Of a DNA stretch of 64,000 nt, positions 1 to 64,000 are shown one piece after another (the stretch's first letter is position 1; every line of letters starts with the position of its first letter). The stretch is from contig JADZDM010000004.1 of assembly GCA_020851035.1 (NCBI GenBank), positions 1-64,000 on the forward strand. Reading direction: 5' to 3'. The notes under the pieces are model-generated. The model searched no databases, had not been told where the DNA came from, and saw only the letters and a list, made by a program, of their open reading frames with translations. The position numbers and the translations under genes were made by a program. The DNA comes from Gemmatimonadaceae bacterium. Lineage in GTDB: Bacteria; Gemmatimonadota; Gemmatimonadetes; Gemmatimonadales; Gemmatimonadaceae.

Positions 1-37
1 GGGTGACCGGGCGCGTCGGGAAGATAACTGCCCGGGG

Positions 38-907
38 CTAGAGCCGCGCCCGGACCAGCTCGACGAAGTCCATCGGGCGCCGGGCGATGCCCATGCCGGC
101 CTTCTCGAACGCTTCCAGCTTCTCGGCGGCGGTGCCGGCCGAGCCCGAGATGATGGCGCCGGCGTGGCCCATGCGGCGTCCCGGCGGTGCCGTCTGGCCG
201 GCGATGAAGCCGACGACCGGCTTGGTCATCTTCGTGCGGACGAACTCCGCCGCTTCCTGCTCGTCGGTGCCGCCGATCTCGCCCATCATCGCCACCACCT
301 TGGTCTGCGGGTCGGCCTCGAAGGCCGCCAGCGCGTCGATGAAGTTGGTGCCGTTGATCGGGTCACCGCCGATGCCGACGCAGGTGCTCTGCCCGATGCC
401 GGCCCGGGTGAGCAGGTTCACGATCTCGTAGGTGAGCGTACCCGAACGGCTCACGACACCCACCGGGCCGGGGGTGCAGATGCGCCCCGGGATGATGCCC
501 ACCTTGGACGCGCCGGGCGTGATGAGCCCCGGGCAGTTCGGCCCGAGCAGGCGGGCCCCCATCTCCTTCACGAAGGGATACACCTTCGTCATGTCGAGCA
601 CCGGCACGCCCTCGGTGATGCAGACGATCAGCTTCACGCCGGCGGCCGCTGCCTCCATCATCGCATCGGCGGCGAACGGCGGCGGCACGTAGATCACCGA
701 CGTGTTCGCACCGGTGGCGGCGACGGCCTGGGCGACGGTGTTGAAGATCGGCACCGTGCCCTCGAACTGCTGGCCACCCTTCCCGGGCGTGACGCCGGCC
801 ACGACCTTCGTGCCGTACTCCATCATCTGCTTCGCATGGAACGAGCCGTCGCGGCCCGTGATGCCCTGCACCAGCAGCGTGGTGTCGTTGTCGATGAAGA
901 TGCTCAC
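38..907 (-). CDS. sucD: Succinyl-CoA synthetase (ADP-forming) alpha subunit
   Basis: With SucC it makes the TCA-cycle enzyme that interconverts succinyl-CoA and succinate with substrate-level phosphorylation. The 289-residue protein has the usual family length. Visible motifs are the CoA-binding ITGRDGSFH near residue 16, GPNCPG near 122, and the phosphohistidine loop GHAGAI with His248. The start is GTG at 907, sharing GTGA with the sucC stop, so translation is probably coupled. It is the last gene of the sucC-sucD pair. Nothing odd is seen. Confidence 0.97.
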
Positions 908-2046
908 GTGGCGGCTCCCGTTGCCAGGGCCACGGCCTTCTGCACCGCCTCGTCCATGTCGGACGATGCGGTGAAGCCGTTCTCGGTCAGGATCTGCATC
1001 GCGAGCTCTTCGTTGGTGCCTGTCAGGCGGATCACGATCGGGACGGTGAGCGGGTTGGCCTTCGTGGCGGTCACGATGCCGTTCGCGACGTCGTCGGTGC
1101 GCGTGATGCCGCCGAAGATGTTGAACAGGATCGCCTTCACGTTCTTGTCGGCCGTGATGATGCGCAGCGCGTTGACGACCTTCTCCGGGTTCGACGAGCC
1201 GCCGATGTCGAGGAAGTTCGCCGGGTCACCGCCGTAGTACTTCACCAGGTCCATCGTCGCCATCGCCAGGCCGGCGCCGTTGACCACGCAGCCGACGTTG
1301 CCGTCGAGCTTGATGAAGGTGAGGTTCGCCTTGCGGGCATCGACCTCCGCCGGGTCCTCGCTGCTCTCGTCGCGCAGTGCCTCGATCGCCGGCAGGCGCT
1401 CGAGCTCATTGTCGTCGATCACCATCTTGCCGTCCACCGCCACGACCTTGCCGGCCGGCGTGACGACCAGCGGGTTGATCTCGGCCAGCGAGCAGCCGCT
1501 CTCGATGAATGCGGCGTAGAGCTGCTGCATGATCCTCGCGGCGGCGCGCGCCTGCTTCACGTCGTCGTAGAGGAAGAAGCCCATCTCCATCGCCTCGTAC
1601 GTCCGCAGCCCGTAGCGCGGGTCGACGGGATGGTACTTGATCTTCTCCGGCGTGGTGGCGGCGACTTCCTCGATGTCGATGCCGCCGGCCGCGCTGACCA
1701 TTAACACCGGCTTCTTCGTGGCGCGATCGACGATGATGCCGACATACGCCTCGCTGCCGATGTCCTCGGCGATCGTGACCAGCACCTTCTCGACGGTCAG
1801 GCCCTTGATGTCCATGCCGAGGATCGCGGTCGCCTTCTCGCGCGCCGCGGCCGGCGTCGGGCAGTACTTCACGCCGCCGGCCTTGCCGCGGCCGCCCACG
1901 TGGACCTGCGCCTTGACCATCACCGGCACGCCATACCGGACGGCCAGCGCCTCGGCGGCGTCGGGCGTGGTTGCGATGTCGCCATCGGGGATCGGGACGC
2001 CGTGGCGCCGCAGGATCTCCTTGGCCTGGTATTCATGAAGGTTCAC
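904..2046 (-). CDS. sucC: Succinyl-CoA synthetase beta subunit
   Basis: Nucleotide-binding subunit of succinyl-CoA synthetase, 380 residues, close to the usual 385-390. The protein opens with the classic [12 protein letters not shown], followed by an ATP-grasp fold ([10 protein letters not shown] near 52-61, INPLVV, and a C-terminal [10 protein letters not shown] and FNIFGGITR). It lies directly upstream of sucD with a 4-base overlap. The 141 bp separating it from the UPF0182 gene holds two hairpins, so sucCD probably has its own promoter there. Confidence 0.97.
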
Positions 2047-2095
2047 ACACGCTCCATCTGCGATCGAGTGATTGCAGCGACTGTGATGTTGTGAT

Positions 2096-2151
2096 CCCCG
2101 GCGGCGCGTGCCGCGGCTGCCGGGGGTGGAACCAGCGCCCGTGATGGGCGC
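2096..2151 (-). terminator. Two GC-rich hairpins between UPF0182 gene and sucC
   Basis: Inverted repeats CCCCGGC/GCCGGGG (2096-2102 with 2119-2125) and GCGCCC/GGGCGC (2135-2140 with 2146-2151) lie 37-92 bp past the UPF0182 stop. No U-tract follows, so termination of the nuo-side transcript is a guess. The hairpins could also belong to the sucC leader. Confidence 0.3.
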
Positions 2152-2187
2152 CGAGGTGCCGGCGGCAAGATAACCGGTGTCGGCGGC

Positions 2188-4632
2188 TCATCGCGGCACG
2201 GAGTCCGGGGGCGGCACGCCGAGGGCGCGCCCGAGGGCCTCGAACGAGGCCCCGAAATCCGTCCAGCTGCCGCGTTGCAGCGCCGTCCGCATCTGCCGGT
2301 ACAATGCGGCCGCGGCGGAGCCAGGCTGCGCGGCGCGCGCACCCTCGCGCCAGGCGAGCGCCGCCTCCGGCGCCGTCACCCCCGTCCCCCGGCGGATGCC
2401 ATCCGTCACGAGGACGGCGGCGAGGTGTGTCGGCCGGCCGTCGCGGAAGGTGAGGTACGGGGTGAGGAACCGGGGGGCGTCGGCACCGGGCAGCACCCGG
2501 GTGGTCCCGCGATGCGCGCCAGCCAGGCTGCCGGGCTGGCGCAGCGAGTCGGAGACGTCGCGGGCCGCACGCTCGACCCCCTCGTATGGTGCGGCGTCGT
2601 CGCTCGGCAGCCAGCGCGTGCGGCGGTCGCCGCCGCCCGGCGCGATCAGCACCCCGCGCACGATGCCGCGCACGTCGATCGCCGCGGCAGTGTGCGCCCA
2701 GGCCTTCCGCATCGGCAGCCAGACCGGCACCTGCGCGTCTTCCGCGACGGCGCTGTCGGAGACCGCGCCGCGCACGAGCAGGTACCCCGTGATTCCCCCG
2801 TTCCGCGTTGCCGGCGCGTCGTCCCGCAGGGTCCGCGTGCCGAAGCGCGCCGCGACCGCACCCTCGAGGGCGAGGGCGTCGGCGCGGGGCGGCAGCGCGC
2901 GGCGCACGGCGTCGGGCAGGCGGTCCAGCATGGTCAGGTGCCGGGCGAGGCGGTGCAGCGGACGCCTGGCCAGCGCCGGCGGGTTCCGTTCCGTGACCAG
3001 CAGGATGCGACCCGTGTGCGCATTCACGAGCGCCGTCGCTGCATGCTGGGCGGCCGTGACCTCCATCGCGCCGTCCGCGAACGGCAGGTGCTCCGAGAGC
3101 GGGTAGGTCGCGCTCACCGCGTACAGTTCCGCCACCCACAGCAGGGAGTCAGCCACGACGACGGCCGCGACCTGCGCGCCGGTGCGCAGCGTCGGCGCGA
3201 CGAGCGCGAGCCGCGCACGCACATCGCGTTCCGTCACCAGCACCGGCGACGGTTGCGGCACCGTGGCGAACAGGAGGCGCAGGTTCTGCTGGTTCCAGGC
3301 GTGCGCGAGCCGGGCGGAGGTGGCCGCGATGGACGGTGCGGCAATGCGGTGCGACGGGTCGCTCACGATCGCATAGCCACGGCCCGAGTCGCTGACCGCG
3401 ATCGGGGGCAGCGCCACGCCGCCGCGGGTGTTGACGTTCCGGAACGGGGTCTCGCTGGTGATGGCCACCGGCAGCGCGTGCCAGGTGGGGAGCAACCCCG
3501 GCGTGCGCTGCGCATCGAACACGTAGGCGCCCGGCACACCGGCGGAGGCATCCCAGCCCACGAGCGATGCCACCTGCCCCGGCGTGGCGTGCGGCACCGT
3601 CGCGCGGTCCCACAGCGGCGTGGCGGCGAGCGAGGCGGTGTCGCCGGGGTCGGCGGGCAGCACGCGATCGGACTCGTAGGCGCGGCGCGTGTAGCTGGCG
3701 TGGGTCTCCAGGTAGCGCTGCTCGCGCGTGGTGCTGTCGACGTCACCGGCCACGCTGTCGGCGAGCAGCGGCAGCCCCTGGCGCAGGAGCAGCGCCATGA
3801 GGAGCACCGTGGTCACCGCCGCGATCGCAGAGCGTGGCTGGGCCGACCACGCGCTCCACGTGACGACGGCGGCGGCGGCGAGCGACACCACCTGCATCAC
3901 GATGCCGCCGGGCAGTCCGATGCGGTGGTCGGCGAAGCCGAACGTCCCGCTGCCGCCGCCGTTGACGAGCCGGTCGAACCCGTCGAGGCGATAGCTCCAG
4001 GCGATGAGGCAGAGCAGCATGGCGCCGAGCACGGTGACGTGGCGTCGTGCGTGGCGCGTGATGCGGACGGCACGGCCGTCGGTGGCGATGCCGCGCGTGA
4101 GCACGTAGCCGACGATCGTGAGCATGGCCATCACCGCGTGGGAGACGAGCGCCCACGTGTACGCCTGCAGCTCGAGCGGGAGCCATGCCGTCCAGAAGGC
4201 GAGGTCGTACTGGAAGTACGGATCGGACTCGCCGAACGGGTGGGCATCGAGGACCGTCGCGAGCGGCACCCAGTCGTCGACCGGCACCGTCAGGAGCACG
4301 CCCACGGCGACGGCGCAGGCCCAGAGGGTGAGCGAGATCGTGCGTTCAGGGACGGCGCCGTTGACCTGGAGGTTGCCGACGCTGCCCGGCACCACCAGGC
4401 TCACGAAGGAGCGCCGCACCGCCTCCAGGTGCGCCCGCATGACCAGCGCCGCCACCGTGCCGGCGGTGCACTTGAGCACCAGCGAGACGTTCGTGCGCCA
4501 CCACCAGACATCCCCGAACCCGAGGGCATCGAACCAGGCATGGTCGCCGATGAGCGCTCCCCATGCCCTGCCCGCCGCGAGCACGACCACCACGCCGACG
4601 ACCAGCGTCAGCAGCCCGCGGCGGCGGATCAT
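2188..4632 (-). CDS. UPF0182 family integral membrane protein
   Basis: An 814-residue membrane protein of the UPF0182/COG1615 family, whose function is unknown. The N-terminal half has several hydrophobic spans and the family-like stretch around DPYFQYDLAFWTAWLP. The C-terminal half is a large soluble, probably extracytoplasmic region. I start it at the ATG at 4632 (MIRRRGLLTL) because that gives a hydrophobic first segment and places it 22 bp after the phosphomutase stop. The longer frame back to 4773 would overlap that gene and is arginine-rich. It is probably the last gene of the nuo transcript. Confidence 0.8.
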   Translation of the reverse strand: MIRRRGLLTLVVGVVVVLAAGRAWGALIGDHAWFDALGFGDVWWWRTNVSLVLKCTAGTVAALVMRAHLEAVRRSFVSLVVPGSVGNLQVNGAVPERTISLTLWACAVAVGVLLTVPVDDWVPLATVLDAHPFGESDPYFQYDLAFWTAWLPLELQAYTWALVSHAVMAMLTIVGYVLTRGIATDGRAVRITRHARRHVTVLGAMLLCLIAWSYRLDGFDRLVNGGGSGTFGFADHRIGLPGGIVMQVVSLAAAAVVTWSAWSAQPRSAIAAVTTVLLMALLLRQGLPLLADSVAGDVDSTTREQRYLETHASYTRRAYESDRVLPADPGDTASLAATPLWDRATVPHATPGQVASLVGWDASAGVPGAYVFDAQRTPGLLPTWHALPVAITSETPFRNVNTRGGVALPPIAVSDSGRGYAIVSDPSHRIAAPSIAATSARLAHAWNQQNLRLLFATVPQPSPVLVTERDVRARLALVAPTLRTGAQVAAVVVADSLLWVAELYAVSATYPLSEHLPFADGAMEVTAAQHAATALVNAHTGRILLVTERNPPALARRPLHRLARHLTMLDRLPDAVRRALPPRADALALEGAVAARFGTRTLRDDAPATRNGGITGYLLVRGAVSDSAVAEDAQVPVWLPMRKAWAHTAAAIDVRGIVRGVLIAPGGGDRRTRWLPSDDAAPYEGVERAARDVSDSLRQPGSLAGAHRGTTRVLPGADAPRFLTPYLTFRDGRPTHLAAVLVTDGIRRGTGVTAPEAALAWREGARAAQPGSAAAALYRQMRTALQRGSWTDFGASFEALGRALGVPPPDSVPR

Positions 4633-4654
4633 CACGGCCGCTCGCTTGCCACGA

Positions 4655-6019
4655 TCAGGCCTCCACGCCCTGCGAGCGCAACCAGGCGTTGAACTCGGCG
4701 CGGATCGCGTCGCGCCGCCCGGCCGTGAGTGCCTCGAAGCGCAGCACGACGATCGGTTGCGTGTTGGACGCACGGATCAGGCCCCAGCCGTCGCCGAAGA
4801 GCACGCGGGCGCCGTCGACGTCGATCACCTCGCGCGACTGGCGGAAGTGCGCCGACGCCGCCTGGACGAGTGCGAACTTCTTGTCGTCCGGGCAGTCCAC
4901 GCGCAGCTCCGGGGTGCTGAAGTACGACGGCACGTCGGCCAGCAGGTCGCGGACGCTGCCCGGGCTCGACGCCACGATGCGCAGGATGCGGGCGGCGGCG
5001 TAGAGCGCGTCATCGTGGCCGTAGAAGCCCTCGGTGAAGAACATGTGCCCCGACATCTCACCGGCGATCGGTGCGTGCAGCTCCTTCATCTTGTCCTTGA
5101 TGAGGGAGTGGCCGGTCTTCCACATCACCGGCGTCCCTCCCGCCTTCGTGATCGCGTCGGGCAGCGCCTGCGAGCACTTCACGTCGAAGATGATCGCCTG
5201 GCCGGCGCCCGTGCGCGCGAACACGTCGCGGGCATAGAGCAGCAGCAGGTAGTCGCCCCAGATGATCGTGCCGTCGCCGTCGACGATGCCGATGCGGTCG
5301 GCGTCGCCATCGAATGCGATGCCGATGTCGGCCCCCGTGCGCCGCACCGCCTCGATCAGGTCGACGAGGTTCTCCTCGACGGTCGGGTCCGGGTGGTGGT
5401 TCGGGAAGGTGCCGTCGCTCTCGGTGAAGAGATAGGTGGCCTCGATGTTCATGCGCGAGAAGATGGCCTCGGTCAGCGGGCCACCGGCGCCGTTGCCGGC
5501 GTCGAGCACGACCTTGAGGCGGCGCGGGAGCGGCCCGGTGCGCGCGAGAATGTCCTCGGCGTAGTCGGCGTTGAGGTCCGCGTGCGACACGCTGCCCGTC
5601 TGCGTGGCCGCCGGGGCCTCGAGCAGGTCCCGCAGGCGCTGGATCCCGCTGCCGTGCAGCGAGCCGGTGCCGACGCAGATCTTGAAGCCGTTGAACTCCG
5701 GCGGGTTGTGCGACCCGGTGATCTGGATGCCGCCGGCCACCGTGAGGTGGTGCAGCGACCAGTAGAGCAGCGGGGTCGGCCCGACGCCGATGTCGATCAC
5801 GTCGCGGCCGCGCGTGGTGAGCCCGCGCACGAGCGCGTCGCGCAAGGCGGCGCCGCTGGGCCGGTTGTCGCGGCCGACGGCGACGGGACCGGCGAGGCCG
5901 CGCTCGTCGAGGAGCGCGGCATAGGCCTGGCCGATGCCCTCGGCGGCCTCCACGGTCAGGTCGTCACCGACGACACCGCGAATGTCATACTGCCGGAAGA
6001 TGCCTGCAGCGATGGTCAT
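4655..6019 (-). CDS. Phosphomannomutase/phosphoglucomutase
   Basis: Alpha-D-phosphohexomutase of the AlgC/ManB group, 454 residues, interconverting hexose 1- and 6-phosphates for surface polysaccharide precursors. Four-domain landmarks are in order: the phosphoserine loop TGSHNPPEFNG near residue 100, metal-binding DGDADR near 235, sugar-binding GEMSGH near 325, and phosphate-binding RASNTQP near 420. The ATG at 6019 shares ATGA with the nuoN stop, so it is read from the complex I operon, an odd partner for a sugar enzyme. Substrate preference (mannose or glucose) cannot be decided from sequence. Confidence 0.92.
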   Translation of the reverse strand: MTIAAGIFRQYDIRGVVGDDLTVEAAEGIGQAYAALLDERGLAGPVAVGRDNRPSGAALRDALVRGLTTRGRDVIDIGVGPTPLLYWSLHHLTVAGGIQITGSHNPPEFNGFKICVGTGSLHGSGIQRLRDLLEAPAATQTGSVSHADLNADYAEDILARTGPLPRRLKVVLDAGNGAGGPLTEAIFSRMNIEATYLFTESDGTFPNHHPDPTVEENLVDLIEAVRRTGADIGIAFDGDADRIGIVDGDGTIIWGDYLLLLYARDVFARTGAGQAIIFDVKCSQALPDAITKAGGTPVMWKTGHSLIKDKMKELHAPIAGEMSGHMFFTEGFYGHDDALYAAARILRIVASSPGSVRDLLADVPSYFSTPELRVDCPDDKKFALVQAASAHFRQSREVIDVDGARVLFGDGWGLIRASNTQPIVVLRFEALTAGRRDAIRAEFNAWLRSQGVEA

Positions 6020-7578
6020 GGCAGAACGGGTTGTGAATCAGGCAGCACGGACGCCTGGACCGACGACGGCGCACCCACACTGCGCGTCGGGGTCATGGGA
6101 AGGGTGCTGGCCCGCGCCCACCGCACTGCCGGGCCGGGGTAGACACCGAGGACGAGCAGCACGACGGCGGCGATCGCGACCACGCCGCCGGTCATGCGGG
6201 CGGCGACGGGGGCACGGCCCGTGGTCTCGTCGGCGGGCGGCTGCATGAACATGGCGCGGATCACGCCGAGATAGTACGCCGCGGACACGACGCTGGCGAG
6301 GACGAGAATCACCGCCAGGCGGACCTGCGGGGCCGGCGCCGTGATCGCGGCCCGGAGGACGTACCACTTCGCGAAGAAGCCCATGCCGCCGGCCACCGGG
6401 AACCCCATCAGCGACAGCATGAAGACCGCCATCGCCGTGGCCAGCGCCGGTCGCGTGCGGGCCAGCCCGGCGAGGTCGCTGAGGTTCGTGCGCCGCTCCA
6501 CGCCACCCGACACGATGCTGACGACAGCGAACGCCCCGACGGTGGCGAGGGTGTAGGCGAGGGCGTAGAACACGATCGCCGCCACGCCATCGCTGGAATG
6601 GCTGGTGATCGCCACCAGCAGGTAGCCGGCGTGGGCGACGCTGGAGTAGGCGAGCATGCGCTTCACGTTCTGCTGCACCAGCGCCAGCACGTTGCCCACC
6701 ACCATCGTGACGGCGGCAAGGACCCACGCCGCGTAGTGCCACGAGCCATACGCCGCGCCCAGGCCGTCCAGCAGCAGGCGCGCGAAGGCGGCGAAGGCCG
6801 CCGTCTTCACGCCGGCCGCCATGAAGGCGGTGTACGGCGTCGGCGCCCCCTCGTACACGTCGGGGGACCACATGTGGAACGGCACCGCCGCGATCTTGAA
6901 GGCGAAGCCGACGAAGAGGAGCGCCAGCCCGCCGATCAGCAGCGGGTCGGTGACGAGGTTGCCGGCGGTGATCGCGGCCGACATCGCGGGCAGGTTCGTG
7001 CTCCCGGTGCTGCCGTAGAGGAGCGCCATGCCGTACAGCAGGAAGCCGGTCGAGAAGGAGCCAAGCAGGAAGTACTTGAGTGCCGCCTCGGCCGAGCGTG
7101 CGCGGCTGCGATCGAGCCCGGTGAGCACGTAGATCGACAGTGACATGAGCTCGATGCCAAGGAAGATCAGCATCATGTCGCGCGCACCGACGAGCAGCAG
7201 CATCCCGGCGGCGGCGAACAGCACCAGCGCCGGCGGCTCGGGGGCATGCAGCGCGGCGCCCTCGTTGTACTCCATCGCCATCACCAGCGTCCCGAGCACG
7301 CCGAGCAGGATCACGGAGGCGGACGCCCAGCGGAAGCCATCGAACGCGAGCGGTCCCGTGCTGGCGCCGAGCGGCGGCACCGCCCGCGCCATCATCGCCG
7401 TGGCCAGCAGTCCGGCCAGCGTCACGACCACGGCAAGCAGGTGCACGCGGCGCGTGTGTGCCGCGCCCTCGTTGCCGAAGACCCCGAACAGCAGCACGAG
7501 CATGCCGCCGACGGAGACGACCAGCTCGGGCAGGAGGAGGGCGCCGAGGTCCAGCGCGGCGAAGCTGAAGCCCGTCAC
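6016..7578 (-). CDS. nuoN: NADH-quinone oxidoreductase subunit N
   Basis: Antiporter-like membrane subunit of complex I, 520 residues, predicted to cross the inner membrane about 14 times. It carries the Mrp-type core with a VQQNVKRMLAYSSVAHAG segment, typical of proton-translocating subunits. It is the last nuo gene in the canonical A-to-N order. Its start overlaps the nuoM stop and its stop overlaps the start of the phosphomutase gene. Confidence 0.96.
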   Translation of the reverse strand: MTGFSFAALDLGALLLPELVVSVGGMLVLLFGVFGNEGAAHTRRVHLLAVVVTLAGLLATAMMARAVPPLGASTGPLAFDGFRWASASVILLGVLGTLVMAMEYNEGAALHAPEPPALVLFAAAGMLLLVGARDMMLIFLGIELMSLSIYVLTGLDRSRARSAEAALKYFLLGSFSTGFLLYGMALLYGSTGSTNLPAMSAAITAGNLVTDPLLIGGLALLFVGFAFKIAAVPFHMWSPDVYEGAPTPYTAFMAAGVKTAAFAAFARLLLDGLGAAYGSWHYAAWVLAAVTMVVGNVLALVQQNVKRMLAYSSVAHAGYLLVAITSHSSDGVAAIVFYALAYTLATVGAFAVVSIVSGGVERRTNLSDLAGLARTRPALATAMAVFMLSLMGFPVAGGMGFFAKWYVLRAAITAPAPQVRLAVILVLASVVSAAYYLGVIRAMFMQPPADETTGRAPVAARMTGGVVAIAAVVLLVLGVYPGPAVRWARASTLPMTPTRSVGAPSSVQASVLPDSQPVLP

Positions 7579-9098
7579 GGTGCCACCGCCGCGGCGGCCG
7601 TGGGCAACAGTGCGGCCGATTCGGTCACCGTCGTCACCAATGACGCGAGGGACGATTCCATGCGATCCAGCAGCGGCGCCGGCGCGAGGCCGAGGCCGAC
7701 GATCGCCACCACGAAGCAGGCCATCACGCCCGCCTCACGCAGGCTGAGGTCACGCAGCGAGGGCGCGCCCTCGGCCGGCGGACCGAAGAACGTCCGCTGC
7801 ACGGCCCAGAGCAGGTACGCGGCCGCGAGGATCACGCCCGCGGTGGCCAGGAGGACGAGCACCGGGAACCGGGGGAAGGAGTGCAGCAGCACCAGGAACT
7901 CGCCGACGAATCCGTTGGTGCCGGGCAGGCCGGCATTGGCGAGCGCGAAGAGCACGGCCAGCGCGCCGAAGGCAGGGGCCTGCTTCGCGAGGCCACCGAG
8001 CGCGGCGAAGCGGTCGTCGGCGAGCCGCTCCCGGAGCATGCCAAGCAGGATGAACATGCCGCCGGTGGTGATGCCGGCGTTCACCATCACGACCAGCGCC
8101 CCCTGCAGCGATCCGGGCGTGAATGCGCTGACGCCCAGCACCACGAACCCGAGGTGCGCCACCGAGGCGTACGACATCACGCGGCGGAAATCCGGCTGCG
8201 CCAGCGCGGTGATCGAGCCGTACAGCACGGCCACGACGCCGAGGGACGCGAGCACCAGCCGCACCGTGGGGTGCATGCCGGCCGCCGGGAAGAGTGGGTA
8301 GGCGATGGCGATCAGGCCGTAGGTGCCGACCTTGATGCCGAGTGCCACCGCGGCGAGCGGTGGCCCTTCACCCTGCGCGTCCGGCAGCCAGGTGTGGAAG
8401 GGGACGAGCGCGCTCTTCACGAGGAAGGCGGTTGCGAAGGCGCCGAAGCACCAGAGCTGTGTCGTGACCGGCATCGGCCGCGATGCGGCCATCACGCGCA
8501 GCGCCTCGTAGGTGGTGCCGCCAGCCGCACCGGCCACCGTCACCACCGCCACCAGCATCAGCAGCGAGCCGAGCATGGTGTAGATGAAGAACGTCGTGCC
8601 GGCCGCGGGACCGCGCGCCGAGCCCCAGACGCCGATCAGGAAGTACAGCGGCACCAGCATCAGTTCCCAGCACAGGTAGAACAGCAGCAGGTCTGCGGCG
8701 AGGAAGATGCCGAGGATGCCGGCCGTCAGCAGCAGCACCAGGGCGTAATACGAGGCCGCGCGATGGGATACGCTCGTGTGATCCATCGCGATGACGGCCA
8801 GCGGCATCAGCAGCGCCGTGAGCAGGACCATCGGGAGCGAGACACCGTTCACCGCGAGCCGCAGCCGCGACCCGAACTCGTCGATCCACGGAAAGTCCAC
8901 CTGCGCCAGCCCCTCCGGCACGGCGAACCAGAGCGCGACGGCCAGCACCGCTGTCACCAGCAGCAGGCCGATGGTGACGGAGCGCGCGAGCCCGGCGTGC
9001 GTGTCCGCCGCGCCGCGTGGCAGCAGCCAGACCAGCAGTGCCCCGAGCAGCGGGACGAGCAGCACCGCGGGCAGCAGCATGTCGGCGGCGGTGCTCAC
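7575..9098 (-). CDS. nuoM: NADH-quinone oxidoreductase subunit M
   Basis: Antiporter-like proton-translocating membrane subunit of complex I, about 507 residues. The polytopic protein has the conserved LPDAQGEGPP segment and FRRVMSYASVAHLG. I chose the GTG at 9098 because it shares GTGA with the nuoL stop; an ATG six codons in (9080) is the alternative. The frame open back to 9158 lies inside nuoL. Confidence 0.95.
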   Translation of the reverse strand: MSTAADMLLPAVLLVPLLGALLVWLLPRGAADTHAGLARSVTIGLLLVTAVLAVALWFAVPEGLAQVDFPWIDEFGSRLRLAVNGVSLPMVLLTALLMPLAVIAMDHTSVSHRAASYYALVLLLTAGILGIFLAADLLLFYLCWELMLVPLYFLIGVWGSARGPAAGTTFFIYTMLGSLLMLVAVVTVAGAAGGTTYEALRVMAASRPMPVTTQLWCFGAFATAFLVKSALVPFHTWLPDAQGEGPPLAAVALGIKVGTYGLIAIAYPLFPAAGMHPTVRLVLASLGVVAVLYGSITALAQPDFRRVMSYASVAHLGFVVLGVSAFTPGSLQGALVVMVNAGITTGGMFILLGMLRERLADDRFAALGGLAKQAPAFGALAVLFALANAGLPGTNGFVGEFLVLLHSFPRFPVLVLLATAGVILAAAYLLWAVQRTFFGPPAEGAPSLRDLSLREAGVMACFVVAIVGLGLAPAPLLDRMESSLASLVTTVTESAALLPTAAAAVAP

Positions 9099-11155
9099 TG
9101 GCCGCCCCGCAGCGTGAAGGCGCCGAGCAGTGCGACGGCCCCGATCGCGATCGCCCACATGTAGCTGCCAGCGAAGCCCGCCTGCATGCGCGAGGCGACG
9201 CCGGAGACGAGCCGGAAGACCTGGGCGCTGCCCTGCACCAGTGCGCCGTTGATGACCCCGATGTCGAGGCCGCGCCAGAAGATGCGGCGCGCGGCCGCGA
9301 CCGTCGGGCCGACCACGCCGCGCTCGATCGCGGTGTCCACGTAGTAATCGTTGGCCAGCACGAGCCCGATGCCGGTGTCGGCTGGCGACTCCGACTTTCG
9401 CACGAGTCCCGCCGGCTTGAGCACGGTCATGGCCACGCCGATGCCGGCCACCGCCACCGCGATGGCGATGCCGATGAGCAGGTACTCGGTCTGGTGCGAC
9501 AGGCGGCCGGTGCCGGCGAGCAGCACCGACGACGAGCCGGACACCGGGGCGAGCCAGGCGTCGAGCAGCCCGGTGCGCCCGAGCGGCAGCACGTCGGGCA
9601 GCTGGAGCCAGCCGCCCACCAGCGTCAGCGCGCCCAGCACGACCAGCGGCCCACGGAGCAGCCAGGGTGAGTCATGCACCGCCGCCGCGACATCCTCACC
9701 GGAACGGAAGGTGCCGTGGAAGGCATAGCGCATCAGGCGCGTCATGTAGACGGCGGTGAGGAATGCGGTCACGAGCGCCACGCCGTACGCAAACCAGAGG
9801 ACGACGGCACCGGGCACCGGCCCGAGCGATGACTCGGCCAGGGGGGACTCGATCGCACGCTCCGCCACAGCCGCGAGGATGGCATCCTTCGAGAAGAATC
9901 CGGCGAGGGGCGGGATCCCGGCGATGGCGAGTGTCGCGATCCACATCAGGGTGCCGGTGGCCGGCATGCGCTGCATCAGGCCACCCATGTTGCGCAGGTC
10001 CTGCGGGTCGTCGTGGCGATGCGTGGCGTGCAGGGCGTGGTGCATGGCGTGGATGACCGCGCCGGCCCCGAGGAAGAGCAGCGCCTTGAAGAAGGCGTGC
10101 GTCACCAGGTGGAACATGCCGGCCGTGTAGGCGCCCGCGCCCACGGCCACGAACATGTAGCCGAGCTGTGAGACGGTCGAATACGCCAGCACCTTCTTGA
10201 TGTCCCACTGCTTCAGGCCGACGGTGGCCGCCCACAGCGCCGTGAGCGCACCGACGAGCACGATCACGAGGCAGGCCACCGGCGCGGCCGAGAACAGCGC
10301 GGCGTTCCGGACGATCAGGTAGATGCCCGCCGTCACCATCGTCGCGGCGTGGATGAGCGCCGAGACCGGCGTCGGTCCGGCCATCGCGTCCGGCAGCCAG
10401 ACGTACAGCGGAAGCTGCGCGCTTTTCCCTGCGCAGCCGAGGAACATGAACAGGCAGATCGCGGTCGCGAGCGACGTCGAGAGCACGGCGTGCTGCTCGG
10501 TGATGACGCTGAAGTCGAGTGAGCCGATGTTCGTGAAGAGGAGGAACATCGCCACCAGCAGGCCGAAGTCGCCGATCCGGTTGACGACGAACGCCTTCTT
10601 GCCCGCGACGACGTTGGCGAGGTCACCGAACCAGAAGCCGATCAGGAGGTACGAGGCCAGGCCCACGCCCTCCCAGCCGATGAAGAGCACCGGCAGGCTC
10701 GCGCCCATCACGAGGATGAGCATGAAGCCGACGAAGAGGTTCAGGTACGCGAAGTAGCGGGCGAACCCGGCGTCATCGGCCATGTAGCCGATGCTGTAGA
10801 TGTGGATCAGCGACCCGACGCCGGTGATGACGAACATCATCAGGAGGCTGAGCCGGTCGACCCGCAGCTCCCAGTTGACGTGCAGCGAGCCGGCCGCCAT
10901 CCACTCGCCGAGCGAGGACGAGACGATACCCGGCGTGTCGGCCACCGCCGGCAGCAGCGCCGCCGTCAGGCCGAGCGCGGCCAGCATCACCCCCACACCG
11001 ACGAGGCTCACGAGGGTCCTGCGGCCGGCCGGCACGTCCGGGCCGCCCCCGCCACGCCAGGCCGGCAGCAGCGAGAGCAGCCCGTTCACCGCGAAGCCGG
11101 TGAACGGCAGCGCGGGGATGAGCCAGACGAGTTGTGACGCGATGGAAGTGGACAT
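9095..11155 (-). CDS. nuoL: NADH-quinone oxidoreductase subunit L
   Basis: Largest proton-pumping membrane subunit of complex I, 686 residues, which in the family carries about 16 helices and the long lateral helix. The signature WEGVGLASYLLIGFW is near residue 160, and LPDAMAGPTPVSALIHAATM and the DIKKVLAYSTVSQLGYM region follow. It starts at 11155, 13 bp after nuoK, and overlaps nuoM downstream. Confidence 0.97.
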   Translation of the reverse strand: MSTSIASQLVWLIPALPFTGFAVNGLLSLLPAWRGGGGPDVPAGRRTLVSLVGVGVMLAALGLTAALLPAVADTPGIVSSSLGEWMAAGSLHVNWELRVDRLSLLMMFVITGVGSLIHIYSIGYMADDAGFARYFAYLNLFVGFMLILVMGASLPVLFIGWEGVGLASYLLIGFWFGDLANVVAGKKAFVVNRIGDFGLLVAMFLLFTNIGSLDFSVITEQHAVLSTSLATAICLFMFLGCAGKSAQLPLYVWLPDAMAGPTPVSALIHAATMVTAGIYLIVRNAALFSAAPVACLVIVLVGALTALWAATVGLKQWDIKKVLAYSTVSQLGYMFVAVGAGAYTAGMFHLVTHAFFKALLFLGAGAVIHAMHHALHATHRHDDPQDLRNMGGLMQRMPATGTLMWIATLAIAGIPPLAGFFSKDAILAAVAERAIESPLAESSLGPVPGAVVLWFAYGVALVTAFLTAVYMTRLMRYAFHGTFRSGEDVAAAVHDSPWLLRGPLVVLGALTLVGGWLQLPDVLPLGRTGLLDAWLAPVSGSSSVLLAGTGRLSHQTEYLLIGIAIAVAVAGIGVAMTVLKPAGLVRKSESPADTGIGLVLANDYYVDTAIERGVVGPTVAAARRIFWRGLDIGVINGALVQGSAQVFRLVSGVASRMQAGFAGSYMWAIAIGAVALLGAFTLRGGQ

Positions 11156-11168
11156 GCGTGGGGAGTCG

Positions 11169-11462
11169 CTACCCTCTGAGCAGCCGAATGCGGCCGAGAT
11201 CGACCGTGCGATAATGCCGGAACACGCTGATCACGATCGCCAGGCCGACTGCGGCCTCGGCCGCGGCAACGGTCATCACGAACAGCACGAAAACCTGGCC
11301 GGAGACGCCATGCAGGCGGGAGAGCGCGATGAACGACAGGTTCACCGCGTTGAGCATCAGCTCGACGCACATGAAGAGGATCAGCGCGTTGCGGCGGGTG
11401 AGCACGCCGAGCACGCCGATGCTGAACAGGAGCGCCGAGACGAACAGGGCCTCACGGATCAT
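11169..11462 (-). CDS. nuoK: NADH-quinone oxidoreductase subunit K
   Basis: Small three-helix membrane subunit of complex I, 97 residues (family about 100). The conserved membrane glutamate is visible in [14 protein letters not shown]. The start overlaps the nuoJ stop by 4 bases. Confidence 0.96.
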
Positions 11463-11986
11463 GGGCGCACCTCCGGGGCGATGCGGCCGCGCTTGGCCAG
11501 CACGACCGCGCCGACCACCGCCACCAGCAGCAGGACCGAGGTCACCTCGAACGCGACGAGGTTCTCGGTGAAGAGCGAGTCGGCGATGGCGGCCAGCGCG
11601 TCCGCGTCGACGGCCTGCAGGGGGCCGGTGGGCACGCCGGTCGCCCGCACCACGTACAGCAGCTCCGCAGCCAGCGCACCGCTGATCGCGGACGCGCCCA
11701 CCGCCGCCGCCATGCCGCGTGCCTCCCGCGGGTCACCCTCGCCGAGGTTGAGCAGCATGACCACGAAGACGAAGACCACCATGATCGCGCCGGCGTAGAC
11801 GAGCACCTGCGCTGCGCCGAGGAAGTGGGCGCCCAGCATCACGTACAGCGCGGCGAGCGCGAACATCACGTTGACCAGCCAGAGCGCCGCCACGACCGGG
11901 TTCCGGCGCGTCACCATGAAGAGCGCCGCGACCACGGCCATCGCCGAGAAGAACCAGAAATGGAAGGTGTAGAACGTGCCCATCAT
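11459..11986 (-). CDS. nuoJ: NADH-quinone oxidoreductase subunit J
   Basis: Five-helix membrane subunit of complex I, 175 residues. The family motif [18 protein letters not shown] is present. I start at the ATG at 11986, which shares ATGA with the nuoI stop. The nine codons further upstream are read inside nuoI and look spurious. Confidence 0.95.
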
Positions 11987-12480
11987 TCCCCTGCCGGGTC
12001 TGCGGGGTCCCACAACTCGCTCACCGGGTGCGTCTGCGCCGTCAGCCGCTCGAGGTCGTACACGAAGCCGTCACGCGTGTATTCCGCGTTCTCGTAGTGG
12101 CGACCCACATGGATCGCCTCCTCGGGACACACCTCCTGGCAGTAGCCGCAGAAGATGCAGCGGAACTCGTCGATCTCGAACACCAGCGGGAACCGGTTGC
12201 CCTGCTCGTCCTCGCCGGGCACGAGCTTGATGCAGTTGGCCGGGCAGACGGTCGGGCAGAGCCCGCACCCGACGCACTTCGCGCGACCGTCCTCGGTCGT
12301 GAGCATGCGATGCGTGCCCCGCCAGCGTCGCGAGAGCGCCTCGGTCTCCTCCGGGTACTGCGTCGTGACCTTGTGCGGGTCGACGAGGTGCCGGAAGGTG
12401 TGCGCCAGGCCGGAGAGCGTCGCGCGCACGTAGCTCACCTGCTCCACTGGCCGGTCCATGACCTTGACCTTGATCGCCAT
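11983..12480 (-). CDS. nuoI: NADH-quinone oxidoreductase subunit I (two 4Fe-4S)
   Basis: Peripheral-arm ferredoxin-like subunit that carries the two [4Fe-4S] clusters (N6a, N6b) passing electrons towards NuoB. The 165-residue protein shows both motifs, CVGCGLCPTVCPANC and CIFCGYCQEVCPEEA. The ATG at 12480 (MAIKVKVMD) overlaps the nuoH stop as TGATG. The frame stays open back to 12915 but that part is a shadow of nuoH. Confidence 0.96.
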   Translation of the reverse strand: MAIKVKVMDRPVEQVSYVRATLSGLAHTFRHLVDPHKVTTQYPEETEALSRRWRGTHRMLTTEDGRAKCVGCGLCPTVCPANCIKLVPGEDEQGNRFPLVFEIDEFRCIFCGYCQEVCPEEAIHVGRHYENAEYTRDGFVYDLERLTAQTHPVSELWDPADPAGE

Positions 12481-13760
12481 CAGTCCCCCGTCCCGGGTTC
12501 CGGCCGCATGTCCGCCGACAGCGTCGAGCCGGCGCGGTCGAGCATGCGCAGCCGCAGCATCTCGGTGGCGGTCATCTTGGCGGTGGTCGGGCTGAGCAGG
12601 CGACCGCGGTCGAACAGCACGAACACCGCCACCAGCACCACCACGTTCAGCACCAGCAGGATCCCCGTCTGCAGGGCGCCCGGCCGGATGCCCGCCGATT
12701 GCAGCCCGAGCAGCACGGAGGCGATCAGCACGATGTAGCCGAGGGCCAGCGGCAGCAGGAACCGCCAGCCCAGCGACATCAGCTGGTCGTAGCGGAAGCG
12801 CGGCAACGTCCAGCGGATCCACATGTAGAAGAACAGGAAGAAGCCGGCCTTGGTCGCGAACGACCCGAGCGTGAGGAGGGTCTTCAGCAGCGACGGGTCG
12901 CCGGTGTTGTCCCACGACGTGAACGGGATGTCCCAGCCACCGAAGAAGAGCGTCGCCATCAGGCCGCTGGTCGTGACCATGTTCGCGAACTCCGCGATGA
13001 AGAACATCGAGAACCGCATCGAGCTGTACTCGGTGTGATAGCCGGCCACCAGCTCACTCTCGGCCTCCGGGAGGTCGAACGGCAGGCGGTTCGTCTCGGC
13101 GAAGGCGGAGATCAGGAAGGTGAGGAAGGCCACCGAGAGGTTGAGCACGTTCCAGCCGCCGTTCGCCTGCTGGCGCACGATCGAGTCCATCGTCACGTTG
13201 CCGGCCAGCAGCAGCACCGGGATGATCGAGAGCCCCATCGAGATCTCGTACGAGATCATCTGGGCGCTGGAGCGGAGGCCACCGAGCAACGAGTACTTGT
13301 TGTTGGACGACCACCCCGCGAGGGTGATCCCGAACACACCGAGCGAGGCGATCGCGAGCGTGAACACGAACCCCACCTGGAGGTCGGCGATCGCGAGCGA
13401 GACGACCCCCCACGGCGTCGGCAGCGGCGAGGCGAAGGGAATCACCGCCCAGCTCACCATCGCGGTGCAGAATGCGATCGCCGGTGCGAGCGTGAAGATG
13501 ATGCTGTTGCCGGCACCCGGCGACAGCTCCTCCTTCATGAAGTTCTTCACCCCGTCGGCCACCGGCTGCAGCAGGCCACCCGGGCCGGCCCGGTTGGGGC
13601 CGTGACGATCCTGGATCCACGCGCTGATCTTGCGCTCGGCGAGGGTCAGCAGCGCCACGGTCACGAGGTACACCCCGAAGAACGCGAGCACCTTGATCGC
13701 CGACGCGATGGCGAATGCGGTGCTGTTGTCCTCGATCGGTGTCATGAGCAAAGGGCCCAT
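12480..13760 (-). CDS. nuoH: NADH-quinone oxidoreductase subunit H
   Basis: Membrane subunit of complex I that forms the quinone-chamber entry with NuoB and NuoD. It has 426 residues, somewhat longer than the usual 320-350 because of N- and C-terminal tails. Family stretches seen are ERKISAWIQDRHGPNRAGP, ETNRLPFDLPEAESELVAGY and the TLPRFRYDQLMSLGW region. The ATG at 13760 shares TGATG with nuoG; an ATG at 13745 is an alternative start. Confidence 0.96.
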   Translation of the reverse strand: MGPLLMTPIEDNSTAFAIASAIKVLAFFGVYLVTVALLTLAERKISAWIQDRHGPNRAGPGGLLQPVADGVKNFMKEELSPGAGNSIIFTLAPAIAFCTAMVSWAVIPFASPLPTPWGVVSLAIADLQVGFVFTLAIASLGVFGITLAGWSSNNKYSLLGGLRSSAQMISYEISMGLSIIPVLLLAGNVTMDSIVRQQANGGWNVLNLSVAFLTFLISAFAETNRLPFDLPEAESELVAGYHTEYSSMRFSMFFIAEFANMVTTSGLMATLFFGGWDIPFTSWDNTGDPSLLKTLLTLGSFATKAGFFLFFYMWIRWTLPRFRYDQLMSLGWRFLLPLALGYIVLIASVLLGLQSAGIRPGALQTGILLVLNVVVLVAVFVLFDRGRLLSPTTAKMTATEMLRLRMLDRAGSTLSADMRPEPGTGD

Positions 13761-15331
13761 CAGGTCGTCGCCTCCGCGGGCAGCGTCACGTCCGCGCCCT
13801 GCAGCCCGAGGCCACGGTAGGAGAGACCGGCGAACGCCGGCACGGCGGCCGCCAGGCTCGCGAAGACGTCAGCGGCCAGCGGCGGGTAGGCGCCGGCACC
13901 CAGCGCCTCGGCCAGCGCGCCGAGCACGCGGTAGGTGGGACGGGCCTGCACCGGGGGCGCCTTCGCCTGGAGGAACCGCTGCACGCGGCCGCGGAGGTTG
14001 GTGAAGGTGCCATCCTCCTCCGCGACGTTGCACACCGGGAGCGCGACGATGGTGGCGCCAGCGAGGGTGGCATCGAGGACGGTGCCCACCACGATCACCC
14101 GGACCCCCGCCGGCACGGACGCGACGGCGGCGTCGGCGACGATCACCAGGTCGTTGGCCCCGAGCCCGGCCATCGGCGACGAGACGTCGGTGAAGCCGAG
14201 CAGCTCGGCCCCCGTGTGGTTCGGTGCGCGCTCGGCGCGCAGGGCAAGATCCGTCACGCCCGGCAGCGGAGCCTCCGGGCCGCGGGGCACCGTCATCACC
14301 AGCGAGGCGCCGACGTGCGCGCCGATGCGCTGCAGCAGGAAGAGCGCCTCGTTCGGGAGTGCCGGTGACGCCAGCACGGTGACGCGACCAGCCGATGCGA
14401 TCTCCGACGCGGCGGCGGTGAGCGCCGCATCCCACGTCGCCAGCGCCAGCCCCTGCCCGTCACTCACCATCGGCACCTCGAGCCGGTCGCGCCGGTTCAT
14501 CCACCGGTAGTGCATCCGGCCGACCTCACAGGCGAAGTGCTGGTTCACGGCCGCGTTGGGCCGCGGGCGGATGCGCACCACGACCCCGTCGCGCGTCTCG
14601 ACCATCACGTTGCACCCCTGCGAGCACCCCGTGCAGATCGACGCGGCGCGATCCAGCTCCCAGGCACGCGCCTTGTTCAGGAAGTCCTTCGAGAGGAGCG
14701 CGCCCACCGGGCAGAGGTCGACGACGTTGGACGCCCACGGGCTGGTGAGGTCCTGGCCCTCGAACTTGCCGATGTAGGCGCGGTCGCCGCGCTCCGCCAC
14801 GCAGAGCACCGGGTCCTGCGCCACCACGTCCATGAACCGCACGCAGCGCGTGCAGAGGATGCAGCGGTTCGGGACGTACACCACGTCTCCCCCGAAGTCC
14901 TCCATCGGGTTGAAGCGCTTCGGCTCCATGTACCGCGAGTCCTTCCGGCCTTCCGCGAACGTGTAGTCCTGCAGCTCACACTCACCCGCCTGGTCGCAGA
15001 TCGGGCAGTCGAGCGGGTGGTTGATGAGCAGGAACTCGAGCACGCCCTTGCGGGCCTCGCGCGCCTTCTCCGAGTGCACGTGCACCACCTGCCCCTCACC
15101 GACCGTGGTGGCGCAGGCCGGCGCGAGCTTCGGGAACTTCTCCACCTCCACGAGGCACATGCGGCAGACGCCGGCCACGGGCAGCGACGGGTGGTAGCAG
15201 TAGTGCGGCACCAGCACGCCGACCGTCTTCGCCGCCTCGAGCAGGCTCGTGCCCGGTGCGACGATCACCTCGCGGCCCTCGATCGTGAGGGTCACCATGC
15301 CCGGATTCGCGGGCGCTGCGGGGGCCGTCAC
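13760..15331 (-). CDS. nuoG: NADH-quinone oxidoreductase subunit G (short form)
   Basis: Iron-sulfur subunit of the NADH-oxidising arm. The N-terminal half has the [2Fe-2S] ligands (HYCYHPSL, VCRMC, PACAT), the HPLDCPICDQAGEC cluster, the NRCILCTRC/DLCPVGAL cluster and a further CTGCSQGC motif near residue 232. At 523 residues it is much shorter than the roughly 900-residue enterobacterial form, so the molybdopterin-oxidoreductase-like C-terminal domain is largely reduced. Such short NuoG proteins occur in other lineages. Overlapping starts and stops tie it to nuoH. Confidence 0.94.
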   Translation of the reverse strand: MTAPAAPANPGMVTLTIEGREVIVAPGTSLLEAAKTVGVLVPHYCYHPSLPVAGVCRMCLVEVEKFPKLAPACATTVGEGQVVHVHSEKAREARKGVLEFLLINHPLDCPICDQAGECELQDYTFAEGRKDSRYMEPKRFNPMEDFGGDVVYVPNRCILCTRCVRFMDVVAQDPVLCVAERGDRAYIGKFEGQDLTSPWASNVVDLCPVGALLSKDFLNKARAWELDRAASICTGCSQGCNVMVETRDGVVVRIRPRPNAAVNQHFACEVGRMHYRWMNRRDRLEVPMVSDGQGLALATWDAALTAAASEIASAGRVTVLASPALPNEALFLLQRIGAHVGASLVMTVPRGPEAPLPGVTDLALRAERAPNHTGAELLGFTDVSSPMAGLGANDLVIVADAAVASVPAGVRVIVVGTVLDATLAGATIVALPVCNVAEEDGTFTNLRGRVQRFLQAKAPPVQARPTYRVLGALAEALGAGAYPPLAADVFASLAAAVPAFAGLSYRGLGLQGADVTLPAEATT

Positions 15332-15332
15332 C

Positions 15333-16657
<1,325 letters not shown>

Positions 16658-16658
<1 letters not shown>

Positions 16659-17182
16659 CAGTCGAGCCCCGCGACGAGGTCCTTCACGCTGTCCACCGAG
16701 ACGCACTCCACGAGCGCGTCATTGATCATCACGGGTGTCGCGAAGCCGCAGGCGCCGAGGCACTCCACCTCGATCACCGTGAACCGGCCGTCGGGCGACG
16801 TCACGCCCAGTTCCCCGCACTTCGTCTCCCGCAGGAAGGCATGCACCACGTCCTCGGCGCCGCACACGTTGCAGGGCGTGGTGGTGCAGACCTGCACGAA
16901 GTGCCGGCCCACCGGGTGCTGGTGGTACATCGTGTAGAACGACACCACGCCCTTGACGTACGCCGGCGTGAGGTCGAGCACGGCGGCCACCTCGGCCATC
17001 CCCTCCGGACTCACCCAGCCCCGGTCCTCCTGCAGCATCCAGAGTGCCGGCAGCAGCGCCGCCATCTTGGTGGGGTAGCGCGTGAGCAGCTCGTCGAGCT
17101 CGGCCCGGCGCGCCCCGGTGAACACCGGCACATGCGCGGTGTGGGCATCGTGCCCGTCCGGTGCCATCGCGTGGAGGCTCAT
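16658..17182 (-). CDS. nuoE: NADH-quinone oxidoreductase subunit E (2Fe-2S)
   Basis: Thioredoxin-like [2Fe-2S] (N1a) subunit of the NADH-oxidising arm, 174 residues. Cluster ligands are in the CTTTPCNVCG and ECLGACGFAP-like (ECLGACGFATPV) segments, spaced as in the family. The start at 17182 (MSLHAM) shares ATGA with nuoD. The frame extends upstream into nuoD, but that part is not protein-like. Confidence 0.95.
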
Positions 17183-18492
17183 CGGTCGATCTCCCCCATC
17201 ACGATGTCGATGCTGGCATTGATCGCGATCACGTCGGACAACAGGTGTCCCTCGGCCATCTTCGAGATGGCGGACAGGTTGACGAAGGCCGGTGGCCGGA
17301 TGCGCCAGCGGACCGGCTTCGAGGTGCCGTCGCTGACGAGGTAGTACCCCTTCTCGCCCTTCGGGCTCTCGGTCGGCACGTAGCACTCGCCCACCGGCGG
17401 GCGTGGCCCCTCCATCACCAGCTTGAAGTGATGGATCATGGACTCCATCTCGCTCGTCGCCTTGCTCTTGGCGGGTAGGATCACGCGCGGGTCATCGATG
17501 TTCAGCGGGCCGTCGGGCAGCCGCTCGAGCGCCTGCTCGATGATCCGCACGCTCTGCCGCATCTCCTCGAGGCGCACGAGGTAGCGGTCGTACACGTCGC
17601 CGCGCGAGCCGACGACGATGTCCCAGTCGTAGGTGTCGTAGTCGAGGTACGGGAAGTCCTTCCGCACGTCGTAGGCGACGCCGGAGGCGCGCAGCATCGG
17701 GCCGGAGAGCCCGTAGTTGATGGCCTCGGGCGCGGTCATGACCCCGAGGCCCACCGTGCGCCCGACCCAGATGCCGTTGCGCGTGAGCATCCGGTCGGTC
17801 TCGTCGAGCGTCTTCGGCAGCGAGCGCAGGAACCCCTTCAGCCCGTCCACCCAGCCCGGCGGGAGGTCGGCGGCCATGCCCCCGATCCGCGACGCACTGG
17901 TGGTGAGCCGCGCCCCCACCCAGCTCTCGAACAGGTTGTAGACCGTCTCGCGCTCCTGGAAGGTCCACAGGAACGGCGTGAACGCGCCGAGGTCCACCGC
18001 GGTGGTGCCCAGCCAGACCAGGTGCGAGATGATGCGCGAGAGCTCCATCGCAATCACGCGCAGCACGGTGCACCGCGGCGTGATCTCGATGCCGAACAAC
18101 CGCTCCGCGCCGAGCGCGTAGGCGATGTTGTTTCCCATCGAGTTGAGGTAGTCCTCGCGATCGGTCCACGGGATGATCTGGTTGTACTGGCGATACTCGC
18201 CGATCTTCTCGAAGCCGCAGTGGAGATAGCCGATGTGCGGCACGCAGCGGATCACCGTCTCGCCATCCAGCTCGAGCACGAGGCGCAGCACGCCGTGCGT
18301 GGCCGGGTGCTGCGGGCCGATGTTGATCAGCATCCGCTCGCTGCCCATGTCGGGCTCGAATCCCGGCTCCAGGTCGCGCGGCACGACGTGACCGGCGGCA
18401 TCCGCCGTCAGCGGTGCCCGTCGCAGCACACCGTCCGCCCCGAGCACCGGCGTCGCCAGCTCCACGTCCACCGTGCGGGTGGTGGTCGTCAT
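17179..18492 (-). CDS. nuoD: NADH-quinone oxidoreductase subunit D
   Basis: The 49-kDa-type subunit that forms the quinone-reduction site with NuoB, 437 residues. The family opening is NIGPQHPATHGVLRLVLELD near residue 54, followed by HIGYLHCGFEKIGE. It is a separate gene from nuoC, not the fused nuoCD found in enterobacteria. Its ATG overlaps the nuoC stop by 4 bases. Confidence 0.97.
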   Translation of the reverse strand: MTTTTRTVDVELATPVLGADGVLRRAPLTADAAGHVVPRDLEPGFEPDMGSERMLINIGPQHPATHGVLRLVLELDGETVIRCVPHIGYLHCGFEKIGEYRQYNQIIPWTDREDYLNSMGNNIAYALGAERLFGIEITPRCTVLRVIAMELSRIISHLVWLGTTAVDLGAFTPFLWTFQERETVYNLFESWVGARLTTSASRIGGMAADLPPGWVDGLKGFLRSLPKTLDETDRMLTRNGIWVGRTVGLGVMTAPEAINYGLSGPMLRASGVAYDVRKDFPYLDYDTYDWDIVVGSRGDVYDRYLVRLEEMRQSVRIIEQALERLPDGPLNIDDPRVILPAKSKATSEMESMIHHFKLVMEGPRPPVGECYVPTESPKGEKGYYLVSDGTSKPVRWRIRPPAFVNLSAISKMAEGHLLSDVIAINASIDIVMGEIDR

Positions 18493-19181
18493 GCCCCCAC
18501 CTCGTCATGCTCGGCCAGCAGCCGCGCCCGCATGTCCGCCGGCAGCTCGTGGAAGGCGTCCGCCACCGTCAGCTCCTCCATCGAGTAGCGCGCCTCGGGG
18601 TTCGCCGCCAGCGCCTGCGACAGCTGCTCCGAACGGCTGAAGCGACCCCGCAGCGGGAAGTCCTTCCGCAGCGGGTAGCCCTCGGCGTACGACTCCCAGA
18701 GCAGGATGCGGCGGAGGTCGGAATGGCCGGCGAACCGGATGCCGAACATGTCCCACACCTCGCGCTCGAGCCAGTTGGCGGACTTGTACACCGGCTCGAT
18801 GCTCGGCACCTCCAGGTCGGCGCCGTCGGGCAGGGCCGCCTTGAGCCGCAGGAACCGGCGATACGGGAGCGAGCGCACGTGCCACACCATCTCGAGCGGG
18901 CGGCCGGCGTCGCGATGCTCCACCGCGGTCACGTCCACCAGGTAGTCATACTGCTGCGTGGGGTCGTCGCGGAGCCAGAGCACGATCTCGCGGATGCGCG
19001 CCGGCTCGACCCACACGGTGGTCTCGCCCCACATGACCTCATGGCGGCCGATGGCGCCGCCGAAGCGCGCGCGGAGGGCCTCCACCGAGGGGTTGGCGTC
19101 GCCACCGCGGTGCGGCAGCCCGCGCGGGGTGACGGGATCCGGCGTGCCGGACGGGAGGGCGGCGCCCGGAAGCACCGTCAT
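18489..19181 (-). CDS. nuoC: NADH-quinone oxidoreductase subunit C
   Basis: The 30-kDa-type structural subunit of the peripheral arm, 230 residues. The family core is the [20 protein letters not shown] segment followed by [21 protein letters not shown] start at the ATG at 19181, which shares ATGA with the nuoB stop. The frame stays open far upstream, but that part is an arginine-rich shadow of nuoB. Confidence 0.95.
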
Positions 19182-19807
19182 GGTGCCGACCGGGTCTGGT
19201 GCACGGAGTTGCCGAAGGGTTCGGACAGCTCGTCGATGCGCGCCGGCGGGATGTAGAGCTTGGAGGTGGGGTCGATGGTGATCTCGTCGTACTGCGCCTG
19301 GTCCGAGATCGAGCGGTTCCGCATGACCTTGTCCTGCAGCATCAGCACGCCGTACATGAGCGCCTCGGGCCGCGGCGGGCAGCCCGGGACGTACACGTCC
19401 ACCGGGATGATCGTGTCGATGCCCTGCACCACCGCGTAGTTGTCGAACATGCCCCCGCTGGACGCGCAGGCGCCCATCGAGATCACCCACTTCGGCTGCG
19501 GCATCTGCTCGTAGATGCGTCGGATCACGGGCGCCAGCTTGTACGGCACGCGTCCGGCGCAGATGAGCACGTCGGCCTGGCGCGGCGAGAAGCTCAGGCG
19601 CTCCATCCCGAACCGCGCGAGGTCGAAGCGGCTGGCCGCCGTCGCCATGAACTCGATGGCGCAGCAGGCGGTGCCGAACGGCATCGGCCAGAGGGAATTC
19701 GCGCGCGACCAGTTCACCAGGAACTCGAGCCGCGTCGTGATCCAGCCCTCCTGCGACGGCGGATCGTACGACACGCGCGCGCCGGCGGATGCCGGTGTCA
19801 ATCCCAT
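19178..19807 (-). CDS. nuoB: NADH-quinone oxidoreductase subunit B (N2 cluster)
   Basis: Subunit holding the N2 [4Fe-4S] cluster that reduces quinone, 209 residues. Ligand cysteines are visible in [18 protein letters not shown] and [10 protein letters not shown]. The ATG at 19807 is preferred because AAGGGAG sits 7 bases before it. A GTG seven codons upstream (19828) is the alternative. It overlaps the nuoA stop by about 10 bases. Confidence 0.96.
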
Positions 19808-20202
19808 TGCAGTGCTCCCTTGCGCCACACGTAGGCCAGGCCCACGGCGAAGATCGCCATGAACACGAGCATCTCACCGAGCCCGAAGAAACTGGTCGCG
19901 CCGGTGCACATCCCGTCCACCAGGGCCGTGCTGCAGGAGAGGCGGCGGAAGGCGGTGCCCCACGGAATGAGGAAGACCGTCTCGATGTCGAAGACGATGA
20001 AGAGCATCGCCACGAGGTAGAACTTGACCGAGAAGCGCTCCCGGGCGTCGCCGATGACCGGGATGCCGGATTCGTAGGCCTCCGACTTCACGAGGCTCGG
20101 TCGCCGGCGCATGGCCCAGTGTGACAAACCGATGATCACGGCCGCGTTCAGCAGAACGAAACCGATCAACATCAGGATAGGCAGGTACGCTTGGAGCCCC
20201 AT
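19798..20202 (-). CDS. nuoA: NADH-quinone oxidoreductase subunit A
   Basis: Small three-helix membrane subunit, first gene of the complex I operon, about 134 residues. The second helix region has [21 protein letters not shown], with the conserved acidic residues. I use the ATG at 20202 (MGLQAYLP); a GTG at 20232 would add ten residues. Neither has a clear Shine-Dalgarno sequence. The operon promoter should lie in the 190 bp shared with the divergent dcd gene. Confidence 0.9.
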
Positions 20203-20388
20203 TCGTGGTCGAAAGCTCGTGAAAAAATTCACTAACCGGTCACGGGCAAGGTAGCCGTCAACGGGACGTACTTCAACGCTCGCCAGAGCCCGTCGCAGCC
20301 GCCGCCGGCACCCCCTGCGGACCGGCCCGATGCGGAGGGAGTGTCGGACGGTGGCATGCCGGACCCAGCCCCGCTACGTTCCCGCGCC

Positions 20389-20943
20389 ATGGCCATCATG
20401 AACGACGCGTGGATCCGCCGCATGGCGCTCGACCACGGGATGATCGAACCCTATGAGGACCGACAGGTCCGAGAGGGTGTCATCAGCTACGGAGTGTCCT
20501 CGTACGGCTACGACATGCGTGTCGCCCGCGAGTTCAAGATCTTCACCAACGTCCTGAGTTCCATCGTGGACCCCAAGGACTTCGACCCGAAGAGCTTCGT
20601 GGAGTTCGAGGGGGACCATTGCATCGTCCCCCCCAACAGCTTCGCCCTCGCCCGGTCTGTGGAATATTTCCGCATTCCGCGGGACATCCTCACGATCTGC
20701 GTAGGCAAGTCCACCTACGCCCGGTGCGGGATCATCACCAACGTCACCCCGTTCGAGCCGGAATGGGAAGGTTTCGTGACTTTGGAGATTTCCAACACCA
20801 CGCCGCTGCCGGCCAAGATCTACGCCAATGAGGGGATCGCCCAGGTGCTGTTCCTGCAGGGCAACGCCCCGCCGGATGTGAGCTACCGGGACAAGCGCGG
20901 GAAGTACCAGGCCCAGGTCGGCATCACGTTGCCGAAGCTCTAG
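20389..20943 (+). CDS. dcd: dCTP deaminase
   Basis: Deaminates dCTP to dUTP (or directly to dUMP in bifunctional relatives) for thymidylate synthesis. The protein has about 184 residues, the usual length. It opens with the family pattern [17 protein letters not shown], followed by [16 protein letters not shown], the core [10 protein letters not shown] with the catalytic Glu region, and a C-terminal tail ending [10 protein letters not shown] start at ATG 20389; ATG 20398 is equally possible. It is a single gene divergent from nuo and ends in a strong hairpin. Confidence 0.94.
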
Positions 20944-20962
20944 GACGCAGGGCCGGAACGCT

Positions 20963-21000
20963 GCGGGGCCCGGCACCAGTTCCTCGGTGCCGGGCCCCGC
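20963..21000. terminator. Bidirectional hairpin between dcd and sdhB
   Basis: A perfect 15-bp inverted repeat (20963-20977 with 20986-21000, 8-base loop) sits 19 bp after the dcd stop and 21 bp before the sdhB stop. The two genes converge here, so it can serve both strands. No U-tract is present. Confidence 0.7.
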
Positions 21001-21021
21001 GCGTGTCCTGTCCTGTCGAAC

Positions 21022-21797
21022 TCAGCCGTTGCCGCTCGACCCCGACATCTCCGGCTTCCTGGTGGCCATCGCCACGATGTAGTCCCGGTTCATCTGCGCG
21101 ATCACGTCGATCGAGATCTGCTTCGGGCACGCCTCCTGGCACTCCCCGTAGAGGGTGCAGTGCCCGAAGTGCTCCGAATCCATCTGCGCCACCATGGCCT
21201 CGACGCGCTTGTAGCGCTCGGGCTGCCCCTGCGGCAGGCGCCCGAGGTGGGCGACCTTGGCCGCCGTGAACAGCGAGGCCGAGCCGTTCGGGCAGGCGGC
21301 CACGCAGGCGCCGCACCCGATGCAGGCCGCGGCATCCATGGCGGCATCGGAGTCGGTCTTCGCCACCAGGATCTCGTTGGCATCACGCGCGCCGCCGGTC
21401 GGGGCGCTGATGTACCCGCCGGCCTGGATGATCCGGTCGAACGCCGCCCGGTCGGTGATCAGGTCCTTGAGCACCGGGAACGCCGCCGAGCGCCACGGCT
21501 CGATGGTGATCTCCTGGCCATCGGTGAACGTGCGCATGTGCACCTGGCAGGTCGCCGCCCCCTTCACCGGGCCGTGTGCGACGCCGTCGATCATCATGCT
21601 GCAGCTCCCGCAGATCCCCTCGCGGCAGTCGTGCGCGAACGCGATCGGCTCCTTCCCGGATTCCTCGAGGTGGTCGTTCACGATGTCGATCATCTCGAGG
21701 AACGACGCATCCGACGGGATGTCGGTGGCCTGGTAGGTCTCGAGCCGTCCGGCGCTCGTCGGGCTGGCCTGTCGCCACACCTTCAACGTGAACTTCA

Positions 21798-21798
<1 letters not shown>
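21022..21798 (-). CDS. sdhB: Succinate dehydrogenase/fumarate reductase iron-sulfur subunit
   Basis: Iron-sulfur subunit passing electrons from SdhA flavin to the membrane cytochrome, 258 residues. Cluster ligands are visible in order: [2Fe-2S] CREGICGSC, then C-terminal CIGCGACVAACP and the CTLYGECQEACP segment. The ATG at 21798 (MKFTLKVWRQ) shares TGATG with the sdhA stop. Upstream in-frame sequence is a shadow of sdhA. Confidence 0.96.
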
Positions 21799-23711
<1,913 letters not shown>

Positions 23712-23726
23712 ATGCTGTGCGCCCGA

Positions 23727-24386
23727 CTACTGGAGTACGCCGAGAAGGAAGGCCAGCGGAATTGCCGCGAAGCCGCAAGTGATCACCACCGCCAGCACCA
23801 CCGGCAGGTACCGCTTCAGCGGTGCGGCGCTCGGCCGGGCCAGGCCCAGCGTGCGCATCGAGCTCCAGGCGCCGTGGTACAGGTGCATGCCCAGTGCGAG
23901 CATCGCCACGAGGTAGAACACGGCCACCCACTTCACCGCGAAGCCGGTTACGAGGTTCCGGTAGACCTGCCCCTCGACGAAGTCGGGATGGACGCTGCCG
24001 ACGGTGAAGTGCAGGATGTGGAAGACGATGAAGACGAGCAGCAGCACGCCGCCGTACCGCAGCGTCCGCGAGGCCAGCGTGCTCACCTGCGGCTGGCGCG
24101 CGGCGTAGTCCACCGGGCGCGCGGCGCGGGAGATCATCGTGAGCTGCCAGGCCGCCGTCACGTGCAGCACCACCGCCGCGATGAGCACCACGCGCGCCAG
24201 CAGCACCACCTCGTGCAGCGGGCCATGCAGCAGCGCGCCGTACGCGTCGAGCTTCTCTGCCCCCGAGAAGGCCTGCAGGTTGCCGACCATGTGGCCGAGC
24301 ACGAAGCCGAGACCGATCAGCCCCGTCGCGCCCATCACCACCTTCTTGCCGATGGTGGAGCGCCAGAACGTCAACACCGTGTTCAT
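23727..24386 (-). CDS. sdhC: Succinate dehydrogenase cytochrome b subunit
   Basis: Single membrane anchor of the b558 type, 219 residues with five hydrophobic spans, passing electrons to quinone through two hemes in this family. Candidate axial histidines are in GHMVGNLQ, VVLHVTAAW, FHILHFT and GMHLYHG. It opens the sdhCAB operon. There is no sdhD, consistent with this one-subunit anchor type. Confidence 0.93.
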   Translation of the reverse strand: MNTVLTFWRSTIGKKVVMGATGLIGLGFVLGHMVGNLQAFSGAEKLDAYGALLHGPLHEVVLLARVVLIAAVVLHVTAAWQLTMISRAARPVDYAARQPQVSTLASRTLRYGGVLLLVFIVFHILHFTVGSVHPDFVEGQVYRNLVTGFAVKWVAVFYLVAMLALGMHLYHGAWSSMRTLGLARPSAAPLKRYLPVVLAVVITCGFAAIPLAFLLGVLQ

Positions 24387-24423
24387 CGAGCCGTGTGCTC
24401 CGGTACTGGGTCAGGATGGTCGA

Positions 24424-24456
24424 ACGGCGGGCCGGCACCTCGCGCCGGCCCGCCGT
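24424..24456 (-). terminator. Hairpin downstream of mdh
   Basis: A perfect 13-bp inverted repeat (24424-24436 with 24444-24456, 7-base loop) begins 11 bp past the mdh stop and separates mdh from sdhCAB. It has no U-tract. Confidence 0.6.
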
Positions 24457-24467
24457 CCGCGGAATGC

Positions 24468-25397
24468 TCAGATCGTGAGCGCGGCCATCGGTTCGCGGAC
24501 AGCCTGCGCGCTCTTCTCCAGCGCGGCACGCTCGTCCGACGTGAGCTCCACCTCGATGACCTTCTCCAGTCCCGCGCGCCCGAGCTTGCACGGCACGCCT
24601 AGGTACAGTCCCGACATCCCGTACTCGCCGTCCAGCCAGGCGGCGCAGGGCAGGATACGCTTCTGGTCGTTCACGATCGCCTCGACCATCTGCACCGCAC
24701 CCGCCGAGGGTGCGTAGTACGCCGAGCCGGTCTTGAGGTACTTCACGATCTCCGCACCACCGTCGCGCGTGCGCTGCACGATCGCGTCCAGCGTCGGCTT
24801 GTCCAGCAGCTGCGTCACCGGGATGCCGCTCACCGACGTGTAGCTCACCAGCGGCACCATCGTGTCGCCGTGGCCGCCCAGCACCATCGCGCGAATGTCC
24901 TTCACCGACACGTCCATCGCCATCGCGAGGAAGGCACAGTAGCGCGCCGTGTCCAGCACCCCCGCCATGCCGATCACCCGCTCGCGCGGGAACCCGGTCA
25001 CTTCCTTCGCGACGTAGCACATCACGTCGAGCGGGTTCGACACCACGATCACGATCGCGCCGGGCGAGGTCGCCTTCACCTGCGTGCAGACCGCCTTCAT
25101 GATGCCGGCGTTCGTGTTCACAAGGTCATCCCGCGACATACCCGGCTTGCGCGGGATGCCGGCGGTGATCACCACGATGTCGCTGCCGGCCGACTCCTCG
25201 TAGCCGTTGGTGCCGATCACGCGGGCGTCGAAGCCCTCGATCGGCGCGCTCTGGTACTGGTCCAGTCCCTTGCCCTGCGGCACGCCCTCGGCCACGTCCA
25301 CCATCACCACCTGACGGGCCAGTTCCTTCTCGGCGATGCGCTGTGCGGCCGTGGCGCCGACGTTGCCAGCGCCCACGACCGTGATCTTGTTCACCAT
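24468..25397 (-). CDS. mdh: Malate dehydrogenase (LDH-like, NAD)
   Basis: Oxidises malate to oxaloacetate in the TCA cycle, 309 residues, of the lactate-dehydrogenase-like class. The NAD fold opens with [13 protein letters not shown], and Asp in VVMVDVAEG favours NAD over NADP. The substrate loop [13 protein letters not shown] and catalytic-His segment [12 protein letters not shown] are present. The chosen ATG at 25397 (MVNKITVVG) removes an unrelated 21-residue extension. It stands alone between the moa cluster and sdhCAB. Confidence 0.96.
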
Positions 25398-25526
25398 ATG
25401 CGTTAGTCGACCTTGGAGGTATGCGGCGAGCGCACCGGCGGGCCGGCGCGGGGTAACCATCGCTAGCGAGTATCGACGGAAACCTAGACAACCACACCGC
25501 AGGCGACAACGACGGACGCGTCGCGA

Positions 25527-26513
25527 TCAGCCGCCGACCTGGCTGAGTGCCCGCAGTCCGCCCACCTGCATCTGCAGCAGCGCATGCTCCTTCGGCTTCC
25601 CCGCGAGTGCCTCGCGGAACAGGGGCTCCAGCGGGGCGCCCGCGCGCAGCGGCTCCCGCAGCGCCACCTCATGGTCCCCGAAGAGGCAGGTGCGGAGCCG
25701 CCCGTCCGCCGTCAGGCGCACCCGGTTGCAGGTGCCGCAGTAGGTGTGCGTCATCGGCGTGATCACGCCCACCGTGCCGGCCGCCCCCGCCAGCCGGTGA
25801 TAGGCGGCCGGCCCGTTCCCGCGCACGGGCCCGGTATCCGGCTGCAGCGCGCCCAGCGCCGCGATCCGGTCCAGGATCTCGGCCGCAGGCACCACGTGCG
25901 CCCAGGTCAGCTCGCGCATGTCGCCCACCGGCATCAGCTCGATGAAGCGCACGTGCCACGGATGGTCCAGGGTGAGTCGCGCGAAATCCAGCACCTCGTC
26001 GTCGTTCACCCCGCGCATCACCACCACGTTCACCTTGATCGGTGCCAGCCCCGCGCGCTCCGCGGCCAGCAGCGACTGCACGGGATCGAACGCCAGGTCC
26101 CGTCGCGCGATCGCCGTGATCCGCGCCGGACGCAGGCTGTCGGCACTCATGTTGAGGCGATCGAGGCCGGCATCACGCAGGGCCCCGGCCAGCTCGGGGA
26201 GCCGCACACCGTTGGTGGAGAGTGCGATGTCCTCCACCTCGGGCACGTCACGCAGCAAACGCACCAGCGACGCGAGCTGGGGGCGGATCGTCGGCTCACC
26301 GCCGGTCAGCCGGATGCGCCGCAGGCCGAGCGGCGCCAGCTGGCGCACCACCGCCGTGATCTCCTCGTAGGAGAGGATGTCCTGCTTCGGCAGCCACGCC
26401 AGCCCGTCGACCGGCATGCAGTACGTGCACCGGAAGTTGCACCGATCGGTGACGGAGATGCGCAGGTACTCGATGCCCCGCCCGAACTGGTCGCGCAGCG
26501 TGACCTGCGTCAC
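25527..26513 (-). CDS. moaA: GTP 3',8-cyclase (molybdenum cofactor biosynthesis)
   Basis: Radical SAM enzyme for the first step of molybdopterin synthesis, 328 residues. The N-terminal cluster CNFRCTYCMP and C-terminal cluster CGTCNRVRLTADGRLRTC are both present. The protein ends in the double glycine (QVGG) that is functionally important in MoaA. The GTG at 26513 shares GTGA with moaE. No moaC or moaB is in the window, so the partner step is encoded elsewhere. Confidence 0.96.
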   Translation of the reverse strand: MTQVTLRDQFGRGIEYLRISVTDRCNFRCTYCMPVDGLAWLPKQDILSYEEITAVVRQLAPLGLRRIRLTGGEPTIRPQLASLVRLLRDVPEVEDIALSTNGVRLPELAGALRDAGLDRLNMSADSLRPARITAIARRDLAFDPVQSLLAAERAGLAPIKVNVVVMRGVNDDEVLDFARLTLDHPWHVRFIELMPVGDMRELTWAHVVPAAEILDRIAALGALQPDTGPVRGNGPAAYHRLAGAAGTVGVITPMTHTYCGTCNRVRLTADGRLRTCLFGDHEVALREPLRAGAPLEPLFREALAGKPKEHALLQMQVGGLRALSQVGG

Positions 26514-26959
26514 CGTGCCACCCCATCGGTGACGGCCGACGCCGCCGTCGGGTCCACCCACCGCCGGTCACCGTCCACGTAGTGCTCACGCTTCCAGATC
26601 GGCACGCGCACCTTCAGCGCCTCGATCACGAAGCGCTGCGCCTCGAGCGCCGGTGCACGACGCGCATGGGCGACGGCGATCGCGACGCTCACGTCGGTGA
26701 GGCCAAGGGTGCCGACGCGGTGCTCGACCGCGATGCGCACGCCGGGAAAGCGCCCGGCCGCCTCACCCGCGATGCGCGCGAGTTCATCCTGCGCCATCGC
26801 GGTGTAGGCGCTGTACTCGATGCCCGTCACGGCGCAACCGTCGTTCACGTCGCGCACGGTGCCGAGGAACAGCGTGGTGGCCCCGGTGGCCGCAGTGGTC
26901 ACCTCGGCCAGCAGCTCCGCGGCGCGGATCGGCGCCGTGACGATGGCCGTGCGGATCAC
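26510..26959 (-). CDS. moaE: Molybdopterin synthase catalytic subunit
   Basis: Large subunit of molybdopterin synthase, 149 residues, which receives sulfur from MoaD thiocarboxylate. Typical segments are LFLGTVRDVNDG, VTGIEYSAYTAMAQ, IAVEHRVGTLGLTDVSVAIA and a C-terminal PIWKREHYVDG with the catalytic Lys residues. It starts with GTG at 26959, overlapping moaD by 4 bases. Confidence 0.96.
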   Translation of the reverse strand: MIRTAIVTAPIRAAELLAEVTTAATGATTLFLGTVRDVNDGCAVTGIEYSAYTAMAQDELARIAGEAAGRFPGVRIAVEHRVGTLGLTDVSVAIAVAHARRAPALEAQRFVIEALKVRVPIWKREHYVDGDRRWVDPTAASAVTDGVAR

Positions 26960-27201
26960 CCGCCGGCCACCGGTGGAATGAGTGCGATCTCCTGGCCGGC
27001 GTGCACAGGGACGGCCCCCGGGACGTAGCGCCGGTCGACGGCCACGAGCGGACGCGACGGCAGGCTCGCCCCCCCAGGCAGTGCGCGCAACGCCGCGACG
27101 ACGTCCTCGACCGTGGCGGGCTCAGCGACCGAGATGGTCACAGCGCTGCCACCGAAGGCATCGGCATACGAGGCGAAGAGCAGGACCTGCAGCTGGGTCA
27201 T
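26956..27201 (-). CDS. moaD: Molybdopterin synthase sulfur carrier subunit
   Basis: Ubiquitin-like 81-residue sulfur carrier ending in the required Gly-Gly (PPVAGG). I start at ATG 27201 (MTQLQVLLFASYADAFG), which matches the family N-terminus. The open frame upstream to 27312 is not homologous-looking. It is the first gene of moaD-moaE-moaA; the 100 bp upstream should contain the promoter. Confidence 0.93.
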   Translation of the reverse strand: MTQLQVLLFASYADAFGGSAVTISVAEPATVEDVVAALRALPGGASLPSRPLVAVDRRYVPGAVPVHAGQEIALIPPVAGG

Positions 27202-27302
27202 GGTTCGGACGAGGGAGAGACGGTCGGGGAAGATAGCGCGCGAGATCGCGGATCGTTCCGTCTCCGGCATCGCGGCGCCGCGCGCGTCGCCCGAAAAGAG
27301 AA

Positions 27303-27330
27303 CGCGGGGCACCGGACCCGGTACCCCGCG
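27303..27330 (-). terminator. Rho-independent terminator after hup
   Basis: GC-rich stem with arms GCGGGGCACCG (27304-27314) and CGGTACCCCGC (27319-27329), with one mismatch. On the minus strand it is followed by a short run with TTCTCTTTTC. It lies about 40 bp beyond the hup stop. Confidence 0.65.
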
Positions 27331-27368
27331 CAGTGTCCGCGTCGCCTATCTGCAAGCGACATCAGGAC

Positions 27369-27713
27369 TTAATCGTCGTAGTCGTCGTCGTCCTCGGCGA
27401 ACCCGCCTTCCGGCACTTCCTCACCGGCGACCATCGCGCGCAGTTCCTTCGACGGCTTGAACACCGGGACCGGGCGCGCCGAGACCTCGACCGGTTCACC
27501 CGTGCGCGGATTACGCGCCATCCGCGTCTTCCGCTGGCGGATCTTGAAGGTGCCGAATCCGCGAACCTCGATGTTCTTCTGGTCCTTCATTGCGTCCTTG
27601 ATGGCGTCGAGGAATGCATCCACGACCCGCGCGCAATCCTTCTTGGAAATCAGCGGTCCGGCCGTGCGAGAAATCTGCTCGGTGACCCGCTCCACCAGAT
27701 CGGCTTTCGTCAT
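27369..27713 (-). CDS. HU-family DNA-binding protein
   Basis: Histone-like HU/IHF protein, 114 residues, that bends and compacts DNA. The core MTKADLVERVTEQ, EVRGFGTFKIRQRKTRMARN and NPRTGEPVEVSARPVPVFKP are typical, including the proline that intercalates into DNA. Unusual is an acidic C-terminal tail of about 20 residues ending EDDDDYDD, which many HU proteins lack. I start at ATG 27713. It is monocistronic, with its own promoter-like sequence and terminator. Confidence 0.94.
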   Translation of the reverse strand: MTKADLVERVTEQISRTAGPLISKKDCARVVDAFLDAIKDAMKDQKNIEVRGFGTFKIRQRKTRMARNPRTGEPVEVSARPVPVFKPSKELRAMVAGEEVPEGGFAEDDDDYDD

Positions 27714-27761
27714 GGACGCCCTCAAGGAGTCAACTCCCGGTTGGCACCGGGCTCGGGCGCG

Positions 27762-27791
27762 AAGCTAGCGACGTAGAGCGTTGTCAGTCAA
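27762..27791 (-). promoter_or_regulatory. Candidate sigma-70-type promoter of hup
   Basis: On the minus strand TTGACT (27786-27791) and TAGCTT (27762-27767) are separated by 18 bp, about 50 bp upstream of the hup ATG. A small hairpin, CCCGGT/ACCGGG (27736-27751), falls in the predicted leader and could be an operator. Confidence 0.4.
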
Positions 27792-27805
27792 GAGGTTGGC
27801 TCTGC

Positions 27806-28936
27806 TCAGGCAGGCTTCCGGAGGCTCGCCATGAACTCGTGGAACACCGGCCGGGCATCGTGCGGACCCGGCGCCGCCTCCGGATGGTACTGCACGGAGA
27901 AGACCGGCAGCGAGCGGTGGCGCAGCCCTTCGATCGAGCCATCGTTCAGGTTGACGTGCGTCACCTGGAGGTCCGTGGACCCCGTGACCTGGGTCGCGTC
28001 GCCCGAGACCGCGAATCCGTGGTTCTGGGCCGTGATCAGGACCCGGCCCGTGGCGAGTTCCTTGACCGGCTGGTTTCCGCCACGGTGGCCGAACGGCATC
28101 TTCTCGGTCCGCCCGCCGAAGGTGAGCCCGATGAGCTGGTGCCCCAGGCAGATGCCGAACACCGGTGTACCGGCCTCCGCCACACCACGGATCATGGCGG
28201 GGGCGTAGTCGATGGCGGCCGGGTCGCCCGGGCCGTTCGAGATGAAGACCCCGTCCGGCTTGTGGGCAAGGATCTCGCTGGCGGTGGTGCTGCCCGGCAC
28301 GACGGTCACCTTGCAGCCTTCCTCGGCGAAGAGCCGGAGCATGTTGTCCTTGATGCCGAAATCGACCGCCACGATGTGGTGCGCGGTGCGCTCGGCGCCG
28401 TAGACGAAGCTCTCCGACCGCGCGGCGCCCGAGGCCAGGTCGGCCCCTTCCATGCGCGGGGCGGCGGCGAGCAGGTCGCGCGCCTCGGCACTGGGATCCG
28501 TGCCCGCGCAGAGCACGCCCATCATGACGCCGGCGCTCCGGAGGTGGCGCGTGAGACGGCGGGTGTCCACCTCCTGCAGCGCCGGCACACCGGCCGCGGC
28601 CAGCCACGACGGCAGGTCACCGGTGGCGCGCCAGCTCGAGTAGGTCTTCGACATCTCACGGACGATGACGCCGGAGACCTGCACGTTGCCGCTCTCCGGA
28701 TCCTCGGTGTTGATGCCGTAGTTCCCGATCTCGGGCGACGTCATGACGACGATCTGGCCGCGATACGAGGGGTCGGTGAAGACCTCCTGGTAGCCGGTCA
28801 TGTTGGTCGTGAAGACCACCTCGGCCACCGTCGGCGGCGTCCCGGCATTGATGAGCCCCTCAAACGTCGAACCGTCCTCGAGGAGCAATACCCCGGGGAC
28901 GGTCTCGAGCGCGAGCGGCAGCGGCGTGCCGATCAC
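27806..28936 (-). CDS. carA: Carbamoyl-phosphate synthase small (glutaminase) subunit
   Basis: Hydrolyses glutamine to feed ammonia to CarB for arginine and pyrimidine synthesis, 376 residues. The N-terminal small-subunit domain has TTNMTGYQEVFTDPSY. The class-I glutaminase domain has the nucleophile in GICLGHQ and the catalytic His-Glu in QYHPEA. The GTG at 28936 shares GTGA with the secG stop. The much longer frame (to 29614) is a shadow fusion. CarB is not in the window. Confidence 0.95.
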   Translation of the reverse strand: MIGTPLPLALETVPGVLLLEDGSTFEGLINAGTPPTVAEVVFTTNMTGYQEVFTDPSYRGQIVVMTSPEIGNYGINTEDPESGNVQVSGVIVREMSKTYSSWRATGDLPSWLAAAGVPALQEVDTRRLTRHLRSAGVMMGVLCAGTDPSAEARDLLAAAPRMEGADLASGAARSESFVYGAERTAHHIVAVDFGIKDNMLRLFAEEGCKVTVVPGSTTASEILAHKPDGVFISNGPGDPAAIDYAPAMIRGVAEAGTPVFGICLGHQLIGLTFGGRTEKMPFGHRGGNQPVKELATGRVLITAQNHGFAVSGDATQVTGSTDLQVTHVNLNDGSIEGLRHRSLPVFSVQYHPEAAPGPHDARPVFHEFMASLRKPA

Positions 28937-29346
28937 GGCTTGGCGGGCGCCGGCGAGGCCGGTGCCGGCGCCTGTCCGGCGGGGGCTGCGGGGCTGAGGG
29001 GGAGCGCGGAAGCGCCGCCCTTCGGGGTGCCACCCGCCGCCGGGGCGGTGGCGGGCGCGGCCGGTGCCGGCGCCGTGAAGGCGTTGTCGAGCACCGACTT
29101 CGGCGCGCGCTGGCGGGTGGTCATGAGCTGCAGCACCAGCGCCAGGAACATGAACGCGCCGCCGCCCCACCAGCTGATCTTCGTCAGCAGGTTGCCTGCC
29201 TGCCGGGTCCCGATGACGGCGTCGGCCGACGAGGTCGCGCCGCCGAAATTGGCAGCCATACCGCCTCCCTTGCCGGACTGGAGCAGGATGACGGCGATCA
29301 GCACGAGGCTGATCAGGATCAGGATGGCGAGGAGGAACGTGTACAT
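28933..29346 (-). CDS. secG: Preprotein translocase subunit SecG
   Basis: Small inner-membrane partner of SecYE, 137 residues. Two hydrophobic helices flank the conserved [16 protein letters not shown] loop, the family hallmark. Beyond residue 80 it carries a long Ala/Pro/Gly-rich tail that most SecG proteins (about 75-110 residues) lack. It sits between tpiA and carA in the same transcript; secG next to tpiA is a common arrangement. Confidence 0.93.
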
Positions 29347-29411
29347 CGGCTGGGCTGGGTCGGGGACGTCTCTGGACTAGCCGTGAAAGGAAGCGAATCC
29401 CGGCGTGCGAA

Positions 29412-30161
29412 TCAAGCGCGGACGATGGCGTTCCAGCCGTCGGCGTCGAGGCTGGCACCGCCCACCAGGACCCCATCCACGTCCGGGGCGGCGAGGAGGG
29501 TGGTGGCATTGCCACGGTTGACGCTGCCGCCGTAGAGGATCGGGATCCCGTTCGCGCGCTCGCCGATGGCGGTCTTGAGGGCCGCCACGATGGCGCCGTG
29601 GACGGCGCTGGCATCCTCCGGCGTCGCGGTGCGACCGGTCCCGATGGCCCAGACGGGCTCGTAGGCGAACAGCATCGAGGCGACCTGCCCCTCCTCGACG
29701 CCGTCGATGCCGGCCCGGAGCTGCCGGAGCACGGTCGCCTCGGTGTTGCCGGCGTCGCGCTCGGCGAGGAGCTCGCCGATGCAGAGCACCGGCGTCAGCC
29801 CGGCCCGGATGGCGGCCTTCACCTTCAGGTTCGTCTCGGCATCGGTCTCGCCGAAGACGTGCCGGCGCTCGGAATGGCCCACCAGCACGTGCGTGGCACC
29901 CGCGTCGCGCGCCATCGGCGCCGAGTTCTCACCGGTGAACGCACCCTTGTCCTCGTGGTGGATGTTCTGGATCCCCACCTCGAGGTCGGACCGCTCACGC
30001 AGCATCTCGCTGACCGTCGTGACCGACAGCGCATTCGGAAAGAACAGGACCTTGCGGTCGTGCTGCCGCGGGTAGTGCACGAGGAAGTTCTTCATGAACG
30101 CCCGGGCATCACTCGGGCCGTGGTGCATTTTCCAGTTCGCAGCGAAGATCGGCAGCTTCAA
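29412..30161 (-). CDS. tpiA: Triosephosphate isomerase
   Basis: Interconverts dihydroxyacetone phosphate and glyceraldehyde 3-phosphate, 249 residues. Landmarks are the opening FAANWKMH with the catalytic Lys, [12 protein letters not shown] with the catalytic His, [15 protein letters not shown] with the catalytic Glu and flexible loop, and ILYGGSVN near the end. The start is a TTG at 30161 sharing TTGA with the pgk stop. Confidence 0.96.
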
Positions 30162-31366
30162 GCGGTCCCCTTGTCATCCAGTGCGGCCACGCCGGGGAGT
30201 TCCTTGCCCTCGAGGAATTCGAGGCTGGCTCCGCCGCCGGTGGACACGTGGCTCATCATCTCTCCCAGCCCTGCCTCGACGACGGCCGCGGCGGAATCCC
30301 CGCCGCCGACGATCGTGATCGCGCCCTTGCCGGTTGCGGCGGCCATCGCGGTGGCGATCGCGCGCGTGCCGGCATCGAACGGCGGCTTCTCGAAGACGCC
30401 CATCGGCCCGTTCCACAGCACGGTCTTCGCCGCCAGGATCGCGCGCGCGTAGCTCTGCGCCGAGTCCGGCCCGATGTCGAGCATCGCCTCGTCCGCCGGG
30501 ATGCCATCCCGCTTCACGGCGTGTGCCGTCTTCGGCTGGTCCATGCCCTTCGCGACGGTCGCGTCGTGCGGCAGGATCAGCAGGCTGCCGGCGCGCTCGA
30601 TGAGGTCCTTCGCCATCTCGACGCGGTCGGGCTCCACCAGCGACGTGCCGGTCTCGAAGCCCATCGCCTTGTAGAAGGTGCAGGCCATCGCGCCCCCGAT
30701 CAGCAGCGCGTCCACCTTCGGCAGCAGCGCCTCGACGACGTCGATCTTGCCGGAGATCTTCGAGCCGCCGAGGATCGCCACGAACGGCCGCTTCGGGTCG
30801 TCGAGGGCGCCACCGAGGTAGGCCAGCTCGCCCTCCATCAACAGGCCGGCGACGGCAGGTCGCAGGTACTTCGCGATGCCGGCGGTGGATGCATGCGCGC
30901 GATGTGCACTTCCGAACGCATCGTTCACGTACAGGTCACCGAGCTTCGCGAGTCGCTCCGACAGTGCGTCGTCGTTCTTCTCCTCGCCGGGGAGGAAGCG
31001 CGTGTTCTCCATCAGCAGCACGGCGCCGTCGGTGAGGGCGTTCGTCGCGGCGATCGCAGCCTCGTCGTCGGTGGTGCCGCAGAACGTGACGTCCACACCC
31101 GGCAGCACGTTCCGCAGCGCGGGCATCACCGACTCGAGCGTGTACTTCGGGTCGGGCGCGCCCTTGGGGCGTCCCAGGTGCGACAGCAGCACGACGCGCG
31201 CGCCGTGGCTGCGCAGCAGCTGGATGGTCGGCACCGCGGCGCGCAGGCGGGTGTCGTCGGTGACCGCACCCGCCGCGTCGAACGGCACGTTGAAGTCGAC
31301 GCGCACCACGACGCGACGCCCGCGCAACTGCGCGGGCGTCAGGTCCTTCACGGAGGACTTCGACAT
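30158..31366 (-). CDS. pgk: Phosphoglycerate kinase
   Basis: Transfers phosphate from 1,3-bisphosphoglycerate to ADP in glycolysis, 402 residues. The family signature RVDFNVPFD is near residue 21, with [10 protein letters not shown] and a C-terminal [12 protein letters not shown] nucleotide loop. I start at ATG 31366 (MSKSSVKDL), which overlaps the gap stop as TGATG. The upstream extension in this frame is a shadow of gap. Confidence 0.97.
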
Positions 31367-32379
31367 CAGGCGAGCGTCTTGCCGACGTACTGCAGCAAGT
31401 CCACGCAGCGGCTCGAGTAACCCCACTCGTTGTCGTACCAGCCCGAGAGCTTCACCATCGTGCCGTCGATGACGTTGGTGCTCTTGGCGTCGATGGTGCA
31501 CGAGAACGGGTTGCCGATGTAGTCCACGCTGACCAGCTCGACGGTGCTGTAGTCGAGGATGCCCTTGAGCGGGCCGTCCTTGGCGGCGGCGATGAACGCG
31601 GCGTTCACTTCCTCGATGGTCGTGGCGCGCTCGACCTCGACCGTCAGCTCGGTGAGCGAGACGTCCGGCGTCGGCACGCGGATCGCGATGCCGTCGATCT
31701 TCCCCTTCACTTCCGGAATCACCAGCGCGGTGGCCTTGGCGGCACCGGTGCGGGTCGGGATGATCGAGACCGCGGCGGCACGCGCGCGGCGCATGTCCTT
31801 GTGCGGCAGGTCGAGGATCGACTGGTCGTTGGTGTAGCTGTGGATCGTCACCATCGAGCCGTGCCTGAAGCCGAACGTGTCGCGCACCACCTTCACCATC
31901 GGCACCAGGCAGTTGGTGGTGCAGCTGGCGTTGGAGATGATGTGGTGGGTGGCCGCGTCGTACTTCTGGTGGTTCACGCCCATCACAATGGTGATGTCCT
32001 CACCCTTGGCCGGGGCCGAGATGATGACCTTCTTGGCGCCGGCGGCGATGTGCTTCCGCGCCTTGTCGGCGTCGGTGAAGATGCCGGTGGACTCGAGGAC
32101 GATGTCGGCGCCCGCCGCAGCCCACGGCAGGTTCGCCGGGTCGCGCTCGGCCGTGATCCTGATCTCATCGCCGTCCACGACGATGGCGCCCTCCTTCGCG
32201 CTCACCTCGCCCTGGTAGGTGCCATGGACCGAGTCGTACTTGAACAGGTGCGCCAGCGTGGCCGTGTCGGTCAGGTCGTTGATGCCGACGAAATCGATCG
32301 CGGCGCCTGACTTCTTCGCGGCGCGCAGCACGTTTCGCCCGATCCGACCGAACCCATTGATGCCGACCCGAATTGCCAT
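31366..32379 (-). CDS. gap: Glyceraldehyde-3-phosphate dehydrogenase
   Basis: NAD-dependent glycolytic enzyme, 337 residues. The NAD fold opens with [16 protein letters not shown]. The active-site cysteine is in [10 protein letters not shown], and the C-terminus has [13 protein letters not shown] start at ATG 32379, four bases past the comF stop, so gap-pgk-tpiA follow comF in one transcript unless a promoter lies inside comF. Confidence 0.97.
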
Positions 32380-32383
32380 GACG

Positions 32384-33184
32384 CTACTCCAGTGGTGAAC
32401 GGCGGTCGCCGATGGCGGGCGCCCGTCCGAATGTGACACAGCTTACGATACGTGCGCCGCCGCCGGTGAGGGCTGCGGCGCACGCGACAAGTGTGGCTGC
32501 GGTGGTCACGACATCGTCCACGAGTACGCAGTGCGCACCCTGCACGTGAGGGGCACCAGCCGAAGCCACGGTGAAAGCGCGAGTTACGTTCACCAGTCTC
32601 TCCCCGGGTGTCAACCGCGTCTGACTCGACGGGGTCCGCCCGCGGTGCAGTGCGGCGACGACCGGCACCCCCCAATGTGCCGCCAGGGCTTGCGCGAGCA
32701 CGCCCGCCTGGTTGTAGCCGCGCTCACGTTCACGCCACCCGGCCAGCGGCACGGGCACCAGCAGGGCACGCTCCCGCACGACGTCCGGCGGCCACGCAAG
32801 CCGCGACATCTCGGCCGCCATGCCCTGTGCCACCTGCGGCCAGCCATCGTACTTGAGCGCATGCACCAGCCGGCTCGCGACACCGTGCCGCGACATCCAG
32901 GCGACGGAGCGGACGCTGCGGACGAAGGGGGGCAGCGCGTCGCACCAGCGACAGGGATCGCCCGCCGTGGCGTCACGGGGCGCCGGGTGGCCGCAACGCG
33001 CGCACTGCGGGTGTGGCAGCCGCTCCACGCGACTCCAGCAGAGCAGGCAGGCGGGACCGCGCTCACGGCCCAGCGGGGCCTCACAGAGCACGCAGACCCC
33101 CGGCAGCGCCAGTTCGAGGAGTGTGCCGGCCAGGGCGGCGAGCTGTGCCCCGCCCTCTCGCGCCATCCGGACGGGCCACCGCAT
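32384..33184 (-). CDS. ComF-family phosphoribosyltransferase-like protein
   Basis: A 266-residue member of the ComF/GntX family, implicated in DNA uptake (competence) in some bacteria. The N-terminal part has zinc-type cysteine pairs (CVLCEAP, CLLC, CARCGHP, CRWC). The C-terminal part has the type-I phosphoribosyltransferase motif [13 protein letters not shown] and the family stretch [15 protein letters not shown]. The start at 33184 overlaps aroE as TGATG. The biochemical role is not known with certainty for the family. Confidence 0.87.
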
Positions 33185-34017
33185 CAGGACCGGCCCGTCG
33201 AGGCCTCACAGGCCGCGTGCCACATCGCGTCGCCGTCCGCAGCGCGGCCGAACCAACGCATCCAGGACCGCGCGCCCTGGCTCACGAGCATCCGGAGGCC
33301 GTCGTCCGCCCGCCGCCCCTGCGCCCGCGCCGCCCGGACGAACGGCGTGAGCGAGTCCCGGCGGTACACGAGGTCGAGGCACGCCGCGCCCACCGGCAGC
33401 AGGCGCGGCTCCACCGGCAACTGGTCGTCGCGCATGCCGACCGGCGTCGTGTTCACGATCAGGTCGGCCCCTCGCACTGCATCACCCACGAGTTCCTCCA
33501 CCGTTGTCGCGCCGGCTGGCCCGAGTGCCAGCAACGGAGCCGCCCGCGCCGGCGTCCGGCCCCAGATCGCCAGCCGTGCTGCCGGCCACCCGCCCACCGC
33601 GGCCACCACCGCCCTGGCCGACCCACCGGCGCCGAGTACCGCCACCCGGATCGCCCCGCGCGGAAGTTCACCGAGCAGCGCCGCGACCGCGTCATCGAAC
33701 CCACCCACGTCGGTGTTGTCTCCGTGCAGCGCGCCGTCGCTGGTCCACCAGGTGTTCACGGCACCGAGGCGCGTGGCGAGGGGCGTCAGCACGTCACAGA
33801 GCGCGGCGACGCGTTCCTTGTGCGGGATGGTCACGTTGCCGGCCGCGCCTTCGGCGACCAGCGACCGCAGCGTGGCCCCGAGTGTGGCGTAGGAGACGTC
33901 GACGGCCTCGTAGCGAGGCGCGAGGTGCGCCGCCTGGAGGGCCGCGTTCTGGAACGTGGGGGAGAGCGAATGCGCGACCGGGTGCCCGAGCAGCACCAGC
34001 CGCGTGGGCATCGGCAT
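33184..34017 (-). CDS. aroE: Shikimate dehydrogenase
   Basis: Reduces 3-dehydroshikimate to shikimate with NADPH in aromatic amino acid synthesis, 277 residues. Family features are GHPVAHSLSPTFQN near the N-terminus, the catalytic Lys in NVTIPHKERV, GDNTDVGGF, the nucleotide loop VLGAGGSARAVV and NTTPVGM. It lies between the ywlE-like phosphatase gene and comF with 1-base overlaps. Confidence 0.95.
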   Translation of the reverse strand: MPMPTRLVLLGHPVAHSLSPTFQNAALQAAHLAPRYEAVDVSYATLGATLRSLVAEGAAGNVTIPHKERVAALCDVLTPLATRLGAVNTWWTSDGALHGDNTDVGGFDDAVAALLGELPRGAIRVAVLGAGGSARAVVAAVGGWPAARLAIWGRTPARAAPLLALGPAGATTVEELVGDAVRGADLIVNTTPVGMRDDQLPVEPRLLPVGAACLDLVYRRDSLTPFVRAARAQGRRADDGLRMLVSQGARSWMRWFGRAADGDAMWHAACEASTGRS

Positions 34018-34502
34018 CAGCGCGAGGGCGACTTCGGCGAGGCGGCGAGCCGGTCGAAGGCGCGGCTGATCAGCGCGTGCAGTTCGTCGAACGTGGCCCG
34101 GTAGACGCCGATGTCACCGCCGATCGGATCGCTCACCGGACGAGACACCTCGCCGTGGGTGGCGAAGGCGCTGAGCAGGTGCGCCTTGCCGGCGCCACCC
34201 AGGCCCTCGATCGCCAGCAGGTGGCTGGGGCTCATCGTGAGCACCAGGTCGGCGGCGCCGACCATCGCCGGCGTGACCTGGCGCGAGCGATGCCGCGACA
34301 GGTCGAGCCCGTGCTCCATGGCAATCAGGAGCGACCCTTCCGACGCGCCGCTCATGTCGTCCGCGGCCACGCCGGCGCTCGCGACGCTCACCTGCGGCAG
34401 CTGTCGCGCCTCGACGATCGCGTTTGCGATCACCTCGGCCATGGGGCTGCGACAGGTGTTGCCGGTGCAGACGAACAGGACACGGTAGGGTCGGTCAGGC
34501 AT
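34017..34502 (-). CDS. Low-molecular-weight protein phosphatase, YwlE-like
   Basis: A 161-residue LMW-PTP fold protein with P-loop CTGNTCRSPMAE (nucleophile Cys12, Arg18) and the general-acid loop DPIGG. The Thr between Asn and Cys in the P-loop is the residue that marks protein-arginine phosphatases such as YwlE; tyrosine phosphatases usually have Ile or another residue there. The position next to the tsaC-type gene is also typical of ywlE. I use ATG 34502; a TTG two codons earlier is possible. Arginine-phosphate specificity is an inference. Confidence 0.85.
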   Translation of the reverse strand: MPDRPYRVLFVCTGNTCRSPMAEVIANAIVEARQLPQVSVASAGVAADDMSGASEGSLLIAMEHGLDLSRHRSRQVTPAMVGAADLVLTMSPSHLLAIEGLGGAGKAHLLSAFATHGEVSRPVSDPIGGDIGVYRATFDELHALISRAFDRLAASPKSPSR

Positions 34503-35166
34503 CGCCAAGCAGGTCGGGGACAGTCTCGCGCAGTCTGGCGGCGCTGATCGCGCCCGGGCGGATCACGCGGAGCCGCCGCCCCGTGCAGTCTATCACGGTG
34601 CTGGGTGGCGAGGGAGGCAGCAGGCCGCCGTCCAGCACCATCAGCAGGCCGCGGTTGATCTCCGGCGTCCACTGTTCCACCACCTCGCCGGCGCGCATCG
34701 CGGGCGGCACGCCGGGCCGGTTGGCCGAGGTGGATGTGAGCGGCGAGCCGAGCGCCGTGATGAGGCGCTGCAGGCCGGGATGCGGCGTCCAGCGGACCGC
34801 GATGCCGCCCTCGGGCCCGCGCAACCGCGGCGGGAGCTGGCCCTCGCCGCCCGGCAGCACCAGCGTCATCGGCCCGGGCCAGTGGCGGGCCGCGAGGTGG
34901 GCCGCCTGCGCCGAGAGGTGCAGGCCCAGCCGCGTGAGCATCGCGCTGTTCGACACCAGCAGCAGGAAGGGCTTGGCGGGCGGCCTCCGCTTCAGGGTCA
35001 CGAGCTTCTCGACCGACTCGAAGTCGACCATCGTGCCGAACCCGTACACGGTCTCGGTGGGATAGGCGAGCACGCCGCGGTCCTGCAGGTGCAGCACCAC
35101 CGGCGTCAGCGCGGCCTGCACCTCATCGGGCGACCAGAACGGACGGACGACGTTGTACCCGCTCAC
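34495..35166 (-). CDS. tsaC: L-threonylcarbamoyladenylate synthase (Sua5/YciO/YrdC)
   Basis: Makes threonylcarbamoyl-AMP for the t6A modification of tRNAs reading ANN codons, 223 residues. Typical segments are YPTETVYGFGTMVDFESV, KRRPPAKPFLLLVS and the LTSTSANRPG nucleotide-binding region. It starts with a GTG overlapping ispD by 4 bases and overlaps the phosphatase gene downstream. Its length fits the single-domain TsaC/TsaC2 group better than two-domain Sua5. Confidence 0.92.
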   Translation of the reverse strand: MSGYNVVRPFWSPDEVQAALTPVVLHLQDRGVLAYPTETVYGFGTMVDFESVEKLVTLKRRPPAKPFLLLVSNSAMLTRLGLHLSAQAAHLAARHWPGPMTLVLPGGEGQLPPRLRGPEGGIAVRWTPHPGLQRLITALGSPLTSTSANRPGVPPAMRAGEVVEQWTPEINRGLLMVLDGGLLPPSPPSTVIDCTGRRLRVIRPGAISAARLRETVPDLLGDA

Positions 35167-35972
35167 TCGGGGAGCACCGACAGCGACTCGGCGGTGGCGA
35201 AGTCCGCCTCGTCGGTGACCTTCATGCCGCGTTCACTCCCGCGCACGACCACGACCGGAAACCCGTAGTGCTCGCAGAGGGCCGCATCGTCGGTCGCGGC
35301 GAGCCGGTCACGCCGCGCCCGGGTGTGCACCTCGTCGATCATGGCGCGGGGAAACGCCTGCGGCGTCTGCGCGCGCCAGAGCGCGGTGCGATCCACGGTG
35401 CGCACGATGCGCCCGGTCGCGTCCACCTCCTTCAGCGTGTCGACCACCGGCAGCGCCGCGATCGCGCCGTGGCCGCACTGCGCCTCGCGGATCACGCGGT
35501 CGATCACGGTGGCGCTGGCCAGCGGCCGCGCTGCGTCGTGGATCACGACGGTGTCGACGTTCTCCGGCATGTCCTCCAGCCCGTTGTAGACCGACTGCAT
35601 GCGGTCGCGGCCGCCGGTGCTCACCAGCATGCGGTCGATGTCGCACTGGAAGATCCAGGGCGGCGGGTCGGCCGCGAAGTCGCGCGGCAGCACCACCACC
35701 ACCAGCGCGACGTCGGGGCGCAACTGGAAGGCCTGCAGGCTGTGCAGGACCATCGGCTTGCCGGCGACCCAGCGGAACTGCTTCAGTTCCGGGCCGCCGA
35801 CGCGGGTGCCGCTGCCGGCGGCGACGATCACCACTCCCACGTTCGGCGCGGTGACGGGGGTCACCGCGCGCAGCTCGGCGGGACGCGCATCGCGATCGAG
35901 GTTCGCGGCGGCGCGCTCATCGTCGTGGTGGTCGGGTTCGTGCGGAGTGTGCAGGGTGGACTCGGTGCTCAT
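35163..35972 (-). CDS. ispD: 2-C-methyl-D-erythritol 4-phosphate cytidylyltransferase
   Basis: Third step of the MEP isoprenoid pathway, joining MEP to CTP, 269 residues. The nucleotide loop VVIVAAGSGTRVGG with downstream Lys (ELKQF) and the VVIHDAARPLAS motif are present. It carries a hydrophilic N-terminal extension of about 45 residues, rich in His, Asp and Glu, before the catalytic fold; the usual length is 225-240. The ATG at 35972 shares ATGA with radA. ispF is not adjacent. Confidence 0.93.
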   Translation of the reverse strand: MSTESTLHTPHEPDHHDDERAAANLDRDARPAELRAVTPVTAPNVGVVIVAAGSGTRVGGPELKQFRWVAGKPMVLHSLQAFQLRPDVALVVVVLPRDFAADPPPWIFQCDIDRMLVSTGGRDRMQSVYNGLEDMPENVDTVVIHDAARPLASATVIDRVIREAQCGHGAIAALPVVDTLKEVDATGRIVRTVDRTALWRAQTPQAFPRAMIDEVHTRARRDRLAATDDAALCEHYGFPVVVVRGSERGMKVTDEADFATAESLSVLPE

Positions 35973-37351
35973 GTGAAGATGGTGTCCAGCAGGTCGCGGA
36001 TGTTCGCGATGCCGATGACCGTGAGGCCCGCGGGGGCCTTCACGCGTGCCGAGGTCTTCGAGACGTAGGCCCGCGTCAAGCCCAGGCGCGCCGCCTCGGC
36101 CAGGCGGCGCTCGAGCTGCGAGACCGCACGGATCTCGCCGCCGAGTCCGACCTCGCCGAGGAAGAGCGAGTCCGGGGGCAGCGCGCGATCGTACACCGAC
36201 GAGGCCAGTGCGGCCGCGACGGCGGTGTCACCCGACGGTTCGGTGAGCCGCATGCCGCCCACCACGTTCACGAAGGCGTCGAGCTGTGCGAACCCCAGGC
36301 CGGCGCGCTTCTCGAGCACGGCGAGCAGTAGCGCGAGGCGGCGCGGGTCGTAGCCGGTGGTCACGCGCTGCGGCGTCCCGAATCCGGCCTTCGCCGCCAG
36401 CCCCTGGATCTCGACCAGCAGCGGCCGCGTGCCCTCGAGCGGCGCGGTGATCGCACTCCCGCTCGCCGACTGGGTGCGGTCGCCCATGAAGAGCGCCGAG
36501 GGGTTCGCGACCGGCTGCAGGCCGGCGGCATCCATGCGGAAGACGCCGATTTCGTCGACGCTGCCGAAACGGTTCTTGGTCGCGCGCAACAGCCGGTAGT
36601 CGGCACCCGACTCGCCCTCGAAGTAGAGCACCGTGTCCACGATGTGCTCGAGTGTCTTCGGGCCGGCGATGCCGCCACCCTTCGTCACGTGCCCGACGAC
36701 GAAGATCGCGGTGCCCAGCTCCTTCGCGGCGCGCATCAGCCGCGCCGCGCACTCGCGCACCTGCCCCACGTTGCCGGGCGCGCCCTCGAGCTCCTCGGTG
36801 TGCACCGTCTGGATCGAGTCGATGATGGCGATCACGGGACGCGTGGCATCGAGGTGCGCGATGATCGTCTCGAGGTGTGTCTCCGGGAGGAATTCCACCT
36901 CGCCGGCCCCCTCGCCCAGCCGGTCGGCGCGCAGCTTCACCTGCAGCGGGCTCTCCTCGCCGCTCACGTAGAGCGCCGCGTGCCCCATGCCCTGCAGCCG
37001 CGCGACCACCTGCAGCAGGAGGGTGGACTTGCCGATGCCGGGTTCACCGCCCACCAGCACCATGCTGCCGGGCACTATGCCCCCGCCGAGCACGAAGTCG
37101 AACTCGGCGAGTCCGGTGCGCAGCCGGTTCGACTCGGTGCCGCTGACCGCGCTGAGCTTCGCCGCGCGCACCGCGACCATCCCGCGCCGTGGTGACGCTG
37201 CGGGTCGCCCGATGGCCTTCGACGGTGCCTTCTCGACGATCTCCTCGACCAGCGTGGACCACTCGCCGCACGTCTCGCAGCGCCCGCCCCACTTGGGATG
37301 CTCGGCGCCGCAGCTCGTGCACCGGTACGCGGTCCTGGTCTTCGCGCTCAC
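35969..37351 (-). CDS. radA: DNA repair protein RadA
   Basis: RecA-like branch-migration ATPase in recombination repair, 460 residues. Domains in order: zinc finger CTSCGAEHPKWGGRCETC near residue 12, Walker A GEPGIGKSTL near 105, the RadA-specific KNRFG motif, and a C-terminal Lon-protease-like domain. It starts with GTG overlapping the dnaB stop. Confidence 0.97.
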   Translation of the reverse strand: MSAKTRTAYRCTSCGAEHPKWGGRCETCGEWSTLVEEIVEKAPSKAIGRPAASPRRGMVAVRAAKLSAVSGTESNRLRTGLAEFDFVLGGGIVPGSMVLVGGEPGIGKSTLLLQVVARLQGMGHAALYVSGEESPLQVKLRADRLGEGAGEVEFLPETHLETIIAHLDATRPVIAIIDSIQTVHTEELEGAPGNVGQVRECAARLMRAAKELGTAIFVVGHVTKGGGIAGPKTLEHIVDTVLYFEGESGADYRLLRATKNRFGSVDEIGVFRMDAAGLQPVANPSALFMGDRTQSASGSAITAPLEGTRPLLVEIQGLAAKAGFGTPQRVTTGYDPRRLALLLAVLEKRAGLGFAQLDAFVNVVGGMRLTEPSGDTAVAAALASSVYDRALPPDSLFLGEVGLGGEIRAVSQLERRLAEAARLGLTRAYVSKTSARVKAPAGLTVIGIANIRDLLDTIFT

Positions 37352-38766
37352 TCGCCCTGCGAGCGCTTGGAGAAGTTCTCGAAGCGCGTGTAGTGCTTGT
37401 GGAAGAAGAGCGGCACGGTGCCGATCGGGCCGTTGCGCTGCTTGCCGATGATGATCTCGGCGCGACCATCCAGCTCGCTGTTCTTGAGCCGGCCGGCCTC
37501 GTCGCGCTCCGCGTACACTTCCTGGCGGAAGATGAACATGATCAGGTCGGCGTCCTGCTCGATGGCACCGGACTCGCGCAGGTCGCTGAGCTGCGGCCGG
37601 CCCTTCTCGTCGCCGGTGCGCTGCTCCGGGGCGCGCGACAGCTGCGAGAGCGCCACCACCGGCACGCGCAGCTCCTTGGCCAGCGCCTTCAGCCCGCGGC
37701 TGATCTGGCTCACCTCCTGCTGCCGGTTCTCGGAACTCGGCCCGGTCATGAGCTGCAGGTAGTCGACGATGATCAGGCCGAGCTTCGAGTCCGGGTCCGC
37801 CTTCAGGCGCCGGGCCTTGGCGCGCATCTCCAGCACGCTGATCGCCGGCGCATCGTCGATGTAGATCGGCGCCTGCGAGAGGATCCCCACGGCGCGCGCC
37901 AGGCGGGGCCAGTCGTCGTCGCGCAGCCGCCCCGTGCGCATGGCCTGGGCATCGAGCCGGGCCTCGCTGGTGATCATGCGCTGCACCAGCGACTCCTTGC
38001 TCATCTCGAGCGAGAAGAACGCCACGCCGACCCCCTCGGTGATCGCGACGTGCTGCGCGATGTTCAGCGTCAGCGCCGTCTTCCCCATCGACGGGCGCGC
38101 GGCGACGATGATCAGGTCGGACGGCTGGAACCCCGAGGTCATCTGGTCGAGGTCCGCGAAGCCGCTGGCCACGCCCGTGACCGAGCGCCCTTCCTTGGCG
38201 ATGGTCTCGATGCGCTCCATGGCCGGATACATCAGGGCCTTGATCCGCGTGAAGCCCTCGCCGCCCCCGTCCTGGCCCACCTGCAGGATCCGCTGCTCCG
38301 CGAAGTCGAGCAGCTCGCGCGCCGGCTGGCGCGCCTCGAAGGCCTCGCCGGCGATCTGCGTCGAGACCTCGATCAGCCGCCGCAGGATCGCCTTCTCCTT
38401 CACGATCCGGGCGTGGTGCTCGATGTTCGCGGCTGTCGGCACGGCATCGGCGAGGAAGCTCAGGTACTCGCGCCCGCCCGAGGCGTCCATCTCGCCACGC
38501 CGCTCCAGCTCGTCCGAGAGCGTCACCACGTCGATGCCGCTGCCCTTCTCCATCAGCGCGATGATCGCGCGGTAGATGCGGCGGTGGCCCTCGCGGAAGA
38601 ACATCGTGTCGTCGACGATCTCGGTCGCGCGCGTGATCGCGTCGGCGTCGATCAGCATTGCCGACAGCACCGACTGCTCCGCATCCTCCGACTGTGGGGG
38701 CCGGCGGTCGCGGTACGGGTCAGGCGCGGAGGGTCGCGTCGAGAACGCGTCGAGCAAGCTTGACAT
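37348..38766 (-). CDS. dnaB: Replicative DNA helicase DnaB
   Basis: Hexameric helicase that unwinds DNA at the fork, 472 residues. The N-terminal primase-interaction domain starts with PPQSEDAEQSVLSAML. The ATPase domain has Walker A ARPSMGKTALTLN near 207 and VDYLQLM Walker B. No intein interrupts it. The ATG at 38766 lies 47 bp inside the upstream glycosylase gene, a longer overlap than its neighbours show. Confidence 0.96.
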   Translation of the reverse strand: MSSLLDAFSTRPSAPDPYRDRRPPQSEDAEQSVLSAMLIDADAITRATEIVDDTMFFREGHRRIYRAIIALMEKGSGIDVVTLSDELERRGEMDASGGREYLSFLADAVPTAANIEHHARIVKEKAILRRLIEVSTQIAGEAFEARQPARELLDFAEQRILQVGQDGGGEGFTRIKALMYPAMERIETIAKEGRSVTGVASGFADLDQMTSGFQPSDLIIVAARPSMGKTALTLNIAQHVAITEGVGVAFFSLEMSKESLVQRMITSEARLDAQAMRTGRLRDDDWPRLARAVGILSQAPIYIDDAPAISVLEMRAKARRLKADPDSKLGLIIVDYLQLMTGPSSENRQQEVSQISRGLKALAKELRVPVVALSQLSRAPEQRTGDEKGRPQLSDLRESGAIEQDADLIMFIFRQEVYAERDEAGRLKNSELDGRAEIIIGKQRNGPIGTVPLFFHKHYTRFENFSKRSQGE

Positions 38767-39796
38767 CTTCCCACGTAGGCCGCTTCCACGCGTCGTTGCG
38801 CAGGAGGGCGGCCGGGTGATAGGTGGCGACGAGCGGAATCCCCTGGTACCAGTGCAACTGCTGGCGCAGCTGGCCTATCCCAAGTTTAGTGCCGAGGAGC
38901 GCCTGCGCGGCGGACGCGCCGAAGGCGAGGATCAGCTTCGGCTGGACCAGGTCCACCTGCCGCTGCAGGAAGGGGGCGCAGGCGCGCACCTCCTCCGGCG
39001 TGGGGGTGCGGTTGCCGGGCGGGCGGTGCTTCAGGACGTTGCAGATGTAGATCGTGGTGCGATCGAGCTGGATCGCCCCCAGGATCTTGTCGAGGAGTTC
39101 GCCGGCCGGTCCCACGAACGGCTCCCCGCGCAGGTCCTCCTTCTCGCCGGGCGCCTCGCCCACCACGAGGACCTCGGCCAGCGGGTTCCCGATGCCCGGG
39201 ACGGGCTGCGTCGCCGTGCGCACAAGGTCACACGCCTTGCAGGCGGCGATGGCGACGTTTACGGCATCGATCGACTGCCACGCGGCACCCGGGTCCACGC
39301 CGATCAGGGGGGGCCGCTCCACGCGGAGCCCGCGCGGGAAGACGGCGCCCTCCTGCAGTGCGAGCGTGCCGGTCTTGCGCGGCGGCGGCGGCGCGTCGTC
39401 TGCCGCGGCAGGCAACGACTCCGGGGCTGCCGGCACGGGTCGGGCGGGGGCCGCGGATTGCAGGCGCTGCATCATCTCGCGCCAGTCGTCGCCCTGCTCC
39501 ACCGGTGCACCCGGTTCACGCGCTTCGCGTGGCGGCCTCGGGCCGTCATCCCCTGCGCGCGGTGGCGCGACAGGCCGGTCCGGTGCGACGGCCGCTGCAT
39601 CGTCGCGCGGCGCTGCACGGGTCGGGACAGGGCGTGGTGCGGCCGCGGGCACAGCCGCAGTGGCGCCCCCGTCGCCCGGAAGGGCGCCGAGCATGCGCAT
39701 CACGTCGTCCACGCCGAGCGCATCGAGCAGCATCTCCGATTCGCCAAGTTCGCGGCGCTGCTCGAGGTAGGCGCGGAGGCGCTCGCGGGCGTTCAC
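38720..39796 (-). CDS. Uracil-DNA glycosylase, family 4, with N-terminal extension
   Basis: Excises uracil from DNA. The 358-residue protein has a catalytic domain in about the last 200 residues (GEAPGEKEDLRGEPFVGPAG, NVLKHRPPGNR, ATYHPAALLR), preceded by some 130 residues rich in Pro and Ala that look disordered. Family-4 enzymes hold a [4Fe-4S] cluster by four cysteines. Here CKAC and RAC are present, but the expected Cys in the KxRPPGNR motif is His. It starts with GTG overlapping coaBC and ends within dnaB. Confidence 0.88.
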   Translation of the reverse strand: MNARERLRAYLEQRRELGESEMLLDALGVDDVMRMLGALPGDGGATAAVPAAAPRPVPTRAAPRDDAAAVAPDRPVAPPRAGDDGPRPPREAREPGAPVEQGDDWREMMQRLQSAAPARPVPAAPESLPAAADDAPPPPRKTGTLALQEGAVFPRGLRVERPPLIGVDPGAAWQSIDAVNVAIAACKACDLVRTATQPVPGIGNPLAEVLVVGEAPGEKEDLRGEPFVGPAGELLDKILGAIQLDRTTIYICNVLKHRPPGNRTPTPEEVRACAPFLQRQVDLVQPKLILAFGASAAQALLGTKLGIGQLRQQLHWYQGIPLVATYHPAALLRNDAWKRPTWEDVKLARRVLDATLRA

Positions 39797-41016
39797 GCGG
39801 TGCCTCCGCCGTGACGCGCTTCGAGCAGGCGCGAGACCCGGTCGAGCAGCAGGTCCGCGAGCACGGACTTCGGCAGCACGGGCGTCACTTCCCGCCCACC
39901 GGCGGCATCGAGGATCACGACGCGGTTGGTGTCGGTGCCGAACCCGGCGCCTTCCTCGGTGGCATCGTTGGCCACGATGAAGTCCAGGCCCTTGCGGTGG
40001 AGCTTCGACATGGCGTGCTGCTCGACGCTGGTCGTCTCGAGCGCGAAGCCCATGATCACTGCACCGGGTCGCCGGAACGCACGCGTGGAGGCGAGGATGT
40101 CCTCCGTGTGCTCGAGGGCGATCACCGGTGCGGTGTCGCCCTTCTTGATCTTGTGCGGCTCGACGGCGGTGGGCCGGAAGTCGGCCGGGGCGGCGGCCAT
40201 GACGAGGGCGTCGGCGGCGGGCAGCGCTGCGGCGACGGCGTCACGCATCTCGGTGGTGGAGGTGACGGCGATCGCGTCACCACCCCACGGCAGCGGCACT
40301 TCGAGCGGCCCATGCACGAGCGTGACGGCCGCACCACGGCGCCACGCCGCGTTCGCGATGGCGACGCCCATCCGTCCGCTGCTGTGGTTCGTGATGTACC
40401 GCACGGGATCGAGTGCCTCACGGGTCGGGCCTGCCGTGACGACGATGTGGCGTCCGGCAAGCCCGCGCGCGGTTTCCAGGAGGCGTCCGGCATGTGCGAG
40501 GATCTCCTCCGGTTCACACATGCGACCGGGGCCCACGCCTTCGCCGAAGGCGAGCGGCCCGGTGTCCGGATCGAGGACGTTGTGGCCCAGCTCGCGCAGC
40601 ACCTGCACGTTGCGGCGCACCAGTGCGTGTGCCCACATCCCGTCATTCATCGCCGGCGCCACCAGCACAGGTGCCCGGGTGGCCAGGAGCACGGCGGTGA
40701 GCTGGTCGTCGGCGCGGCCCTGTCCGGCGCGCGCGAGCAGGTCGGCGGTGGCGGGGGCGACGATGACCAGTTCCGCCTCCTTCGCCAGCCGGATGTGCGC
40801 GAGGGCGTGGCCGGCGTCGAGGATGGCCGGTGCGACCGGACGCCCGGTGACCGCCTCGAAGGTGATCGGGCCGACGAACTCGCGCGCGGCGCGTGACAGG
40901 ATGACGTCAACGACGGCGCCCGCCTGGGTGAGCAGGCGGGCGAGCGTGACAGCCTTGTAGCAGGCGATGCCGCCGGTCACCCCGAGGATGACGCGGCGGC
41001 CGTCGAAGGGGCGCAC
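39793..41016 (-). CDS. coaBC: Bifunctional phosphopantothenoylcysteine decarboxylase/phosphopantothenate-cysteine ligase
   Basis: Catalyses two steps of coenzyme A synthesis, 407 residues. The N-terminal flavin-dependent CoaC domain has VTGGIACYKA and the PAMNDGMW substrate clamp. The C-terminal CoaB domain has TAGPTREALDPVRYITNHSSG and the later KIKK motif. It follows rpoZ by 21 bp, in the widespread yicC-gmk-rpoZ-coaBC order. Confidence 0.96.
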   Translation of the reverse strand: MRPFDGRRVILGVTGGIACYKAVTLARLLTQAGAVVDVILSRAAREFVGPITFEAVTGRPVAPAILDAGHALAHIRLAKEAELVIVAPATADLLARAGQGRADDQLTAVLLATRAPVLVAPAMNDGMWAHALVRRNVQVLRELGHNVLDPDTGPLAFGEGVGPGRMCEPEEILAHAGRLLETARGLAGRHIVVTAGPTREALDPVRYITNHSSGRMGVAIANAAWRRGAAVTLVHGPLEVPLPWGGDAIAVTSTTEMRDAVAAALPAADALVMAAAPADFRPTAVEPHKIKKGDTAPVIALEHTEDILASTRAFRRPGAVIMGFALETTSVEQHAMSKLHRKGLDFIVANDATEEGAGFGTDTNRVVILDAAGGREVTPVLPKSVLADLLLDRVSRLLEARHGGGTA

Positions 41017-41037
41017 GTGACCGGCCCCCGGCGCGGC

Positions 41038-41253
41038 TTACTCGGGACGGCGGCGCGGCATCACGCGGTACTCGAAGTCCTTGCCATGCAGGTCCTCGAG
41101 CGCACGCGTGGTGAGCTTCTTCTCCTTGCCGGTGGAGCCGATCTTCGGGAACTCGTTCAGCACGCGCGCATACTTCGCCGCGACCAGCACGCCGAGGTAC
41201 TTGTTCTGCGACTGCTGCTGCTCGGTGATGTCGCCGGGGGTGAAGACTCGCAT
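41038..41253 (-). CDS. rpoZ: RNA polymerase omega subunit
   Basis: Small RNA polymerase assembly subunit, 71 residues. I assign it by position between gmk and coaBC and by the pattern MRVFTPGDI, NKYLGVLVAAKYARVLNE and KKLTTRALEDL. The ATG at 41253 has GAGGAG ten bases upstream. The longer frame (to 41442) runs into gmk and is not protein-like. The sequence is diverged from enterobacterial omega. Confidence 0.85.
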   Translation of the reverse strand: MRVFTPGDITEQQQSQNKYLGVLVAAKYARVLNEFPKIGSTGKEKKLTTRALEDLHGKDFEYRVMPRRRPE

Positions 41254-41416
41254 TCCGTTCCATCTCCTCGGCGCACACGCGCCGTTGGGTGACCATCTGT
41301 GCGCCGGCCGGGCCGCCACACACCGTTCGAGCCTGCTCCAACGCCTGCTCCTGCTCCTGCACGCCGCAGGCCGGTGCTCGTCACACCCGGCCGGCCGCGC
41401 GCCACCTCCCGTCGTG

Positions 41417-42052
41417 CTACCGGACCGCGTCGCGCAGCTCATTGGCGAGCGCCGTCACACGAGCTGGCAGGTCCGTCAGCCGCGTCCGTCGCAGCGCCTC
41501 GGCATCGATGATGCTCAGCACCTGCGCCACCGCGTGCTCCAGTTCGTCGTTCACCACCACGTACTCGAAGCTGTCCACCGTCGCCAGCTCCGTCAGTGCA
41601 CTGTCCACCCGCGTCGCGAGCGTGGCACGATCTTCCGACCCGCGCCCCGACAGCCGTGCCAGCAGCTCCACCGCCGAAGGCGGCAGCAGGAAGATCAGCA
41701 CCGCCGACGGAAACGACTTCACGAACTCGATCGCGCCCTGCACGTCGATGGTCATGATCGGGTTCCGGCCAGAGGCCATCAGCCGGTCGATCTCGCTGCG
41801 CAGGGTGCCGTACCGCTTGCCATGGACGTGGGCGTGCTCGGCGAACTCGCCGGCGCGGACCCGGACCTCGAACTCGTCCCCAGCCAGAAAAAAGTAATCG
41901 ACCCCATGCCGCTCCGCAGGCCGGGGGGGCCGGGTCGTGCAGGTGATGCTGAACCCGAGGTCGGGCCTGAGCTCCAGCAGCCGCCGTGCGATGGTGGTCT
42001 TCCCCGTTCCGGATGGGGCTGCCAGGATGACAGGAAACGCCGGCGTCGTCAT
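41417..42052 (-). CDS. gmk: Guanylate kinase
   Basis: Phosphorylates GMP to GDP, 211 residues. The P-loop is APSGTGKTTIARRL, followed by the GMP-binding TTRPPRPAERHGVDYFF and a DVQGAIEF motif. The ATG shares ATGA with yicC. A 163-bp spacer without a recognisable gene separates it from rpoZ. Confidence 0.96.
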   Translation of the reverse strand: MTTPAFPVILAAPSGTGKTTIARRLLELRPDLGFSITCTTRPPRPAERHGVDYFFLAGDEFEVRVRAGEFAEHAHVHGKRYGTLRSEIDRLMASGRNPIMTIDVQGAIEFVKSFPSAVLIFLLPPSAVELLARLSGRGSEDRATLATRVDSALTELATVDSFEYVVVNDELEHAVAQVLSIIDAEALRRTRLTDLPARVTALANELRDAVR

Positions 42053-42942
42053 TCGAGGTTCTCGACCTGCTCGCGCATCCGCTCGAGCTCTTCCTTGATC
42101 AGGACCACGTCCGCCTGCATCGACGCGTCGTTGGCCTTCGACCCGGTGGTGTTCGCCTCCCGCACCATCTCCTGGAGGATGAAGCCCAGGCGCTTGCCCA
42201 CCCCCTCACCCTGCGGCGAGGCGATGGCCGCCCGGCAGGCAGCGTTGTGGCTGGCGAACCGGCTCAGCTCCTCGGCCACGTCCACCCGGTCGGCGAGGAT
42301 CGCGATCTCCTGGGCCAGCCGCTGGGGATCCACGGCAACCCCGCCGGCCAGGTCGCGGACCGCTGCGGCGAGCCGGTCACGCTGCTCCACCAGCCGCTGC
42401 GGCGCGCGCGCGGCCAGTCGGGCCAGCGCCCCCTCGATGATCACGAGGCGGTCCAGCAGGTACTGCGCCAGCCGGCTGCCCTCGGCTTCCCGCATCGTCA
42501 CGAACAGCCGGATCGCCTCGCCGGTCAGCGCGAGGAGCGCCGCCGGATCGAGGGTCGCCACCGAGTCCTCCTCCACCGAGGCGCTGGTCATCACGTCGGG
42601 CATCCGCAGCAGCGTCGCGAGGTCGATGGTGCGGTCGATCCCGGCGTCGTCGGGGATCGCGCGCAGCTGCTCGGCGTACGCCACCAGCCTCGCGATGTCG
42701 ATCCGCGGGCCGTCGCTGGCGTCGCGCTCGATGCGCAGCGAGAGCGACACGTGCCCGCGGGTGACCCGCGTGCGCAGCAGCTCGCGCACGTCCGCCTCGA
42801 GCCGCGTGAGCGCTTGCGGCAGCTTGATCGACGGCGTGAAGAAGCGGTGGTTCACGCTGCGGACCTCGACCGACACGCGGTGCGACCCGATCACCGCCTC
42901 GGCGTTGCCGTACCCGGTCATGCTCTGGATCGAACCGATCAT
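42049..42942 (-). CDS. YicC/YloC family endoribonuclease
   Basis: A 297-residue YicC-family protein; members act as RNA endonucleases and affect stationary-phase growth. It has the family opening IQSMTGYGNAE and the C-terminal GKRLGFILQEMVREANTTGSKAND, which carries conserved acidic residues. It is immediately upstream of gmk, the classic arrangement, and 7 bp after the receptor-like gene. Confidence 0.93.
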   Translation of the reverse strand: MIGSIQSMTGYGNAEAVIGSHRVSVEVRSVNHRFFTPSIKLPQALTRLEADVRELLRTRVTRGHVSLSLRIERDASDGPRIDIARLVAYAEQLRAIPDDAGIDRTIDLATLLRMPDVMTSASVEEDSVATLDPAALLALTGEAIRLFVTMREAEGSRLAQYLLDRLVIIEGALARLAARAPQRLVEQRDRLAAAVRDLAGGVAVDPQRLAQEIAILADRVDVAEELSRFASHNAACRAAIASPQGEGVGKRLGFILQEMVREANTTGSKANDASMQADVVLIKEELERMREQVENLE

Positions 42943-42949
42943 CCCGGCG

Positions 42950-44797
42950 TCAGTTCCAGAAGGTCCAGCGCACGCCGTACACGGCGAGCGGGCCGGGCAT
43001 CAGCAATCCCGGCACGGTGGTGTACGGGACATTCAGCAGGTTTCGCATCTGGAAGGTGATGGTCGCGTCCTTGAGCGTGAACTCCGCACGAATGCCCAGC
43101 GGCGTCGCCGGGAAGGTCGGGAACGGCGTGACGGTGCCCGCCGAGTTGTAGACCGGCACGCGCGACGCCGTGCGGTACTCCACGTCGCCGGCGAGCACGA
43201 AGTCGAAGCCACCGGTCTTCGTCGCACCGGTCCAATGATAGCGCCACGTGAGCTCGCTGCGGGCCTGCAGCTGCGGGCGATACCACCCGGCGTCGCTCCA
43301 GCGCACGCCGTTCAGGTGCAGCTCGAACCCCTTGAAGAGCGGGCCGGTCACCGCCCACGTGAGGCCGGTCGCCCTGCCCTCGGCCACCCAGGGCGTCTGC
43401 CGATCGAAGATGCGCGGCGCGCGCAGCACTGCGCTGTCGCGCACGATCGCACCGCCCTGCAGCCAAAGCCGGCCCACCCGCAGCGCCACCTCGCCACGCG
43501 CAGCGCGCGCCACCGGCAGCGGCACGGCGGCGGGCGTGAACGACGAATCCGCGGGCAGCGGCAGTGTGCCGGTGGTGCCATACGAGACGGCACCGGTGAG
43601 GGCCAGCCGTGGTGCAGGCAGGAACTTCAGGAAGGCATCGGCCTGCGTGACCTCGGAGAACGGGTTGCGCTCCGCCCACGCCGTGCCGGTCAGCCGTCCG
43701 AGGTCGAAGCCGGCGCGCACCGACGGCTGGTGGAGCGTCCGCCCATCCACGCGACGGAGTCGCTCGGTGGCCGAGACCTGCGCGTGGGCCGATGCCCAGC
43801 CGGCGGTGGCGACGAGCTGCGAGCTGGTGCGGCTGGTGTCGGCCGAGTCGGCGAGGAAGCGCTGCGTGCTGCTGGCGGCACCGAACGGGGTGTTCTCCGC
43901 GTTCGATCGCGATGCCGCCACGACCTTCAGCCACGGACCGCGTGACTGGTCGCCGGTGGCGAACCGCAGGTACGCCTCACGCTGCACCTGGTCGTAGCGC
44001 GGGATCGGCCGGCCAGCGAGTTCGTACTCCCGCACGGCCACCAGCGTGAGCGTCTGCTGCGTGGTGCGCATGCGCAGCAGCGTGCCGTCCAGGCTCCACC
44101 GCTCGCGCACGAGTCCCGCGCGTGCGAACACCGTGGTCGCATCGCCGTCACCACCCAGCCGACGGTCGTCGGTGCTGCGCTGCTGCAGCATCACCTGGAA
44201 GGCGAAGCCGTTGCGGGCGCGGCGGGCGAGGTAGCCGCGGAAGGTGTTGCTGCGGTTGTCGCCGGTGAGCACGTCGGCGCGCGTCTGCGCGGTGAGCCGC
44301 AGCGGGCCGCGCCAGCTGCGCATGTGCAGCCGCAGCTCGTTCGCACCCCGCTCCACGACGAGTTCCTCGAGTGCGCCAATGGGGAAGAGCGAGAGGTCCA
44401 CGACACCACCGCTGCGCGGGTCGATCGCGTCGAGCTCGATGCCGTCGAGGAAGAGGCGCACGCGGCCGGCATCACCGAGGTACGACCCGACCTGCGCGCC
44501 CATGTAGAAGCGCGCACGCAGGGACGCGAGCCCGGGCACACGATCGAGGAAGTCGGCCAGGGTGAGCGCACCGGTGCTGAACAGGCTGTCGCGATTCCAC
44601 CGGTGCGACATGCCGGCCTCGGTGAGGAACGGCACCTCGGCCTGCGGCAGGGCGCCGGTGACGGAGTCGGCGCGCGCGATGGAATCGGCGCGCACGCGGA
44701 GCAGCGAGTCGGCTGCTGACTTCACCTGCGCCCGCAGCGGAGACGCCACGATGACGGCGGCCACGACCAGCACCGCCAGCGTCACGGCACGGTGCAC
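42950..44797 (-). CDS. TonB-dependent receptor plug/barrel-like outer membrane protein
   Basis: A predicted outer membrane protein of about 615 residues. It has a signal peptide (hydrophobic VVAAVIV ending SPLRAQ), a plug-like segment near residues 75-165 (LADFLDRVPGLASL, VRLFLDGIEL, EELVVERGANELRL), then alternating-hydrophobicity sequence ending in aromatic residues (VRWTFWN), typical of a barrel. No TonB box is evident. The start is uncertain: I chose GTG 44797, preceded by GAGG at a good distance and 8 bp past the pepA stop. The substrate is unknown. Confidence 0.72.
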   Translation of the reverse strand: MHRAVTLAVLVVAAVIVASPLRAQVKSAADSLLRVRADSIARADSVTGALPQAEVPFLTEAGMSHRWNRDSLFSTGALTLADFLDRVPGLASLRARFYMGAQVGSYLGDAGRVRLFLDGIELDAIDPRSGGVVDLSLFPIGALEELVVERGANELRLHMRSWRGPLRLTAQTRADVLTGDNRSNTFRGYLARRARNGFAFQVMLQQRSTDDRRLGGDGDATTVFARAGLVRERWSLDGTLLRMRTTQQTLTLVAVREYELAGRPIPRYDQVQREAYLRFATGDQSRGPWLKVVAASRSNAENTPFGAASSTQRFLADSADTSRTSSQLVATAGWASAHAQVSATERLRRVDGRTLHQPSVRAGFDLGRLTGTAWAERNPFSEVTQADAFLKFLPAPRLALTGAVSYGTTGTLPLPADSSFTPAAVPLPVARAARGEVALRVGRLWLQGGAIVRDSAVLRAPRIFDRQTPWVAEGRATGLTWAVTGPLFKGFELHLNGVRWSDAGWYRPQLQARSELTWRYHWTGATKTGGFDFVLAGDVEYRTASRVPVYNSAGTVTPFPTFPATPLGIRAEFTLKDATITFQMRNLLNVPYTTVPGLLMPGPLAVYGVRWTFWN

Positions 44798-44805
44798 CCG
44801 ATGCC

Positions 44806-46281
44806 TCAGCGTGCCCTCGCGCGCACGAATTCCACGAACGTGCCGACCGGTCGGCCGGTCGGCCCCTTCGGCAGCGACACGAGGTCGGTCTCGGAGTAGG
44901 CGGTGCCTGCCACGTCGAGATGCACCCAGGGCATGCCCTCGGCGAAGACCTTGAGGAAGAGTGCGGCGGTGATCGTGCCGGCGGCTCGCCCGCCGGTGTT
45001 CTTGATGTCGGCGGTGTCGGACTTGATCTGCTCCTCGTAGTCGGGCCAGAGCGGCAGTTCCCAGCCCGGTTCCGAGGCGCGCGTGCCGGCCGCGAGCACC
45101 TCGCTCACCAGCGCCGCATCGGTGCCCATCACGCCCATCAGCGAGTTGCCGAGGCCGATCACGACCGCGCCGGTGAGCGTCGCGGCATCGATGACGGCGG
45201 CCGGGTTGTACTTCTTCGCGTAGTGGAGCACGTCGGCCAGCACGAGACGGCCTTCGGCATCGGTGTTCACGATCTCGATGAAGGTGCCGTTGGAGGCCTG
45301 CACGACATCGCCCGGATTGATCGCCGTGCCCGACGGCATGTTCGTCACCGCGCCGAGCAGGCCGACCACGTTGATGGGCAGCTTGAGGCGCGCGATGGCT
45401 TCCATCGCGCCGAGCACGCCGGCGGCGCCGCTCATGTCGTACTTCATCCATTCCATGCCCGGCGCCGGCTTGATCGAGATGCCGCCGGTGTCGAAGCAGA
45501 CGCCCTTGCCGGCGAGCACCACCGGCTGCGCGCCGGCGGCGCCACCCTTGTACTCGAGCGCGACCAGGCGCGGCTCCTGCGGCGTGCCCTGGGCCACACA
45601 GAGCAGGCTGCCCATGCGGAGCGCCTCCATCTCACGGCGCCCGAGCACCGTGACATCCATGCCGTGGCGCGCGGCGATGTCACGCCCGGTCTCGGCCAGC
45701 GTGTCGGGCGTGCAGAGGTTGCCGGGCATCATCTGCAGGCGGCGCGCGAGGGCATAGCCGGCGCCGATGGCCTCGGCGGTGGCGAGCGCGCCAGCGGCGG
45801 CCACGGCGTCGTCCACGAGCAGCGTCACCGATGCCAGCGGCGTGCGCGGCTCCGTCGGTGGCGTCTTCAGCTCGCGATACTCCCACGCGCCCATGGAGGC
45901 GCCGACCAGCACCTGCTCGATGTCGCGCTCGTCGAGCGGGCCGGCGACCATGAGGGTGAGCGACGGCACGTTCAGCGCCGTGGCGCGGCGTCCGGCGAGC
46001 TGTGCGGCGCGCTTCAGGCCGAGTGCGCGGTCGGCCGGTTCACCCATGCCGACGAGCAGGATGCGTTCAGGGCCACTGGCGGCGCCGGCCAGGTGCAGCA
46101 CCTCGTCCTTCTTGCCGACGAAGGCGGCCCGCTCGAACGAGCGCGTGACGGTGCCACCGAGGGCAGCGTCGAGGGACGTGAGGGCGGCTGGGGCGCGATC
46201 ACCCTTGAGGCAGAGCACCGCCAGGGCGCCGGTCTCCAGCGTGCCGGGATCGGCCTGGCGGACGGAATATGTGATTGACAT
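44806..46281 (-). CDS. pepA: Leucyl aminopeptidase (M17)
   Basis: Two-metal aminopeptidase, 491 residues, that releases N-terminal residues from peptides in the cytoplasm. Catalytic-domain motifs are VLAGKGVCFDTGGISIKP with metal and catalytic Lys/Asp residues, KYDMSGAAGV and the signature NTDAEGRLVLAD. The ATG at 46281 starts the fold (MSITYSVRQ); the 36 residues upstream are not family-like. It is the first gene of the long minus-strand run ending at carA and is divergent from the 46496 gene. Confidence 0.96.
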   Translation of the reverse strand: MSITYSVRQADPGTLETGALAVLCLKGDRAPAALTSLDAALGGTVTRSFERAAFVGKKDEVLHLAGAASGPERILLVGMGEPADRALGLKRAAQLAGRRATALNVPSLTLMVAGPLDERDIEQVLVGASMGAWEYRELKTPPTEPRTPLASVTLLVDDAVAAAGALATAEAIGAGYALARRLQMMPGNLCTPDTLAETGRDIAARHGMDVTVLGRREMEALRMGSLLCVAQGTPQEPRLVALEYKGGAAGAQPVVLAGKGVCFDTGGISIKPAPGMEWMKYDMSGAAGVLGAMEAIARLKLPINVVGLLGAVTNMPSGTAINPGDVVQASNGTFIEIVNTDAEGRLVLADVLHYAKKYNPAAVIDAATLTGAVVIGLGNSLMGVMGTDAALVSEVLAAGTRASEPGWELPLWPDYEEQIKSDTADIKNTGGRAAGTITAALFLKVFAEGMPWVHLDVAGTAYSETDLVSLPKGPTGRPVGTFVEFVRARAR

Positions 46282-46495
46282 GTCGCGGAAGGTACGAGGT
46301 CGGGTCGCCAGCGGTGGGGACCGGCACCGTTTCAGGGCGCGCAAGGCAGCGGCGACTCTTCGGCAAGCTAGGACGGCTGGCGGTACCACGCCACCGAGTT
46401 AAGCGAGCCCGGCTGTTGCCGCCCGCGGCGGTGGCTCGTCGGGGGGACATCAGTGGCTCCCACCGGAGCGCCGAGCCCCTTGCCACAAGGCCATC

Positions 46496-47002
46496 GTGAT
46501 CTTCCGTCGCCGCCCGTCGAACAGCCAGCTCATCGTGAGCACGAATGCGCTCCGGCGCATGCCGAACAAGATGCCGGAACCGCAGGGACCGATCCTGCCC
46601 ATGAGTGAGCTGGCGCAGCGCGCGGGTGCGGCGCCGCGGGCCGACTCGCTCGCTGCGGTGCGGGACTCGGGGGTGGTGATCGCGTTCCTGGCCAGTGGCG
46701 CCACGCGTGCACACCTGACCACGCGGGTGTACGACGTGATCACGGCGCAGGAGGGGTGCGGCCTGGGCCGGAGCAGCAGCCTGCAGTCGTTCGCGGACCA
46801 GTTCTGCGAGACTCCGGACGGCAAGCGCCGGCTGGCGCAGGCGCTGTCGGTGATCCGTCCGACCCCCGATCCGACGGCCCAGCTCACGCGGGCGTCGATC
46901 ACGGCGTGGGTGCGCTCGGTGGGGCTCGCCGCGCAGGCGCATGAGGCGGCCGAGGCCACGACGGCCGGCCTCCCGGACTGGCACGTTCCCGGCGACATGT
47001 AG
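46496..47002 (+). CDS. Hypothetical protein
   Basis: A 168-residue protein I do not recognise. Its N-terminus is basic (FRRRPSN), the middle has a short hydrophobic stretch (SGVVIAFLASG), and the rest is hydrophilic and Ala-rich. There is no clear signal peptide or membrane span. It starts with GTG at 46496; ATG 46559 is an alternative. Codon use looks like that of its neighbours. A 13-bp tandem repeat begins over its stop codon. Confidence 0.5.
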   Translation: MIFRRRPSNSQLIVSTNALRRMPNKMPEPQGPILPMSELAQRAGAAPRADSLAAVRDSGVVIAFLASGATRAHLTTRVYDVITAQEGCGLGRSSSLQSFADQFCETPDGKRRLAQALSVIRPTPDPTAQLTRASITAWVRSVGLAAQAHEAAEATTAGLPDWHVPGDM

Positions 47003-47023
47003 TGTGACGGTGTAGTGTGACGA
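46998..47023. repeat. 13-bp near-perfect tandem repeat
   Basis: TGTAGTGTGACGG (46998-47010) is followed at once by TGTAGTGTGACGA (47011-47023). The first copy includes the TAG stop of the upstream gene. The significance is unknown. Confidence 0.6.
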
Positions 47024-47080
47024 GGCGGTGCGGGGCCGCGCCGACCTTGTGACGAGGCGCGGAAGCTGCCACCGTGGGTG

Positions 47081-48352
47081 ATGCGATTCCCCCGCCCCTC
47101 CGTGCGGCGCGCCACCCTGGCCGGCGCCGTGCTGTTCCCGCTCGTCAGCCTGACTGCCGAGTTGCAGGCACAACGTGAGACGCGCCCCGCGGCCGGCCTG
47201 CAGGGGTTCGATCCGGCGGCGTGCCGGGGCGGGTGCACGCTCGACAGCCTGCAGGTCGACGTCGAGCGCGGGCGGCGGGCGCAGGCAGGCGTCGTGAACG
47301 CGACGTTCATCCTGGTCGACACCGTGGCGCAGGCGCGCCGCGGCGCACCCCCGGCACCGAAGGAACGCGCCGTGCCGGTCTGGATCGCATGCGACTCGAC
47401 ACCCTGTGGCGCGATCGTGATCACGGGCCGGGTTTCCGACAAGCGCCTCGACGATGCGCGGGTGATCCGGCGCACCGTCGCGGGGTGGACCCTCCCCCCT
47501 GCGCTGCTCGCGCGGTTGCACCGCAGCAGCGGGATGGCGGTGCATGTGGATGGGCGTGCGCATGTGCTCTCTCCGGCGATGGTCACGGCCACGCGTGCGC
47601 TGCTGGAGCCGATTCGCGCCGGCTTCGCCTCGGCCGTGTACTCGCCACGGTTACAGCTCTGGGTGGCGTCGTTCGCGCTCTTCGGCGTGCCCGGCGACAG
47701 CACGATGGCCGAGGATGTCGGCACCGCGACCGAGCCGCTGATGATGGTCACCGATCCGGGCACCTCGGTGCCGACCCGGGTCGCGACCCTGGTGCTGGCC
47801 GGGCGTGGTGGCGGTGCGGTGCCACTGCTGGTGCAGGACGATGGCACCGGGGCTGCGCCGCTGTTCGGGATCGGGGAGGCGGTGACGGTCGCGCTGCCGG
47901 GCCGTACTGGCCGGCGAGGCGCGGTGTCGGCGCGGGTGCTGGCCCGGCAGCGGGTGGAGGCGCTGCGTGACAGCTGTCAGGGGATGAAGGTGTGGACGTA
48001 CCTGGTCTCGATGTCCGGCGCCGACCTGGCGACGGCACAGCGGGGGCTCGTCCCGTCGCCGCGGCCGGGCGAGGTGATCGACCGCTGGAACGGCGTGGCG
48101 GTCCGGGAGACGTTTCCGCCGCGCATGGCGGCGGCCGAGCAGCGGCAGGTCACGGCCAGCCGCAGCGTGGTTGCGCAGTTCGTGCGAGAGCGCGCCGCCA
48201 CGGGCGTGCGCGAGCGTGACGTGCAGGTGGTTGCGGTGCTGCCGCGCGGCGCGGGGCTCGTCACGAACTTCGGTGTCTTCGCGCGCGATGCCGGGGGCGG
48301 CTGGCGCTTCCCGACGTTGACGCTGCGCCCCGCGACCTGCCCGGCTGGCTGA
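47081..48352 (+). CDS. Hypothetical exported protein
   Basis: A 423-residue protein with an N-terminal signal peptide (basic start, then GAVLFPLVSL, cleavage probably after LQAQ). Two Cys pairs (CRGGC and the CDSTPC region), plus CQGM and CPAG near the C-terminus, suggest an extracytoplasmic fold with disulfides. No known domain is recognised. I use ATG 47081; a GTG directly before it (47078) is equivalent. It stands between two other plus-strand genes of unknown function and may form a small operon with the preceding one. Confidence 0.6.
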   Translation: MRFPRPSVRRATLAGAVLFPLVSLTAELQAQRETRPAAGLQGFDPAACRGGCTLDSLQVDVERGRRAQAGVVNATFILVDTVAQARRGAPPAPKERAVPVWIACDSTPCGAIVITGRVSDKRLDDARVIRRTVAGWTLPPALLARLHRSSGMAVHVDGRAHVLSPAMVTATRALLEPIRAGFASAVYSPRLQLWVASFALFGVPGDSTMAEDVGTATEPLMMVTDPGTSVPTRVATLVLAGRGGGAVPLLVQDDGTGAAPLFGIGEAVTVALPGRTGRRGAVSARVLARQRVEALRDSCQGMKVWTYLVSMSGADLATAQRGLVPSPRPGEVIDRWNGVAVRETFPPRMAAAEQRQVTASRSVVAQFVRERAATGVRERDVQVVAVLPRGAGLVTNFGVFARDAGGGWRFPTLTLRPATCPAG

Positions 48353-48484
48353 GCCGCCTCGTGTCAGGGAATGGATGAGACGGCCAGTGTCGGCTGTGGG
48401 CGATTGCCGGACAGTGGTGTACACTCTAGCCTGACGGTCCGCCGCGGGGACGGGCTGCCACACCTTGAACGGTGAGGGTCGGCA

Positions 48485-49030
48485 ATGAGTGCTTCCATTT
48501 CGCAATCGGACGACGAGACGGTCGCCCACGATCGGCCTGTCCAGGCACAATCGAGTGGGGCGGTGCTGTCGGAGGGCGTCCTGGCCGGGTGTGTTGCCGC
48601 GGCGGCGGTGGCGCTGGTGTTCCTCGCGATCGACGTGGCGGCGGGCCAGCCGTTCCGGACCCCGCGGCAGCTTGGCGAGATGCTGCTGGGCGTGTTCGGT
48701 GCCGCGCCGGCGGATGGGGCGACGTCGCTGGCGTTGTACACCGTCTTCCACTTCGGCGCCTTCATCGTGACGGGGATCATCGCGGCCAACCTCGTGCAGG
48801 TGACGATGCGGCAGCCGGTGGCGATCCTCCTGTTCGTGATCCTCTTCCTCGCGTTCGAGGTGGCCTTCACCGGGTTCGTGGCGTACCTCGACACGCAGTC
48901 GACGGGCACGATCACGCCGTATCAGGTGGCGATCGGGAACGTGGTGGCGTCGGTGGCGATGGCGCTGTTCTTCCGGGCGCGCCATCCGCAGCTGCGCACG
49001 CTGGGCCGGGCGCTGGAGAACGAGGAGTAG
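48485..49030 (+). CDS. Hypothetical membrane protein (four predicted spans)
   Basis: A 181-residue protein with a polar N-terminus of about 30 residues and four hydrophobic segments (starting near GVLAGCVAAA, LYTVFHFGAF, PVAILLFVIL and VAIGNVVASV). Polar loops include QPFRTPRQLGEML. It ends with a short basic-acidic tail (LENEE). I do not recognise the family. It begins with ATG 48485, preceded by GGTGAGGG, and ends just before a strong bidirectional hairpin. Confidence 0.65.
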   Translation: MSASISQSDDETVAHDRPVQAQSSGAVLSEGVLAGCVAAAAVALVFLAIDVAAGQPFRTPRQLGEMLLGVFGAAPADGATSLALYTVFHFGAFIVTGIIAANLVQVTMRQPVAILLFVILFLAFEVAFTGFVAYLDTQSTGTITPYQVAIGNVVASVAMALFFRARHPQLRTLGRALENEE

Positions 49031-49104
49031 GCGCCGGCGTGGCGCGTGCCCGACGGGGGCATCGGCCGGCCGGATTCGCGGACCAGCGGATGTGACGCTC
49101 GACG

Positions 49105-49152
49105 AACGAAGAACCGCCGCCTCCCGAGCCTGGGAGACGGCGGTTCTTCGTT
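49105..49152. terminator. Long bidirectional terminator hairpin
   Basis: AACGAAGAACCGCCG (49105-49119) pairs perfectly with CGGCGGTTCTTCGTT (49138-49152). Inside it, CTCCC and GGGAG extend the stem. It lies between a plus-strand gene ending at 49030 and the receptor gene ending at 49181 on the minus strand. TTCTTCGTT gives a partial U-run on the plus strand. Confidence 0.85.
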
Positions 49153-49180
49153 GCCTGCAGCGTTCAGGCGATCAGGGCGA

Positions 49181-52100
49181 TCAGTTGAACGTGTAGCGCA
49201 GGCCGAGCTGGAGACGCCACACATCGGAGAGGTCGGACGTCCGCTGGTAGGTCTGTGACATCAAGCTCGAGCCGATGTTGCGCAGACGGTAGAGCGGAAC
49301 GCCTGACGTCGGCGTCGGGCGGGACACGAGCGGGGTGTTCGAGACGAGGCGCTGTGCCCCACCCCAGTTCTTGTTGATCAGGTTGCCGGCGTTCAGCACG
49401 TCGACGCGGACCTGGATCTTGTTCCGCTGACCGCCAAGGTTGCTGAAGAGGTCCTGCGTGAGGCTGACGTCCGCCCGGAAGACGGTCGGGAGGAAGACGG
49501 CGCCGCGCTGGGCATACTCACCGCGGTGCTTGGAGAGGTACGGATCCTGGTTGATGTACGACTGCCAGGCCGTGACCTGCTCGGCTGCGGTGAAGGTGCG
49601 ACCCGAGGCCGTGTACGTCTCGAAGTTCATCTCGTTGATGTTCTTCGGGATGTAGATGAGGTCGTTGGCCGCGTTGCCGTCGCCGTTCAGGTCACCCGAG
49701 ACGGTGTAGCTCGCGTTGCCGAGCGAGCGCAGCTCGGAGAACACCGAGATACCGGTGGCGCCCCAGCCGAAGTACTTCTTCGAGTAGGAGAACACCGCGA
49801 AGGCGCGATGGCCTGCCCAGCCACTGGAGTAGCCGACGCCCGGGTTGTTCGGGTCGTTCGCGATCTGGTTCGACTGCCACGAGCCGAAGGCGATCGAGCC
49901 TGGGTCGACCGTGTTGCGGGACGAGCCGTAGCTGTAGGCGGCCTTGGCGAAGAAGCCGTTGTCGAACGCCTTCTCGAGCGAGGCGGCGATGGTGTACGAG
50001 CTGCCGACGCTCTGGTTCTTGATGACCGTCGCGTTGCTGATGTTGGCGTTGATGCGGTTGCTGCCGACCCAGCGCGGGCGCGTGTCGGCCCCGACGAAGC
50101 GCGCGTTCGGAGAACTCAGGTTGGCGTTGATGTAGTAGGCGCCGTTGACGTCCTGGTTGTACAGGTACTCGACGGTGCCGATCACGCCCCACGGGAGCTT
50201 CTGGTCGAGCGCGAGGTTCGAGCGCCAGACCTGCGGGAACTTGTAGTTGGGGTCCGTGAGCGCGAGCTCGTAGGTGCTGGCCGGCGCGCCGGTGACCGTG
50301 GTCGGCTTGTAGGTGTCCGGGTTCGGGTTGAACGGGCGGGTCGTGGTGTTGTCGACCTGCTCGAAGCCCGTGAGGATGCCGTTGCCGCCGACCTGGTTGG
50401 AGACCCAGACGTAGGCCGGGCTGCCGGTGAAGATGCCGCTGCCGCCGCGGACCTGCGTGGTGCGGTCGCCGGTGGCGTCCCAGTTGAAGCCAAAGCGCGG
50501 GGACCAGAGGATCTTTGCGTCCGGGAACTTGTCGGTGCGGTACTGCACCGGGGCGCCGATCTCGTCACGGAAGGTGAGGAGGGCGGCCGCGGGGTTGTTC
50601 AGCGCCGTGTTCTTGAACTTCGGCACGTCGGCGCGGAGGCCGAGCGTGAGCTTGAAGCGCGGCGTCACGCGGTACTCGTCCTGCACGTAGGCACCGGCGT
50701 AGAACACGTCGAGCGGCTGGACCGGCTTGGTCTGGCCGGGCACGTTGTTGTAGCGGACCTGGAAGCGCGCCAGCGTCACCGGGGAGCTGGTGCGGTTCGG
50801 GTTCGCGAGGTAGCCGTTGGCGTCGGAGTAGAAGTCGGCCAGCGAGCTGTACACGTACACGCTCTGCGCGCCCGGGAAGAACACGTTCTCGGAGCGGTAG
50901 CGCTGGGCGGTCACGCCGAAGGTGATGTCGTGGCGCTCGGTGTTGACCGTCAGGTTGTTCTGGAACTGGAACGTGTTGTAGCGGAGCTCGTTGTTCGGCG
51001 TGAACGGCTCGAAGCCGAACGAGGTGTACGTCAGGCCGCCTTCCATGATGTCCACCAGCGGGAAGAACGCGCCCTTCGGCTCACGGCTCTCGTCGTTCGT
51101 GGTATAGCCGAGGATCATGTTGTTCGAGACGTTGGCACCCAGGTTCGAGTTCCACTCGCCGACGACCGACTTGATGTTCTCGAGGATGGCGTAGTTCGAG
51201 TTCTCGAAGCTGATCGAGTTCGCGTTCGTGCGCCGGTTGCCGAGGGTGCCGAGCGAGTTCGAGTTCGACATCAGCACGTCGGTCTTCGAGTCCAGCTGGA
51301 TGTAGCGGAGGCTGAACTTGTTGTTGTCGTTCGCGTTGAAGTCGAGCTTGCCGATGATGCGGCGCGACGGCGTCTGGAGGTCGTAGCCGCTGACCCCGCC
51401 GGTCTCGTACTGGAAGTTGTTCCGCAGGAACGTCGACAGGGTGGTGATGTCGGAGTCCAGCACGCGAGTCGTGTTGCCGGCGATCGGCGTGGTGGACGTG
51501 GCGCGGGTGGTGAAGGTCGTGCCCGGCTGCGTCTGGGCATCGTCTTCCCAGTTCACGAAGAAGAAGAGCTTGTTCTTGATGATCGGGCCGCCGAGGCGGG
51601 CGCCCCACTGGCCGAAGTCGAACACGCCCGGGTTGACGGCGAGCGAGCCGGCCTTCTTGCCGACGTTGTCCTGGTTGCGCGAGATGCGGTACACCGAGCC
51701 GGAGAACTCGTTGGTGCCGCTCTTGGTCACCGCGTTCACGCCGGCGCCGACGAAGTTGCCCTGGCGGACGTCGAACGGTGCGACGTTGACCTGGATCTGG
51801 TCCACGGCATCGAGCGGGATCGGCGAGACGCCGGTACGCCCACCGGGCGTGGCGCCGGCACCGAGGCCGAACGAGTTGTTGAAGTAGCTGCCGTCGACCG
51901 TGATGTTGTTCAGGCGGCTGTCCTGCCCGCCGAACGACTGGCCGTTGGCCTGCGGCGTGAGGCGCGTGAAGTCGTTGATCGACCGCGACACGGTCGGCAG
52001 CGCCTCGAGCGCGTCACGGCTGACCGTGGTGGCGGCGCCGGTACGTGAGGACGTGAGCACGCCGCCGCTCTGCGCGGTGACGGACACGGCTGCGAGCTGG

Positions 52101-52447
52101 ACGGCGGCTGGCACGATCTGGAATGCGACGTCGGCGGTGACGCCGAGCTGGATGCTGACGTTGGCCTGGCTGACCGGAGCATAGCCGATCGTGGTGGCCG
52201 TCACGGTGTACGGACCACCGACACGCATGCCGGGTATGGAGTAGCGGCCGTCTGCACGGGAGATGGCCTGATAGGCTGTTCCGGACGGCAGGTGCAGTGC
52301 GCGCACACGCACGCCGGCCATCGGCGCGCCCGTTTGCTTGGCGGTCACACGGCCGGCGAGCGAGCCGGTCGTGACCTGTGCTGGCAGAATACTCGCTGCG
52401 GCGGCCATGCAGACCGCAAGCAGCGACGCGACGAAAAATTTCCTCAT
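49181..52447 (-). CDS. Oar-like TonB-dependent receptor with carboxypeptidase-regulatory domain
   Basis: A 1088-residue outer membrane receptor. A signal peptide (FFVASLLAVCMAAAASIL, ending LPAQ) is followed by a carboxypeptidase-regulatory-like Ig-fold domain near residues 28-115 (GSLAGRVTAKQTGAPMAGV, ADGRYSIPGMR). Next come a plug domain near 130-250 (DALEALPTVSRSINDFTRL, LNNITVDGSYFNNSF) and a large beta-barrel with an aromatic C-terminus (LGLRYTFN). This is the Oar/OmpA-related class common in Gemmatimonadota and Acidobacteriota. It is monocistronic and upstream of the tRNA-Leu island. The transported substrate is unknown. Confidence 0.9.
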   Translation of the reverse strand: MRKFFVASLLAVCMAAAASILPAQVTTGSLAGRVTAKQTGAPMAGVRVRALHLPSGTAYQAISRADGRYSIPGMRVGGPYTVTATTIGYAPVSQANVSIQLGVTADVAFQIVPAAVQLAAVSVTAQSGGVLTSSRTGAATTVSRDALEALPTVSRSINDFTRLTPQANGQSFGGQDSRLNNITVDGSYFNNSFGLGAGATPGGRTGVSPIPLDAVDQIQVNVAPFDVRQGNFVGAGVNAVTKSGTNEFSGSVYRISRNQDNVGKKAGSLAVNPGVFDFGQWGARLGGPIIKNKLFFFVNWEDDAQTQPGTTFTTRATSTTPIAGNTTRVLDSDITTLSTFLRNNFQYETGGVSGYDLQTPSRRIIGKLDFNANDNNKFSLRYIQLDSKTDVLMSNSNSLGTLGNRRTNANSISFENSNYAILENIKSVVGEWNSNLGANVSNNMILGYTTNDESREPKGAFFPLVDIMEGGLTYTSFGFEPFTPNNELRYNTFQFQNNLTVNTERHDITFGVTAQRYRSENVFFPGAQSVYVYSSLADFYSDANGYLANPNRTSSPVTLARFQVRYNNVPGQTKPVQPLDVFYAGAYVQDEYRVTPRFKLTLGLRADVPKFKNTALNNPAAALLTFRDEIGAPVQYRTDKFPDAKILWSPRFGFNWDATGDRTTQVRGGSGIFTGSPAYVWVSNQVGGNGILTGFEQVDNTTTRPFNPNPDTYKPTTVTGAPASTYELALTDPNYKFPQVWRSNLALDQKLPWGVIGTVEYLYNQDVNGAYYINANLSSPNARFVGADTRPRWVGSNRINANISNATVIKNQSVGSSYTIAASLEKAFDNGFFAKAAYSYGSSRNTVDPGSIAFGSWQSNQIANDPNNPGVGYSSGWAGHRAFAVFSYSKKYFGWGATGISVFSELRSLGNASYTVSGDLNGDGNAANDLIYIPKNINEMNFETYTASGRTFTAAEQVTAWQSYINQDPYLSKHRGEYAQRGAVFLPTVFRADVSLTQDLFSNLGGQRNKIQVRVDVLNAGNLINKNWGGAQRLVSNTPLVSRPTPTSGVPLYRLRNIGSSLMSQTYQRTSDLSDVWRLQLGLRYTFN

Positions 52448-52814
52448 TCCGGGTCTCCAGGGGTGAAAAACAGCGCCTGCCGATCGTCGGAAAAGCTAAC
52501 CGGGCCCGGCGTGGCCCGCGCATTGCAATCGAATGTTCCCGCACCGGCCGCGTCCATTGGATGAGACCGGTCCTGCGCCGCGCCCATGCGTATGGATGAG
52601 ATCGCATTGGCGTGGGTGATTCCCGAGCGGGTCGTCGTGGCGACCGGCTCATGCCGACAAGTGGTAGATAGTCGCGACCGGGACTGGTGGATCGCTCGCT
52701 GATCACCCCGTGACGGAGGAGTTACAGGACCCGTGCGGCGCCGGCGACACCTGACCGGCGGCAGCGGGGCGCGATCCCCCTTCGGATCGCTGATCGTGGC
52801 GCAAGGGCGCCGGA
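52448..52814. other. Intergenic region between receptor gene and tRNA-Leu
   Basis: About 370 bp without a recognisable gene. It should hold the receptor promoter. The only clear structure is the small hairpin beyond the tRNA, listed separately. Confidence 0.6.
52771..52790 (-). terminator. Small hairpin downstream of tRNA-Leu
   Basis: GCGATCC (52771-52777) and GGATCGC (52784-52790) form a 7-bp stem 25 bp past the tRNA 3' end. There is no U-tract, so termination is uncertain. Confidence 0.35.
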
Positions 52815-52898
52815 TACCCGGGACGAGACTCGAACTCGTATACCCCGAGGGGTGGGGGATTTTGAGTCCCCTGCGTCTACCGATTCCGCCACCCGGGC
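52815..52898 (-). tRNA. tRNA-Leu (anticodon CAA)
   Basis: An 84-nt tRNA gene on the minus strand that folds as a class-II tRNA. The acceptor GCCCGGG pairs with CCCGGGT (a G-U first pair). The anticodon stem GGGGA/TCCCC holds the loop CTCAAAA, giving anticodon CAA for UUG codons. There is a long variable arm and a TTCGAGT T-loop. The discriminator is A at 52815; CCA is not encoded. Its 5' 39 nt are duplicated at 62991-63029, so this gene carries one end of the island. Confidence 0.95.
52860..52898. repeat. Left 39-bp attachment-type direct repeat (inside tRNA-Leu)
   Basis: Starts TTTTGAGTCCCC and ends CCACCCGGGC. It is identical over 39 bases to 62991-63029 in the same orientation, and the identity stops sharply on both sides. 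It covers the tRNA from its 5' end through the anticodon loop. Confidence 0.93.
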
Positions 52899-52913
52899 CG
52901 GGTGTGATGTCTG

Positions 52914-52919
52914 AATATA
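52914..52919 (-). promoter_or_regulatory. Candidate -10 element now serving tRNA-Leu
   Basis: Minus-strand TATATT, 15 bp upstream of the tRNA 5' end and inside the island. The spacing is right for transcription starting a few bases before the tRNA. No convincing -35 box is seen. Confidence 0.45.
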
Positions 52920-53053
52920 AACTGGCTAGGGCGTATCTGCTAACGTGTTGTCATTGCGGCAGATACGGCTCCCCTCGTACCGCTATTGTCGCGCGCGCGA
53001 GGTTCGGCGGACAGATACCGAAAACGCTCGTGTATCGCCGCGCGCCGTCACGC

Positions 53054-53077
53054 GCCCCAAGTTTTGCCCCAAGTTTT
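53054..53077. repeat. 12-bp tandem repeat near left island end
   Basis: GCCCCAAGTTTT occurs twice head to tail, about 155 bp inside the left 39-bp repeat. A related 12-bp-spaced GCCCCA pair occurs near the right end (62886-62909). This layout resembles integrase arm-binding sites, which is an inference. Confidence 0.7.
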
Positions 53078-53648
53078 AAGGTCAAACGCCGTCGCCGCGC
53101 CTATCGAGCTGAGCGCGTGGTGGGTGGCGACGTCCCGCCTCGTGAGCCGCACTGCGTGAGGCGTAGCTAAGGCCAGCCTCTTCAGCCCTAGTGCGCCGAA
53201 AGCCCCCCCGTCACAATGCCGCGGTCGCCTAGCTCCCGGCCACGTACTCCTCGGAATAGGAGCCCCCGAATGCTGGCCCCTACACACAGGAAAGCTTAGT
53301 TGCCGTTGATTAGGAAAAACTCATCAGAGTAGCTATGGCGGCATTCTCCGGAATTGGCCGAGAGGGCAAAACCTCTTGAATGCCGACCTCTTGTTCCTGC
53401 GAGGCAAACATGTGTAGGTCTCGCGCACCGCTCGCCTGTCCGCCCACAGAACGAGCGTCGCCTCGCCCCGCTGGGGGCGAGAGCGGCGGGGGATCTGAAT
53501 TCCCCGCTCGCGAGGCCACTGATATCCCTGGCGCGGACAAGACTAGACACTCGTTTCGCACATATTATTGAAATTCGGAGGAAGAGTCGTGTCGTGCGCT
53601 GCTAGACGTTCCTGCGCGCGAGTCCGCAATTATCCCATAGGTCTACCA

Positions 53649-54326
53649 ATGCTCGAACAGATTCCATTCGGCACGAACGACTTCGCTGAGAACCCAGAGC
53701 CGCGGTGTCCAGTCGTGCTGCTTCTTGACACGTCGGGGTCGATGAGCGGGCGACCGATGGCGGCTCTCAACGCCGGTCTCCAGACATTCAAGGACGAGCT
53801 GGTCGCGGATTCGCTTGCGGCGAAACGAGTCGAGGTTGCAACCATCTCGTTCGGCCCAGTGCAGGTCCAGCACGACTTCGTTGGCGCGGCTACCTACCAA
53901 CCGCCGACATTGGCCGCGTCCGGAACGACTCCGATGGGCGAAGCGATTGTGCTTGGGTTGGACCTCATCCGTCGTCGAAAGGAGGAGTATCGCGCCAACG
54001 GTATCGCGTTCTATCGCCCGTGGGTCTTTCTGATCACGGATGGCGCCCCGACGGATAGCGTGCATCAGGCCATCGCGGCCATTCAAGAGGGCTCGGCGAG
54101 CAAGGCGTTCTCATTCTTCGCCGTCGGAACCCCAGAAGCGAACATGGAGGTGCTGGCACAACTGTCGCCAGACCGCCCGCCCTTGGTTCTGGACAACCTG
54201 CGCTTCCGCGACTTGTTCGTGTGGCTCTCAAACTCGATGCGCTCGATCTCGCGCTCCACGCCGAGCACTGAGGTGCCTCTCGTCAACCCGGCGGCGCCGG
54301 GCGGATGGGCGTCAGTCTCTGTGTGA
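53649..54326 (+). CDS. vWA-domain protein of TerY/YegL type
   Basis: A 225-residue von Willebrand factor A protein. A complete metal-binding MIDAS is visible: DTSGS at residues 27-31, Thr in TTPMG near 94, and Asp131 in ITDGAPTD. It also has the family opening [17 protein letters not shown]. It is the first gene of a vWA / PP2C / kinase triad on the same strand. I use ATG 53649, which matches the family N-terminus. A GTG at 53589, with GGAGGA six bases before it, would add 20 residues and has the better ribosome site. Confidence 0.88.
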
Positions 54327-54330
54327 GCTC

Positions 54331-55179
54331 GTGGACCAAACGAACAGCGTGAGTAGCGGCAGGCCGTCACCTGCTGAAGCGTGGCGTATCGTTGGCGGTT
54401 CGGTACGCGGCACTTCGCACGTTGACTCTGGCACGCCGTGTCAGGATGCGTGCGAGTTTGCCATTTTGCGTGCTGGAGACGACGCCGTCGCCGCAATTGT
54501 CACCGCAGACGGCGCTGGTAGCTCAGCGCATTCTGACGAGGGTGCGGAGCTGGCATGCGCTGCTCTGCTGGGCGAAGTCTCTGACTATCTCGACGGATAC
54601 GAGCTCTCGGCCATCGACTCCCAAGTCGTGGAGGAGTGGTTTGTACGAGTGCACCAAGCCGTCACCGAACGGGCGGCCGAGCTTAACGTCCAGGTACGAG
54701 AGCTCGCGTGCACGCTGCTTCTCGGCGTGGTCGGAATGAACCGCGCGGTTTGCGCGCAGATTGGCGACGGTGCAATCGTCGTCAATGATGCCACCGCCGA
54801 AGGTGGATATGCGCCCGTCACGTGGCCTCAGTCAGGCGAGTATGCGAACCAGACTTTCTTCGCGACCGACCAAGAAGCACTGCGGCATCTTCAGATCGCC
54901 TTGCTCGAAGATCGACGAATTGATGAGATCGCGCTATTCTCCGACGGATTGGAGAAGTTGGCGCTGAATATGGGTACACGCTCCGCTCACGGGCCATTTT
55001 TTGAGTCGCTGTTCAGGCAGCTCAGGCCGCTGAGTCGTGGAGCTACCGCGAACATCGAGGGGCAGTTTCGCGCCTTCCTCGATTCTCCCGCCGTGAATGC
55101 CCGCACAGACGACGACAAAACTCTGGTGCTCGCGACGCGGCGGCATGGCGCGTCCCTGTTGCCTGTCAGCAACCAATAA
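54331..55179 (+). CDS. PP2C-family protein phosphatase (PphC/YegK type)
   Basis: A 282-residue metal-dependent Ser/Thr phosphatase, cytoplasmic. PP2C metal ligands appear in order: the CQDA segment (Asp39), TADGAGSSAHSDEGA near 58-72, AQIGDGA, LFSDGLE, and a C-terminal DDDKTL. In the triad it presumably reverses phosphorylation by the kinase downstream. The start is uncertain: GTG 54331, four bases after the vWA stop, is preferred. It ends 9 bp before the kinase ATG, which suggests coupled translation. Confidence 0.87.
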   Translation: MDQTNSVSSGRPSPAEAWRIVGGSVRGTSHVDSGTPCQDACEFAILRAGDDAVAAIVTADGAGSSAHSDEGAELACAALLGEVSDYLDGYELSAIDSQVVEEWFVRVHQAVTERAAELNVQVRELACTLLLGVVGMNRAVCAQIGDGAIVVNDATAEGGYAPVTWPQSGEYANQTFFATDQEALRHLQIALLEDRRIDEIALFSDGLEKLALNMGTRSAHGPFFESLFRQLRPLSRGATANIEGQFRAFLDSPAVNARTDDDKTLVLATRRHGASLLPVSNQ

Positions 55180-55188
55180 GGCGCAGAA

Positions 55189-57183
55189 ATGAAGGGTCCT
55201 TCCGTTCCGGTGCACGGACGCGGCTTCGTTGATGGTGCTGGCCGTCAGGTGCGTCTTGGGCAGGAGCTTGGACGCGGTGGCGAGGGTACTGTCTATGACG
55301 TCGTCGGCGCCCCGACTCAAGTGGCGAAGGTGTATCATCATCAGCCTGACAGCGACAAGGCGGCGAAGCTCGCTGCGATGACCCGCGTAGCTTCGCCGGC
55401 ACTTTCTACTGCAGGCGCGTGGCCCATGGCGACATTGCATGCGTACGCAGGCGGACCTGTCGCGGGCTTGATCATGCCCCGCGCGAGAGGCGTCGAGGTG
55501 CATCGTGTGTATAGCCCCGCGTATCGCAAGGCCGAGTTTCCCGGCTACGACTGGGAGAAACTCATCTTCATCGCGAGAAACATCGCCGCAGCGGTCAGCC
55601 ATATTCACCACGCAGGACACGTGGTCGGCGACATGAACGAGGGAAACGTACTTGTCGCGCCGAACGGTATTGTCCAGCTGATCGACTGTGACTCGTTTCA
55701 AATCGACGATGCTGGAGAGTGGCGCCTCTGTGAAGTGGGCGTGGCGAATTTCACGCCACCAGAGCTACAGTCTGCGTCCTTCCGCGGCGTCGTACGGACA
55801 CCGAATCACGATGCCTTTGGCTTAGCGGTGTTGATCTTCCATTTGCTCTTCATGGGTCGCCATCCGTACGCAGGTCGGTTTGGCGGCACGGGCAATATGC
55901 CACTCGAGCAAGCAATTCGTGAGCACCGTTTTGCATTTGGCCGCAACGCGGGTTCGGTGCTGATGGCACCGCCGCCTGATTCCCTGCCCCTGGTCAGCGC
56001 ATCAGAATCGCTCGCGGCTATGTTCGAGAGGGCGTTTGGCGAAGCAGGTTCACGCCCGGGCGCGCGCCCGAGCGCTAAAGCGTGGGCATTGGCGCTCGAC
56101 GGATTACGGGCGGAACTCGCGACCTGCAATGTCAACCGCGCTCATCGCTTCCATCGATCACTCGGGACAGCATGTCCATGGTGTGCTATCGAAGCGACCG
56201 GCGGACCGAACTTCTTCGTGTCAGTAGTTGCAGCGGTTCAAGCCACGGCGGGCGGCTTCGATCTACACGGCGTGTGGGCATCCATCATTGCCCAGACAGC
56301 ACCGGAAAGAGATCCGCCGTTCCCCGCACCAGTGGTCGGTGCGCTCACGCCGAGCGCGAAGGTGACCTGGTGGCGACGGCTGGCGTGGCGAACCCAGAAG
56401 TGGCTCATGCGGGCGTCCGTCGCCGGTGGTGTCGTCGCATGGATCGCATCTGCTCAAGGTCACGCCGTGGACACGCGGGAGAAGCTCGCCATCGTCGGTG
56501 CCGGCGTAAGCGCGTATGCTCTCCGAAGAGTGTCCCGCCTCGCGCACGAGCATGTTCGCTTGAAGGCTGCTGTCACGGATGCGCGCGCGCGACTCCGCGG
56601 CCTTGAGGCCGAGTGGGTCTCGGAACACCAGAAAGCCGCGGATCAGTTCAGCAGACGCGTCGCGGATCTTGCTGCCATGCGCGACGAGTATCTGAAACTC
56701 GAGGAGTCAAAGAATGCGGCGCGTCAGAAGCTTGATCGAGAGCGTCTGGCACAACAGCGGCGCGCATTTCTCCAGAAGCACTACATCAGAACTGCAACGC
56801 TGAGTGGAATTGGTCCAGGGCTCACGGCGACCTTGGCGTCGTTCGGCTTTGAGACTGCCGCTGATCTGGAGGGGAGGCGCGTGTACGGCGTTCCTGGATT
56901 CGGACCCGCGCGCGTGGCTACGCTTATGGCGTGGCGACAAGGACTCGAAGCCAGATTCCGATTTGACCCGACGAAGCCCGTCGATCCCGCCGAGGTGGCT
57001 GCGCTTGAGCAGAAGTTTGCTCGGCGGAAGGTTGAGATTGAACGAACACTTCTCGCGGGCCCAAGTGACTTGCGTCGAATGCTCTCATCTCACAGTCAAG
57101 TCAGGCAGCGACTGGAGGAGCGTTTCGCAGCGCAGCGGAGAGAAGTCTCCCTCTCTGAAGCTAATCTTGCGGTTGGACAGTGA
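55189..57183 (+). CDS. Protein kinase with coiled coil and helix-hairpin-helix (YegI type)
   Basis: A 664-residue Hanks-like kinase. Gly-loop ELGRGGEGTVY (26-36), Lys47, catalytic GDMNEGN (147-153) in place of HRDxxxxN, and metal-binding DCDS (167-169) in place of DFG; these variants are typical of the YegI group. Cys313, Cys329 and Cys332 (CPWC) with nearby His suggest a zinc knuckle. A hydrophobic stretch (about 405-447), a long coiled coil (about 455-530) and a helix-hairpin-helix fold (SGIGPGL near 539, GVPGFGPARVATL near 567) follow. The HhH implies DNA contact. It is the third gene of the triad. Confidence 0.88.
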   Translation: MKGPSVPVHGRGFVDGAGRQVRLGQELGRGGEGTVYDVVGAPTQVAKVYHHQPDSDKAAKLAAMTRVASPALSTAGAWPMATLHAYAGGPVAGLIMPRARGVEVHRVYSPAYRKAEFPGYDWEKLIFIARNIAAAVSHIHHAGHVVGDMNEGNVLVAPNGIVQLIDCDSFQIDDAGEWRLCEVGVANFTPPELQSASFRGVVRTPNHDAFGLAVLIFHLLFMGRHPYAGRFGGTGNMPLEQAIREHRFAFGRNAGSVLMAPPPDSLPLVSASESLAAMFERAFGEAGSRPGARPSAKAWALALDGLRAELATCNVNRAHRFHRSLGTACPWCAIEATGGPNFFVSVVAAVQATAGGFDLHGVWASIIAQTAPERDPPFPAPVVGALTPSAKVTWWRRLAWRTQKWLMRASVAGGVVAWIASAQGHAVDTREKLAIVGAGVSAYALRRVSRLAHEHVRLKAAVTDARARLRGLEAEWVSEHQKAADQFSRRVADLAAMRDEYLKLEESKNAARQKLDRERLAQQRRAFLQKHYIRTATLSGIGPGLTATLASFGFETAADLEGRRVYGVPGFGPARVATLMAWRQGLEARFRFDPTKPVDPAEVAALEQKFARRKVEIERTLLAGPSDLRRMLSSHSQVRQRLEERFAAQRREVSLSEANLAVGQ

Positions 57184-57292
57184 GTGACATCCTGGGACTG
57201 GGTATCTAATCAACTGGTTGTTCTGCGAAGATCCGATTGTCGCACTTGTTCGGAACTACTGTTACGACGCAATTGTCACCTGAACTCTATAC

Positions 57293-59062
57293 ATGCTTAC
57301 GAAGCTGACGCTTAAGAACTTTCGCGGATTCGAGGAGCATGAGCTTCCCTTGCGCAGGCAAACGATCATCGTCGGCCGCAACAATGCTGGCAAGTCAACG
57401 ATTGTCGAAGCCTTGCGGCTTGTTGCACTGTTCACGTCCAGATTGCCGACTGGTACTTTCAGACCGCCACCGGAGTGGCTCGACCAGCCTGGCGCCGGGC
57501 GAGGAATTTTCTCGTCGCTCGACGGTACGTCTTTCGATTTTGACACTGCTCACCACCGATATGCTCCGCCGCCAAGTGTGATCACAGCCGAGTTCTCGCA
57601 TGGTGCGGTTCTACGGCTTTACGTCGGCGATTCACAAATCTTCGCATCTGCGCAGAATCAGCAAGGTCGCCTCGTTGGTGACCGAGCGAGCGCCCGACTT
57701 CTCGCGCTTCCCCCAGTTTTGATCATGCCGCAGATAGGTCCGCTGGCGCTCGAGGAACGGCTGCTCAATTCTGAATACGTGCGCAGGATGCAAGGCACGC
57801 CGCTCGCGTCCCAGCACTTTCGCAATCAGTTGCATCTGGATGCTGAGGGCTTCGAGCGCCTGCAGAAGCTCGTCGAAGACACTTGGCCCGGAGTCAGGAT
57901 CGACGATCTTCTTCTTGAAGACGCTGCTGGTATCGATGCGTCTGACAAACTGAATCAGCGTCTTCTACGACTCATGATTCGCAACGACGACTTTGTTGGT
58001 GAAGCTGCACGAATGGGTACCGGCCTTCAAATGTGGCTTCAGACGATGTGGTTGCTAGCGAGAGCGTCGAGTGATGCGACTGTCATTCTCGATGAGCCGG
58101 ACGTGTACATGCATCCAGATCTTGAGCGTCGCCTCGTGCATGTGGTCAGTGGGCGGTACGCGCAGTCCATCATTGCTACTCATTCGGCCGAGATCATGGC
58201 GGAGGTCCAGCCTGATGAAATTCTCGTCGTTGATAGGAGTAGATCGTCGTCAAGCTTTGCATCAACCCTACCTGCTGTGCAGGGAGTCCTAGACGCACTT
58301 GGGAGCGTACACAACCTTCAGCTAGCTCGACTGTGGACGGCTCGCCGCCTCCTGCTCGTTGAAGGTGACGATATTGCGATTCTAGGTCCAATCCACTCAA
58401 CGCTGTTCCCTAACTGTTCGTTACCGCTCGCCTCTCTCCCGCGTGCTGAGGTTGGTGGCTGGGGCGGATGGGAGCGTGTGATGGGATCTGCTGACGTTAT
58501 GCGAAACTCCCTTGGTGAGCAGATCATGGTGTACGCGCTATTTGATCGAGACTTTCGCACGCCGACCCAGATCCAAGATCGCCTCGAGAAGGCAAAGCGG
58601 GCTCGTATCAATGCTCACATTTGGCAGCGAAAAGAGATTGAGAACTTTTTGCTAGTCCCAAGTGCCATCATTCGTGTGCTGTCCGCTCGAGTCGCCCGTC
58701 GTGAAGAGTTGCCGACTGCACAGGACGTGGAGGGGGCGCTCGACGCTATCGAGGCGGAGTTATGGGCGAGTGACACGGAGGTGTGCCTTGTGACTTCATT
58801 CGGAGCAGAAGTCAAGAACAACACAGGTACTGCGCTGCGCAAAGCACGTGAGTACGCTGATCCACTGCGAGCAACGCGTGAGGGTCGTTGGGCACTTGCG
58901 GGAGGGAAGCAAATGCTGTCGCAGCTCTCCAAGTGGACGCAAGATCGGTACGGCGTGTCATTGAGTGCACTGGCCTTGGCGCACGCCTTACAGCCAGACG
59001 AGATTGCTGCAGAACTCAAAAGTGTGCTTACCGCTGTTGAGACCGGAACACCGCTGGAATGA
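57293..59062 (+). CDS. OLD-family ATP-dependent nuclease (AAA-TOPRIM)
   Basis: A 589-residue overcoming-lysogenization-defect family protein. The ABC-type ATPase part has Walker A GRNNAGKST (28-36), signature-like GTGLQMWLQ (242-250), Walker B VILDEPD (264-270) and switch THSAE (296-300). The TOPRIM part has LLLVEGDD (353-360, Glu357), DRD (418-420) and KEIENFLL (447-454). No GIY-YIG or UvrD helicase gene is adjacent, so it looks like a stand-alone class 1 OLD. It lies 109 bp past the kinase on the same strand, leaving room for its own promoter. A defence role is an inference. Confidence 0.88.
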   Translation: MLTKLTLKNFRGFEEHELPLRRQTIIVGRNNAGKSTIVEALRLVALFTSRLPTGTFRPPPEWLDQPGAGRGIFSSLDGTSFDFDTAHHRYAPPPSVITAEFSHGAVLRLYVGDSQIFASAQNQQGRLVGDRASARLLALPPVLIMPQIGPLALEERLLNSEYVRRMQGTPLASQHFRNQLHLDAEGFERLQKLVEDTWPGVRIDDLLLEDAAGIDASDKLNQRLLRLMIRNDDFVGEAARMGTGLQMWLQTMWLLARASSDATVILDEPDVYMHPDLERRLVHVVSGRYAQSIIATHSAEIMAEVQPDEILVVDRSRSSSSFASTLPAVQGVLDALGSVHNLQLARLWTARRLLLVEGDDIAILGPIHSTLFPNCSLPLASLPRAEVGGWGGWERVMGSADVMRNSLGEQIMVYALFDRDFRTPTQIQDRLEKAKRARINAHIWQRKEIENFLLVPSAIIRVLSARVARREELPTAQDVEGALDAIEAELWASDTEVCLVTSFGAEVKNNTGTALRKAREYADPLRATREGRWALAGGKQMLSQLSKWTQDRYGVSLSALALAHALQPDEIAAELKSVLTAVETGTPLE

Positions 59063-59116
59063 CTTTGCGGCGTTCCGAGTTACTACGACAACCTCTCAGC
59101 AAGAGAAGATGTTCGC

Positions 59117-59983
59117 TCAGTTGGGAGTCGATACGATGACTCCGTTTCGGACGTATCGGTTCCGCAGCGACTCGGACTCGTGGAAGATCATAGCTAGAAA
59201 ATACTCGATTCGGGTGGCGACGAGTGCTCGTGTTCCTTTCGTCTGCCCGTAGATGCTGATTGCCGCAAGCAGGTCGGGTGTGTTTGGGCTGGAGAGGCTC
59301 TGTGACATCCACACACCACCGCCGCTGATTCCATTTTGTTTCTTCATCGAATACAGACCGTCAATGTCAAGCACGCGATCTGGTCGAAACTTTATCGCGA
59401 CGTGATGCTGTGCATTAAATGCACCTTCACCGATAGCTCGATACCTCGATGGCTCCAGCTCTACACCAGTGAAGATCGTCATTTTCGGATGAAAGGACTG
59501 GTCAGCGTCGTTACGGTTTTGGTGTGCAACCGGATAACCCAGAATCGTCCAGAACTTTGCGTTGCTCGTCGTTTCGGCGAGACATATGTCCTTCATCTCA
59601 ATCCATCGGATATCGCGCAGATCCTCGGCAATCTCGTCTGGCAGTTGCACAACTGCAGCGTCTAGCCAGTCTCTCGAGCGTTCTGCACAAGTCCCCGTCG
59701 TCGAAAAGGTCGGCAGGGTGAAGAAGTGAGTGGATCCGCCCAGAACGAGCTCGCCGTGCTGCGCCCAATCTGTTACGTGAGCAGCCGTGAGTGCAAAGTG
59801 CATTCCGTCAATTCGCAAGAGAACGCTTGAGCCGACAAGCTCAAGTGAACCATCAGTGCGTTCGAGGCCGATGGGCCTGACGCATGAACTAGTCTCTGCC
59901 GCAAAGCTTAGCGCTCGAGTGTTTATGAGTTCGCGAGCTAAGCGCTCCTTGGGTGTTCTTGGCTTATTCCTTCCTCGCGTCAT
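59117..59983 (-). CDS. Trypsin-like serine protease
   Basis: A 288-residue chymotrypsin-fold peptidase without signal peptide or membrane span, hence cytoplasmic. The catalytic triad is readable: His69 in LTAAHV, Asp108 in DWLDAAVV, Ser220 in NGISGGG. The N-terminus is basic (GRNKPRTPKERLA). The ATG at 59983 is preceded by GGGAGAGG and lies one base after the stop of an upstream frame, suggesting coupling to a lost upstream gene. It converges on the OLD gene with 54 bp between stops. The substrate is unknown. Confidence 0.82.
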   Translation of the reverse strand: MTRGRNKPRTPKERLARELINTRALSFAAETSSCVRPIGLERTDGSLELVGSSVLLRIDGMHFALTAAHVTDWAQHGELVLGGSTHFFTLPTFSTTGTCAERSRDWLDAAVVQLPDEIAEDLRDIRWIEMKDICLAETTSNAKFWTILGYPVAHQNRNDADQSFHPKMTIFTGVELEPSRYRAIGEGAFNAQHHVAIKFRPDRVLDIDGLYSMKKQNGISGGGVWMSQSLSSPNTPDLLAAISIYGQTKGTRALVATRIEYFLAMIFHESESLRNRYVRNGVIVSTPN

Positions 59984-59984
59984 A

Positions 59985-60206
59985 TCAGACCTCTCCCGGG
60001 AGCACGAAATTCATTGGATTAGAATCTCTTGCACGAGATGCCGTTCTCAGTCGTAGACGGAGTGCGGACACAAGGTCGATGGGTAGCTTTGTGTTGCCGA
60101 CTCTCATTTGCAAGTGAAGCTGATTGCAATTGTGCGCGGCAGTATCCTCGACTCTCGTGATGGGTGAAAGCGGAGCCAACCCATTCTGCTCAAGTCTGAC
60201 CGAGGG
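59985..60206 (-). pseudogene. Unrecognised C-terminal coding remnant before the protease
   Basis: An open frame of about 73 codons ending NPMNFVLPGEV, whose stop lies one base from the protease ATG, as expected for an operon neighbour. It has no evident start and does not join in frame with the DUF262 remnant above it. It may be the tail of a gene whose body was deleted. I cannot assign a family. Confidence 0.4.
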
Positions 60207-60340
60207 ACTAGCGTTCGGCGTCGATGCGTTTGACGACCTCTGCCACCGTCCGTGTCTCAGTGCGCACGAACACGGAATCCAGGGGGTAGTCGCCCCAGCC
60301 GGAACCGCCAGCGACATCGACTCCCTCTGGGTCTTCGTCC

Positions 60341-60347
60341 ACGTGAG
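60341..60347. repeat. Target site duplication, left copy
   Basis: ACGTGAG directly abuts the left end of the IS21 element and is repeated at 62593-62599. Confidence 0.85.
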
Positions 60348-60408
60348 TGTCAATGATCGTCTGAAAGTCCTCAGGTAGTGATCGTCTCAAATGCCCCACC
60401 CGGGTGAT

Positions 60409-62441
<2,033 letters not shown>

Positions 62442-62592
62442 CGGGGCTGCTCCGAGCCAAGGCTGCTCGGAAGATGCCCCGCCATCCGGTCCTACCAGCC
62501 ACTCCAGTCTGCCATCCATTGCCCAGCTCCCGCGGTGGGGGTGGGGCATTTGAGACGATCACTGGGTGGGGAATTTGAGACGATCACTGACA

Positions 62593-62599
62593 ACGTGAG
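62593..62599. repeat. Target site duplication, right copy
   Basis: ACGTGAG, the second copy of the 7-bp duplication made by IS21 insertion. Confidence 0.85.
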
Positions 62600-62624
62600 C
62601 CGTGGCGTGTTGGTTTTTGGTCAT

Positions 62625-62990
62625 CGTCTGAGCGTTGGTCTACGAACGGTTTACGGGTCGGTCGACGGGAGTGGCGGGACTGTGATGAAATGTGCCGTGT
62701 GGTACCGAGCGTACGCCCGTGGGTCTGCGAGGACCAGTGGGGGGCACGTTCGGAAGTGGCTTGTCGGAATGGACGAGGTCGCCAAGGCGCGCGTGGCCAA
62801 GCCGTGCCAGGCGAAACTGAGAGGTGTTGTCAATGGGGTCGGTGCATTCAGCTCCGCCGTGACGTGAACTGCGCTTGGCCTTATCGCCCCATGCTTCGCC
62901 CCAACGCGCTTCCAGCCTGACCCCGCTTTCTCGCTGTAACTCTTTGTCCCGCAATAACTTCGGCCCCAGAAACACAAAAGACGCCGGGCC
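62625..62990. other. Island right-end non-coding region
   Basis: About 365 bp upstream of the interrupted DUF262 gene with no recognisable gene. Open frames here have no family resemblance. It contains the 12-bp-spaced repeat at 62886-62909 and presumably the promoter of the disrupted gene. Confidence 0.55.
62886..62909. repeat. 12-bp-spaced GCCCCA repeat near right island end
   Basis: GCCCCATGCTTC and GCCCCAACGCGC lie head to tail about 82 bp inside the right 39-bp repeat. They match the period and core of the left-end repeat and have the same orientation. Confidence 0.6.
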
Positions 62991-63029
62991 TTTTGAGTCC
63001 CCTGCGTCTACCGATTCCGCCACCCGGGC
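62991..63029. repeat. Right 39-bp attachment-type direct repeat (tRNA-Leu 5' half)
   Basis: Exact copy of 52860-52898. On the minus strand it is the tRNA-Leu 5' half up to the end of the anticodon loop. The 3' half is absent, so it is not a working tRNA gene. Confidence 0.93.
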
Positions 63030-63043
63030 AGGATGACGCCCCA

Positions 63044-63049
63044 ATTATA
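63044..63049 (-). promoter_or_regulatory. Orphaned -10 box of the original tRNA-Leu
   Basis: A consensus TATAAT on the minus strand, 14 bp upstream of the truncated tRNA copy. Before insertion it would have driven the whole tRNA; now it transcribes only a half-tRNA and island DNA. No clear -35 box. Confidence 0.55.
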
Positions 63050-63207
63050 ACCGGCGCCTGCGGCTCGCGCGAAACGGTTGCGTCGCAACGGGTTGTGCGC
63101 ATCCCCTGAGAATCCGCCGCATCAGCACACCGCGCTGCCGTGGGCATGAGCCGACGCGAGCGCAGCCGGGCCCGGCTGATACGTCGCTGCAGCGGATCGC
63201 CGCATCC

Positions 63208-64000
63208 TCACGGCGCCACACCATCCCGCCGCAGCTCCTCTGCGGTCGCTGCCCGCGCCACCGTGCCCGGCGGATCGGCATACCATCCGGGATCGGCCTG
63301 ACCCGTCACCCGGTCCCGCACCTTCAGCAGCGTGAACATCCCGCCCATGTCGATGTGCCCCTTCGGACCGGCCACCCCCGCCATCGGTACCGAGTTCGCC
63401 GGCACCGGCATCCCCATCAGGCCGTGATCGCCCATGCCGGTCTGGCCCATCGTCATGTACTGCGGCAGCAGTGACGCCGTCGCGCCATCCACCTTCGCCC
63501 GGTCCACGCCGATCAGGTTCACGCCGCTGTGGCCCATCTGGTTCATCGTGTGATGGGTCATGTGGCAGTGCATCGCCCAGTCACCGCTCGCCTCGGCCGT
63601 GAACTCCACTGTGCGCGTGGTGCCGACGGGCACGAGCGTGGTGCTCTCCGGGAACTGCGCACTGCGCGGCACCTCCCCACCGTCGGTGGCGGTCATGCGC
63701 CATGCCAGCCCGTGCACGTGGATCGGATGGTGGCTCATCGCGCCGAGATTGCCGAAGCGGATGCGCACGTCGTCCAGGCGCTGGATCACGAGCGGCGCCG
63801 TGCCCGGGAACGCGCGACTGTTGAAGGTGAGGATGTTGAAATCCGTCATCTCGTTCGGGTCCGGCCGCGCGGTGTCGAGCGCGATGCGCCACTCACTCGA
63901 CAGCAACGCGAAGTCCCGCGCCGGGCGCCGCCGCCCGCCCCGCGGGTGCACGACGATCATCCCCATCATGCCCAGTGCCTGCTGGGTCATCTCGTCGTAG
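63208..64000 (-). CDS. Multicopper oxidase, C-terminal part (runs off window)
   Basis: At least 264 codons of a copper oxidase whose 5' end lies beyond the window edge; the frame is open to 64000. Copper ligands are visible: HHPIHVHG (type 2/3), and HCHMTHH bracketing the type-1 Cys near the C-terminal third. Several Met-rich stretches (QYMTMGQTGMGDHGLMGM) resemble those of copper-resistance oxidases. The protein probably acts in the periplasm; the signal region is not seen. Its role (copper, manganese or lignin-like substrates) cannot be settled. Confidence 0.9.
   Translation of the reverse strand, partial: YDEMTQQALGMMGMIVVHPRGGRRRPARDFALLSSEWRIALDTARPDPNEMTDFNILTFNSRAFPGTAPLVIQRLDDVRIRFGNLGAMSHHPIHVHGLAWRMTATDGGEVPRSAQFPESTTLVPVGTTRTVEFTAEASGDWAMHCHMTHHTMNQMGHSGVNLIGVDRAKVDGATASLLPQYMTMGQTGMGDHGLMGMPVPANSVPMAGVAGPKGHIDMGGMFTLLKVRDRVTGQADPGWYADPPGTVARAATAEELRRDGVAP

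Follow-up and report, generated by a model that had tools for sequence, protein, structure and literature searches.

A genomic island at tRNA-Leu in a Gemmatimonadaceae bacterium carrying a YegI-type kinase triad, an AriAB-like ATPase/TOPRIM protein and a putative trypsin-like protease

Gene content and boundaries of the island

The window analyzed here comprises the first 64,000 nucleotides of a 185 kb contig from the 5.0 Mb genome of a Gemmatimonadaceae bacterium. To the right of a tRNA-Leu(CAA) gene, it contains a tRNA-bounded island of 10.1 kb with five protein-coding genes and one IS21 element. The features of this region are (window positions):

52815–52898, minus strand: tRNA-Leu (anticodon CAA), the insertion site (ARAGORN)
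52860–52898, no strand assigned: 39-bp direct repeat at the left edge of the island (repeat family D1), identical to the 5' half of the tRNA and probably attL
53649–54326, plus strand: vWA protein, YegL homologue (Pfam VWA, E = 5e-8)
~54331–55179, plus strand: PP2C phosphatase, PphC homologue, with a GTG start at 54331 or 54349 (PP2C_2, E = 7e-49)
55189–57183, plus strand: YegI-type Ser/Thr kinase (Pkinase, E = 4e-8)
56125–56184, plus strand: C313-H319-C329-C332 cluster of the kinase, behind the kinase domain, kept in at least 90% of 18 homologues
57293–59062, plus strand: single-chain ABC-ATPase/TOPRIM protein, AriAB (PARIS)-like (AAA_21, E = 1e-18; AAA_15, E = 5e-18)
59117–59983, minus strand: putative trypsin-like serine protease (motifs and alignment with three relatives)
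about 60377–62588, minus strand: IS21-family element within the island (Pfam IstB_IS21 and rve; terminal inverted repeats I1/I2)
60409–61212, minus strand: istB of the IS21 element (Pfam)
61209–62549, minus strand: istA of the IS21 element (Pfam)
62991–63029, no strand assigned: second copy of the 39-bp repeat at the right edge of the island, probably attR (repeat search and genome search)

The five ORFs are real and lie on the strands and at the approximate coordinates given in an earlier note on this DNA, and its identification of the vWA protein, the PP2C phosphatase and the kinase agrees with the Pfam matches. The note had overlooked the edges of the island (tRNA-Leu and the 39-bp repeat) as well as the IS21 element. 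The two repeat copies match each other perfectly and were found in only these two places genome-wide. All five genes span 6.3 kb inside this single repeat pair, and their grouping is explained by their location on one 10.1 kb repeat-bounded island. The kinase gene is followed on its strand, after ~110 bp, by the nuclease gene, which encodes the ATPase/TOPRIM protein, so that the two may be co-transcribed. The protease gene is oriented convergently to the nuclease gene. GC3 was 0.75, 0.66 and 0.64 for the vWA, PP2C and kinase genes, respectively, and lower for the nuclease (0.58) and protease (0.57) genes; compared with this cargo range of 0.57–0.75, the TonB receptor gene and istB had values of 0.94 and 0.91.

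The same tRNA was located 1.1–1.5 kb from the homologue of a gene starting at ~73165 on the contig in six relatives (L159–L162, L164 and L165), in five of which the left anchor gene was strongly conserved too, and the gap was 1.9–4 kb in three additional relatives. Here, the distance between tRNA-Leu and this right anchor gene is about 20 kb. As this exceeds the 10.1 kb bounded by the repeats, more than one insertion has probably taken place at this site. The ~10 kb past the right repeat (from 63030 to the window end at 64000 and on to ~73165 of the contig) are likewise missing beside tRNA-Leu in the relatives, which suggests a second insertion at the same tRNA gene. No integrase was seen on the island, and it may therefore be decayed or have been moved in trans. 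Most probably, the island was acquired horizontally and integrated at tRNA-Leu(CAA) on the side of the anticodon loop, and it carries three independent modules. No further complete gene was recognized in the stretches flanking the IS21 element, whose 25-bp terminal repeat occurs twice in tandem at its right end (62539–62588).

The vWA-PP2C-kinase triad

The likeness of the triad to Escherichia coli YegL/PphC/YegI, which had been proposed earlier, was borne out. Both loci contain the same three families in the same order and strand arrangement, and the island kinase is 37% identical over 90% of its length to the kinase of the E. coli locus, which is annotated as YegI; the terminal helix-hairpin-helix and the Cys/His cluster are conserved between the two. 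They differ in hydropathy: on the Kyte-Doolittle scale, three 19-residue windows of E. coli YegI exceed 1.5 and none of the island kinase does, its membrane-like middle segment being weaker. The location on an island is a second difference.

Full-length kinases were found in two of the 249 sampled genomes of the phylum. In the second of these genomes (locus L040), the kinase, vWA and PP2C proteins are 52%, 71% and 53% identical, respectively, to those of the island, and this full-length homology rules out a chance resemblance. Neither the nuclease nor the protease is present at that locus. The triad of this nearest relative (L040, 2443–12312) is convergent with ORFs resembling the type I restriction genes HsdR, HsdM and HsdS. 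Among 17 sampled triad loci, which are mostly plasmid-derived and also include chromosomes, the order vWA-PP2C-kinase was retained in 16, with vWA identities of 51–71%; at the remaining locus, from Microvirga, only the kinase was recognizable. The triad is maintained as an operon in its own right.

The vWA metal-site motif DTSGS is intact in the island protein and conserved in 17 sequences. The acidic metal ligands D58, D79, D224 and D281 of the phosphatase (P0002 numbering) are conserved and intact here. The kinase consists of a kinase domain (~aa 22–230), the Cys/His cluster, a helical region and a helix-hairpin-helix (~aa 540–583), and the catalytic residues, the Cys/His cluster and the C-terminal helix-hairpin-helix were well conserved in an alignment of 18 kinases. 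The Cys/His cluster, C313-H319-C329-C332, had been missed in the earlier note and may be a zinc site. That YegI-type kinases have a conserved Cys/His cluster besides the helix-hairpin-helix is a lead worth following.

The triad had also been labeled TerY-P, which did not hold. According to the accounts of Anantharaman (2012) and Gao (2020) given in PMC11090510, TerY-P shares with the island triad the combination of a vWA protein, a PP2C phosphatase and a Ser/Thr kinase. TerY-P kinases, however, carry a C-terminal zinc ribbon or an OB fold (PMC11090510), whereas the island kinase ends in a helix-hairpin-helix; the triad is therefore a relative of the YegI type and falls outside TerY-P in the strict sense. 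No PADLOC model matched the vWA protein or the phosphatase at E ≤ 0.1, and the kinase matched only STK_OB, weakly (20 bits) and over residues 144–197, which lie inside the kinase domain. TerY-P identity was rejected on both grounds.

By homology, the three proteins would form a phosphorylation switch of the YegL/PphC/YegI kind. In E. coli, PphC has been reported to dephosphorylate autophosphorylated YegI (work of Rajagopalan as cited in PMC13232886). The island kinase would thus be expected to autophosphorylate and to act on its targets through the presumably nucleic acid-binding helix-hairpin-helix, possibly together with the zinc site, while the phosphatase would reverse the phosphorylation by the kinase and the vWA protein may serve as a metal-dependent adaptor.

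The ATPase/TOPRIM protein and the protease

The fourth gene had been described as an OLD-TOPRIM nuclease. Its assignment to the TOPRIM nucleases stands, but the plain OLD label was replaced by AriAB-like, as the PADLOC model AriAB scored highest (92.9 bits, residues 257–489), above OLD and GajA. The AriAB model also matched all 42 aligned members of the family, eight of which contained a detectable DUF4435, the AriB TOPRIM domain (best E = 7e-5). In PARIS, an anti-restriction protein acts as the trigger and tRNA is cleaved. AriAB of PARIS is encoded by two genes or one fusion (Rousset et al., PMC9122126), and the fusion combines, as here, an ATPase (AAA_15/AAA_21) and TOPRIM in a single chain. 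A point of difference is that the island nuclease itself gave no Pfam match to DUF4435. OLD class 1 proteins likewise combine an ABC ATPase and TOPRIM in the product of one gene and have conserved acidic residues (PMC10568477), and all of these features were found in the island protein. OLD class 2 (Gabija) differs by an adjoining UvrD-like helicase (PMC10568477); here the neighbors are the kinase and the protease, and neither a UvrD helicase nor a reverse transcriptase was found beside the nuclease gene. Since the place of AriAB among the OLD classes is itself unsettled (PMC10568477), we refer to the protein as AriAB-like on the strength of its profile matches and treat it as a candidate for full membership in PARIS.

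An AlphaFold2 model of the protein was confident (mean pLDDT 89.7). In Foldseek, the best structure by E-value was the Thermus scotoductus OLD protein (6p74, E = 2e-13). VIA-align 2 aligned ~295 residues of the model, all within residues 1–339, to retron PtuA ATPases (Z ~21, rmsd 3.7). The comparison with the PDB thus covers mainly the ATPase part (residues 1–339), and AriA and AriB were absent from the matches listed, which argues neither for nor against a relation to them. From homology, the protein would be a self-contained unit in which the ABC ATPase senses a signal or restrains the TOPRIM domain, and the latter would cut nucleic acid, the substrate being DNA if it acts like OLD and tRNA if it acts like AriB.

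This nuclease family is widespread. A single genome scan returned 226 relatives, and the best 80 of them aligned over most of their length with 29–48% identity and came from many phyla; members occur in Acidobacteriota, Proteobacteria, Planctomycetota, Bacteroidota, Bacillota and others. Invariant or nearly so are the Walker residues, E357, D360, D418, D420, K447, E448 and E450, and the family has a conserved KEIEN motif. The nuclease was found on plasmids only in two Cupriavidus replicons and not in phages, and viral contigs yielded no close relatives. Type I restriction subunits, a DNA methyltransferase and other ATPases were neighbors at a few loci each, and no recurrent partner gene was found in the loci of the family. 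A second lead is this widespread family of single-gene AriAB-like ATPase/TOPRIM proteins, which, having no fixed partner, is a clean candidate for lone-gene defence and for the question of DNA versus tRNA cutting.

For the fifth gene, the earlier assignment to the trypsin-like proteases is supported by its His, Asp and Ser motifs, and no obvious signal peptide is present. H69 (in AAH), D108 and S220 (in GISGG) follow the trypsin order and align in four sequences, namely the island protease and three distant relatives. No Pfam or NCBIfam model matched the protein, its hydropathy profile contains no strongly hydrophobic segment, and a single-sequence structure model was unusable (pLDDT 31.5). 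Weak relatives were detected in six other genomes among the 249 of the phylum; none was found on plasmids and no close one in viral contigs. The gene lies on the opposite strand and probably represents a stand-alone module.

Linkage of the modules in other genomes and possible functions

The earlier note had considered the triad, the nuclease and the protease a fixed arrangement, which would require that their homologues be recurrently adjacent. No such adjacency was observed. Across 82 nuclease-family loci, each extending up to 10 kb to either side with some contigs being shorter, the triad's vWA and PP2C genes were both absent and so was the protease, and neither the nuclease family nor the protease was present at any of the 17 triad loci. 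A kinase match at one nuclease locus (L055) was discarded, being weak (29 bits) and unaccompanied by vWA or PP2C. Among 49 whole genomes containing the nuclease family, one had a YegI-type kinase, which was located outside the 21.7 kb locus of that nuclease. The neighborhoods of five protease relatives contained neither the triad nor the nuclease. Given this lack of recurrence in related genomes, the five genes are to be regarded as an ordinary, mixed island cargo with probable roles in defence and signalling, and not as one new machine. We consider it likely that they make up three separate modules on a mosaic island, namely the kinase triad, the nuclease and the protease, brought together by island assembly and not by a shared pathway.

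One could instead envisage a single integrated defence system. In it, infection would be sensed by the triad, whose kinase and phosphatase would determine how far the nuclease is phosphorylated, with the protease acting as a second effector. The compactness of the locus, with five genes in 6.3 kb and the triad and the nuclease on one strand only 110 bp apart, would fit such a system. This reading is nevertheless strongly weakened, and we judge it very unlikely, by the zero counts at the nuclease and triad loci, the near absence of YegI-type kinases from genomes with the nuclease, and the convergent orientation of the protease gene, whose relatives are found elsewhere. In a narrower version, the kinase/phosphatase pair would only lately have been linked to the AriAB-like nuclease beside it, with phosphorylation controlling nucleic-acid cleavage. 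This would be a local and recent assembly, and no recurrence elsewhere would then be expected; we likewise regard it as highly improbable. These findings indicate that the striking module of five genes in the earlier note came together as cargo of the island and does not recur as a system.

Within the three-module reading, the role of the triad itself may be viewed in two ways. It may have no part in defence and serve as a stress or housekeeping switch, a reading that concerns the triad only. The E. coli yegL-pphC-yegI genes lie beside yegD, alkA and other ordinary genes and have no defence annotation; here, in contrast, the triad is an accessory set on an island, with the full-length kinase being rare in the phylum and the triad frequent on plasmids. 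We see a housekeeping role as a serious candidate, if somewhat short of an even prospect. Alternatively, the triad alone may act against phages in the manner of TerY-P, with the other two genes as bystanders, which is compatible with the three-module reading. TerY-P-like modules with an OB-fold kinase have been reported as stand-alone defence (Gao 2020, as cited in PMC11090510), a TerY-P system protected Pseudomonas aeruginosa PAO1 (PMC10889362), and triad loci occur near restriction and toxin genes. However, the island kinase is YegI-like with its helix-hairpin-helix, its two partners match no PADLOC model, and E. coli YegI/PphC, besides its ordinary flanking genes, has no known trigger (PMC13232886). 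An anti-phage function is thus possible but doubtful. For each of the three modules, a defence role is suggested by family and genomic context, and the biochemical activities of all five proteins are predicted.

Several triad neighborhoods are rich in defence genes. On the Rhizobium rhizogenes plasmid pColt5.8b (L137, 1–11839, and L169), a YegI-type triad has, at a distance of ~5 kb, an OLD-type ATP-dependent endonuclease, which is followed by a UvrD helicase to form a Gabija-like pair. Considering this neighborhood and that of L040, looser functional links of the triad with defence genes are conceivable. In the rhizobial plasmid loci L137 and L138, the His-Xaa-Ser radical SAM set hxsB, hxsC and hxsA immediately precedes the triad, and an SH3-domain gene follows it. 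The sphingomonad plasmid loci L139 and L141 have one gene block in common, made up of AbiE-type, exonuclease, ATP-binding and triad genes; the kinase in it is longer (~720 aa), and its annotation includes a topoisomerase-type C4 zinc finger.

Follow-up and report, generated by a model that had tools for sequence, protein, structure and literature searches.

A YegI-type protein kinase with a predicted helix-hairpin-helix tail, encoded with vWA and PP2C partners in a Gemmatimonadaceae bacterium

The protein kinase of 664 amino acids encoded at 55189..57183 on the forward strand of the window, the 64,000-nucleotide stretch of Gemmatimonadaceae DNA that we analysed, is, as judged from sequence comparison, homologous to E. 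coli YegI along its full length and belongs to a known but incompletely understood kind. It is very probably a YegI-family eukaryotic-like Ser/Thr kinase, probably membrane-anchored, within a YegL-PphC-YegI module that forms a branch of the TerY-type triads of vWA protein, PP2C phosphatase and kinase. PMC13232886 describes YegI as an active inner-membrane Ser/Thr kinase which autophosphorylates and from which PphC removes the phosphate, and its autophosphorylation as a Ser/Thr kinase also appears in a passage of PMC12189002. E. coli has very few eukaryotic-like Ser/Thr kinases listed, YegI among them, and the relevant part of PMC7535926 gives the in vivo role of YegI as unknown.

Identity of the kinase and its partner genes

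In a pairwise BLASTP comparison, E. coli K-12 YegI and the 664-aa kinase shared 37% identity (231/623 positions, E 6e-123). The two proteins are collinear over these 623 positions, the alignment spanning the kinase domain, the CPWC motif, the hydrophobic region and both hairpins of the C-terminal helix-hairpin-helix (HhH) pair, and being weakest in the hydrophobic and coiled-coil part. The genomic company of the two kinases is also alike. Directly upstream in the window, on the same strand, lie a gene for a YegL/TerY-like vWA protein (53649..54326; PF00092, 3.1e-08), whose start codon was set by alignment with YegL, and a gene for a PphC-like PP2C-type Ser/Thr phosphatase (54349..55179; PF13672, 5.4e-49), for which a GTG start was assumed. 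E. coli YegL is 59% identical to the former over 223 aligned positions and PphC is 38% identical to the latter over 253, so that the three genes stand as in E. coli yegL-pphC-yegI. The association of the kinase with vWA and PP2C partners, on which the earlier note had relied, is thereby borne out by Pfam and by collinear matches to YegL and PphC. The two systems differ in that pphC and yegI are separated by yegJ in E. coli K-12, unlike at the Gemmatimonadaceae locus, in that YegI has another residue where N153 would be expected and carries a Ser near that position, and in that the membrane region is less hydrophobic in the 664-aa kinase than in YegI.

Genome contigs yielded no relative when scanned with the single sequence, and at least 450 when an alignment of 14 sequences served as the query. 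We kept the best 80 of the latter; these are biased to full-length, HhH-type relatives, and fractions computed from them are no census of the family. By their record titles they span proteobacteria, Acidobacteria, planctomycetes, Myxococcota, Firmicutes, Chloroflexi and methanogenic archaea. In the 80 fetched loci the kinase was present in all, PP2C in 76, vWA in 75, and the three together in 75. Of the five loci without vWA, four start close to or right at the edge of their contig (L070, L099, L100, L107), and the fifth, L079, is an exception in which the gene is either really absent or diverged; in one locus, L055, the kinase comes first in the order of the triad. Nine methanogen loci (L046, L056, L062, L064, L065, L068, L070-L072) carry a kinase with degenerate HhH hairpins, and in eight of them vWA and PP2C are present, the ninth, L070, being cut by a contig end. 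Among plasmid records there were 51 matches, with "protein kinase YegI" or "helix-hairpin-helix domain-containing protein" as the annotation of some, and a phage collection gave one partial match. Within Gemmatimonadota, 9/395 genomes, the source genome included, had a match at E<=1e-20, and neither of the two sampled genomes from the same genus had the kinase at that threshold.

Kinase domain, probable zinc site and hydrophobic helices

The motifs reported in the earlier note were found at their expected places in the open reading frame, GDMNEGN at residues 147-153, DCDS at 166-169 and CPWC at 329-332. Pfam PF00069 (3.8e-08) matched residues 23-229 at 33.5 bits, just above its cut-off of 31.7, and nothing else in the protein exceeded the Pfam cut-offs. 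Together with the secondary structure of the model and with conservation, this places the kinase domain at about residues 23-308 (55255..56112, forward strand). The full-length model has a mean pLDDT of 92 and matches kinase structures.

We take D148 to be the Asp of HRD, N153 to lie five residues further on as expected, and D166 to be the Asp of DFG. In a family alignment of 82 sequences (the 664-aa kinase, YegI and the 80 relatives), D148, N150, D166, D168, S169, Q171 and E192 are each present in 82/82, K47 in 81/82 and N153, which the 664-aa kinase retains, in 51/82. The family signature is consequently GDxN...DxDSFQ where HRD...DFG is expected, with the catalytic aspartates kept. The statement that the kinase replaces HRD and DFG was right about the residues around both aspartates, and overstated the change as a whole, since K47, D148, N153 and D166 are all kept. 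On the altered motifs one might read the protein as a pseudokinase: the H and R of HRD and the FG of DFG are absent, and N153 is far from universal in the family. Against this, the 664-aa kinase has the Hanks-type hallmarks, namely K47 (the VAK Lys), D148 of the catalytic loop and D166 equivalent to the DFG Asp, as well as N153 and a Pkinase match above cut-off, and YegI is described as autophosphorylating in PMC13232886 despite its Ser near the N153 position. With the catalytic Lys and both Asp retained, we rejected the pseudokinase reading, which is highly improbable.

The CPWC knuckle noticed earlier is real and makes up half of a larger set, for C313, H319, C329 and C332 are each conserved in 82/82 sequences of the alignment. 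In the model these residues (56125..56184, forward strand) adjoin two short strands, 310-312 and 320-322, and the beginning of helix 330-336, and they probably form a zinc-binding knuckle. TerY-P kinases are described in part of PMC11090510 as having a C-terminal zinc ribbon, and by analogy that ribbon and the CHCC site may be one element.

Further on, a hydrophobic region exists as the earlier note had said, though not as a single stretch: in the model it consists of helix 390-422 and the first part of helix 429-517, and both helices are weakly hydrophobic in the 664-aa kinase, where the best 19-residue hydropathy means are 1.14 and 0.97. Two hydrophobic segments exceeded a rough threshold in 64 of the 76 sequences long enough to test. 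The helices at about residues 390-452 (56356..56544, forward strand) may form a membrane hairpin. The long coiled coil was likewise recovered, as predicted helix 429-517 (56473..56739, forward strand), whose beginning is the second hydrophobic helix.

The C-terminal fold and the variety of tails

A structure prediction for comparison with HhH proteins, of the kind proposed in the earlier note, was run on residues 510-664. The AlphaFold2 model has a mean pLDDT of 96.2 and shows two hairpins between helices, followed by a long helix at 600-663 (56986..57177, forward strand). The HhH helices lie at 543-551, 562-565 and 573-589, so that the region 538-585 is HhH in the model, and the pair as a whole covers about residues 530-596 (56776..56976, forward strand). 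In Foldseek, Y-family polymerases and RAD51-family proteins ranked highest; RuvA, DNA ligase (LigA) and the RNAP alpha CTD came lower, and no match reached E < 0.001. VIA-align gave the RAD51 N-terminal region as its best match (Z 7.4, rmsd 2.6 over 67 residues), a score which, being below 8, can by the tool's own note reflect a common arrangement alone, and it also returned Dpo4/DinB and the RNAP alpha CTD. SAM domains were matched with Z about 6, so that the folds found are not those of DNA-binding proteins alone.

At the level of sequence, Pfam HhH models gave no match at E<=1 in the 664-aa kinase itself; HHH_5 was found in 5/14 family members and, in a separate count, in 5/64 at E<=0.01. 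A sequence-profile search of the PDB with the C-terminal part returned weak matches only, with L32e, REV1 and DinB over the HhH region and coiled-coil chains ranked higher, and public records name some relatives "helix-hairpin-helix domain-containing". Taking the confident model and these relatives together, HhH is the right fold call, at moderate score, and the C-terminal HhH pair read from the sequence is upheld.

The tail varies among relatives. The kinases of the same phylum, with the exception of that of the same-family genome G244, match the 664-aa kinase only up to the CPWC site, and in 7/9 of the other same-phylum kinases (L006-L011, L014) the C-terminus holds a TonB_C domain, in L007 just below the Pfam cut-off. 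The L006-L014 triads resemble the present one in the kinase domain and C-H-CPWC part (38-44% identity over about 310-345 aa) and, in several, in PP2C and vWA signature motifs upstream, but BLAST found nothing in them that matches the HhH region. In the G244 kinase HhH and TonB_C occur together, the arrangement that is recorded for the YegI-like kinase of L005 (952-3240, reverse strand), and a further C-terminal TonB_C domain is recorded for P0001, from a same-family genome. Elsewhere the HhH region is followed by SH3 (L080, L081, L093, L094, L106) or PEGA (L087); in two Sphingomonadales loci, L024 and L027 (4923-7079, forward strand), a topoisomerase-type (Top1-type) Zn ribbon follows it. These varied C-termini, on same-phylum and other relatives, indicate that the core stays constant and that HhH is one tail among several.

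Genomic setting and possible roles of the module

G+C content drops from about 0.64-0.73 to 0.54-0.64 across 53-60 kb, and at the edge of this stretch lie reverse-strand ORFs (60409-62549) that, from their translations, we take to be IstB- and IstA-like and to form an IS21-type element. These two features and the absence of the kinase from the two same-genus genomes suggest a horizontally acquired island. Just downstream of the kinase, an AAA/OLD-type ATPase gene (57293-59062, forward strand) matches PADLOC AriAB at 4.9e-27 and also AriA, GajA and Old; its product is possibly, by these matches, a PARIS- or OLD-like defence protein. The protein of 288 aa encoded at 59117-59983 (reverse strand) had no match in Pfam (E<=1), NCBIfam or PADLOC; its TAAH and GISGGG motifs presumably point to a trypsin-like protease.

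For the relatives, neighbour lists comprised up to two ORFs per side, of 90-899 aa, picked by a simple longest-ORF rule, and 113/138 listed downstream and 106/129 listed upstream proteins were given to Pfam. CoA_transf_3 was the commonest family downstream (5/113, with AAA_21 in 2/113), and ACR_tran (5/106) and SH3_3 (4/106) were the commonest upstream. The genes beside the triads are thus of mixed function, and a conserved functional neighbourhood was rejected. In three rhizobial loci (L022, L023, L029) the triad stands beside His-Xaa-Ser radical SAM genes (hxsA, hxsB, hxsC), and in L022 and L023 an SH3-domain gene follows the kinase.

By the mechanism that we propose, the kinase would autophosphorylate and then modify a target, the PP2C phosphatase would reverse this phosphorylation, and the vWA protein would serve as a metal-dependent adaptor, giving reversible Ser/Thr phosphorylation at the membrane or close to it. 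The CHCC site, together with the coiled-coil/HhH region in the cytosol, would probably act by docking a partner and in this way place the kinase or control its activity; the partner may be a protein or, somewhat less probably, a nucleic acid.

In a rival reading, the kinase would sense DNA structure or damage and be switched on by the binding of its HhH pair to DNA. The glycines of HhH hairpins have a general role in DNA contact, and the 664-aa kinase keeps both GxG motifs intact; its fold is related to the HhH of RAD51, Y-family polymerases and RuvA/LigA, residues 531-592 carry a net charge of +3 (against a median of +2 and a range of -5 to +6 in the 80 relatives), and a Top1-type Zn ribbon has been added in the two Sphingomonadales relatives. 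However, GxG occurs in both hairpins in 37/80 relatives, in one in 25/80 and in neither in 18/80, nine methanogen loci being among these 18, and the 664-aa kinase lacks the R-K after hairpin 1 (R 43/82, K 52/82 in the alignment). The hairpin tips are less constant than the scaffold, in which L549, A557, W582 and F590 do not vary across an alignment of 64 sequences. This speaks against a single conserved contact to the DNA backbone shared by every member, while such a contact is possible in the 664-aa kinase. A probable membrane anchor, same-phylum kinases with other C-termini in place of HhH and the lack of a DNA-repair theme among genes beside the triads also speak against it. The sensing of DNA structure or damage advanced in the earlier note is therefore unsupported, given the uneven GxG, the SAM-domain matches and the TonB_C tails in the same phylum; DNA sensing by this kinase is possible and unproven, and as an account of the module we consider it unlikely. 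Somewhat less unlikely, though still doubtful, is that the triad relays a cell-envelope signal, with the HhH/coiled-coil part confined to dimerisation or protein docking. The further C-terminal SH3, PEGA and TonB_C domains of relatives, the last in seven of the nine other same-phylum kinases, the SH3 genes beside some triads and the membrane location given for YegI in PMC13232886 favour it, but the 664-aa kinase has no periplasmic domain, ends after the coiled coil, and has weak hydrophobic helices.

A role in defence has to be weighed from the likeness to TerY-P, in which vWA, PP2C and Ser/Thr kinase are encoded together (as given in parts of PMC11090510, PMC4978471 and PMC7699616) and which protects against phage according to sections of PMC10889362 and PMC7699616. 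The present locus encodes the same protein types, its kinase has, beyond the kinase domain, a Cys-rich site that probably binds zinc and may correspond to the TerY-P ribbon, a gene with AriAB/GajA/Old matches adjoins it and it lies in the stretch of low G+C. However, PADLOC matched neither the vWA nor the PP2C protein, and its STK_OB match is confined to kinase residues 144-197; the tested TerY-P defence system has an OB fold where the 664-aa kinase has HhH and coiled coil, and the model of the latter contains no strand of at least three residues after residue 322. Membership among OB-type TerY-P defence kinases was consequently rejected. No CoCoNuT genes were seen among the neighbouring ORFs scanned, and next to the triads there is no enrichment of defence genes, as the AAA_21 count shows. 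An anti-phage TerY-P system is thus improbable here.

Returning to the YegL-PphC-YegI module, one may speculate, although we hold it distinctly improbable in this full form, that the triad is a fixed signalling core of kinase and CHCC site with C-terminal input modules swapped between lineages (cytosolic HhH with or without the Top1-type Zn ribbon, SH3, PEGA, TonB_C), the HhH form being a membrane-tethered kinase dependent on nucleic-acid contact at the membrane. With the Gemmatimonadaceae locus, the YegI family gains a member outside the phylum of E. coli, and the residues and partners kept in bacteria and archaea alike come into view; the HhH tail is common in this family and yet replaceable.
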